Under the pieces are notes generated by a model. It searched no databases. It was not told the origin of the DNA and saw nothing but the letters and a program-made list of their open reading frames with translations. DNA of 35,560 bases. Origin: Methanomicrobia archaeon DTU008 (GTDB taxonomy: Archaea; Thermoplasmatota; Thermoplasmata; Methanomassiliicoccales; Methanomassiliicoccaceae). The translations under genes were made by a program, and so were the position numbers. The stretch lies in the NCBI GenBank assembly GCA_001512965.1, contig LFRW01000001.1:1-35560 (forward strand). The letters are read 5' to 3'. Of this stretch, positions 1-35,560 are shown in pieces. Positions within the stretch are counted from its first letter, which is position 1, and every line of letters starts with the position of its first letter.

Positions 1-160
1 CAAGACGGCGACCGCCGCGGCGGAGTAGCCCCGTCGCCCTGGTAGTGATGCGGTCTCCATACCGTCAAGCGCATCGACGCCTATCGCACGGGCGGTCGCA
101 AGGTCGAGGAGGTCGTGCTCATGCGGACCGCTCCCGGAGCGTTGACGGGCGATGGCGGCG
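1..160. other. left-edge sequence, no certain gene
   Basis: No complete gene is visible here. On the minus strand one frame stays open through the whole stretch and runs off the left edge, with GC-rich codons that look coding; an in-frame ATG lies at 60-58. On the plus strand the frame beginning about base 46 also has coding-like codon use until a stop at 238-240, but it has no start codon and runs antisense through the cupin gene. Only one of the two could be real, and the sequence does not say which. Confidence 0.2.
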
Positions 161-562
161 TCAGAGGAGGACGCTCTTCTCGACTGGCCGCGGAAGCTTC
201 ATCACCAGCACCCGCAGCTGCGATGCGCCAGGGTTTCTAAGCGTGTGGGGGATCCCGGCCGGGCTCTCCACCAGCGTGTCCGGCCCCACACGTTCCTTTT
301 CTTCCCCTATTTCTACCTCACACTCCCCCTCCACCACGTAGAACGCTACGTCCACTGGCGTGATGTGTTTCTTCAGCCCCTGCCCTGGTCGGATGGTCAG
401 ATGGACGATCTGTCCTTGTTCGCAGTCGTATATGGTCTTGGACTCCACTCCATGCGGATTGGGCCTTACGGGGGCGGCGGACACCTCGGTGACGATCATG
501 TCCCCTAGACGAGCCGGCAGTACCTTAACGCTGTCGCCACCGAGCTCTTCGTCGGCAACCAT
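161..562 (-). CDS. small single-domain cupin protein
   Basis: A 133-residue protein whose central part reads as one cupin beta-barrel. The first cupin motif is around residues 59-77 (GQGLKKHITPVDVAFYVVEG) and the second is PAGIPHTLRN near residues 102-111. The histidines in these motifs are the usual metal ligands of the family. There is no extra catalytic or DNA-binding domain, so the substrate cannot be read from sequence; small cupins of this kind include sugar isomerases, dioxygenases and metal-binding proteins. The gene starts with ATG at 562 and diverges from carS with only 30 bases between the two starts. I see no clear Shine-Dalgarno site, so a leaderless mRNA is possible. Confidence 0.8.
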   Translation of the reverse strand: MVADEELGGDSVKVLPARLGDMIVTEVSAAPVRPNPHGVESKTIYDCEQGQIVHLTIRPGQGLKKHITPVDVAFYVVEGECEVEIGEEKERVGPDTLVESPAGIPHTLRNPGASQLRVLVMKLPRPVEKSVLL

Positions 563-592
563 AATTTAGTGGTTAGCAGATTTGCCTCCCCC

Positions 593-1156
593 ATGGACAT
601 CCTGACAGCTGCCCTCATGGGCCTGGTGCTATTCCTCCCCGCGCTGATCCCCAACTCCGCCGCGGCGCTGTTCGGAGGCGGCACGCCGGTCGATTTCAAC
701 CGCACTTGGCGGGGCAAGAGGCTGCTGGGAGATGGAAAGACCTGGCGGGGGCTGTTCGGCGGCATCGGTTCTGGGATCTTCATCGGCCTTCTGATGCTGG
801 CCATAGCATACCTTGCCGGCTCGGACGATGGCCTTGGTTATGGACAGTTCCCGCAGAACGTGGGCGTCATAGCGTGCCTGGCCATCGGATCTCTGCTGGG
901 TGACATGGCCGGAGCGTTCATCAAGCGCCGATTGGGCATGGCCCGCGGTCAGAAGGCCCCGGGGCTGGACCAGTACGACTTCGTTGCCGGGGCTTTCCTG
1001 CTGACCTATCTGGCATATCCCTCATGGGTGATCTCCACATATCTCGAGGGAGAGGCCATAGTGGGCCTGGTGGTTCTGCTGATCTTCGTCCCAGTGCTCC
1101 ATAGGTTGGTCAACATAATCGGATTCAAGATGGGCACTAAGAAGGAGCCGTGGTAA
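593..1156 (+). CDS. carS: CDP-archaeol synthase
   Basis: Membrane enzyme of archaeal phospholipid synthesis: it transfers CMP from CTP to digeranylgeranylglyceryl phosphate, giving CDP-archaeol for headgroup attachment. The 187-residue product has about five hydrophobic segments (roughly residues 3-27, 52-74, 88-106, 128-145 and 153-172). The family signature is GDMAGAFIKRRLGMARGQKA followed by PGLDQYDF, the archaeal counterpart of the CdsA motif with its GD, KRR and PG-D elements. The ATG at 593 gives the usual N-terminus, a helix directly from MDIL; a GTG at 569 would add eight residues. pyrE starts two bases after the stop, so the two are probably co-transcribed. No regulation is visible beyond the short divergent spacer shared with the cupin gene. 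Confidence 0.93.
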   Translation: MDILTAALMGLVLFLPALIPNSAAALFGGGTPVDFNRTWRGKRLLGDGKTWRGLFGGIGSGIFIGLLMLAIAYLAGSDDGLGYGQFPQNVGVIACLAIGSLLGDMAGAFIKRRLGMARGQKAPGLDQYDFVAGAFLLTYLAYPSWVISTYLEGEAIVGLVVLLIFVPVLHRLVNIIGFKMGTKKEPW

Positions 1157-1157
1157 T

Positions 1158-1685
1158 TTGGTTGCAAGGATAAAGAAGGCCCTGATCGACTGCGGGGCGT
1201 TGGCGTATGGCGATTTCACCCTCGCATCGGGCAAGAGGAGCCCATATTACATCGATATCAAGAAGGCCAGCACGGACCCCTACGTGCTGGAGGCGATCGC
1301 CGACGAGATGGCCCGCCTGATCCACATGGAAGGGCTGAAGTTCGACCGTATAGCCGGCGTGGTCCTGGGTTCCATACCTCTGGCGGTGGCGCTGTCCCTG
1401 CGGACCAAGGTGCCGTACATCATGATACGCAAGGAGAAGAAGGACCATGGCACCGGAAAGCTCATCGAGGGCACGCTCCAGAAGGGCGAGAGGGTGCTGA
1501 TGGTGGAGGACGTCATCACCTCCGCAGGCTCCGTCGCAGAAGCCATCGATACCGTGCGCGAGGCTGGAGGGGAAGTGTCCATGACGGTGTGCGTGGTCGA
1601 CCGCCAGGGGGGAGGGATGGAGCGTTTGGCCGACATCGGAGTGGGACTGCGCTCCCTCGTGACGGCCGAGGAGCTGCTGAAGTGA
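1158..1685 (+). CDS. pyrE: orotate phosphoribosyltransferase
   Basis: Joins orotate to PRPP to give OMP in pyrimidine synthesis. The 175-residue protein has the type I phosphoribosyltransferase fold: an N-terminal hood containing SGKRSPYYID, which is typical of orotate enzymes, and the PRPP loop VLMVEDVITSAGSVAEAI near residues 113-130 with its acidic pair ED. The catalytic flexible loop is represented by IRKEKKDHGTG near residues 92-102. The start is TTG at 1158, preceded by AAGGAG at 1142-1147 inside the end of carS, a good ribosome-binding site; no ATG or GTG would keep the conserved N-terminus. The next gene overlaps it by four bases, so the run carS-pyrE-udg looks translationally coupled. 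Confidence 0.93.
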   Translation: MVARIKKALIDCGALAYGDFTLASGKRSPYYIDIKKASTDPYVLEAIADEMARLIHMEGLKFDRIAGVVLGSIPLAVALSLRTKVPYIMIRKEKKDHGTGKLIEGTLQKGERVLMVEDVITSAGSVAEAIDTVREAGGEVSMTVCVVDRQGGGMERLADIGVGLRSLVTAEELLK

Positions 1686-2242
1686 GAGACCTGATGAACT
1701 GCAGGGCCTGCGGCCTCTGCAGGGAACGTCAGAACGTGGTATGTCCCGATGGCGACCCGCTGTCGCCCGTGGCGTTCGTAGGGGAGGCCCCAGGGAAGAA
1801 GGAGGACGAGACGGGACGCCCGTTCCAGGGCCGTTCGGGCAAGGTTCTGGACAGCCTTCTGGAAGAGGAAGGCGTTCCCCGCTCATCCATCTTCATCACC
1901 AATACCGTGAAGTGTCGCCCGCCCGGCAACCGCGTGCCTACAAGGGAAGAGATGGCGGCATGCCTCCCCAACCTGGAAGAGGAGCTTCAGGACCGCCGAT
2001 TGATCGTTGCGCTTGGCCGTACCGCCGCCAGCGACCTGCTTCGTCGAGAGGTGAGACTGTCCGAGGAGCTGAACAAGGTAGCGAAGGTCACCATACGCGG
2101 AAGGGAGATCGATATCGTGGTCACCTATCATCCGGCGGCGTCGTTCTACAATTCCAAGGTCAAGGATGCCCTGAGGCAGACCATCAGGATCGCAAGGACC
2201 TATCTCGAGGGCCGCGGAAGCGCTTCCTCCAAAGGAATCTGA
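1682..2242 (+). CDS. udg: family 4 uracil-DNA glycosylase with 4Fe-4S cluster
   Basis: Excises uracil from DNA, the first step of base excision repair after cytosine deamination. From GTG at 1682 the protein has 186 residues. The uracil-pocket motif GEAPGKKEDETGRPFQG lies at residues 34-50 and the second motif is VTYHPAASFYN near residue 150. Cluster cysteines are the CxxC set at 7/10/13 and Cys78 and Cys94, spaced by 15 residues as in family 4. GTG overlaps the pyrE stop as GTGA, with GAGGAG eight bases upstream, which decides the start. The longer frame reaching back to 1589 is only read-through of pyrE. The last 59 bases overlap the end of the convergent glycosyltransferase gene. Confidence 0.92.
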   Translation: MRDLMNCRACGLCRERQNVVCPDGDPLSPVAFVGEAPGKKEDETGRPFQGRSGKVLDSLLEEEGVPRSSIFITNTVKCRPPGNRVPTREEMAACLPNLEEELQDRRLIVALGRTAASDLLRREVRLSEELNKVAKVTIRGREIDIVVTYHPAASFYNSKVKDALRQTIRIARTYLEGRGSASSKGI

Positions 2243-2888
2243 AGTTGTCCCACCCGTCCCGCCAGGATGATAGCTTGACCTCCCCCACGCGGCGGCGGTA
2301 GCGTATCATGACCTCCTTGGAGCGTAGCTTGCGGAACGCTTCTATCTTGATCTCTTCGGAGAAGGGCATGCCATCGCTCTCCAGCCTTATCTTCGACAGG
2401 ACTTCACGGCGGAACACCCACATGCCGCTCTGGGAGTCACGAATGATTCGGCCGAACAACAATCGAGTGGTGAACGAGAGCGCCAGGTTTCCGATCTTAT
2501 GCATCGCGCTCATCGCCCCTTCCTCCATATGGCCGAACCTATCGGTGCTGATGAACTCGAGGTCCTCCTCTTCGAGCATCTCCACGAGGGGGAGGATATA
2601 TTCCGCAGGATAGGTGCAATCACCGTCCATGGTTGCGATGATCTCCCCACGGGCCTTTGAGAAGCCGGTCTTGTATGCGCGGCCATAACCTCGACGAGGC
2701 TCCTCGATGACCACAGCGCCCTTTGCCTCCGCGATCTCACGGGTGCGGTCCTTGGACATGCCGTCCACCACGATGATCTCGAACTCTACCTTGCCGGAAA
2801 GGGCGGCGGACAGTTCGTCCATCACCTGGCCTATGCAATCCTCCTCATCGAGGGTGGGTATGACGACGCTCAGCTTCAAAAGGACCAT
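2184..2888 (-). CDS. family 2 glycosyltransferase, dolichol-phosphate mannosyltransferase-like
   Basis: A 234-residue GT-A glycosyltransferase that probably moves a sugar from a nucleotide donor to a polyprenyl phosphate, feeding glycan assembly at the membrane. Visible motifs are the nucleotide-binding strand LKLSVVIPTLDEE at the N-terminus, EIIVVDGMSKDRT, and the metal-binding motif TMDGDCTYP. The stretch DSQSGMWVFRREVL matches the acceptor loop of DPM1-like enzymes. There is no membrane segment, so it is the catalytic domain only. ATG 2888 is chosen over GTG 2903 because a TATA element lies about 24 bases upstream of it, implying a leaderless mRNA. Its 3' end overlaps udg by 59 bases on the opposite strand. 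Donor and acceptor cannot be settled from sequence. Confidence 0.87.
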   Translation of the reverse strand: MVLLKLSVVIPTLDEEDCIGQVMDELSAALSGKVEFEIIVVDGMSKDRTREIAEAKGAVVIEEPRRGYGRAYKTGFSKARGEIIATMDGDCTYPAEYILPLVEMLEEEDLEFISTDRFGHMEEGAMSAMHKIGNLALSFTTRLLFGRIIRDSQSGMWVFRREVLSKIRLESDGMPFSEEIKIEAFRKLRSKEVMIRYRRRVGEVKLSSWRDGWDNFRFLWRKRFRGPRDRSLRS

Positions 2889-2905
2889 CAGTACATCCAG
2901 CACTA

Positions 2906-2918
2906 CTTGATTAAATCT
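2906..2918 (-). promoter_or_regulatory. TATA box for the DPM1-like gene
   Basis: On the minus strand this reads GATTTAATCAA, centred about 24 bases before the ATG at 2888. That is the normal distance for an archaeal TATA box with transcription starting at or next to the start codon. Confidence 0.5.
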
Positions 2919-2936
2919 CGCCCCTATTATGGCTAC

Positions 2937-3743
2937 CTATCTGTTCGTGGCATCCTGCCTTTCTCTTCTAGAGTCCTTGGCCAACTTGTACCCTATGTAG
3001 CCGAGGAGCGCCACCGCCAGCCTGGTGAGGGCCCAGAAGCTCATCTTCTGCCGGAACATCTTGATCGGATCGTATTTGCCCCAGAGGTTGCCATGCTTCA
3101 TGGTAAGTTGCTTCCTCCCAGCGCCGTTCCAGAAGGCCTGTCTGTAAAATCCGTATACTGTGGACTTGGTTCTTCGATATACGATCGCGTCAGGATTGTA
3201 GACTATCCTATATCCGGCATCTACAGCGCGATAGTTCAGGTCGATGTCCTCGGCGGTGATGAACCAGTTGTCGAAACCGCCCACCTTCTCGATGACCTCG
3301 CGACGGAACGCTTCGTTGGCCGAGGGGTATGAGACGTCGAAGCCCTTATGCTGCAGCTCCACACGGTCCAGTTCCTCCCATGCCCTCAGTCCGATCATGA
3401 TGGAGCGGCCTGCCACTATGTCGGCGCCGGCCCGAAAGCTCTTCCTCATCTCCCTCAGCCAGTTCGGATTGGCCAGATCGTCGCCTCCAGTGAATGCGAC
3501 GATCTCACCTTTGGCCTTGGATATTCCATAATTGGTGCTCTCCCCCCTCCGCCCGGGCTTGATATGTAGTTGAATGAACGGATATCTGTCAATGTATCTC
3601 TGGACGATCTCTCGCGTTCGATCCTTTGAGCCAGCATCAACCACGATGATCTCTATCGGCCCCTCTTGTATGACCAAGGAGTCTAGAAGGTCAGCGATGT
3701 ACCTCTCCTCGTTCTTTACGTTCAGGACCACACTGATGAGCAT
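2937..3743 (-). CDS. family 2 glycosyltransferase
   Basis: A 268-residue glycosyltransferase of the GT-A fold. The N-terminus MLISVVLNVKNEERYI is the donor-binding strand, EIIVVDAGSKDRTREIV follows, and FTGGDDLANP near residue 90 is the metal-binding motif (GDD in place of DxD). WFITAEDIDLNYRAVDAGYR near residue 160 carries the ED catalytic-base motif of processive and chain-extending family 2 enzymes. The C-terminus holds one weak hydrophobic stretch (WALTRLAVALLGYIGY) that could touch the membrane. It lies upstream of the DPM1-like gene on the same strand, with 48 bases between the TAG stop and the next ATG. It likely extends a lipid-linked or surface glycan; the specific sugar is unknown. 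Confidence 0.88.
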   Translation of the reverse strand: MLISVVLNVKNEERYIADLLDSLVIQEGPIEIIVVDAGSKDRTREIVQRYIDRYPFIQLHIKPGRRGESTNYGISKAKGEIVAFTGGDDLANPNWLREMRKSFRAGADIVAGRSIMIGLRAWEELDRVELQHKGFDVSYPSANEAFRREVIEKVGGFDNWFITAEDIDLNYRAVDAGYRIVYNPDAIVYRRTKSTVYGFYRQAFWNGAGRKQLTMKHGNLWGKYDPIKMFRQKMSFWALTRLAVALLGYIGYKLAKDSRRERQDATNR

Positions 3744-3763
3744 CTGAATAGATAAGAGCGGTT

Positions 3764-3776
3764 GATATAAAAAAAG
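3764..3776 (-). promoter_or_regulatory. TATA box for the minus-strand glycosyltransferase
   Basis: The minus strand reads TTTTTATATC about 26 bases before the ATG at 3743. This is the clearest TATA box in this part of the window and suggests a leaderless mRNA for the two-glycosyltransferase transcript. Confidence 0.6.
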
Positions 3777-3851
3777 ATTAGATGTTCGATCGGAGTTCTC
3801 TCAGACTCGAAGAGGATGCGTCGACGGAGCTGCAGCCAGAGGCCTGAATGT

Positions 3852-3864
3852 GCAAACCCTTATG
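3852..3864 (+). promoter_or_regulatory. probable promoter of the sugar-biosynthesis run
   Basis: The plus strand reads GCAAACCCTTATGC, with its AT-rich part about 30 bases before the ATG at 3891. It is a weak TATA-like element, but it is the only candidate in the 147-base divergent spacer for the plus-strand genes. Confidence 0.3.
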
Positions 3865-3890
3865 CCCGAAGAACAGCTTCATAGCATGTG

Positions 3891-4343
3891 ATGAAGATAT
3901 TGGCCACCCATTATTCCATTAAAGATTGCGATATCGGCGAAGGCACCATCATCAGGGACTTCGTCAATCTCTATGGCTGCAAGATAGGAAGGGACTGCAA
4001 GATCGCTGCCTATGTAGAGGTGCAGAGGGGGGTGGCAATAGGCGACCGGTGCAAGGTCGAAGCGTTCGCGTTCATCCCGACGGGCGTCACGATCGGCAAC
4101 GAAGTGTTCATCGGTCCGCACGTCTGTTTCACAAACGACCTCCATCCTCGGGCGGTGGGCGACTGGGAGATCACTCCGACCGTTGTGAAGGATGGGGCAT
4201 CCATCGGGGCCGGTTCGGTCATCGTCTGTGGCGTTACCATCGGAGAGGGCGCAATGGTCGGAGCGGGCTCCGTGGTCACGCGTGACGTTCCCGACGGAGC
4301 GACCGTGGTAGGAAACCCCGCGAGACCGATAAGGAGAGGGTGA
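3891..4343 (+). CDS. WbpD/WlbB-like nucleotide-sugar N-acetyltransferase
   Basis: A 150-residue left-handed beta-helix acyltransferase built of hexapeptide repeats (for example IGEGTI, IGRDCK, IGNEVF, IGAGSV). It matches the WbpD/WlbB family, which acetylates the 3-amino group of UDP-2-acetamido-3-amino-glucuronate. The indicators are FVNLYGCKIG near the N-terminus and the HVCFTND segment, which carries the active-site histidine, followed by PRA. The repeats end in GNPARPIRRG, the usual cap. ATG 3891 follows an in-frame GTG at 3888; either could serve. The aminotransferase starts two bases after the stop, and an oxidoreductase follows, so three steps of one nucleotide-sugar pathway are adjacent. 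The WbpD assignment rests on motifs and neighbours, not on a search. Confidence 0.82.
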   Translation: MKILATHYSIKDCDIGEGTIIRDFVNLYGCKIGRDCKIAAYVEVQRGVAIGDRCKVEAFAFIPTGVTIGNEVFIGPHVCFTNDLHPRAVGDWEITPTVVKDGASIGAGSVIVCGVTIGEGAMVGAGSVVTRDVPDGATVVGNPARPIRRG

Positions 4344-4344
4344 C

Positions 4345-5430
4345 ATGTCACGCATACCGGTATCGCGCCCCGTCATGACCGAGGAGATGATCGAGGCCGC
4401 CTCGAACGCGTTGGCGAACGAGCGTCTCGTCATGGGGGAGAGCGTCTTCAAGTTCGAGGAGGAGTTCGCCCGGTACGTAGGCGTCGATCACGCCATATCC
4501 GTCTCGTCGGGCACCGACGCTCTGATACTCTCGTCGATCGCTCTGAACGTCAGAGCGAGAGAGGTCGTCACGAGCACGTTCTCGTTCATAGCGACGGCGA
4601 ACTCGATCGTTCACGCTGGCGGCACGCCGGTGTTCGCCGACGTCCTGTCGAACGGCAACATCGACCCGAAGGAGATCAGAACGAGAAGGGAGACGGCCGC
4701 GGTGATGCCCGTGCATCTGTACGGGCATCCGGCCGACATGGACGCTATAGCTGAAGCGGCACCGAACGTCAAGATCATAGAGGACGCCTGCCAGGCGCAT
4801 GGAGCGATGTACAAGGGAAGGAAGGTCGGTTCGATCGGCGACGTCGGCTGTTTCTCGTTCTACCCGACGAAGAACATGACCGTCGGCGGTGATGGCGGGA
4901 TGATCACGACGAACGACGATCGTCTCGCACGCGATCTAAGAAAGCTCAGGGACTGCGGTCGAGTGTCGCGGTACGAGCACGACGTCTTCGGCTTCACCTC
5001 GAGATTGAACACCGCCAACGCCGCCATCGGACGTGTTCAACTGAGACATCTGGACGAATGGAACGACCGTAGACGCGAGATAGCGAGACGGTACGCGGAG
5101 AAGCTGAAGGACATCGAAGCGATCAGGCTGCCGCCCCTCGGTTCGAAGGATGTCACTCCGGTCTTCCATCTCTTCGTGATCCAATGCGATGATCGAGACT
5201 CGCTGGCGAAGCATCTGAACGAGAACGGCGTGGATACGGCGACGCATTACCCGATACCGATACATCTACAACCGGCGTACCGCGACGCGTTCGGCTTCGC
5301 GCCAGGCAGCTATCCGGAAAGCGAGCGTCTGTCCAGGACCGCTCTCTCGCTGCCGATGTTCCCGGAGATGACGGACGAGCAGGTCGATGAGGTGTGTCGA
5401 CTCATCGTCGAGCATTATGGGGGCAGGTGA
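4345..5430 (+). CDS. DegT/DnrJ/EryC1 (WbpE-like) sugar aminotransferase
   Basis: PLP-dependent aminotransferase of 361 residues that adds an amino group to a 3-keto nucleotide sugar. The PLP-binding lysine is Lys176 in SFYPTKNMTVGGDGG; EDACQAHGA near residues 148-156 carries the aspartate that holds the pyridinium, and SVSSGTDAL is the phosphate pocket. Between a WbpD-like acetyltransferase and a WbpB-like oxidase it most likely makes the 3-amino intermediate of UDP-GlcNAc(3NAc)A. AAGGAGAGGG just before ATG 4345 is a good ribosome-binding site. Codon use differs from the neighbours: about 16 serines use TCG and only two TCC, threonine is often ACG and arginine often AGA. This fits acquisition from another genome. 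Confidence 0.9.
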   Translation: MSRIPVSRPVMTEEMIEAASNALANERLVMGESVFKFEEEFARYVGVDHAISVSSGTDALILSSIALNVRAREVVTSTFSFIATANSIVHAGGTPVFADVLSNGNIDPKEIRTRRETAAVMPVHLYGHPADMDAIAEAAPNVKIIEDACQAHGAMYKGRKVGSIGDVGCFSFYPTKNMTVGGDGGMITTNDDRLARDLRKLRDCGRVSRYEHDVFGFTSRLNTANAAIGRVQLRHLDEWNDRRREIARRYAEKLKDIEAIRLPPLGSKDVTPVFHLFVIQCDDRDSLAKHLNENGVDTATHYPIPIHLQPAYRDAFGFAPGSYPESERLSRTALSLPMFPEMTDEQVDEVCRLIVEHYGGR

Positions 5431-6389
5431 TGAGACACTTCAACGTGGCCGTTCTAGGTGTAGGATATTGGGGGAAAAAGATCGTTGACGAATACCACAA
5501 TATCCCTGGCGTCAACGTTAGGGCTGTCTCCGACAAGGTGGACAAGAACTTGGACTTCTGCCGGGACAGGTACGGGGTCGAGAACCTGTTCCATGACTAC
5601 CGCGAGGCTCTTGAAGACCCATCGATCACGGCGGTGAACATCGCTCTTCCCAATTCGTTGCACTATCAGGCCACCCGAGATGCTCTGGAGGCGGGGAAGC
5701 ATGTGCTGGTGGAGAAACCCATAGCCCTCACCTCACGAGAGGGGAAGGAGCTGGTGGACCTCGCAGAGGAGATGAACCTGACGCTATCGGTCGGACACAT
5801 CTATCGATTCAACAATGCCATGAACGAAGTGCGGAGACTGCTACGCTCCAACTTCTTTGGACGGACGTTCTTCATGAACCTCATGTGGATGAACCTGGAG
5901 CCTTCCTATCCAGACCGCGACGTGATCGTCGATCTGGCCCCTCATACCTTCGACATCACCAACTTCATCTTCGATGACTGGCCATGCAAGATATCGTGCA
6001 CCGGGGCTGCCTATCGGAGGAAGAGCATGGAGGAGACCGCGTTCATCAGCGCGCAGATGCCTGACGGCGTCATAGCACATGCGACGCTATCCTGGCTGAC
6101 GCCAAGGAAGGTTAGACAGGTGGAGATAGTGGGAGAGAACCGCTCCGCCCTCATCGATGCGGTGTCGCAAGAGGTGACGATCTATGAATCGGGATACACC
6201 TACCGGCTTGGAGTGGAGCGCAACAACACCATTCAGACGGAACTGGTCCACTTCCTCCGCTCCATCGGCGATCCCCTGACGGAAACGAGGAACTCTGGCG
6301 CCATCGGCGTACGCACGGTGGAGATGATCGAGGCGGCAAAGCGCTCCCTGGCCGAGGGACGTTCCATAGAGGTGCCCCAGGGGCAATGA
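5430..6389 (+). CDS. Gfo/Idh/MocA oxidoreductase, WbpB/WlbA-like
   Basis: A 319-residue NAD-dependent sugar oxidoreductase. The N-terminal Rossmann domain begins FNVAVLGVGYWGKK, with the glycine-rich loop GVGYWG. The catalytic EKP motif is in VLVEKPIAL near residue 95, and a C-terminal alpha/beta domain follows with DLAPHTFDI near residue 170. In its place it likely oxidises the C3 hydroxyl of UDP-GlcNAc-uronate to give the keto substrate of the aminotransferase. ATG 5430 overlaps the previous stop as ATGA, which indicates coupling; the frame extending back to 5394 lies inside the aminotransferase gene. A UDP-GlcNAc 6-dehydrogenase (WbpA) would be needed to supply substrate and is not in this window. 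Confidence 0.87.
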   Translation: MRHFNVAVLGVGYWGKKIVDEYHNIPGVNVRAVSDKVDKNLDFCRDRYGVENLFHDYREALEDPSITAVNIALPNSLHYQATRDALEAGKHVLVEKPIALTSREGKELVDLAEEMNLTLSVGHIYRFNNAMNEVRRLLRSNFFGRTFFMNLMWMNLEPSYPDRDVIVDLAPHTFDITNFIFDDWPCKISCTGAAYRRKSMEETAFISAQMPDGVIAHATLSWLTPRKVRQVEIVGENRSALIDAVSQEVTIYESGYTYRLGVERNNTIQTELVHFLRSIGDPLTETRNSGAIGVRTVEMIEAAKRSLAEGRSIEVPQGQ

Positions 6390-6390
6390 G

Positions 6391-7506
6391 ATGGGCGCGA
6401 GCGTCCTGATGCTTGTCACCAACGGCTTCCGCCCCGATCCGCGCGTGGCCAAGGAGGCGGAGGCCCTGGTGAAGGATGGCTACGACGTCACCGTTCTGGC
6501 ATGGGACAGGGAGAACGCGTTCCCAGATCGCGAGGAGCATCGGGGAGCGCACATAATGCGCATCAGGACCGGCTGGGCCGGTTCCATGCTTCATTTCCTC
6601 ATCAATTACCCTCTGTTCTTCCTTCGCGGACTCATCATGGCGCTCCGCCGTGAGGACGACATCGTTCACAGCCATGACTTCGACACCCTCCCGCTCGGCT
6701 TCATGGTGTCATGGATGAAGCGCATCCCTCTGGTGTTCGACGCCCATGAGAACTATGCTCAGATGATCTCCATCGATGCGCCTCATATCGTACCAAGGCT
6801 TGTTCTGTGGATGGAGGGGATCCTCACCAGGCGTGCGGACCTGGTCATCACGGTAAGCGAGGTGCACGCCGCGCACATGAGGCCGAACGCGCGGAATGGC
6901 GTGGTTCTCGTCGAGAACTGCATCAACGTCCCTTCCGACGTTCCAGAGCCCGAGTTCAAGGATCGGCGGCTTCGCCTGTTGTACGTCGGTACGCTGGAGC
7001 CCATGCGGTACATTCTGGAAAGCATCGACGCCACCCGCGACATCGATGGCTGCGTGTACGAGGTGGCAGGTTGGGGGCGCCTGGAGGAGGACGTCCGCAA
7101 ACGGTCGGATGGAAGCAAGGTACGGTTCCTGGGGGTCCTGCGGCACCACGACATGCTCATGAGGATGGCCTCAAGCGACGTGGTGCTGTGCCTCCTCGAC
7201 CCGTCCAATCAGAACTATGTGGGCAATTCCCCGACCAAGATATATGAGGCCATGGCCGTGGGCGTCCCCGTCCTCACCACGGGTGGTACCACGAGCGGTG
7301 ACCTTGTAGCCCGTGAGAAGTGCGGCCTGGTGATCGACTGGAGCGAGGAGAGCTACCGGAGCGCCATAGAGAAGCTGCGCGAACCTGGACTGCGGAGGGA
7401 GATGGGGAGGGCCGGTAGGGCGGCCGTCGAGCGGGAATACAACTGGGACAACATGAAGCGCCGTCTCCTGGACGGTTATCGCGACGCTTTGCTGAGGTCA
7501 CGATAG
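6391..7506 (+). CDS. family 4 glycosyltransferase
   Basis: A 371-residue GT-B fold glycosyltransferase. The N-terminal domain has MLVTNGFRPDPRVAKEAEAL and HSHDFDTLP; the C-terminal donor domain has LLYVGTLEP, FLGVLRHHDM and the nucleotide-sugar motif SPTKIYEAMAVGVPVLTT, with the EAMAxGxPV signature. It begins one base after the oxidoreductase stop, so it belongs to the same transcript as the WbpD/E/B-like genes. It may therefore use the sugar they make. There are no membrane segments, so it acts at the cytoplasmic face. Stop is TAG at 7504-7506. The last nine bases overlap the convergent glycosyltransferase. Acceptor and linkage are not predictable. Confidence 0.9.
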   Translation: MGASVLMLVTNGFRPDPRVAKEAEALVKDGYDVTVLAWDRENAFPDREEHRGAHIMRIRTGWAGSMLHFLINYPLFFLRGLIMALRREDDIVHSHDFDTLPLGFMVSWMKRIPLVFDAHENYAQMISIDAPHIVPRLVLWMEGILTRRADLVITVSEVHAAHMRPNARNGVVLVENCINVPSDVPEPEFKDRRLRLLYVGTLEPMRYILESIDATRDIDGCVYEVAGWGRLEEDVRKRSDGSKVRFLGVLRHHDMLMRMASSDVVLCLLDPSNQNYVGNSPTKIYEAMAVGVPVLTTGGTTSGDLVAREKCGLVIDWSEESYRSAIEKLREPGLRREMGRAGRAAVEREYNWDNMKRRLLDGYRDALLRSR

Positions 7507-8382
7507 ATGGGCCTGTGGGCGGCGGGGCACGGAGCCGAGCAGATGCCGCGGCGCCATTATTATGTGTGCCATGAGCCGCATGTGGAACAAGAACTGGCGG
7601 GGGTCCCTGTAGCGTATCGAGAGGCGGAAGGCGTTCCCCGGCGCCTCGAGCAAGGTGTCGAGGTACCACTTCAGGGCTTTCGGCACGGGCATGCGCCCAG
7701 TGCGGCCAAGGTTAAGGATCCCGGCAGCGTTCCAGCCTCCCTTGCGGGCAAGGTCCTCCCTCGGATGGAAATGGTCCACGAACGGCTTTGATACCACCCA
7801 GCGGTAGCCGGATTCAAGGATCCTTTGCGTGATGAGCCAATCCTCCCAGGTGTCCATGTCCGCCAGTTCCAGACCCTTGATGAGGGAGCGCCTTATCAAG
7901 GTGGCAGAGGTCAACCCCCTGTCTCCTGGCTTAAGATCGAATGTAGACCTGTCGCCAAACTTCCTCTCGTAACTGTCCGTCAGCATGTCCCGGTACGGCT
8001 CGTGGACCGAGCGCACCGCACCCTGTATGGCCCCGACGTCCCGGTCGACCTTCCCCATGATCTCATCGATGAAACCGTCTGGAAGTAGGATGTCGTCATC
8101 CACGAAGGCCACCCATTCCGTCGAGCTTTCCTCGATCCCCTTCATCCTTGCGGAGCCCAGCGAACGTGTGTCTGTCAGCACCGTCGCTCCATGGCGTTGG
8201 GCGATGTCGACCGTATCATCTTCCGACATGCGATCGACCACGATGATGCGGCGCGGCCTGAGATTCCTCTCGATGCCCTCCAGCGACCTCTCCAGCCTGG
8301 TGGCGGAATTCCATGTGGGGATGACGGCTGAAACCTCGTCCGCTACGTCACCTTTCATGGCTTTCGCCCCTACGGACGTCAT
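7498..8382 (-). CDS. family 2 glycosyltransferase
   Basis: A 294-residue GT-A glycosyltransferase: VSAVIPTWNSATRLERSL is the first strand, RRIIVVDRMSEDDTV the second, and VAFVDDDILLP carries the DDD metal-binding motif. MDTWEDWLITQRILESGYRW near residue 178 holds a WED motif in the place of the usual catalytic ED. The C-terminal third is basic and amphipathic but without a clear membrane helix. The start could be ATG 8382 or ATG 8358; I use 8382 because a TATA-like GGATTAAG lies about 30 bases upstream. It faces the family 4 gene and overlaps its end by nine bases, closing the glycan island. Sugar specificity is unknown. Confidence 0.85.
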   Translation of the reverse strand: MTSVGAKAMKGDVADEVSAVIPTWNSATRLERSLEGIERNLRPRRIIVVDRMSEDDTVDIAQRHGATVLTDTRSLGSARMKGIEESSTEWVAFVDDDILLPDGFIDEIMGKVDRDVGAIQGAVRSVHEPYRDMLTDSYERKFGDRSTFDLKPGDRGLTSATLIRRSLIKGLELADMDTWEDWLITQRILESGYRWVVSKPFVDHFHPREDLARKGGWNAAGILNLGRTGRMPVPKALKWYLDTLLEAPGNAFRLSIRYRDPRQFLFHMRLMAHIIMAPRHLLGSVPRRPQAHLS

Positions 8383-8657
8383 GGACCCACGTTTTCCTCA
8401 TGGCTCGACTTAATCCTTTTCCGCCATCATTGCGGTATACCTCGGTGACGACGGCAAGCAGGGCGCAATCCCCGCTGGATGATCGCCATCCGCACTCCCA
8501 TTGATATTGTTCCATCGCGCGCGCGCAATAATTATTATATATCCCCCTCCACATTTCATTCTCCCGTCCGACATGCGTCGGACTGTTAAGATGGGATGCG
8601 ACAAAGGGCATAGCGCGTCTAGGGCCCGTTTTCGCCCCCTTCGTATTCGGGGGTCAG
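8383..8657. promoter_or_regulatory. spacer between glycosyltransferase and smc, with smc promoter and two dyads
   Basis: No gene is supported here. The block ataattattatatat at 8528-8542 is the only strongly AT-rich stretch and is the likely smc promoter, giving a leader of roughly 90 bases. The leader contains GTCCGAC-ATGC-GTCGGAC (8566-8583), a perfect 7-base dyad with a 4-base loop. It also contains CCCCC (8635-8639) facing GGGGG (8649-8653), the latter being the purine run just before the smc start. These could fold in the mRNA and limit ribosome access. Confidence 0.4.
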
Positions 8658-11600
8658 ATGTATCTCAGGCAGATAGAGCTGGAGAACTTCAAATCGTTCG
8701 GGAAGAAGTTGACGGTGCCCTTACTTGAAGGTTACACCGCTGTGACAGGTCCCAACGGTTCCGGGAAATCGAACATATCTGACGCCATCCTTTTCGTTCT
8801 GGGGCCGAAGAGTTCAAGGGCCATACGGGCCGGGAAACTGTCCGACCTCATCTTCAACGGCGGCAAGGACCGTTCACCGGCCAGCTACTGCAAGGTATCC
8901 CTGGTGTTCGATAACCAGGATCGAACGATCCCCATCGACGAGGACATGGTCCGCCTGACCCGCGTCATAAAGATGTCCCAGGACCGTGAGAGCTACACAT
9001 CCACGTTCTACGTCAATGACAGGCGTTCCTCCCTTGGGGAGTTCGATGTCCTTCTCAGCAACGCACGCATCAGTGCGGACGGCTACAATTTCGTCCAGCA
9101 GGGCGACATCACCCGGATCACCACCATGTCCAACCTGGAGAGGCGTCGCATCTTCGACGACATATCTGGAATCTCAAAGTTCGACGAGGAGATCTCCAAG
9201 GCTCGCGCCGAGCGGGACGAGGTCGACGCCAACATCGAGCGGATCTCGATCATATTGGCCGAGCTGGAGCGGCAGATAGGTCAGTTGGAGCAAGAGAAGG
9301 AGGTCGCCCTCACCTACCTCCGAATGAAGGAGAAGCTGACGCTTTCGCGGGCTCAACTGGCCTATCGTCGCAGGGAGAGCTACGAAGCGGAGGCCGCAGC
9401 CTTACATAAGCAGATCGAGACCTATGAGCACACCATCCAGCAACTCAAGGACCAGCGTCTCGAGGTCGCCGACCGCATCAGGGACCTCGATGTCCGTATG
9501 ATGGAGACGGAGAAGGAGCTGCGGGAGAAGGGAGGACGGGAGTTCCAGGAGCTCAGGGAGAAGATCGACGAACTGCGGATCAAGGTGGCCAAGGCAGAGG
9601 ATCGCGCGGCCCAAGCCATGCAGTCCGCAGAGGAGGCCGATGAGGAACGCGCCATCAAGGCGGCCGAGCGGGAGGATATGCTGCGGTCCCTGGACGAAAT
9701 GGCGAAGGAGCGTGAGGAGGCATCCCTTCGACTCAAGGAGGTCGATGGCCAGCTTGAGTCCAGGAACAAGGAGCTGGCGGCCATACAGGCCGAGCTCAGC
9801 GACTGCGACGCGGAACTTGCCACACTGGAGAAGGAGCTCGCTTCCCTGGACAGGGAGGTCCGCCAGAAGGACGATGAGCTGAACCGCCTGAGGATGGAGA
9901 AGGAGCGCCTGGAAGGACGGCGTGACAGGCTGGCGGACGAACTGGCAGAGTTCGACCGGAACATGGAAAGTTTGGACGTGGAGGTGCTGGACGCCGACGA
10001 ACAGATCAAAGAGCTGAAGAGGTCCGGCCAAGACTCCTCCAGGGAGCTCAAGGAGCTACAGGAGAGATTCATCCAGCAGAGGAACGCGGAAGCCCGGATG
10101 ACCCGAGAGATGGAGGAGCTGGAGCAGGCGATACGTTCACTGGGCAGGGAACAGTCCCGCCTCAAGGCGGAGGAAGAGGCGGCCGGCGACATCGCGCGAG
10201 GGTACAATCGTGCAGTCCGGGGCATACTGGAGGCTCGTGACTCCCTCGCGATCCGAGGGATTCACGGAACGATCGCCGAACTGGCGGAGGTCGACGATAA
10301 GTACAGCACCGCCATAAACATCGCCGCCGGAGGCAGGATGCAGGCCATCGTGGTGGAGGACGACGGGGTGGCCGCCGAGTGCATCCAGTATCTCAAGAGG
10401 CATGATCTTGGACGGGCCACATTCCTACCGCTCAATAAGATGCTGGACGGGCGCCCTCGGGGAAAGGCCATCCTGGCAGCGAAGGAAGCCGTAGGTTTCG
10501 CCATCGACCTGGTGAGGTTCTACGAGCGCTACCGGGCTGCGTTCTGGTACGTGTTCGGCGACACCGTGGTGGTGGACACCCTGGACCACGCTCGCAAACT
10601 GATGGGAGGGGTCCGCCTGGTCACCATGGGAGGCGAACTGCTGGAAGCCTCAGGTGCCATGATAGGCGGCAAGACGGATGCATCCAGCCTCCGCTTCGGC
10701 GCTCCATCCAGGGGAAAGCTGGAGGAGATAGCCGCCAAGCTGAACCAGGCCGTCCTGGCGGCAGAGCGGTTGGAAGCCGAGATCGCACAGGTCCGGAAGG
10801 ACATGGCCGCACTGCAAGACCGCATACGTGAACTGTCGGGGGCAGGCGGGGCCTCCGATGTGACCCTCAAGGCCTTGGAGTCCCGCCGCCAGGAACTGCG
10901 CATGAAGCTTGACAAGCTCAAGACGGAGCGCGCCGACAAGGCCAGCGAGATGCAGGCCGTGACGAGGTCCATAACGGAGCTGGATGCCCGCCTGGCAAGC
11001 GGCGAGAAGTGTCTGAACGACATCAGGTCCAAGAGGGAGACCAGTCGCGCCAGGTTGGAGCAGTTGGCCCCCGCCGAGATGTCCATCCGTCTCAAGCAAT
11101 TGCAGTCCGACGTCGTCTCGTTGACAGGCGTCGCCGCAGAGCTGCGAACGTCCGTGCAGACGCTGGACGCCAGGCTGCAGATGACGCGGGAGCGGGTGGC
11201 GGCCCTGAACGCGGAAGAGGTCCAGCTTGCCGAGAAGGCGGAGAAGCTTCGTTCGGAATCCCGCAGCATTGGCGAAGAGGGTGCCAAGGCCAGGACTGAG
11301 CTTGCCGCACTGCGCCGCATCGAAGGATCGATGGGGGAGGAGATAAACAAGCTTCGCGAACGGAAGGAAGCGCTCTTCCGTGAGAAGACCGAACTGGAGG
11401 GGGAGCGGGATCGCCTGCAGAACAAGGTGGAGACCACCACTGACATCATCGTAGGGCTGCGCACCCGCATCGGACAGTGTCAGGACAAGATCCGCGAACT
11501 CACCGAAGAGCTGAAGCAATATAACGTGGAAGTGACGGGGCCCGTACCGTCATATGATGCGCTCAGGGATACGATTCGGCAGCTGGAGGGAGCCATCGAC

Positions 11601-12263
11601 AACATGGGGGCCGTCAACCTCCGCGCGGTCGATGACTATGAGGAAAAGAAGAAGCGCCATGCCGACCTCAATGAGGAGACCCAGCGCCTGGAGGCGCAGC
11701 GGAGGGACCTCATCCGCCTCGAGTCTGACCTGAACGAGAAGAAGAAAGTGTCGTTGTTCCAGGTCTATGAGGCGGTCAACGAGAACTTCCGACGCTGCTA
11801 TGCCGAACTGTCGCAGGGGGGCGAGGCCGAGCTGATACTGGAGAATCCGGAGCAGCCGTTCGAGGGCGGGCTGATCATGAGGGTCAAGCCTCGCCAGGGG
11901 AAGACGCTGAGGCTGGAGGCGCTGAGCGGAGGGGAGAAGTCCCTTGCCGCACTCGCATTCATCTTCGCCTTGCAGGAATATCAACCGTCCCCGTTCTACC
12001 TTCTCGATGAGGTGGACATGTTCCTGGACGGGATCAACGCTGACATGGTGGCGCGGAGGGTCCAAAAAGCCTCCAAGACCGCACAGTTCGTTCAGATCTC
12101 CCTGAGGAAGATCACGCTCACAAAGGCCGATCACATCATCGGCGTCACCAAGCAGGACGGAGGCATAAGCCATGTGATCATCCGTCCGAACATATCTGAC
12201 ATAAAGGACTTCCAGGCCGAGTTCAACATACCGGATGAGAAGATGGAGGAAGGAGCACAATGA
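8658..12263 (+). CDS. smc: chromosome segregation ATPase SMC
   Basis: Structural maintenance of chromosomes protein of 1201 residues. With ScpA and ScpB it forms the ring-shaped condensin that extrudes DNA loops and helps chromosome folding and segregation. The N-terminal head has Walker A GPNGSGKS at residues 31-38. Long coiled coils rich in E, K, R and L flank a hinge at about residues 530-690 that contains GIHGTIAEL and AAGGRMQAIVVED. The C-terminal head has the ABC signature LSGGEKSLAALAF near residue 1090 and Walker B FYLLDEVDMFLDG near 1112. Length and domain order are normal. ATG 8658 is followed by the standard MYLRQIELENFKSFG. The stop overlaps scpA as ATGA, so the subunits are probably translated in coupled fashion. 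Confidence 0.98.
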   Translation: MYLRQIELENFKSFGKKLTVPLLEGYTAVTGPNGSGKSNISDAILFVLGPKSSRAIRAGKLSDLIFNGGKDRSPASYCKVSLVFDNQDRTIPIDEDMVRLTRVIKMSQDRESYTSTFYVNDRRSSLGEFDVLLSNARISADGYNFVQQGDITRITTMSNLERRRIFDDISGISKFDEEISKARAERDEVDANIERISIILAELERQIGQLEQEKEVALTYLRMKEKLTLSRAQLAYRRRESYEAEAAALHKQIETYEHTIQQLKDQRLEVADRIRDLDVRMMETEKELREKGGREFQELREKIDELRIKVAKAEDRAAQAMQSAEEADEERAIKAAEREDMLRSLDEMAKEREEASLRLKEVDGQLESRNKELAAIQAELSDCDAELATLEKELASLDREVRQKDDELNRLRMEKERLEGRRDRLADELAEFDRNMESLDVEVLDADEQIKELKRSGQDSSRELKELQERFIQQRNAEARMTREMEELEQAIRSLGREQSRLKAEEEAAGDIARGYNRAVRGILEARDSLAIRGIHGTIAELAEVDDKYSTAINIAAGGRMQAIVVEDDGVAAECIQYLKRHDLGRATFLPLNKMLDGRPRGKAILAAKEAVGFAIDLVRFYERYRAAFWYVFGDTVVVDTLDHARKLMGGVRLVTMGGELLEASGAMIGGKTDASSLRFGAPSRGKLEEIAAKLNQAVLAAERLEAEIAQVRKDMAALQDRIRELSGAGGASDVTLKALESRRQELRMKLDKLKTERADKASEMQAVTRSITELDARLASGEKCLNDIRSKRETSRARLEQLAPAEMSIRLKQLQSDVVSLTGVAAELRTSVQTLDARLQMTRERVAALNAEEVQLAEKAEKLRSESRSIGEEGAKARTELAALRRIEGSMGEEINKLRERKEALFREKTELEGERDRLQNKVETTTDIIVGLRTRIGQCQDKIRELTEELKQYNVEVTGPVPSYDALRDTIRQLEGAIDNMGAVNLRAVDDYEEKKKRHADLNEETQRLEAQRRDLIRLESDLNEKKKVSLFQVYEAVNENFRRCYAELSQGGEAELILENPEQPFEGGLIMRVKPRQGKTLRLEALSGGEKSLAALAFIFALQEYQPSPFYLLDEVDMFLDGINADMVARRVQKASKTAQFVQISLRKITLTKADHIIGVTKQDGGISHVIIRPNISDIKDFQAEFNIPDEKMEEGAQ

Positions 12264-13162
12264 TGGGATGCGCAGGGGCGGAGAGGGTGCTGGAGCACCT
12301 CATGTTCCACAAGGCCATGATCGACGAGGACGACAAAGCGGTCAAGATCGACCATTACCTGTCGGTCCTGGAGGATAATGAAGGCCGCATCGCCCCCAAG
12401 GATCCCCTGGACCGGTCCCTGGAGACGGTCTTCGAACTGGTCCTGAACAACGATCTCGACCCCTGGGACATCGACCTCATGAAGTTCGCTCGCCTCTATG
12501 CCGATAAGGTCAAGGGAGAGGACGTGAACTTCGTCATCGCCGGCCGCCTCATGTTAATGGCATGGTCCATCCTTCGCATGCAGAGCGAGGGCGTTCTGCA
12601 GCGCTCAGAACGAAGGGAGGAGGACGCGTTGGAATGCTGGGACCCTGACTTCCTCGACATGGAGGACGAAGGGCCCGTCGTAAGGCTATGCATGCCCGAG
12701 GAAGTGACCTTGGACGAGGTGGTCAGGCACAAGGGATTCCGACCCGTGACGCTAGTGGAACTGCTAGATGCGTTCGAGGAGGCCAACCGGGAGCGGGAGA
12801 TGAACGAGCGCAGGGAAAGAGCGCGTGCGGCGAACCGGGCGAAGATGGACAAGTTCGACACCAAGGCCCACAATGACGACCTAGAGAAGGACGTGGAGGA
12901 CATCTGGAACCGCATCCTCCGGTGTGGCCCCGGCCCCATACGGCTTGAGGACATCTGGAACGGCGGGAAGGAAGATCTCATCACCGTCTTCACATCCTTG
13001 CTGTTCCTGGCTCGAAATGGGAAGATCTCCGTATGGCAGGATGACCTACCGTTCGGCACGATATATCTGGAGGTCAAGATCGACTGGGACATCGGCACCC
13101 TGGAGGACGTGGCCCCGCCGGTGCCTGTGCCTACGCCCAGGGGCAGCGAGATGGTGATGTGA
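12260..13162 (+). CDS. scpA: segregation and condensation protein ScpA (kleisin)
   Basis: Kleisin subunit, 300 residues, that bridges the SMC heads and binds ScpB. The N-terminal half contains PLDRSLETVFELVLNN followed by DLDPWDIDLMKFARLY, the typical ScpA helix that packs against the SMC neck, then a hydrophobic helix FVIAGRLMLMAWSILRMQS. The central part is acidic and charged, as expected for the ScpB-binding linker. The C-terminus (VEDIWNRILRCGPGPIRLED onward) is the winged-helix that touches the SMC cap. ATG 12260 overlaps the smc stop by four bases and follows GGAGGAAGGAG, a strong ribosome-binding site. ScpB follows two bases after its stop. Confidence 0.95.
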   Translation: MMGCAGAERVLEHLMFHKAMIDEDDKAVKIDHYLSVLEDNEGRIAPKDPLDRSLETVFELVLNNDLDPWDIDLMKFARLYADKVKGEDVNFVIAGRLMLMAWSILRMQSEGVLQRSERREEDALECWDPDFLDMEDEGPVVRLCMPEEVTLDEVVRHKGFRPVTLVELLDAFEEANREREMNERRERARAANRAKMDKFDTKAHNDDLEKDVEDIWNRILRCGPGPIRLEDIWNGGKEDLITVFTSLLFLARNGKISVWQDDLPFGTIYLEVKIDWDIGTLEDVAPPVPVPTPRGSEMVM

Positions 13163-13163
13163 G

Positions 13164-13667
13164 GTGGACGTAGATCCCGTCAGGATAGTTGAGGCCGTTC
13201 TGTTCTCAGCATCCAAACCTGTCAAGGTCTCGGAGATCGAAGTATTGATCCAAATGGACGGGCGGACGGTGCGCAAGGCGCTCAAGAAGCTCGCCGAGCA
13301 GTATGATGAGATGGGCTCCAGCATAGAGGTCGCCAGGACAGGCGGCGGATACTCCCTCATCCTGAGGGAGGAGTATCGGCCCTACGGGCGCCAGTTCGCT
13401 CCCAAGGAGGTTCCCGACGAGGTGCTCAGGACGGCAGCATGGATCGCATACCATCAGCCAGTGCTGCAGAGCGACCTGAACCGTTCGCTCGGGTCCCGCG
13501 TGTACGGCGACGTAAGGACGTTGACCGAGCTCGGACTGATCCGCGCTCGGAAGAAAGGGCAGACGTTGGAGCTGACCACGACCAAGCGCTTCTCCGAGTA
13601 CTTCGGGATCCAGGGAACAAGCCGGACGGCCGTGAGGAAGTGGATGGAAGAACGGGCCAAGGAGTGA
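13164..13667 (+). CDS. scpB: segregation and condensation protein ScpB
   Basis: A 167-residue protein made of two winged-helix domains. The first is residues 1-80, from VDVDPVRIVEAVLFSASKPV. The second is about 85-150, with VLRTAAWIAYHQPVLQSDLN and DVRTLTELGLIRARKKG. It binds as a dimer to the linker of ScpA and completes the smc-scpA operon. The start is GTG 13164, one base after the scpA stop codon; no ATG would preserve the first domain. The C-terminus EYFGIQGTSRTAVRKWMEER is typical of archaeal and bacterial ScpB. An 8-base dyad, GACGGCCA (13666-13673) with TGGCCGTC (13698-13705), begins inside the stop codon and may mark the end of the operon mRNA. Confidence 0.93.
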   Translation: MDVDPVRIVEAVLFSASKPVKVSEIEVLIQMDGRTVRKALKKLAEQYDEMGSSIEVARTGGGYSLILREEYRPYGRQFAPKEVPDEVLRTAAWIAYHQPVLQSDLNRSLGSRVYGDVRTLTELGLIRARKKGQTLELTTTKRFSEYFGIQGTSRTAVRKWMEERAKE

Positions 13668-13890
13668 CGGCCAGCAACACCTCTCGTGCCATGAACGTGG
13701 CCGTCCAAGAGCCTCCTAAGGGAAAAGACCGGAACCGATATGGGCGCTGTGACCGGCCGTGCATGGCATCACCGTAAGGCATACGCCCCAATGCCATTTG
13801 GCGAAGCGTACATGATGCGCGAGTCGCAGCACGACCCATCTCGTCGAACACAGTTCGGGGGACGTTAGCCAGTATGGCCGTCACAGTTCG
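13668..13890. other. intergenic stretch after scpB, no gene seen
   Basis: About 220 bases without a supported gene. It holds the second arm of the scpB end dyad and a further 7-base dyad, ATGGCAT (13763-13769) with ATGCCAT (13791-13797). Frames open on the minus strand here have mixed codon use and no ribosome-binding site, so I do not call them. Confidence 0.4.
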
Positions 13891-13892
13891 CA

Positions 13893-13904
13893 AAGGTTTA
13901 AATC
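13893..13904 (+). promoter_or_regulatory. promoter of the LSm gene
   Basis: AAGGTTTAAATC is a BRE-like purine stretch followed by TTTAAA, about 38-42 bases before the ATG at 13938. It predicts a short leader of about 10-15 bases. Confidence 0.5.
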
Positions 13905-13937
13905 TGGATGCCACAATCCCTTCGTTAGTGATTATTT

Positions 13938-14153
13938 ATGGTCCTGCCCCTCGCTCTGCTTGAAAAGTCCATGGGTCACCGGATTTCGTTGCTCCTGAAG
14001 GACAGCCGCGTACTGGAAGGAAAGCTCGCCGGCTATGATGACTACATGAACATGGTTCTGGAAGACACCGAGGAGCGAACCTCCGAACAGACCCGCCGCC
14101 TGGGCACGGTCGTGCTGCGGGGAAACAACGTCGTTAGCATCTCCCCGCTTTGA
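13938..14153 (+). CDS. LSm (Sm-like archaeal) RNA-binding protein
   Basis: A 71-residue Sm-fold protein that assembles into a heptameric or hexameric ring and binds U-rich RNA ends, acting in RNA processing and stability. The Sm1 motif spans residues 15-46 (RISLLLKDSRVLEGKLAGYD, then DYMNMVLEDTEE). The Sm2 motif is LGTVVLRGNNVVSI near residues 56-69, with the RG-N core that contacts RNA. Length is normal for SmAP proteins. It has its own TATA element and is followed 15 bases later by the sugar-nucleotide transferase gene, so the two may share a transcript although their functions are unrelated. Confidence 0.93.
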   Translation: MVLPLALLEKSMGHRISLLLKDSRVLEGKLAGYDDYMNMVLEDTEERTSEQTRRLGTVVLRGNNVVSISPL

Positions 14154-14168
14154 GGGCGACGTGAACGC

Positions 14169-15131
14169 ATGAAGGCGCTCATCCTGGCAGGCGGGCTGGG
14201 CACTCGCCTTCGACCATTGACGTTCTCCATGCCCAAGCCCGTCATCCCATTGCTGGGACGACCACTGGTGCGTCATCTCATCGATCCCCTGCCAGAGGAA
14301 GTGGACACGGTCATCCTGGCAGTGTCCTACATGAAGGATTATCTTGAAAGGTACTTCCGGGAGAACGATATAGGCAGGGAGGTCGTACTGGTGAACGAGG
14401 AGGAGCCTCTGGGCACGGGCGGCGCCATCAAGAACGTCGCTCGCTGGCTGGACGACACCTTCTTCGCGTTCAACGGCGACATAATATCATCTCTCGACCT
14501 ATCCGCGATGCTGGAGTCCCACAGGTCCCACCATGGCATCGGGACAATCGCCCTGTGGTCCGTGGACGACCCCTCGGCCTTCGGGGTGGTGGCCACCGAT
14601 GGTTCAGGTCGAGTGACGACGTTCCAGGAAAAGCCTGCCCCTGGAGAAGAGGTCTCCAATCGCATCAATGCCGGCGCATATATATTCGAACCGGAACTGC
14701 TGGACCGCATACCCGACGGGGTCGTGTCCCTGGAGCGGGACGTTTTCCCCAACGTGCTGGACCGTGGCCTGTACGGCTATGCCTTCCAGGGCTACTGGGT
14801 CGACGCCGGAACAAGGGAAAGCTTCCTCCGCGCCCAGCGGACCTTGCTGGACGTCGGCGGCGGCAGGGTGGCCTGCGCCGTGCGTCGCCTGTCAGGGGTC
14901 CGCATCTCTGGCAACAACATGATCGAAGCCGCTCATGTGGAGCCCAGTGCGATAGGGCCCAATGTGTACATAGAGAGGGGAGCGCAAGTGCACGACGGGG
15001 CGACGATCTCCAACAGCATGGTCATGGCGGGCGCGGTCATCGGCCGCGGGGCGACGATCTCCAACAGTATCATCGGTCCAGGAATGGTGGTGGAGGATGG
15101 CGCGGTCATAGCCGATGTGATTCTGGCATAG
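14169..15131 (+). CDS. sugar-phosphate nucleotidyltransferase with hexapeptide C-terminus
   Basis: A 320-residue enzyme that makes an NDP-sugar from a sugar 1-phosphate and an NTP. The catalytic domain starts MKALILAGGLGTRLRPLT, the GG-GTRLRP nucleotide loop, with PKPVIPLLGRP next. FAFNGDII near residue 105 gives the metal-binding aspartate and VTTFQEKPAPGEE the EKP motif. After about residue 235 come hexapeptide-like beta-helix repeats (IGPNVYIERGAQVHDGATIS, then IGRGATISNSIIG). It resembles archaeal mannose-1-phosphate guanylyltransferase/glucose-1-phosphate thymidylyltransferase proteins; the base and sugar are not certain. It likely supplies donors to the glycosyltransferases upstream. 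The repeat region contains an exact 20-base DNA repeat at 14997-15016 and 15048-15067. It ends with TAG. Confidence 0.88.
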   Translation: MKALILAGGLGTRLRPLTFSMPKPVIPLLGRPLVRHLIDPLPEEVDTVILAVSYMKDYLERYFRENDIGREVVLVNEEEPLGTGGAIKNVARWLDDTFFAFNGDIISSLDLSAMLESHRSHHGIGTIALWSVDDPSAFGVVATDGSGRVTTFQEKPAPGEEVSNRINAGAYIFEPELLDRIPDGVVSLERDVFPNVLDRGLYGYAFQGYWVDAGTRESFLRAQRTLLDVGGGRVACAVRRLSGVRISGNNMIEAAHVEPSAIGPNVYIERGAQVHDGATISNSMVMAGAVIGRGATISNSIIGPGMVVEDGAVIADVILA

Positions 15132-15146
15132 GTAGTCCATTCTAGG

Positions 15147-15160
15147 TTCATTTTATAAGG
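15147..15160 (+). promoter_or_regulatory. promoter of the ABC importer operon
   Basis: GTTCATTTTATAAGG is a good TATA element about 33-45 bases before the permease ATG at 15193, so the importer operon is probably transcribed separately from the nucleotidyltransferase gene. Confidence 0.55.
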
Positions 15161-15192
15161 AGCATCCCCTTTACAGGCGTTGACTGGTCTAC

Positions 15193-16842
15193 ATGGGATC
15201 GAGCGATAAACTACTCGAGTTCATATCTGGACGAGGATTCAGGAAAGGCTGGACCGCATTCAATATCATCTTTTTCCTGTCGTTCATCATCCTCCCAACG
15301 GTATTCATTCTGTCCTCTGCGGTGACCGACTGGTCGGACATACAGGAACATGTCCTCAGCGACCCGGCCACCATGGACCTCATCATCAGCGCGGTAGTGG
15401 TGTCCTTCGAGATAGCCGCTATCGTCACCGTAATCGATTTCGTAGCGGGCCTTCCCGTCGCATGGATGATGGCCCGGAAGGAGTTCAGGGGCAAGCAGTT
15501 CCTTGACACCCTGATCGACATGCCTCTTGCGGTTCCCACCGCCGCATTAGGTTTCTCGGCAGCCATATTCTGGGCCGCCACGCCCAACCCGCCGCCCTTC
15601 TCCTTGTCGGCGATCTCATCGCCCATGCTGCTGATAGTCCTGCTGCATGTGGTGTTCTCCTACCCATACATGGTTCGCTCGCTGACCGCCATCCTAGGAG
15701 GTATCGATGAGACATACGAGACGGCGGGAAGGACCCTGGGAGCAAGCCGCCTGACCGCCGTCCGGACCATCACCCTTCCGCTGTTCCGAGCTGGCCTGGT
15801 GACCGGCGCCATCCTATGTTTCGCCCGTTCACTTAGCGAGACCGGCGGCACGATCATCGCCCTTGCCACCCTCTACGGCCGCAAGATGGTGGAGGGAGAC
15901 TTCCAGACCGGGCCCACCCTCATCGGGCTGTGGAAGGATGCCTCGGTAGCCGACCCCACATTGGTGCCCGCCTTGACGTTCGTCAGCATACTATTGATCA
16001 TCCTTGCGCTGGTGCTCCTTGTCGTGCTGAAGGTAGCCATCATGAAGGTAAGGGTACCGCTACGCAAGGTATGGCCCTCTCCGGAGAAATTGCTGAGCAG
16101 GGGCCTTTTCCCCAAGATCAAGGACACTTCGGCCATCCTCTTCCTCCTCATCGTCGTCATCGTCCCTTCGTTCTTCATCTTCACGTATGTTCTGACCGGC
16201 ACTCCTTCCGATGCCGATTGGAACCCTTTCATTGACGCCTTGGTCACGTCGTTCGTGGTGGCTTCGGTGGTGACCGCCATAGACCTCGCGACAGGCATCC
16301 CCATGGCGCTGTACATCGCAAAGAACCGAACGAGCAAGCTCTCGCAGCTGCTAGATGTCTTCGTGAACATTCCTCTCATCGTGCCCACCGCCGCTTTGGG
16401 CTTCTCCCTGGGCCTGTTCTGGAACACGGTCGATCCGGCCGCGATGCCCCCCATCGTCCTGATCATCCTGTCGCATGTGGCCTTCACCTATCCACTCGTG
16501 GTCCGCAACGTGGTCGGAGCAGTGGAAGGGATCGACCCCGCATATGAGGAGACGGCCCGTACGCTTGGTGCCAAGCCGCTGCAGAGCTTCCGCAGGGTAC
16601 TGCTTCCCATGATCAAGGGATCCATATTGGCAGGTGCCATCATGGCCTTCACCAGGAGCCTGGGGGAGACCGGGGCCACGCTGGCGGTCGTTGCCAACGC
16701 CAATACCGCACCGGTGTTCATCGTGAACCTGGTGAACGACCAGTCATATTACCTTGCGGCGATGGCCTGCATAATACTGATCATAATATCGTACGTGTTC
16801 ATGCTGCTGCTGCGTCGCTTCACGCGCGAGGAGGTGGTATAA
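15193..16842 (+). CDS. ABC importer permease, two fused transmembrane domains
   Basis: A 549-residue membrane protein made of two homologous permease halves, about residues 1-280 and 300-549, each with about six membrane segments. Each half carries the cytoplasmic EAA loop that docks an ATPase: ETYETAGRTLGASRLTAVRT near residue 175 and PAYEETARTLGAKPLQSFRR near 450. The paired ISAVVVSFEIAAIVTVIDF / ITLPLFRAGL and FVVASVVTAIDLATG / VLLPMIKGSIL show the duplication. This layout is found in ThiP-, FbpB- and related importers for thiamine, iron, polyamine or phosphonate; the substrate cannot be read. Two ATPase genes follow, but there is no substrate-binding protein gene next to it. Confidence 0.92.
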   Translation: MGSSDKLLEFISGRGFRKGWTAFNIIFFLSFIILPTVFILSSAVTDWSDIQEHVLSDPATMDLIISAVVVSFEIAAIVTVIDFVAGLPVAWMMARKEFRGKQFLDTLIDMPLAVPTAALGFSAAIFWAATPNPPPFSLSAISSPMLLIVLLHVVFSYPYMVRSLTAILGGIDETYETAGRTLGASRLTAVRTITLPLFRAGLVTGAILCFARSLSETGGTIIALATLYGRKMVEGDFQTGPTLIGLWKDASVADPTLVPALTFVSILLIILALVLLVVLKVAIMKVRVPLRKVWPSPEKLLSRGLFPKIKDTSAILFLLIVVIVPSFFIFTYVLTGTPSDADWNPFIDALVTSFVVASVVTAIDLATGIPMALYIAKNRTSKLSQLLDVFVNIPLIVPTAALGFSLGLFWNTVDPAAMPPIVLIILSHVAFTYPLVVRNVVGAVEGIDPAYEETARTLGAKPLQSFRRVLLPMIKGSILAGAIMAFTRSLGETGATLAVVANANTAPVFIVNLVNDQSYYLAAMACIILIIISYVFMLLLRRFTREEVV

Positions 16843-16851
16843 ACGCCAACG

Positions 16852-17937
16852 GTGACGCTGAGCGGGATAGTGAAGAGGTTCTCCGACGTCACTGCCGCCG
16901 ATGGGCTCGATCTGACGGTGAACGATCGGGAATACCTCTGCCTGCTGGGACCCACGGGTGCGGGCAAGACCACCGCGCTGAGGGTGATCGCCGGACTGAC
17001 CGTGCCGGACGAGGGCAAGGTGTTGTTCGACGGGCGCGAAGTTACACACCTGGAGCCTGAGAAGAGGAACGCCGTACTGCTGTCGCAGACCTATTCACTA
17101 TTCCCGACCATGACGGTGGCCGAGAACATCATGTTCGGACCGGACATACGGAAGGTCCCAGAGAAGGACAAGGAACAGATGCTCTTCTCGTTGCTGGACC
17201 TGGTCCGTCTGACCAGCCGGGCCGATTCATATCCCCGCGAACTGTCTGGAGGGATGCAGCAACGATGTGCGCTGGCCAGGGCCATAGCCACCAGTCCAGA
17301 CGTCCTTCTGCTGGATGAGCCGCTACGTGCGCTGGATGCAAGGCTGCGGATCGACCTGCGAAGGGACCTGAAATCGCTGGCCAGGACATTGGGCCTGACG
17401 GTGGTGCATGTCACTCACGATCAGGACGAGGCCCTGGTCATGGCGGACCGCATCGCCATCATACGGGCCGGTAGGATCGTTCAAGTGGGAACGCCGGCAG
17501 AGGTGTTCGATGAGCCGGTGTCGCCCTTCGTGGCGAACTTCGTCGGTCAGTCCAACTTCTTCACCGGAACGGTCGTTCACTCTGGTCCAGAGGGTTCGGT
17601 GGTGGAGGATGAGGCGGGAAATAGGGTAAAGGCCCGCCCGACCGATGTGGCGGTAGGTGAGAAGGCGGTGCTGGCCGTCAAGGTCGGCCACACGCATCTG
17701 CTCAAATTGGATGCGGCGGCTCTAAAGGGCAAGATAGAAAGGATGCTGTTCGAGGGGCGCGTGGTCCATGTCGATGTCGATGTGGCGGGCGCGGGCCGTT
17801 TTTCCGCCAAGATCCCTGCCAGCTACCGAGGGCGCTATCAGGTGGGCGACGATGTCGGCATAGGTTGGAACAGGAACAAGGCCAAGGTCTTCCCCTACCC
17901 GGAGGGGGGCCTGGAGAACGAGCTGAAGGTGGACTAG
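16852..17937 (+). CDS. ABC importer ATPase, first of two
   Basis: A 361-residue ATP-binding subunit of the PotA/FbpC/MalK type. Walker A is GPTGAGKTT near residue 34, the Q-loop is LLSQTYSLFP, the signature is LSGGMQQR, Walker B is VLLLDEPLRALD and the switch histidine lies in HVTHDQDEA. After about residue 235 comes a TOBE-like beta domain, which in this family can sense substrate or regulators. All catalytic residues are intact. GTG 16852 is used because it begins the first strand; the only purine-rich site (GAGGAGGTGG) is rather far upstream. It ends in TAG, and the next base is the ATG of the second ATPase in the same frame, so read-through of that TAG would fuse the two. Confidence 0.92.
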   Translation: MTLSGIVKRFSDVTAADGLDLTVNDREYLCLLGPTGAGKTTALRVIAGLTVPDEGKVLFDGREVTHLEPEKRNAVLLSQTYSLFPTMTVAENIMFGPDIRKVPEKDKEQMLFSLLDLVRLTSRADSYPRELSGGMQQRCALARAIATSPDVLLLDEPLRALDARLRIDLRRDLKSLARTLGLTVVHVTHDQDEALVMADRIAIIRAGRIVQVGTPAEVFDEPVSPFVANFVGQSNFFTGTVVHSGPEGSVVEDEAGNRVKARPTDVAVGEKAVLAVKVGHTHLLKLDAAALKGKIERMLFEGRVVHVDVDVAGAGRFSAKIPASYRGRYQVGDDVGIGWNRNKAKVFPYPEGGLENELKVD

Positions 17938-19023
17938 ATGCCGGTGGTCGAGCTGAAGGGTGTGAGCAAGCGTTTCGGCAAGGTGGTCGCATCATCCGAT
18001 ATAGATCTGCGGATCGAGGATGGAGAATACGTCACCATCCTGGGGCCGTCTGGATGCGGCAAGACGACGCTCATCCGCATGATCGCTGGCATCCTTGAAC
18101 CTAGCGAAGGGCAGGTTCTCATCGGCGGGCGGGACATGAGCGGCATCCCCATAGAGGAAAGGGACATAGGATATGTGTTCCAGAACATCGCGTTGTTCCC
18201 CCACCTCAACATGCTGGAGAACGTGTCCTACGGGCCGATCGTGAAGGACATGAGCGAAGAGGACCGCCAGACTATACCTGTGCGATACCTTGAACTCGTC
18301 AACCTCCTCGACCGCATGAAGGTGTTCCCCTCCGCTCTATCTGGCGGCGAACAGCAGAAGGTGGCTCTGGCCCGAGCACTGGCGTCAGGCGCCCGGCTGC
18401 TGCTTCTGGACGAACCGCTGTCGGCGCTGGATGCCAGGGTGAGGATGGACCTTCGGTACGAGTTGAGGCGCATAACCAAGGACCTTGGGCTCACCGTCCT
18501 CCATGTCACTCACGATCAGGAGGAGGCGATGACCGTCTCGGACAGGATAGTGCTCATGCGGAACGGCCGCATAGTCGAGTCCAATACGCCGGAGATGATG
18601 TATCGGGCACCAAAGGAATTATTCACTGCCAACTTCATTGGGGAGACCAACCTATTGGCCGGCGTGGTCGTGGAGAACAGAGACGATCGCACCCTGGTCG
18701 AGGTGAGGGACGGTACGGTGGTGGAGGCGCAGCCAAGCAAGTTCGAACCCGGAGATGCGGTCGTCATCTCGGTCCGTCCAGAGCGGGTCCATGCTCTGGA
18801 AGAGGGGCTCAATGCCGTGGTGCGCACAATGTCCTTCATGGGTACGTATATAAGGATCACCGCAGAGGCCGATAGCGAGGACATCTTGGGATTTGATGTC
18901 CCAGTTCCGAGAGGTAGGGATTTTAACATCGGAGACAATGTCCATCTGGGTTGGAGCATGGCATCGGCGTTGTTGTATCCTAGACCCCCTGGAGGGATCG
19001 CGGAGGCTGTTAAACTTGAATGA
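17938..19023 (+). CDS. ABC importer ATPase, second of two
   Basis: A second 361-residue ATPase of the same class, clearly divergent in sequence from the first. Walker A is GPSGCGKTT, the Q-loop YVFQNIALFP, the signature LSGGEQQKVALARAL, Walker B LLLLDEPLSALD and the H-loop HVTHDQEEA. The C-terminal TOBE domain contains VVISVRPERVHAL. With a permease of two non-identical halves, the likely assembly is one permease chain with a heterodimer of these two ATPases. The ATG follows directly on the TAG of the first gene with no spacer. Its end overlaps the DUF47 gene by eight bases, so expression of the four genes is probably linked. Confidence 0.92.
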   Translation: MPVVELKGVSKRFGKVVASSDIDLRIEDGEYVTILGPSGCGKTTLIRMIAGILEPSEGQVLIGGRDMSGIPIEERDIGYVFQNIALFPHLNMLENVSYGPIVKDMSEEDRQTIPVRYLELVNLLDRMKVFPSALSGGEQQKVALARALASGARLLLLDEPLSALDARVRMDLRYELRRITKDLGLTVLHVTHDQEEAMTVSDRIVLMRNGRIVESNTPEMMYRAPKELFTANFIGETNLLAGVVVENRDDRTLVEVRDGTVVEAQPSKFEPGDAVVISVRPERVHALEEGLNAVVRTMSFMGTYIRITAEADSEDILGFDVPVPRGRDFNIGDNVHLGWSMASALLYPRPPGGIAEAVKLE

Positions 19024-19702
19024 GCGAAAGTCATTGCTGGAATGGTTCGGGGTAAGGCGTGAATCGATAATCAGGACTGGAATACGAAGCCATGCTATCG
19101 CGGTAGGGGACGCCGCCCTTGAGCTGAACAAGGCCATCTCCGCGCTATGCGGCAATGATGAAGAGGAGGCAACGGATGCGATCAAGCGACTCCTCATCGC
19201 GGAGAACACCGCCGATGAGCTGGAAGCATCGATAAGTGCCGATCTCAGCAAGGGGGACCTTGAACCCCGGGAGAGGGAGGACCTGCTCAGGCTGGTCCGC
19301 CGAATAGACTACATCTCGGATTGGGCCAAGGAGTCGGCGTTAAACCTTCAATTGATACTGGAGGCGGACGTCAGCGTCCCCTGCGACCTGTGGTCTCGCT
19401 ATGCTGAGATGACGGAGGCCCTGGTCCAGGCGACCAAGGCCTTATTGGTCAGCCTTGAGAACCTGGGGGTCAACAACGACAAGGCCACCCAGGCCAGCCG
19501 CGAGGTGGAGAGGCAGGAGCACGTCATCGACGACCTATATTTCTCCACCAAGAAAGCGATCCTCTTCTCCGACACCGATCCCAGGGCTGTGTTCCTTCTC
19601 CGCGACATGCTGCATGGTATCGAGAACTCGGCGGACAGTTGCAAGGATGTAGCAGACATGATCTACATCCTGATCATATCAGATTCTCGAAAGGTCAGGT
19701 AG
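19016..19702 (+). CDS. PhoU-like DUF47 family protein
   Basis: A 228-residue all-helical protein of the DUF47/PhoU-like family. The start LNERKSLLEWFGVRRESI is the usual family N-terminus. Three to four helical hairpins follow with acid-rich motifs, such as DELEASISADL and VERQEHVIDDLYFS, of the kind that bind metals in PhoU. The C-terminal RDMLHGIENSADSCKDVADM is also typical. TTG 19016 is chosen because GGAGG lies nine bases before it (19002-19006) and because longer reading would lie inside the ATPase gene. DUF47 proteins generally sit beside PiT phosphate transporters; here the partner is an ABC importer, which is unusual. It may regulate that transporter, but this is inference. Confidence 0.85.
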   Translation: MNERKSLLEWFGVRRESIIRTGIRSHAIAVGDAALELNKAISALCGNDEEEATDAIKRLLIAENTADELEASISADLSKGDLEPREREDLLRLVRRIDYISDWAKESALNLQLILEADVSVPCDLWSRYAEMTEALVQATKALLVSLENLGVNNDKATQASREVERQEHVIDDLYFSTKKAILFSDTDPRAVFLLRDMLHGIENSADSCKDVADMIYILIISDSRKVR

Positions 19703-19704
19703 AG

Positions 19705-21060
19705 ATGATGTCACAGCGACTGTTCGGGACCAACGGAGTGCGCGGCATAGTCAATGAGGACATGAACGTCCAGTTGGCGATGGACCTGGGCAAGGCCATA
19801 GGCACCTTCATGGGCGGAAAGGTGGCCATCGGCAGCGATCCCAGGACATCCGCAGACATGTTCAAGAGCGCGGTGTCCTGCGGGCTCATGTCGGCTGGTG
19901 CAGATGTCATCGACATAGGTATGGTCCCAACCCCGGTGTTGCAGTTCCATGTCAAGGACAATGCCCTTTCGGGCGGGGTCATGATCACGGCCTCCCACAA
20001 TCCGCCGGAGTTCAACGGCATCAAGTGCGTGGACTCCGACGGTACCGAGATGCCGCGCCACAAGGAGGAACAGATCGAGCAGATATATTTCCAGAGGAGC
20101 TTCCGTTCGCAGGACTGGAGGGGCGTGGGAACGCTCCAACGGTCCACTGGAGCGGTCGATCCGTATCTGCGAAGTGTTAAGTCCCTTGTAGATGTGAAGG
20201 CCATCGACAGGTCCGGTCTAGAAGCCGTGCTGGACTGCGCCAACGGAGCCGGCTCTGCCGCCACACCGCAGCTGCTTGACGACCTTGGCGTAAGGGCCGT
20301 GACGCTCAATTCCAACCCCCGGGGAACGTTCCCGGGCCATCACAGCGAGCCGGTGGAGGAACACCTCCAGGACCTGATATCGTTGGTGAAGGCGTCCGGG
20401 GCCGATCTGGGAATAGCGCACGATGGCGATGCCGACAGAACGATCTTCATCGACGACCGCGGCCGATACCTGTACGGCGACCGGACACTGGCCATTGTGG
20501 CTGAGCACATGGTCAAGGAGAACGGCGGTGGAACGGTCGTTACGCCGGTCTCGTCGTCCATGGCCGTGGAGGATGCGGTCCGCAGGGCGGGCGGCGAGGT
20601 GGTCTACACCCGAGTGGGAGCCCCCGTGGTCGCGAGGAAGATGATAGAGATCGGAGCCGTCTTTGGAGGCGAGGAGAACGGCGGTCTCATCTTTCCACGC
20701 CATCAATATTGCCGTGACGGGGCAATGACGGTCGCCAAGCTGTTGGAGATCATCGCGCTGGAGGGCCCACTGTCCGAACTGGCGGACCGCGTCCCTCAAT
20801 ACTGCCAGGACAAGCGCAAATTGGCTTGCCCTGACGACAAGAAGGAAACGGTCCTCAGAGGACTGGTCGAACACTACCGCGGTGAGCGGGTGGATACCAC
20901 TGACGGCGTCAAGATATTGTTCGAAGGCGGGTGGACGCTGGTCCGGCCCTCGGGGACCGAACCTCTCTTCCGCATATACTCGGAGGCACGAACGGAGGGA
21001 GAGGCTCAGAAACGTTCCTGCGAGTGCCAGTCGGTGCTGGAGGACCTGCTGAAGGACTGA
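19705..21060 (+). CDS. glmM: phosphoglucosamine mutase / phosphohexomutase
   Basis: Alpha-D-phosphohexomutase of 451 residues, the normal archaeal GlmM length. It interconverts glucosamine 6-phosphate and 1-phosphate on the way to UDP-GlcNAc, and archaeal members often also accept mannose or glucose phosphates. RLFGTNGVRGIVNEDM is the N-terminal signature. The active serine is Ser97 in MITASHNPPEFNGIK. The metal loop is DGDADR, the sugar-binding loop is GEENGG and the phosphate-binding loop is RPSGTEPLFRIYSEAR. Two adjacent ATGs (19705, 19708) can start it, two bases after the DUF47 TAG stop. It would supply the UDP-GlcNAc that the WbpB/E/D-like genes ultimately need. Mutase specificity is inferred from overall likeness. 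Confidence 0.9.
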   Translation: MMSQRLFGTNGVRGIVNEDMNVQLAMDLGKAIGTFMGGKVAIGSDPRTSADMFKSAVSCGLMSAGADVIDIGMVPTPVLQFHVKDNALSGGVMITASHNPPEFNGIKCVDSDGTEMPRHKEEQIEQIYFQRSFRSQDWRGVGTLQRSTGAVDPYLRSVKSLVDVKAIDRSGLEAVLDCANGAGSAATPQLLDDLGVRAVTLNSNPRGTFPGHHSEPVEEHLQDLISLVKASGADLGIAHDGDADRTIFIDDRGRYLYGDRTLAIVAEHMVKENGGGTVVTPVSSSMAVEDAVRRAGGEVVYTRVGAPVVARKMIEIGAVFGGEENGGLIFPRHQYCRDGAMTVAKLLEIIALEGPLSELADRVPQYCQDKRKLACPDDKKETVLRGLVEHYRGERVDTTDGVKILFEGGWTLVRPSGTEPLFRIYSEARTEGEAQKRSCECQSVLEDLLKD

Positions 21061-21080
21061 TCGAAACCCTTTCCCACTTC

Positions 21081-21206
21081 ATTTTATTAAACGGTCACAG
21101 GGCAGGCCCGACAATCGGTGCGGGCGGAATTCAAGAAAAACATGGTTGTAACGATGCTTCCGCCGGACGGCGGAAGCGTGCCGGGATTACCCGGAGAGTT
21201 CTCAGC
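21081..21206 (+). ncRNA. strongly folded intergenic element, possible small RNA
   Basis: A convergent spacer between glmM and eIF5A. TTTTATTAAA at 21082-21091 could be a TATA box and would start an RNA near 21112; it could equally be a U-rich terminator for glmM. Downstream, GCTTCCGCC (21156-21164) and GGCGGAAGC (21169-21177) make a perfect 9-base stem with a GGAC loop, and CCGGG-ATTA-CCCGG (21181-21194) makes another. An upstream GGCGGAA (21123-21129) can pair with the same TTCCGCC, so two exclusive folds are possible. No tRNA or known RNA family is recognised. The strand is uncertain. Confidence 0.35.
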
Positions 21207-21590
21207 TTAGACCCTTGTGATCTTTCGCTTACCCATCGCAACCATGTACATGACTTCTTCGCCAGCCTGCAAAGAGTCCTTCAGCTCGGGATCGATAGGC
21301 ATGGAGAAGTTCTCGAACGTCTCCAGGTCCATGATCTCAGCCTCATCGCCCATAATTGCCAGGATCTGCCCCTTCCTCTTATCGATCATGGGCACTTGGA
21401 TCTTGTGTTTCACGGGATGAACGACGCTTCTCTTCTTGCCGTCAAAAAGACCTACCGCGTCGATGCGGCTCTTGGCTTCACCGTGCTTTCCTGGCTTGGA
21501 AGTGTCGATGGATAGGATCTTGCAGGGTTCATCGTCGATAAGCATATAGCGCCCAACTTTGAGCTCCCTGACCTCGGCCTGCGTCCACAT
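21207..21590 (-). CDS. eif5A: translation factor eIF5A
   Basis: A 127-residue archaeal IF-5A that helps ribosomes past stalled peptide bonds, especially proline runs. The N-terminal SH3-like domain has the exposed loop [14 protein letters not shown] with Lys35, the residue converted to hypusine (or deoxyhypusine) from spermidine. The C-terminal OB domain starts near [21 protein letters not shown] 21590 gives the normal N-terminus [13 protein letters not shown]; the longer open frame to 21674 crosses the promoter and is not used. A clear TATA element lies about 45 bases upstream. The hypusine requirement gives a functional link to the polyamine genes aguB-aguA elsewhere in the window, although they are not in one operon. 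Confidence 0.96.
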
Positions 21591-21629
21591 AGTATATCGA
21601 TTGAGGGAAATCACCCCCTGGTTATATAT

Positions 21630-21643
21630 TTTATCACGCAGGA
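21630..21643 (-). promoter_or_regulatory. TATA box of the eIF5A gene
   Basis: On the minus strand this reads AAAATATATAACC, about 45 bases before the ATG at 21590, predicting a leader near 20 bases. It is the most AT-rich element in this stretch. Confidence 0.6.
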
Positions 21644-21696
21644 CCCGACTGGACGGGCACCTGTGGGTGAGCATACGCCACTATGCCGTTGAATCG

Positions 21697-21822
21697 TCAG
21701 CCAACGATGTCCTCGGAAGCAGGTCCATTCACACATCCCTCGTCATACATCTTCATGATGAGGTGCGAAGGAAGTCCGTTGAGACGATGGGGTCGCTCCG
21801 GTGCCGAGATGCGACAATTCAC
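21697..21822 (-). CDS. possible 41-residue protein downstream of nop5
   Basis: A short frame starting at GTG 21822, just after the nop5 stop on the same strand, reading VNCRISAPERPHRLN and later HLIMKMYDEGCVNG. Codon use resembles that of neighbouring genes, and the frame has no stop back into the nop5 tail. There is no convincing ribosome-binding site and I recognise no family. It could instead be chance, or 3' sequence of the nop5 mRNA. Confidence 0.25.
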   Translation of the reverse strand: MNCRISAPERPHRLNGLPSHLIMKMYDEGCVNGPASEDIVG

Positions 21823-21844
21823 GGAGATCGGACCATCGAGGCCT

Positions 21845-22936
21845 TCACCGGCGCCCCTTCCCCATCTTCCTGGGGCGGTCCTTCCCCCCTCTCCGCCTGC
21901 CTTCCTGGGGACGTCGTTTCTTCTCCACCGGAGGGTCTGGGTACTTGGACTGGATCTCCTCCACACGCCGTGCGATATCGTCGTTGAGAGAATCCCCGAT
22001 GTACTCGCCCCCATAATAATCGACCCTGGCGGCGATGGCCAGCTTCCCTCCCATCACCCTCGCCACATTGCCCCTCTGCCAGTATGGCGCTCGGTGTACG
22101 GTCGGATGCTGGAATATTATTCCATGCTTGGGAGGCTTCTTACCTTGGCGGAGGTGCGCGAACATAGCCTTCTCCGCGCCGAGCAACTGTATGGTGCCTG
22201 CCGGCAGTGAAGCCAGGCGGCGCAATCCTCCGGCCAGGGAGATCAATCGGGCTCCCAGGCTGGGGCCGACCACGGCAGAGATGTTGGGCGCGGTCTCCTC
22301 CATGCGTCCCGCTATATACTCTTCCAGGGCCTCTTTCTCCTCATACAACGATGCAAGGGTGGCGGCATACGATCTGATGGCGGTCAGATCCTTCTCGTCC
22401 AGTTCTGCGCCGACGGACTCCAGCTGCAGGTCCAGAACGGACAGGACCTCCTCCCGGAGCCCATTCTGGGATATCAGTTCGGCATAGCGCCGCTCGCGAG
22501 CGTAGTCGCCTAGTTCCGGGAAGTGGAGGCCATACCACTCGTGGAGGCGCTCCGACATCAGATTGATCGTCTCGATGAGGTCGTCCATGCCGCGAACGGC
22601 CTGCAGGATGAACCGGTCGGCGGGAAGCGGCTCCCTGGTCCGTATCTTCCCCAGCTCCACCATGGCCTTCTGTCTCAGCTGTTGCGAGTAGCCGAAATCC
22701 TCGGCGCGGATGAAGGACGAGTCCAGGAACTCCGGCTTGCCCAGACTGGACATTCGAGGCTCCGCGACCTTCATGCGTTTGACCGCCAACCTCTCCTCTT
22801 CCGGAAGCAGTTCTCCCCTCTGGACCTTGGCCAGCTTGGCGGCTATGGCCACTGGGTCCTTCTCGAAGAGAACCTTCTTCACGATCCTGTCTCGGTCGAC
22901 AAGGAAGACCCCGAACCACTTGGTGACCAGTATCAT
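21845..22936 (-). CDS. nop5: Nop5 (Nop56/58) box C/D RNP core protein
   Basis: Scaffold protein of the box C/D small-RNA machine that 2'-O-methylates rRNA; it bridges L7Ae on the RNA and the methyltransferase fibrillarin. In this 363-residue protein the N-terminal fibrillarin-binding region is about residues 1-115 and a long coiled coil about 120-215. The NOP domain then shows ISAVVGPSLGARLISLAGGL, LPAGTIQLLGAEKAMFAHLR and the HGIIFQHPTVHRAPYWQRGN segment. The C-terminal tail is very basic (repeated KKRRP, GRRRGG, RPRKMGKGRR), as is common. ATG 22936 follows GAGGT six bases upstream and lies 28 bases after the aldolase stop. The fibrillarin gene, commonly adjacent in archaea, is not next to it here. 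Confidence 0.95.
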   Translation of the reverse strand: MILVTKWFGVFLVDRDRIVKKVLFEKDPVAIAAKLAKVQRGELLPEEERLAVKRMKVAEPRMSSLGKPEFLDSSFIRAEDFGYSQQLRQKAMVELGKIRTREPLPADRFILQAVRGMDDLIETINLMSERLHEWYGLHFPELGDYARERRYAELISQNGLREEVLSVLDLQLESVGAELDEKDLTAIRSYAATLASLYEEKEALEEYIAGRMEETAPNISAVVGPSLGARLISLAGGLRRLASLPAGTIQLLGAEKAMFAHLRQGKKPPKHGIIFQHPTVHRAPYWQRGNVARVMGGKLAIAARVDYYGGEYIGDSLNDDIARRVEEIQSKYPDPPVEKKRRPQEGRRRGGKDRPRKMGKGRR

Positions 22937-22964
22937 TCAGTTACCTCAATCGGCTCTCGGCCTT

Positions 22965-23594
22965 CTACTTTGCCATGGAGAGGATGCGTTCGACCTCCTC
23001 TTCCGGCAGGTCCTCGGGCTCACCCGCCCTCTCGGCCATTAGCTGCAGGGTGGCGATGTATTCAAGGGTCTCCATGCGGTTGAAGGCGTCCTGCAGGTCC
23101 CTCCCTGTCGCCAGGGCACCATGGCTCTGCATTATGCATGCCTTGGAGAAGCCCAGCTGACGTACCAGCTTCTCCGCCAGGTCGTCGGAGCCCGGAGTAC
23201 CGTAGGCGATGATGGGGACGAAATCCCCCAGAACCATCAGGCCTTCAGGGGTGAGGGCCGTCCTCAATCTGCGGCCCAGCACCGCAAGGGTGGTGCACGA
23301 CAGCGGGTGGCAATGGATGATGGCTCCGACCTCGGGCCGCGAGCGGTATATGCCGGTGTGGAACGGCGTCTCCATGGACGGCCTGTTGTTGCCCTCATAT
23401 TCACCCGTCTCGATGTCCACCAGGATCATCTGTTCCGGGGCCAGCAGTCCCTTGCATGTTCCGGACGGTGTGATGAGCATGGTCCTCTTGTCCAGCCTGC
23501 AGCTCATATTGCCGCCGCTGCCGAAGGTCAGGCGCCTGTCGAAGGCCAGCCTTCCAGTGGCTGCCAGTTGCTTCCTGGCATCCTCCTCGTTCAA
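22965..23594 (-). CDS. class II aldolase/adducin family protein, fuculose-phosphate aldolase-like
   Basis: A 209-residue zinc aldolase. RLTFGSGGNMSCRL is the phosphate-binding N-terminus, and the metal-binding histidines are in GAIIHCHPLSCTTL and MQSHGALATG, as in L-fuculose 1-phosphate aldolase. TTG 23594 is the start: it overlaps the mtnA stop as TTGA and follows GAGGAGG about ten bases upstream. The long open frame extending to 24038 is antisense-like read-through of mtnA. Coupled to MtnA, the likely substrate is 5-methylthioribulose or 5-deoxyribulose 1-phosphate, cleaved to dihydroxyacetone phosphate and an aldehyde. Methylthioribulose-phosphate dehydratase (MtnB), in the same superfamily, is an alternative. 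Confidence 0.87.
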   Translation of the reverse strand: MNEEDARKQLAATGRLAFDRRLTFGSGGNMSCRLDKRTMLITPSGTCKGLLAPEQMILVDIETGEYEGNNRPSMETPFHTGIYRSRPEVGAIIHCHPLSCTTLAVLGRRLRTALTPEGLMVLGDFVPIIAYGTPGSDDLAEKLVRQLGFSKACIMQSHGALATGRDLQDAFNRMETLEYIATLQLMAERAGEPEDLPEEEVERILSMAK

Positions 23595-24616
23595 AGTTGC
23601 CCTGCCTCCTCGAACCTCACCTTGCGCACCTTGTCGATCTCCGACGGCAGCAGCACGCCCGCCTCGGTGATGAATCCCGTGACATACTTGGCCGGGGTCA
23701 TGTCGAACGACGGGTTGAGCGCTACTGAACCCTTCGGGGCCAGGCGAGTTCGTCCCACCATCGTCACCTCCTCCTCCGCTCGTTCCTCGATGACGATCTG
23801 GTCTCCGGACGACAGGGAGAAGTCGAAGGTGGACAAGGGGGCGCATACATAGAACGGTATGCCCAGGGCGTTGGCGATGAGGGCCTTGTCGAAGGTGCCT
23901 ATCTTGTTGGCGAAGTCGCCGTTGGCCGTGACTCGGTCGGCGCCCACCAGTATGATGTCGACACCTTCTCGCATGAAATGGGCGGATGCCCCGTCCGGTA
24001 TGATGGCATGCGGGATGCCCTCGTTGTACAGTTCCCATGCCGTGAGCTTCATGCCCTGAAGGCGTGGACGGGTCTCGGACACGTACACGAATATGTGCCT
24101 ACCTTCGGTCCAGGCGGTCCTGATGGGCGCCAGTGCGGTACCGATGTCCACGGTGGCGAGCGCGCCGGCGTTGCAGTGGGTCATGATGCGCGCCTCCTCT
24201 TCTATGAGGGCGGCGCCGTACTTTCCGATGAGGCGGCATCGCTCGACGATCTGGTCGGCATACATGTCCGCCGCTTCCACCGGATCATCGCCCAGTTCCA
24301 GCGAGCGGAGCATATGATCGATGGCATAGAAGAGATCATATGCGGTGGGGCGGGTGGACCTCAACACCTCGGCCGCCTTTCCCAGGTCCTCACCTTTCAT
24401 TGCGGCCAGGGCCATACCGTAGGCCGCCGCTGCCCCGATGGAAGGTGCGCCTCGCACCGTCATGTTCCTGATGCACTCCGCCACCTGCAGGTGGTCCTCA
24501 AGATCCAGGATCCTGAACCGCTGAGGGATGAGACGTTGATCTATCATGCGGACCTTGCCGCCTTCGAACCAAACCGCCCTGACCTCCTTGCTGCTCTTCC
24601 CAGTAAGTACACGCAT
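23591..24616 (-). CDS. mtnA: methylthioribose-1-phosphate isomerase
   Basis: A 341-residue isomerase of the eIF2B-like superfamily that turns the aldose 5-methylthioribose 1-phosphate into the ketose; archaeal forms can also act on 5-deoxyribose 1-phosphate. MTVRGAPSIGAAAAYGMALA near residue 52 is the signature. The catalytic cysteine is in MTHCNAGALAT (about residue 147) and the catalytic aspartate in VGADRVTANGDFANKIGTF (about residue 227). PDGASAHFM matches the family in between. ATG 24616 is used. A TATA-like CAATATTTTT lies about 35-40 bases upstream, and beyond it a perfect palindrome shared with the divergent regulator gene. The aldolase gene is coupled to its stop codon. Confidence 0.93.
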   Translation of the reverse strand: MRVLTGKSSKEVRAVWFEGGKVRMIDQRLIPQRFRILDLEDHLQVAECIRNMTVRGAPSIGAAAAYGMALAAMKGEDLGKAAEVLRSTRPTAYDLFYAIDHMLRSLELGDDPVEAADMYADQIVERCRLIGKYGAALIEEEARIMTHCNAGALATVDIGTALAPIRTAWTEGRHIFVYVSETRPRLQGMKLTAWELYNEGIPHAIIPDGASAHFMREGVDIILVGADRVTANGDFANKIGTFDKALIANALGIPFYVCAPLSTFDFSLSSGDQIVIEERAEEEVTMVGRTRLAPKGSVALNPSFDMTPAKYVTGFITEAGVLLPSEIDKVRKVRFEEAGQL

Positions 24617-24674
24617 GCTAAGACCAGCATGTCATTCCCCGGAGATGTAGAAAAATATTGGTACTGAACATAGG

Positions 24675-24690
24675 ATACGAACGTTCGTAT
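24675..24690. promoter_or_regulatory. perfect 16-base palindrome, likely operator
   Basis: ATACGAACGTTCGTAT is fully self-complementary. It sits in the 123-base spacer between divergent mtnA and the MsvR-like regulator, upstream of both probable TATA boxes (24650-24660 minus strand; 24702-24714 plus strand). Its halves TACGAA and TTCGTA are the half-site sequence I recall for MsvR boxes, though in the opposite order and with two bases between. Confidence 0.6.
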
Positions 24691-24739
24691 TTCCTTGGGT
24701 AATTAGAAATAATCTCAGAGCGATTAGCGGTCTGTTGCT

Positions 24740-25489
24740 ATGAAGAAGGGTGCAGCTCTCGACGTCTATTCCACTAGCTCCGGACTGAAGCAGATATCCA
24801 ATCCGGTGAGGCAGAAGATATTGAGCGAGCTGCAGCGCCGAGACCTCAGCCTGTCCGAGATAGCTCAAATGACGGGAAAGGCCCAGTCCACCCTGTCGGT
24901 CCATCTGGACAAGATGGTCAAGGAAGGGCTTGTGGCATCCCGGGACGATCCTGCGGACAATCGCCGCAAGATATTCTATCTGGTCTCCAAGCCGGTAGGC
25001 TCCTCGGTCGTTCCCAGGGAAGACCTGACCAAGGCAATAAGCAGCATCATCGACAAGAGCGTCGGGAGTCCCTCCTCCTTCCTGAAGGGAGAGCTTCGCG
25101 CCCTCGTCATAGGGGTGGAGGCCATCGGCCTGAACATGGACCCTGTGCTCAAGGACGTGGGGAAGCATATAGGGACCCAACTGGCCAAGCACATGAGGTC
25201 CACAGAGATCAAGCCTCTCGTGGATGAGGTGAAGGAGTTCTTTGCCCGTCATGAGCTGGGCGAGTTGAGCGTGTACTCCCTGGTCCCTCTCACTCTCATC
25301 ATAAAGGACGATTACGACTGCTCCGACATCCCCGACGTCGCCCGAACTCTATGCATACTCAACGAAGGCATTCTGGAGGCCATCTTCGATGCGAAGACCG
25401 GAGTGCCTCTCGGCGTCACACAGATGGAGTGTTTCGGCACCAAGTACAACTTCTGCAAGTTCGTGTTCGAGCCAACGCTATATGATTGA
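24740..25489 (+). CDS. MsvR-like transcription regulator (winged helix plus V4R domain)
   Basis: A 249-residue regulator. Residues about 15-90 form an ArsR-type winged helix (NPVRQKILSELQRRDLSLSE, then TGKAQSTLSVHLDKMVKEGL with the recognition helix). The C-terminal half resembles the V4R small-ligand domain, with Cys194, Cys205, Cys231 and Cys239; the last two lie in TQMECFGTKYNFCKF. MsvR, a methanogen regulator of oxidative-stress genes, has this architecture and uses V4R cysteines as a redox switch. The name is a family-level inference. ATG 24740 lies about 32 bases from a TATA-like GAAATAATC. The gene diverges from mtnA and converges with the radical SAM gene six bases away. It may regulate itself and mtnA through the palindrome. 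Confidence 0.8.
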   Translation: MKKGAALDVYSTSSGLKQISNPVRQKILSELQRRDLSLSEIAQMTGKAQSTLSVHLDKMVKEGLVASRDDPADNRRKIFYLVSKPVGSSVVPREDLTKAISSIIDKSVGSPSSFLKGELRALVIGVEAIGLNMDPVLKDVGKHIGTQLAKHMRSTEIKPLVDEVKEFFARHELGELSVYSLVPLTLIIKDDYDCSDIPDVARTLCILNEGILEAIFDAKTGVPLGVTQMECFGTKYNFCKFVFEPTLYD

Positions 25490-25495
25490 GAGGTC

Positions 25496-26533
25496 TCAGT
25501 ACGGGCAGTTGCCGCGGTCCAGGTGGCTGTGCGAGCACAGGGGGTCCTCGCTGTAGGCGCTCCCGGCGAAATAGAACGCGTTCGCCCGGCAACCCCAGCA
25601 CAGGTTGTTGTCGCACATGCTGCAGGTGACGCTCTCATCGTTCTCCCGATAGGGGGTGAAGAACAGAGATGACGCGTTGAAGCGGACGATCTCCTCCAAG
25701 CTCTGCTCCCTCAGATCCCCAAGGGTGCGTCGCAAGGAATAGCATGATGAGACCCTCCCGTCCTGGGATACGAAGACGCAGGTGCCACAGTAATGTTTGG
25801 GGAAGTCCTGGCAGCCCATCCCCCTCCCGCCCAGGAATTTCTCATCTCGGAGGCGGTAGGCGGCGCTCACGTCCTCCGCACGGGGAAGGTATGAGTATAT
25901 GGACCCGCGCTCATCAACAGGCTTCAGTGACATCAGGCAGGTGCTGATGCGGTACCTGCGATACATGAAGTCCATGGTCTTCTTGACATCCTCTGGCGTA
26001 TGATGTGCGGTGAGCATGATGACGTTGGCCACATCGCAGGGCGACTTCCCTGCCTCCAGCAGCAGTTCCAGGCCGGAGATCGTGGCCCTTACCTGCCTGG
26101 GATGATAGGTGTAGCGGAGCGAGCTCAGGACCTTGGGATCAAGGGAGTCAAGGTGCACCATGACGAACCCGTCCTGGGTGAGCTCGATGACGCGTTTCAC
26201 CGTCACGATATCGTTCAGAAGAGGTCCGCACGTCCATAGGTTGTTCGTCATGCCCGCGTAGCGCACGCTTTGCATCAATTCGATCCAGTCGGGCCTCTCC
26301 AGGGGATCGCCCCCCATCCAGTCTACCTGCTTTATGCCGAGATTGGCAGCCTGGCGTATCAGGCTCTTGATCTCCCGGGTGGTGAGGGGCTCCTTGGCAT
26401 CCATCACTCTGGCGTAACAATATGCGCAATCGGCCGAACATTCGCTGGTGCACTCTATCTGAAGACGATATGGTTCGTTGCGATCGAAGCAGGCTTTCTG
26501 CAATCTCGCCTGTTCGGAACTATCATTGAACAA
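25496..26533 (-). CDS. radical SAM/SPASM domain protein
   Basis: A 345-residue radical SAM enzyme. The SAM-cluster motif CxxxCxxC is in TSECSADCAYCYARVMD near residues 34-41, and WMGGDPLERPDW is the GGDP equivalent of the GGE motif. The C-terminus has a SPASM-type auxiliary cluster region: SCYSLRRTLGDLREQSLEEI, then SVTCSMCDNNLCWGCRANAF and EDPLCSH. Such proteins modify peptides or mature cofactors; I cannot assign the substrate. The start is doubtful. TTG 26533 is the first standard start, but the same frame stays open and coding-like back to about 26590 (GGAFLSRSGKALDALF) without ATG, GTG or TTG. A TATA element lies at 26604-26611. The 5'-deoxyadenosine it releases could feed the nearby MtnA-aldolase route. 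Confidence 0.87.
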   Translation of the reverse strand: MFNDSSEQARLQKACFDRNEPYRLQIECTSECSADCAYCYARVMDAKEPLTTREIKSLIRQAANLGIKQVDWMGGDPLERPDWIELMQSVRYAGMTNNLWTCGPLLNDIVTVKRVIELTQDGFVMVHLDSLDPKVLSSLRYTYHPRQVRATISGLELLLEAGKSPCDVANVIMLTAHHTPEDVKKTMDFMYRRYRISTCLMSLKPVDERGSIYSYLPRAEDVSAAYRLRDEKFLGGRGMGCQDFPKHYCGTCVFVSQDGRVSSCYSLRRTLGDLREQSLEEIVRFNASSLFFTPYRENDESVTCSMCDNNLCWGCRANAFYFAGSAYSEDPLCSHSHLDRGNCPY

Positions 26534-26603
26534 AGCATCCAGTGCTTTTCCGCTCCTCGACAGGAACGCACCTCCGGCTGGGGTGAGCCATTATCCATAA
26601 CCG

Positions 26604-26611
26604 TTTAATAA
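26604..26611 (-). promoter_or_regulatory. promoter of the radical SAM gene
   Basis: The minus strand reads GCTTATTAAACGG, a good TATA element. Transcription would begin near 26580, leaving about 47 bases before the TTG start at 26533, or a start further upstream with an unusual codon. Confidence 0.45.
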
Positions 26612-26666
26612 GCTTTGGTGAAGAGGTTAGCAAGTGGCCGATGATGTATCTTCCCGAATGTTCCGT

Positions 26667-26924
26667 TCATACCTCTTCATCCACTATCCAGTCGACATCA
26701 CCAAACTCTTCGTGAAGCAGGACGTTCCCTTCCTGGATCATCAGACCGTATCGTTTCGCCTTCGATACATCGTCCGTCTTCTTACCCTCTTCATCGGTGA
26801 GTACGATGGTGACCTTGGCTGCGGGATGTGCGCTGAGCAGTCTCTGCAGGTCCTCTCGCAGTCCCTCGAACTCGCTACGGGTGAGCCCACCTGGCATGGG
26901 CGGTCTCTCGTCTTCCATGCTCAT
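26667..26924 (-). CDS. hypothetical 85-residue acidic protein
   Basis: I do not recognise a family. The protein is small, acidic and predicted mixed helix and strand: a helix around GLTRSEFEGLREDLQRLLSA, then a strand AKVTIVLTDEEG and a second unit KAKRYGLMIQEGNVLLHEEF. It has no cysteines and no membrane segment, so it is cytosolic. Start ATG 26924 (or 26918) is supported by a TATA-like GCTTATAGCC about 28 bases upstream, meaning a leaderless mRNA. It lies between the radical SAM gene and thiE on the same strand, but with its own promoter. Codon use matches its neighbours, which favours a real gene. Confidence 0.65.
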   Translation of the reverse strand: MSMEDERPPMPGGLTRSEFEGLREDLQRLLSAHPAAKVTIVLTDEEGKKTDDVSKAKRYGLMIQEGNVLLHEEFGDVDWIVDEEV

Positions 26925-26957
26925 ACCTGTTGGGAATGACCAATGTGGCTATAAGCA

Positions 26958-27599
26958 TCACGAACGGCCTGCCCGACGCTTAGCTTCCGCTACTATCTGG
27001 CGGAGACTTCGGGCAGATGCCTCTATATCGTCCTGGGACACCACCGCGGATATCACGGCGATGCCATCCGCGCCGGCCTCGATCACGCTGGCCGCATTGG
27101 ATCCATCGATCCCTCCGATGGCCACCACCGGGATCGACACGGCATCCTTCATCCTCGACAGCATCTCGAGGCCGCGGCCGGGACCCGCGTCGTCCTTGGA
27201 GCCCGTGCTGAACACCGGGCTAAGCGCAACATAGCTGGCACCTTCCTCCTCTGCCCTGACGGCTTCGCTCACCGTACCGACCGAGGCGCCCACGATCATG
27301 CTGGGCGGTAAAATTCTCCTGACAGCGGCCACGGGCATGTCGTCCTGCCCCAGATGCACACCGTCGGCATTCGAGGCCAGTGCGATGTCCGGGCGGTCGT
27401 TGACGATCAGCAGCGCTCCCATCCTGGCGGTCAACTCCCGAAGGTCCGATGCGAGGGCGAGCAATCCCCTATCGTCCATGTCCTTGTCTCGAAGCTGTAT
27501 GACATCGGCTCCTCCAGCCAGTGCCATCTCCACGACCTCGTGATGGGACCTCCCTTTTGCTTGCTTGCGGTCAGTGACCACGTATAGGTCCAGCCTCAA
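26958..27599 (-). CDS. thiE: thiamine-phosphate synthase
   Basis: Joins HMP pyrophosphate with thiazole phosphate to form thiamine phosphate. The 213-residue TIM barrel shows [15 protein letters not shown] at the start, [12 protein letters not shown] for the pyrophosphate pocket, [20 protein letters not shown] with [21 protein letters not shown] for the flexible loop, and VVAIGGID near the phosphate site. It is a full-length bacterial-type ThiE, not the ThiN domain many archaea use instead. TTG 27599 starts it, overlapping the thiM stop as TTGA, with AGGTGAGG about ten bases upstream. The two genes are clearly coupled. Confidence 0.94.
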
Positions 27600-28417
27600 A
27601 CGCTCACTTCCCTCACCTTTGCCTCCTTCATGTCCTCGGGCTTGAGGGCCGCCACCGCATCCAATAGGGCGATCTTGAACGAGGCGGGCCCTATGGCGTT
27701 CCTGGCCGCCCGCTCTCCCGCTATTCCGAAGGCGACCAATGCTGCCGCCGAGGAGATCATGAGGTCGTCCGCGACAGCCGCGAACGATCCAACGAGCGAG
27801 GACGCCATGCAGCCGGTCCCGGAGACTGCACCCATCAGCGGATGTCCGCTATCCACCAATATGGCATCCGTCCCGTCGGTTATGATGTCCGTGGCGCCGC
27901 TCATCACGACCACTGAACCGGTGGCATTTGCGAGCCGGGACGCGGCGATCATGGGATCTCCCGAGATGCCTCCGGAATCCACTCCCCGGACCACTCCGCC
28001 GGAGCCTGCAAGGACGCCGATCTCCCCTGCGTTCCCTTTTATCACCGCAACGTCCAGTTCCTCAAGCAGACGGCGGGCGGCGTTGGTGCGCATGCTGGTG
28101 GCGCCTGCTCCCACGGGATCGAGGATGACGGGTATGGAGTGTTCGTTCGCCCTGCGCCCGGCGATGAGCATCGCCTCCACCTGTTCCTTCCTCAAGGTGC
28201 CGATGTTGAGCACGAGGGCTCCAGCCATCGACACCATCTCCTCCACCTCTTCCTTGGCCTCTGCCATGACGGGGGAGGCGCCGATGCACAGCGTGATGTT
28301 GGCGCAGTCGTTTACTGTCACGTAGTTGGTTATATGGTGGACCAGGGGATGCTTCTCTCGAAGTGTCGCTAGCAGTTCTCCAGAGGACCGTTCGAAGGAG
28401 GACGCGTTCTTTTTCAC
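27596..28417 (-). CDS. thiM: hydroxyethylthiazole kinase
   Basis: Phosphorylates 4-methyl-5-(2-hydroxyethyl)thiazole for thiamine salvage. The 273-residue ribokinase-like protein has [20 protein letters not shown] near the N-terminus, [35 protein letters not shown], and the catalytic [15 protein letters not shown] with its conserved cysteine near residue 195. Two starts are possible: GTG 28417 and TTG 28429. I prefer GTG because a weak TATA-like ACTTATTC lies about 23 bases upstream and neither has a ribosome-binding site. It is followed by thiE in a four-base overlap. I looked for a TPP riboswitch upstream and did not see its conserved CUGAGA/ACCUGA elements. Confidence 0.93.
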
Positions 28418-28429
28418 GAGGATCGGCAA

Positions 28430-28708
28430 GAAGTCGAATAAGTGCTATTTCAGGCTTATCAATGCTCTTCTAGCTCGACGGTCCGTGATGCAGGGCGAGG
28501 GGCGAGCATCGAAAGGAACGTCCGATTTGCGAAACGCGACGACCATCGGAGGGACGATGAGATGCGGCGATGTGTCCTCCAACCTCCCGTTCGCCGATGG
28601 GCATCGGGGAAAGCGGTGTCGGGGAGCCGCATGGCACACCTGCCGATCTGACCATGCAGGTATGCCGCCCGATGCTCTCTCGACGGTCTGCATCGGGCTG
28701 GCCAGAGC
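28430..28708. ncRNA. structured intergenic stretch between aguA and thiM, possible small RNA
   Basis: There is no supported protein gene. Two strong stems lie back to back: GGCACACCTGC (28633-28643) with GCAGGTATGCC (28656-28666), 10 of 11 paired, then GCCCGATGC (28667-28675) with GCATCGGGC (28690-28698), nine perfect pairs. Further left are CCGATG-GG-CATCGG (28594-28607) and TCCGAT (28521-28526) facing ATCGGA (28545-28550). The motif GCATCGGG recurs at 28601 and 28690 and inverted at 28668. It starts about ten bases after the aguA stop, so it could be a 3' element of that mRNA or a separate RNA. The strand is unknown. Confidence 0.35.
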
Positions 28709-29761
28709 TCACTCCTCTGACGGTTCCTGCTGCGTCACGCAGTGGAAGCCGCCGTAGCCATACACAAGGTCCCGCGCATAGATGGGTACGATGCGATGAT
28801 TAGGCATCGCCCTCTCCAAGATCCTTAACGCCACGGCATCGTTGATGTCATTGAACGTCGGGAGCAGCACCACGCCGTTGCCGATGTAGAAGTTGGCATA
28901 GCTTGCAGGCAGTACGCGGTCTTCATCCGGCAAAGGTATCGGGGCGGGCATGGGCAGCGTGAGCACCTTGAGCGAGCGTCCATCCTTGGTGCGGAAGTTC
29001 CTCAATATTTCGAGGTTGGTGCGCAGCACCTCGGAGTTGTGGCTGCTCCCTCGAGGGGAGAACGCGCACACCACGGTATCCTCGGACACGAAGCGAGCGA
29101 AGTCATCGACATGTCCATCGGTATCATCTCCTTCGATGCCGGATTTCAACCAGACGACCTCGTCCACGCCGAGGTATTCCCTCAGATATCCTTCGATGCC
29201 CTCTCGATCAAGATGTGGATTGCGGTTCTCGTTCAGCAGGCACTGCTCGGTCGTCAGTACGATGCCAGCACCGTTGACGTCGATGGAACCTCCTTCCATC
29301 ACTATGCCTGGACGGAACGTCGGCAGTCCGGTCGAACGGACGACCTCCTCGCCTGCCACATCGTCATAGATCAGATCGTCATATTTTTCGCCCCAGGCGT
29401 TGAACTTCCATTTCACCGCGGCCTTCTTACCGGTCTCCCGGTGCAGGAGGAACGTCGGTCCATAATCACGTATCCATACGTCAGAGGATCTGATATGGAG
29501 GAACAGCACGTTGCGCATGTTCGCTCCAGCCCTCTCCAGCATCGGCCTGATGCGCTCTTCGCTCTCCTCATCGTCGACAAGTATCTTGACCAGTTCCACA
29601 CGGCTCAGCGCCTCCACCATGGAGCAGTAGGTCTGCTCCACTCCGGTCAGCACGTCGCCTGGAAATGTCAAAGGGTTCTTGGGCCAGGATAGCCAGGTTG
29701 CATCATGTCGAGCCCATTCGGCCGGCATGCGATATCCGGCTGCACGGGGGGTCTGTTCCAT
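28709..29761 (-). CDS. aguA: agmatine deiminase
   Basis: Hydrolyses agmatine to N-carbamoylputrescine and ammonia in the plant/bacterial-type putrescine route. The 350-residue guanidino-modifying enzyme has MPAEWARHDATWLSWP at the start, the aspartate in SSDVWIRDYGPTFL, the His-Asp pair in DTDGHVDDFARF, and the catalytic cysteine in GYGGFHCVTQQ near the C-terminus. MEGGSIDVNGAGIVLTTEQC matches the family in between. ATG 29761 is four bases after the aguB stop, and AGGAGAT seven bases upstream is a good ribosome-binding site. Product and partner are encoded together, so arginine-derived agmatine can go to putrescine. Spermidine made from it would also serve hypusine formation on eIF5A. Confidence 0.95.
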   Translation of the reverse strand: MEQTPRAAGYRMPAEWARHDATWLSWPKNPLTFPGDVLTGVEQTYCSMVEALSRVELVKILVDDEESEERIRPMLERAGANMRNVLFLHIRSSDVWIRDYGPTFLLHRETGKKAAVKWKFNAWGEKYDDLIYDDVAGEEVVRSTGLPTFRPGIVMEGGSIDVNGAGIVLTTEQCLLNENRNPHLDREGIEGYLREYLGVDEVVWLKSGIEGDDTDGHVDDFARFVSEDTVVCAFSPRGSSHNSEVLRTNLEILRNFRTKDGRSLKVLTLPMPAPIPLPDEDRVLPASYANFYIGNGVVLLPTFNDINDAVALRILERAMPNHRIVPIYARDLVYGYGGFHCVTQQEPSEE

Positions 29762-29765
29762 ATTC

Positions 29766-30632
29766 TCATCTCCTCTCGGTTATTCGGCCGTAGCACTCTG
29801 GGCGGCGGTTGCGGAAGAATCCCCATCCCTCCCGGATCTGGCGGCCGTGCTCCAGATCGATCTTGGCCAGGATTATCTCCTCTCCATCTCCCGCCTTCGC
29901 GATGGTCCTTCCAAAGGCGTCCACTACGAAGCTGCCTCCCCAGAACTCCATATGCCCTTCTCGTCCAACGCGGTTGGCGGCAGCCACCACCACGCTGTTG
30001 GCGATGGCATGTCCGCGCATGACGTTCTCCCAGGCAAATTGCCAATCCCCTTCGCTCTGTTCTATATGGTCCGACAGTCCGATGGCGGTAGGGTAGAACA
30101 GCATCTGTGCGCCCTCCAGGGCGCATATCCGGGCGGCCTCTGGAAACCATTGGTCGAAACATATGAGGGGCGATATCGATCCATGAGGGGTCTCGATGAC
30201 CTTGAAGCCCGTATCCCCCCTTTCGAAGTAGGATTGTTCGTAGAAGTTCTCATCGTATGGTATGTGGGTCTTGCGATATGTTCCCAATAGGGAGCCGTCC
30301 TTACCATGAACTAGGGCGGTGTTGAAGAAATGTCCTCCGGCCCGTTCGTATATGGATCCTCCCACCAGCACGACGTCGTTGTCCTTGGCCATGACGGACA
30401 GCGCATCGGAGACCATGCCGGGGATCGTATCGTGAGGGGCCTTATCCCTCTCTGACGCGCTATTGATGTCATGCTGTGGAAAGTACGGGGTTGAAAAGAG
30501 CTCGGGGAGGCACACTATCTGGGCGCCGCCTTCTGCCGCCTCCCTCACCATGGCCGCCGCCTTGCGCAGGTTGACACTCGGATCGGACGCCATGCTCATC
30601 TGGACAATGCCTAGGACGACCTCATTGTTCAT
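29766..30632 (-). CDS. aguB: N-carbamoylputrescine amidase
   Basis: Nitrilase-superfamily amidase, 288 residues, converting N-carbamoylputrescine to putrescine, CO2 and ammonia. The catalytic triad is visible: Glu44 in IVCLPELFSTPYF, the lysine in TYRKTHIPYDENF, and the cysteine in ISPLICFDQWFPEAAR. FYEQSYFERGDTGF and GRIITERR-like C-terminal residues match plant-type AguB closely. ATG 30632 follows GAGAGG about seven bases upstream. It precedes aguA with a four-base gap, and the HEAT-repeat gene lies 85 bases upstream on the same strand. Subunit assembly in the family is usually homo-octameric; nothing here shows that directly. Confidence 0.95.
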   Translation of the reverse strand: MNNEVVLGIVQMSMASDPSVNLRKAAAMVREAAEGGAQIVCLPELFSTPYFPQHDINSASERDKAPHDTIPGMVSDALSVMAKDNDVVLVGGSIYERAGGHFFNTALVHGKDGSLLGTYRKTHIPYDENFYEQSYFERGDTGFKVIETPHGSISPLICFDQWFPEAARICALEGAQMLFYPTAIGLSDHIEQSEGDWQFAWENVMRGHAIANSVVVAAANRVGREGHMEFWGGSFVVDAFGRTIAKAGDGEEIILAKIDLEHGRQIREGWGFFRNRRPECYGRITERR

Positions 30633-30717
30633 ATGATGCCCTCTCTTGATGCTTCCACGCCATAGAGGCTCTGCTTATTAGAGCCTTTCCTGAGCTGGCA
30701 TCGCTGCCAGACCACGC

Positions 30718-31254
30718 TCAGTTCTTCATGATCTCCAAGGCGCTTGCGGCGCTCTTGCTGACATAAGGGCTGCGATCGCAGGTGAGCTTCTCCAGACGTT
30801 CCACCGCCAGAGGACTGCTCATGTGCAGATGGTGGGCGAACTGTTCCAAGGCCCAGGAGCTCGTCCCTCTCACCATGGCATCCCGGTCCAACAAAAGCTC
30901 GGTCAGATAGCCGACGGAAGATTGTACGCCAACCCTCATGGACGCGAGCTCTCCAAGGGTCCACGCTGCGTTCTCCCTTACCTCGGCGTCCTTGTCCTTG
31001 GTCAATGCGTTCAAGAGGTCGAACGGCCAGAACGCCTCCACCTTGTTCTGAGCCATCTTGGCCATGATGCGCGATGCCCGCTGGCGATCCTCCACGATAG
31101 GCGACCGGAGGAGAACCGTCAGGCTTGGCAAGGATGTGGCGTCCACGTCCTTCGATCGAGCCAGCTCATCCATCCTCTTCAGTGCGGAGTGACGGACCTC
31201 AATATCGCTGGATATGATGTCTAGGTTCAGTCTTTCCAGTTCGGGAGATCCCAT
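30718..31254 (-). CDS. HEAT-repeat protein
   Basis: A 178-residue all-helical repeat protein with about four HEAT-like units of 35-40 residues. The clearest are KDKDAEVRENAAWTLGELAS and DRDAMVRGTSSWALEQFA, and the last one ends in SPYVSKSAASALEIMKN. The D-xx-VR-xxA-xxAL pattern is the HEAT signature. Such proteins act as protein-binding scaffolds or, with extra residues, as lyases for phycobilins; no catalytic residues are seen here. I use ATG 31254; GTG 31263 would add three residues. It lies upstream of aguB on the same strand, but no functional link is evident. Confidence 0.75.
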   Translation of the reverse strand: MGSPELERLNLDIISSDIEVRHSALKRMDELARSKDVDATSLPSLTVLLRSPIVEDRQRASRIMAKMAQNKVEAFWPFDLLNALTKDKDAEVRENAAWTLGELASMRVGVQSSVGYLTELLLDRDAMVRGTSSWALEQFAHHLHMSSPLAVERLEKLTCDRSPYVSKSAASALEIMKN

Positions 31255-31263
31255 GTGGTTCAC

Positions 31264-31688
31264 TCTTTTTCCCTTTTCTGAACGAGGCCGATATCACCTG
31301 CATGGGCACGGCCACAAGCCTGTGTCCATGACGTGCCATCGACCCTGAATATGGTCAGGTTAGGCAAGGGCTATCGTCAGCTCCCATGCATAACTCGACA
31401 TGTAATTCGGCCGTAATCTTCAGGGACTTTATAATATGTTGCCGAGTCATTATAGAAAAAAGTGTCCCATGAAGGAAGTTTGTCAGGTCGACGGGCCGGC
31501 CTTCCATGGACGTCACGTGGTCATGGACGTATCAAACGCCAAGACGCATCCGCCCTCTCATCTGCCATCGCCTTGCCGATGTCGACGGGCCGCCATGTTT
31601 CCGGAACGATGAGGCCCGAGACTATGATGTGCATTAGATGTCCGATCGTACGAGTTCGACCGGATGGGCGGTCAGGGAGGAGATGTCG
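31264..31688. other. divergent spacer with promoter before the ABC exporter
   Basis: This 425-base spacer separates the HEAT-repeat gene from the exporter. Its main signal is a TATA element on the plus strand at 31426-31436 (ACTTTATAATA), starting an RNA near 31458 with a long leader before the exporter ATPase. The leader includes a 47-codon frame (listed separately), a pair of direct repeats ATGGACGT (31506-31513 and 31523-31530), and two copies of TCGACGGGCCG near 31488 and 31577. No obvious promoter for the HEAT gene is seen. Confidence 0.4.
31469..31612 (+). CDS. possible 47-residue leader protein
   Basis: A short frame from ATG 31469, about 11 bases after the predicted transcription start, reading MKEVCQVDGPAFHGRHVVMD and ending in a basic, cysteine-bearing tail. 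It is the first start codon on the mRNA that should run into the ABC exporter genes. I recognise no family. It could be a small regulatory leader peptide, a gene remnant, or chance; codon use is good for the first 25 codons and poor after that. Confidence 0.3.
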   Translation: MKEVCQVDGPAFHGRHVVMDVSNAKTHPPSHLPSPCRCRRAAMFPER

Positions 31689-32624
31689 ATGAGCGTCGGA
31701 CAGCTCATCTGCAATGACCTGGGGAAGGTGTACGATGGTGGGAAGAGGGCATTGTCGTCCGTCAGCTTCAGCGTTCCAACCGAAGGGATCTTTTCCATAA
31801 TCGGCCGGAACGGCGCCGGAAAGACGACCCTGGTGCGTATCCTCGCCACCCTTCTGGAGCCAAGTTATGGAACGGCCAGCATAGACGGCCTAGACGTCAT
31901 GGAGGATGCCGATGAGCTCAGAACGAGGATGGCCATAGTGCCTCAGGAAGGACGCCCCCTTCCATGGCTGACCCCCCTGCAGACCATATCCTCATATCTT
32001 ATGTGGAGGGGTGAAAGCTACAGGGTCTCCCGAAGGAAGGCGGAGGAGGCGCTGGCCCTGGTGGGCCTGGAGGACGTGCGTGATAGGCTGAACTACAAAC
32101 TGTCAGGGGGAATGAAGCGCAAGTCGCTGCTGGCCATGGTGATGGCGTCCGATGCCGAGATAATCTTCCTGGACGAGCCGACCACAGGCCTGGACCCCAT
32201 ATCCCGGCAGGTCGTATGGGACCTGCTATCTCGTTTGAGCAGGGACCGCTTCGTCTTCCTCACCACTCATTATCTGGAAGAGGCCGAATCGGTTGCCGGT
32301 CGCATCGGAATATTCGAAGAGGGCTCGCTTCTCGCCTTGGGCAACATGGACGAACTGCGCGCCAGCATGAGGTATCAATATAGCGTCCGGGTGTCCAGCG
32401 GGATCGAGCTGCCGGAGGTCGACGGCCGGGTGCTGAAGGGTCGGGATGGCCGGGTCCAGATACTCACCACCCGGGAGGAGGCCGTGCGTCTCTCCGACCA
32501 GTTCATCGGACGCGACATAAGGTTCTCGGTGAACCCGGTGACGCTCGATGACATCTTCTACCACCTTGCGGGAAGGGAGATACACAATTACGAAGAGGAC
32601 GGCGAAGGAGGCGGTTGGCCGTGA
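31689..32624 (+). CDS. ABC-2 type exporter ATPase
   Basis: A 311-residue ATP-binding subunit of a drug, lipid or polysaccharide exporter. Walker A is IGRNGAGKTT, the Q-loop VPQEGRPLPW, the signature LSGGMKRKSL, Walker B IIFLDEPTTGLD, and the H-loop TTHYLEEAE. The C-terminal part (after residue 215) is the small regulatory extension common in the DrrA/CcmA-like group. Start ATG 31689 is chosen because GGAGGAG ends eight bases upstream; ATG 31683 is too close to it. The permease gene begins at GTG 32621 inside its stop codon. Substrate unknown. Confidence 0.92.
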   Translation: MSVGQLICNDLGKVYDGGKRALSSVSFSVPTEGIFSIIGRNGAGKTTLVRILATLLEPSYGTASIDGLDVMEDADELRTRMAIVPQEGRPLPWLTPLQTISSYLMWRGESYRVSRRKAEEALALVGLEDVRDRLNYKLSGGMKRKSLLAMVMASDAEIIFLDEPTTGLDPISRQVVWDLLSRLSRDRFVFLTTHYLEEAESVAGRIGIFEEGSLLALGNMDELRASMRYQYSVRVSSGIELPEVDGRVLKGRDGRVQILTTREEAVRLSDQFIGRDIRFSVNPVTLDDIFYHLAGREIHNYEEDGEGGGWP

Positions 32625-33361
32625 TCCGGTCGGGGAATCAGGTCATGGCCTCCATACTTGTCAACGCCATTTATGAGATGAGGAACTACCCAGTGGTGCT
32701 GTTGAACACCGTGCTTTCCCCGCTGTCGTTTCTCGTCCTGATATTCCTGATAAGCGATGGCGCATTGCTCGGGGAGGCGATCCTGGGCGGCCTGATAATG
32801 TCCATGTTCCAGAGCGGCATCTCCCTGCAGACCGACCTGTCCCACCTCAAGAACGATTTCAAACTTCAGGAGATCGTGGTGAGCTCACCCACCCGCCCCT
32901 CGATCTACGTGGCAGGGATGGCCTTGTCCGAGATCATATACTCGTCCCCGGCCATCATCATCCTGGCCATATTGTTCGCCATAAGCATTCATGTGCCTTT
33001 CATCCAAGTGGCCGGAATCGTCCTAGTCCTCTTGATGGTGTTCCTCTCGTCCGTTGCACTGAGCTTCGCTCTGGCCACGATCTCTACCGACATCGTACAG
33101 AGCTATTCGTTCAGCAGACTGATCACGATCCTCCTCACCTCACTGGCACCGGTGTACTACCCCATCACTCTGATACCGGAACCGCTCCAGTTCCTCGCAT
33201 ACCTTTCACCGACCACCTATGCTGCGCAACTCGCCCAACACCTGGGCGGGCTGACGCAGGTCTCACCAGATATGTTCATCTTCGATTGGGCGGTGCTGAT
33301 GGTCTTCACCACCGTGTTCTTATGGGCCGGGATCCGGAAGGCAAGATGGAGAGATGTTTGA
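32621..33361 (+). CDS. ABC-2 type exporter permease
   Basis: A 246-residue membrane protein with about six helices, the ABC-2 transporter fold. The segments around residues 23-42, 49-68, 95-116, 122-147, 160-180 and 220-238 are hydrophobic. NYPVVLLNTVLSPLSFLVLI is the first, and PTTYAAQLAQHLGG is the conserved loop before the last helix. GTG 32621 overlaps the ATPase stop as GTGA with GGAGG nine bases upstream, so subunits are coupled; TTG 32615 lies too near the ribosome site. It pairs with the ATPase as a homodimeric exporter. Confidence 0.9.
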   Translation: MIRSGNQVMASILVNAIYEMRNYPVVLLNTVLSPLSFLVLIFLISDGALLGEAILGGLIMSMFQSGISLQTDLSHLKNDFKLQEIVVSSPTRPSIYVAGMALSEIIYSSPAIIILAILFAISIHVPFIQVAGIVLVLLMVFLSSVALSFALATISTDIVQSYSFSRLITILLTSLAPVYYPITLIPEPLQFLAYLSPTTYAAQLAQHLGGLTQVSPDMFIFDWAVLMVFTTVFLWAGIRKARWRDV

Positions 33362-33806
33362 TGAAGGATGTGCCGATAGCTCATCGCCGATCCCCCCACC
33401 GAATGGAAGTTCTGCGATGTACGCACGACCGTCAACGGCACCGGTCTTCGAAACTTACAGGGCGGGATGCCCTGTCGTACGACCGATCGAGGCAGAAGCC
33501 GAACCGCAATGGCAGGTGTTGAGATCCAACGATCGATGCCAGCAGAGACGCTTCGGTCCGACACGGCCCCATCTGTCGATGCCGTATGCAAGATGGGCCG
33601 AAGCGCCTTAGCATCGTCCACTCGGGCCGGGTGAAGAACGATCGACCCGTGGTCGGCACCACACTCCAGCAGGACTTCATCCAGGGCATTTAGGTCCAGA
33701 ACATCTGCGGACCTATCGGGCTGGGGAAGGATAGCATTGATTCGTATGGAGGCCACATGCACCGATCCTCTGCAAGCGCGGACCAACGTTGAAGTCGTCA
33801 GCAGCT
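33362..33806. other. intergenic stretch with a large hairpin, no certain gene
   Basis: About 445 bases after the exporter. A 57-base hairpin lies at 33549-33605: CGCTTCGG (33549-33556) pairs with CCGAAGCG (33598-33605), and CCCATCT (33568-33574) with AGATGGG (33591-33597), giving 15 pairs with one 11-base bulge. A second dyad, ACAGGGC-GGGAT-GCCCTGT, is at 33457-33475. On the minus strand a frame from GTG 33762 (VHVASIRINAILPQPDRSAD) looks coding for about 60 codons, then loses bias and runs antisense into the permease gene; it may be a gene remnant. Confidence 0.35.
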
Positions 33807-34478
33807 TTACTGCGCCGAGATTCCTTGAAGCTGGGATGGGCCACCAACCTTCCCCTTGGCCTTCGCGAGCTCCTTGGTCCTTTCGATCCCCTTTGCCAAC
33901 ATCGCCAACGTCCCTTCCCGGCACTCCCATCTCAGGTCGAGCTCATCCGCGAACTGCTTGGACATGTCGATGCATTCCTGGACGTTCCCTAGCCTATCAT
34001 CGATGAACAAGACCCTGGAATATCCGTCGAACATCACCCTGAGGTACCAGTCGATGTCGATGCCCACCTCCTCGTAGTTGGGCATCTTCTTCCTCATCTC
34101 CTTCTCGAACCATTCCCGGTTCATCCTGGCAAAATAAGGAGTATGGTACATGGTCCCGGCACACATCTTCCGCTCCTTTTCATATTCAGCGGGCGTCAGG
34201 AGCACACCGATGCAATCGTCCGCGTCCAACCGGACGGTGGGCACCCTCATCTCCTCGGTCACTTCCGCGAGAGAATTGCATATGCCATAGCCAAGCAGGA
34301 CGGCGTCGACCTTTCCCTCCAGGGCATTGACCTTCTCTATGACCGTCTTCTTCAACACCTCGGGATGTTCGTGAAGGCCGAACTCAAGGTACTCCTTGTG
34401 AACTATGTCGCGATCATCCTTGATCAGGTGTTCAAGGCCTCTTTCGAAGGTCTCGCATGCAATGACGCCTATCTTCAT
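33807..34478 (-). CDS. DUF1638 family protein
   Basis: A 223-residue soluble protein of the DUF1638 family, whose biochemical role is not established. MKIGVIACETFERGLEHLI is the typical N-terminus, AVLLGYGICNSL near residue 65 and VRLDADDCIGVLLTPAEYEKE near residue 82 are conserved, and the C-terminal part GYSRVLFIDDRLGN follows. Members are often found near corrinoid methyltransferase genes of methanogens, as I recall, but no such gene is complete here. Starts at 34550 and 34526 are open in frame; ATG 34478 fits the family and has GGTGATGG just upstream, while the TATA element at 34547-34557 could suit ATG 34526. It diverges from a winged-helix regulator. Confidence 0.8.
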   Translation of the reverse strand: MKIGVIACETFERGLEHLIKDDRDIVHKEYLEFGLHEHPEVLKKTVIEKVNALEGKVDAVLLGYGICNSLAEVTEEMRVPTVRLDADDCIGVLLTPAEYEKERKMCAGTMYHTPYFARMNREWFEKEMRKKMPNYEEVGIDIDWYLRVMFDGYSRVLFIDDRLGNVQECIDMSKQFADELDLRWECREGTLAMLAKGIERTKELAKAKGKVGGPSQLQGISAQ

Positions 34479-34546
34479 GCCATCACCCGGCCGCACCAGA
34501 CATTCATCCGATGCCTCTCCTAACATGTTCACAAGAGGCTGGAAAT

Positions 34547-34581
34547 ACATTAATATTACGACGTAATAACTTACTATTACG
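34547..34581. promoter_or_regulatory. divergent promoter with three TATTACG half-sites
   Basis: TATTACG at 34554-34560 and its complement CGTAATA at 34562-34568 form a 15-base dyad around one central base. A third TATTACG follows in direct order at 34575-34581, exactly 21 bases (two helix turns) from the first. The cluster overlaps the AT-rich ATTAATATT that serves as TATA for one or both divergent genes, so binding would block transcription. The neighbouring winged-helix protein is the obvious candidate to bind it. Confidence 0.5.
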
Positions 34582-34667
34582 GTGAGGCCATCTCGAACGA
34601 AGATATCGACAGGCGGTTAGAGGCCCTCTTAGATGAGGTAAGGCAGCTCAACAGCTCGGTCGTACGA

Positions 34668-35342
34668 TTGAGGCATGACGATTATCGCATGGTGTTCGGA
34701 GAACAGATAAGACGGATCCTCATCGAGAGGGTAGAGCGTCATTTTGCAAGAAGAAGTACGAACGTCATCGATGAAGACGATGAAGGGAGCAGGCTCAAGG
34801 AATCATTGGTCAGACTGGTCGACAGGGTCGTCGAATCCTATCAGCGGGATGGAACGGTGACCGCATCGCTCCTTCTCGACGAGCTGGGCGGATCGCTCGA
34901 CCGATCCTCCATGAACGTTCCCGATCGGACCTTTGTCTCCGAACTGCTCGATCAGATGCGAGACTACTTCATCACCTCGAACAAGCTCTCCTGGCAGGTA
35001 GACGACCCGACTCGCCGCAACAGCCTCTTCTCCGGGGGCAAGAGCGACCCCTCGCCTGAACTGGTCGAGAAAACTCTGAGTCCTTTGGCCAGCGCCAGGA
35101 GGATCGATCTGCTGCGGCGCCTGTCGAATGAGAGTGACAGTCTGGCCGGCCTCAGTAGGGGAACGGGGATGCAGAAAGGTCATCTCCAGTTCCATCTGAG
35201 GATCTTGTTGAAGGCGGGGCTCGTTCAATACGATAGGAAGAGCCGCCTGTATTCCATAACTTCCCAGGGGGCCGTTGCGATAGATGAGATCTCAAGGCTC
35301 ATCTGTCGGCTGGCTCCGGCAGAGCACAGTGGGGCGAAATGA
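34668..35342 (+). CDS. winged-helix transcription regulator
   Basis: At least 224 residues. The C-terminal part, about residues 135-215, is an ArsR-like winged helix: LASARRIDLLRRLSNESDSL, then GTGMQKGHLQFHLRILLKAG with the recognition helix, and GLVQYDRKSRLYSITSQG as the wing. The N-terminal half is helical and charged and may bind ligand or dimerise. The start is uncertain. TTG 34668 is the first standard start, but the frame is open from 34554 and clearly coding from about 34584 (EAISNEDIDRRLEALLDEV), with no ATG, GTG or TTG in it. The true start may be non-standard, or one base may be missing. It diverges from DUF1638 and probably controls that gene. Confidence 0.78.
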   Translation: MRHDDYRMVFGEQIRRILIERVERHFARRSTNVIDEDDEGSRLKESLVRLVDRVVESYQRDGTVTASLLLDELGGSLDRSSMNVPDRTFVSELLDQMRDYFITSNKLSWQVDDPTRRNSLFSGGKSDPSPELVEKTLSPLASARRIDLLRRLSNESDSLAGLSRGTGMQKGHLQFHLRILLKAGLVQYDRKSRLYSITSQGAVAIDEISRLICRLAPAEHSGAK

Positions 35343-35460
35343 TGTCCATGGCGGCCCCAGCCGCGGAGGACCTGGGAACTGATCGAATTCTCGGCTTTAT
35401 TGTTCGAATGGAGATGATCGGCCAAGCAGGGACGCTCATCGTTCGCACCGTCACATGACA
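35343..35460. other. short spacer after the regulator
   Basis: I see no gene in these 118 bases. It separates the regulator stop from the AT-rich promoter of the next gene. Confidence 0.4.
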
Positions 35461-35463
35461 TAA

Positions 35464-35511
35464 AGTTATTATAATATTGTAGCGTGTACGATACTGTATA
35501 ACGTACAGTAT
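35464..35511 (+). promoter_or_regulatory. promoter and dyad operator of the right-edge gene
   Basis: AGTTATTATAATATTG (35464-35479) is a strong TATA element. About 25 bases on, over the expected transcription start, lies the perfect inverted repeat ATACTGTA (35491-35498), TAACG, TACAGTAT (35504-35511). A second, offset pair TGTACG (35485-35490) and CGTACA (35502-35507) overlaps it. The position suits a repressor. Confidence 0.55.
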
Positions 35512-35524
35512 GCAAGGTGGTGCA

Positions 35525-35560
35525 ATGACGAAAGGGTCCACGGAAGAGCTGGTCGATTCG
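35525..35560 (+). CDS. 5' end of a gene cut by the window edge
   Basis: ATG 35525 follows AAGGTGG about six bases upstream, a good ribosome-binding site, and a strong promoter precedes it. Only twelve codons are visible (MTKGSTEELVDS), too few to name a family. Given the regulator and DUF1638 beside it, a methyltransferase or corrinoid-protein gene would not be surprising, but nothing in the visible codons shows it. Confidence 0.6.
   Translation, partial: MTKGSTEELVDS

Follow-up and report, generated by a model that had tools for sequence, protein, structure and literature searches.

The 111-bp spacer between a DUF1638 gene and a divergently transcribed regulator gene is probably an autoregulatory operator with four half-sites, read by the adjoining ArsR-type regulator, which would repress its own gene, control the DUF1638 gene as well and serve in the field of corrinoid reactivation. 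The spacer lies in the window, by which we mean the whole 35,560-nt stretch of DNA analysed here. Our reading is built on the sequence of the half-site array, its conservation and spacing, its gene neighbourhood and its rarity elsewhere.

The divergent genes and the elements between them

The spacer is bounded by the two gene starts, that of DUF1638 at 34478 and that of the regulator at 34590. The genes and the elements between them are as follows.

33807-34478, minus strand: DUF1638 gene (PF07796), likely start MKIGVIACE at 34478, stop at 33807-33809
34542-34547, minus strand: half-site H0, GAAATA (TATTTC on the minus strand), at a conserved position in 46 aligned promoters, overlapping the BRE/TATA region
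34546-34553, no strand assigned: putative TATA-like stretch TACATTAA, placed from the conserved A/T-rich aligned columns -8 to -1
34554-34560, plus strand: half-site H1, TATTACG, exact match and promoter alignment
34562-34568, minus strand: half-site H2, TATTACG (on the plus strand GTAATA, 34563-34568), exact match and promoter alignment
34575-34581, plus strand: half-site H3, TATTACG, at the predicted transcription start of the regulator, promoter alignment
34581-34586, plus strand: ribosome-binding-like GGTGAG, abutting H3, unchanged in three congeners
34590-35342, plus strand: regulator gene, 250 aa, start ATC, with a helical N-terminal region and a C-terminal ArsR-type winged helix

The divergent partner passes the DUF1638 profile with ease (PF07796, E 5.6e-32, 111.3 bits against a cut-off of 27), and sequence comparison shows its start motif to be common to relatives. 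The regulator passes HTH_5 (PF01022) with 29 bits against a cut-off of 22 over residues 170-214, and stays below the NCBIfam HTH_metalloreg cut-off (27.9 bits against 55). The structure predicted for it, at a mean pLDDT of 78, shows a long helix at the N terminus, then further helices and the winged helix. The top-ranked Foldseek matches of this model are HlyU, CzrA, SmtB, NolR and BigR, which we take to be ArsR/SmtB proteins, with a target TM of about 0.7-0.8 and a best E of 1.9e-3, none being below 0.001. As modeled, the fold of the regulator is ArsR/SmtB-like. The window belongs to the genome of an archaeon of the order Methanomassiliicoccales, and the nearest named congeners by identity of the regulator are archaeon RumEn M1 (69%) and Methanomassiliicoccus sp. 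UBA345 (77%).

The apparent start codon of the regulator gene is ATC, which is non-standard yet conserved, in a gene that seems to regulate itself. Its reading frame holds an in-frame TAA at 34551 and no ATG, GTG or TTG before 34668. The ATC at 34590 aligns with the ATG or GTG start of relatives and is preceded by GGTGAG, and the two congeners that have the regulator gene (G002 and G003) likewise carry ATC at the start position. Judged from literature listings, we found no related report of an AUC start codon in archaea.

Downstream of the regulator, a perfect inverted repeat, ATACTGTA-TAACG-TACAGTAT, occupies 35491-35511, just before the next gene. That gene is cut by the contig end and its orthologue in locus L068 is a PadR-type regulator, making the repeat a candidate for a PadR autoregulatory operator.

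A symmetric array of four half-sites

The original prediction described three TATTACG half-sites in the spacer, two of them forming a 15-base dyad and the third lying 21 bases away. All of this is present: the dyad TATTACG-A-CGTAATA is perfect, and the first and third half-sites start exactly 21 bases apart. These are the only three copies of TATTACG in the window by exact count. Such a number is within chance, with 0.93 expected and at least three copies in 10 of 100 shuffles, but the arrangement is rare. When the spacer was shuffled 20,000 times with dinucleotides preserved, a dyad with a third half-site came up only 6 times and any 7+7 dyad 956 times.

A fourth, weaker half-site, H0, makes the array symmetric. 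The locus reads GAAATA-N6-TATTAC-N3-GTAATA-N6-TATTAC over 39 bp (34542-34580), and the general unit is GWAATA-N6-TATTAC-N3-GTAATA-N6-TATTAC, that is, two 18-bp dyads (H0/H1 and H2/H3) placed 21 bp apart. The 15-base dyad noted first is the inner pair, H1-H2, of this larger array. The idea of an operator gained support, but three half-sites proved too few, and H0 had to be added to reach the four that are needed.

Statistics of spacing and symmetry were taken over 46 family promoters. Autocorrelation is highest at lag 21 (0.579 against 0.332 in shuffles) and drops beneath the shuffled level one step to either side, at lags 20 and 22. Mirror symmetry has its maxima at +7, the centre of the whole array, and at -3.5 and +17.5, the centres of the two 18-bp dyads. 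The 46 promoters are related sequences, which inflates z-scores and p-values; the exact lag of 21 is independent of this inflation. The 21-bp period is consistent with the earlier suggestion of dimers on one face of the DNA.

The 46 promoters come from 56 collected family loci, one of which (L028) had too little upstream DNA to be scored, leaving 55. Nine more were excluded: L039, L046 and L047 have no convincing array, L029, L053, L056 and L058 score weakly, and in L055 and L060 the start is misplaced or cut. L055 does carry the array when read, and several other family loci have a weak one.

Conservation of the array across the regulator family

The family was found in 39 of 61 genomes in one search and in 44 of 147 genomes of Methanomassiliicoccales in another. 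In a search at class level it occurred in 16 of 250 genomes, all of the same order, suggesting that the family is confined to Methanomassiliicoccales as far as searched. Class I comprises the DUF1638-linked regulators (n=24, counted from search lists). In 24 of 24 class I loci a DUF1638 match adjoins the regulator divergently.

Conservation upstream of orthologous pairs, on which the original prediction was staked, is found at every class I locus (24/24), with identical spacing. Over the array, the 24 promoters form a gap-free alignment: a GTAATA-like H0, 6 bases, a TATTAC-like H1, 3 bases, a GTAATA-like H2, 6 bases, and H3, whose core is TATTAC in 23 of them and TATGAC in one. What is conserved is this TATTAC-like core with its fixed spacing; the exact 7-mer TATTACG is kept in congeners only. 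Among three congeners, 32 of 40 array columns are identical, against 31 of 63 in the remaining spacer.

Class II regulators adjoin a protein of ~136 aa, also divergent, which is PNPOx-like (29.8 bits against 28.1 in the one partner tested, the rest being judged by sequence resemblance). In most class II promoters the layout is unchanged but the half-site letters differ (TATAC, TATTC or TATTAA). The genome of the window has a paralogue on contig 27, preceded at its start by TTAATA-N6-TATTAC-N3-TTAATA-N6-TATTAT. The spacing of the array is exact across paralogues of about 25% identity. In the tree, class I and class II stand apart on long branches, with weak root support; this split implies that the layout of the array is old. 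Class II regulators carry N-terminal cysteines (C-x5-C-like, SPC-x-D-x2-CS; for example L023 and L038) that class I proteins, including the one in the window, do not have. Class II regulators are possibly redox or metal sensors.

Co-variation between half-sites was tested on distinct quadruples only (20 in class I and 19 in class II, 39 in total). In class II, H1-H2 (p 0.002) and H2-H3 (p 0.031) exceed shuffled pairs; class I shows no co-variation beyond chance because H3 is nearly invariant there. We dropped the H2-H3 signal as proof of binding, as it is modest, limited to class II and confounded by phylogeny, and kept it as support. Co-variation of this kind would weakly favour a common reader of the half-sites.

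Occurrence of the array elsewhere in the genomes

When run over the 61 genomes, the composite pattern matched exactly at 12 places. A family regulator starts within 120 bp downstream of 11 of these, and the remaining one, in genome G040, stands ahead of a flavodoxin-ramA pair. Of the 48 matches that have one mismatch, 26 are likewise at family-regulator promoters. Matches off family promoters amount to 23 of 60 in all, not above the 30 control matches (the control total was counted from tables, and the neighbour count used a list of 38 regulators). Since almost all strong matches genome-wide sit at promoters of its own family, the winged-helix regulator is the natural ligand. The array tracks the regulator family and its gene pairs, which favours the earlier proposal of a candidate operator for this winged-helix protein.

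In the own genome, the composite at up to one mismatch occurs at two family promoters only, and no regulon beyond these two array loci was seen there. Allowing up to three mismatches gave no excess (15+20 matches against 19+27 in the control), and this relaxed search was abandoned. The search for paired TATTACG sites that had been proposed returned a single perfect site in the own genome, but with up to three mismatches it yielded 21 matches against 29 in the control; a regulon cannot be read from the simple dyad alone, as its matches are fewer than those of the control.

A scan of the collected loci (0.90 Mb, overlaps included) revealed strong arrays elsewhere only in genomes G008 and G040. 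In G008 (L111), a one-mismatch array stands before an orphan DUF1638 gene that no regulator adjoins. In G040, the site is about 50 bp upstream of a flavodoxin gene, which adjoins ramA (TIGR04270, 726 bits against 500); the extra site of this genome is without H0. On contig 47 of G040 (L122, L193), the regulator is flanked by arrays, with flavodoxin-ramA on one side and DUF1638 on the other, and genes for a B12-binding corrinoid protein and a URO-D/MtaA-like methyltransferase follow about 3-5 kb beyond DUF1638. A further, weaker match concerns G008. On contig 12, at about 525650-525700 (L006 2261), an array-like sequence in which H0, H1 and H3 match and H2 does not precedes a pair of genes downstream of the regulator, one for a NifH-like fusion and one for a nitrogenase-like component.

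A model for the proposed operator and its alternatives

In our model, two dimers of the regulator probably occupy the 18-bp dyads H0/H1 and H2/H3, and the 21-bp distance would place them on the same face of the DNA. One dimer would cover the TATA/BRE region common to both promoters, and its partner the site near 34575-34577 where transcription of the regulator gene is predicted to begin. Judging from these positions, the bound dimers would obstruct TBP/TFB or RNA polymerase and thereby repress the gene of the regulator itself. The same array would control the divergent DUF1638 gene and set its level.

Alternatively, the regulator may activate DUF1638 in the manner of the Methanosarcina Msr proteins, with the array lying upstream of the DUF1638 start region. 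We hold this to be a serious possibility, if the less likely one. In its favour, the array is retained, in unchanged orientation, at the orphan DUF1638 gene of G008 and at the flavodoxin-ramA pair of G040, where no regulator start adjoins it. Methanosarcina is also known to have activators of methyltransferase operons, according to the excerpt of PMC11218639, which cites the Msr work. The array, in turn, covers the region from TATA to start of the regulator's own gene, the classical position for repression, and activation on one side is compatible with repression on the other.

The repression model depends on where the array lies relative to the core promoter. The original prediction placed the half-sites over the TATA region of the divergent genes, and the upstream dyad does overlap the A/T-rich putative TATA-like stretch, which is perhaps common to both promoters. 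On this placement the array would reach from the TATA region as far as the point where transcription of the regulator gene is predicted to start. In archaea, transcription is expected to start about 25 bp past the TATA box, and H3 lies about 25 bp downstream of the TATA-like stretch. In the family promoters, the start codon follows the first base of H3 by 7 to 33 nt, mostly 7 to 17. These coincidences would also suit a simple core promoter, in which H0/H1 are BRE/TATA and H3 is the initiator, kept by promoter function with no regulator bound. We consider this improbable. An H3-like element stands near the start codon in 43 of 56 family loci but in only 6 of 174 non-family genes, fewer than the 14 of the reversed control, and we rejected H3 as a generic initiator on this ground. 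The full matrix was applied to 211 genes for which upstream DNA was available; high scores were confined to family regulators and to the divergent DUF1638 genes that have the spacer in common with them. In addition, H2 is conserved and mirror-symmetric although we know of no core-promoter role for it. H0 may be inseparable from BRE/TATA function, and for this half-site a promoter role alone may suffice.

A different, global regulator might instead read the array and control the regulator gene family. The identity of the binding protein is deduced from a sequence pattern, which gives this proposal some room, yet we find it more improbable still. Exact matches and the regulator family go together nearly one to one, even where paralogues are only about 25% identical; the site of a global regulator should also turn up at other genes. 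Congeners G001, G004 and G005, which have DUF1638 genes and no regulator, show no composite match at their listed DUF1638 genes. Finally, a chance cluster in an A/T-rich spacer would agree with the unremarkable count of TATTACG in 35.6 kb, but it is already refuted by order-wide conservation at fixed spacing and by the rarity of the arrangement, and we give it practically no weight.

Relation to known regulators

The proposed four-half-site operator and its regulator have partial counterparts among known systems. MsvR of Methanothermobacter and Methanosarcina has an N-terminal winged helix and a separate sensor domain. As described in the excerpt of PMC3729527, MsvR autoregulates through several boxes over BRE/TATA or the start site, and in Methanothermobacter msvR is divergent from an oxidative-stress operon. 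The likeness lies in a methanogen-specific regulator and in autoregulation through boxes over BRE/TATA or the start, all of this being predicted for the regulator of the window. Unlike MsvR, whose boxes are of the type TTCGTA-N4-TACGAA, the regulator has TATTAC-like half-sites, and such boxes are absent from its own spacer, which was read in whole. Identity with MsvR was rejected, given this difference in motif and a score of 12.8 bits against the NCBIfam MsvR equivalog cut-off of 220.

Ss-LrpB and other archaeal Lrp-type regulators are autoregulated and bind cooperatively to several clustered palindromes, whose phasing of two or three helical turns keeps the dimers on one face (PMC2995911, in excerpt). 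The helical phasing is similar here, as read from the letters of the spacer, whereas the protein family is another: the regulator has no Lrp-type match in the Pfam scan. With the ArsR/SmtB repressors CzrA, SmtB, HlyU and BigR it shares, in the predicted model, the winged-helix fold of the C-terminal domain; it differs from them in its long helical N-terminal region, its single cysteine and its sub-cut-off metalloregulator score. The Msr regulators differ from it in domain order and targets. In Methanosarcina acetivorans, a methylotrophic methanogen, they control corrinoid methyltransferase genes, as the excerpt of PMC11218639 reports, and by analogy the regulator may likewise exert control over corrinoid-related genes in a methanogen.

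A likely link to corrinoid reactivation

DUF1638 and a RamA-like protein are needed for B12-dependent methionine synthesis in Phaeobacter inhibens (PMC5764234), and both DUF1638 and RamA are more abundant in Ruegeria pomeroyi on N-osmolytes (PMC12478193). Together with the gene neighbourhood in G040, this literature points to corrinoid reactivation. The physiological field of the operator is likely the reductive reactivation of corrinoid proteins in methyl-dependent methanogenesis, as suggested by the neighbourhood in one genome and by work on a distant DUF1638 protein.

A more far-reaching picture can be drawn, which we regard as speculative and rather unlikely as a whole. In it, the family would command corrinoid reactivation (DUF1638, flavodoxin and RamA), operator and promoter would be merged, with the upstream dyad serving also as one TATA box for both divergent genes, the pair of dimers would set the direction and level of transcription, and the entire family would be corrinoid or flavin redox sensors. 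The redox-sensor part derives from the N-terminal cysteines of class II and its flavin-binding, PNPOx-like neighbours.

Judged by titles and the openings of abstracts, the literature on Methanomassiliicoccales holds no such regulator or operator that we could find. For this methanogen order, the array is an unusually clean predicted operator, exact in its spacing even between paralogues that have only ~25% identity. Genetics links DUF1638 with corrinoid reactivation of the RamA-like kind. A regulator of its own, with a well-defined predicted operator, would provide a handle on when DUF1638 is needed.
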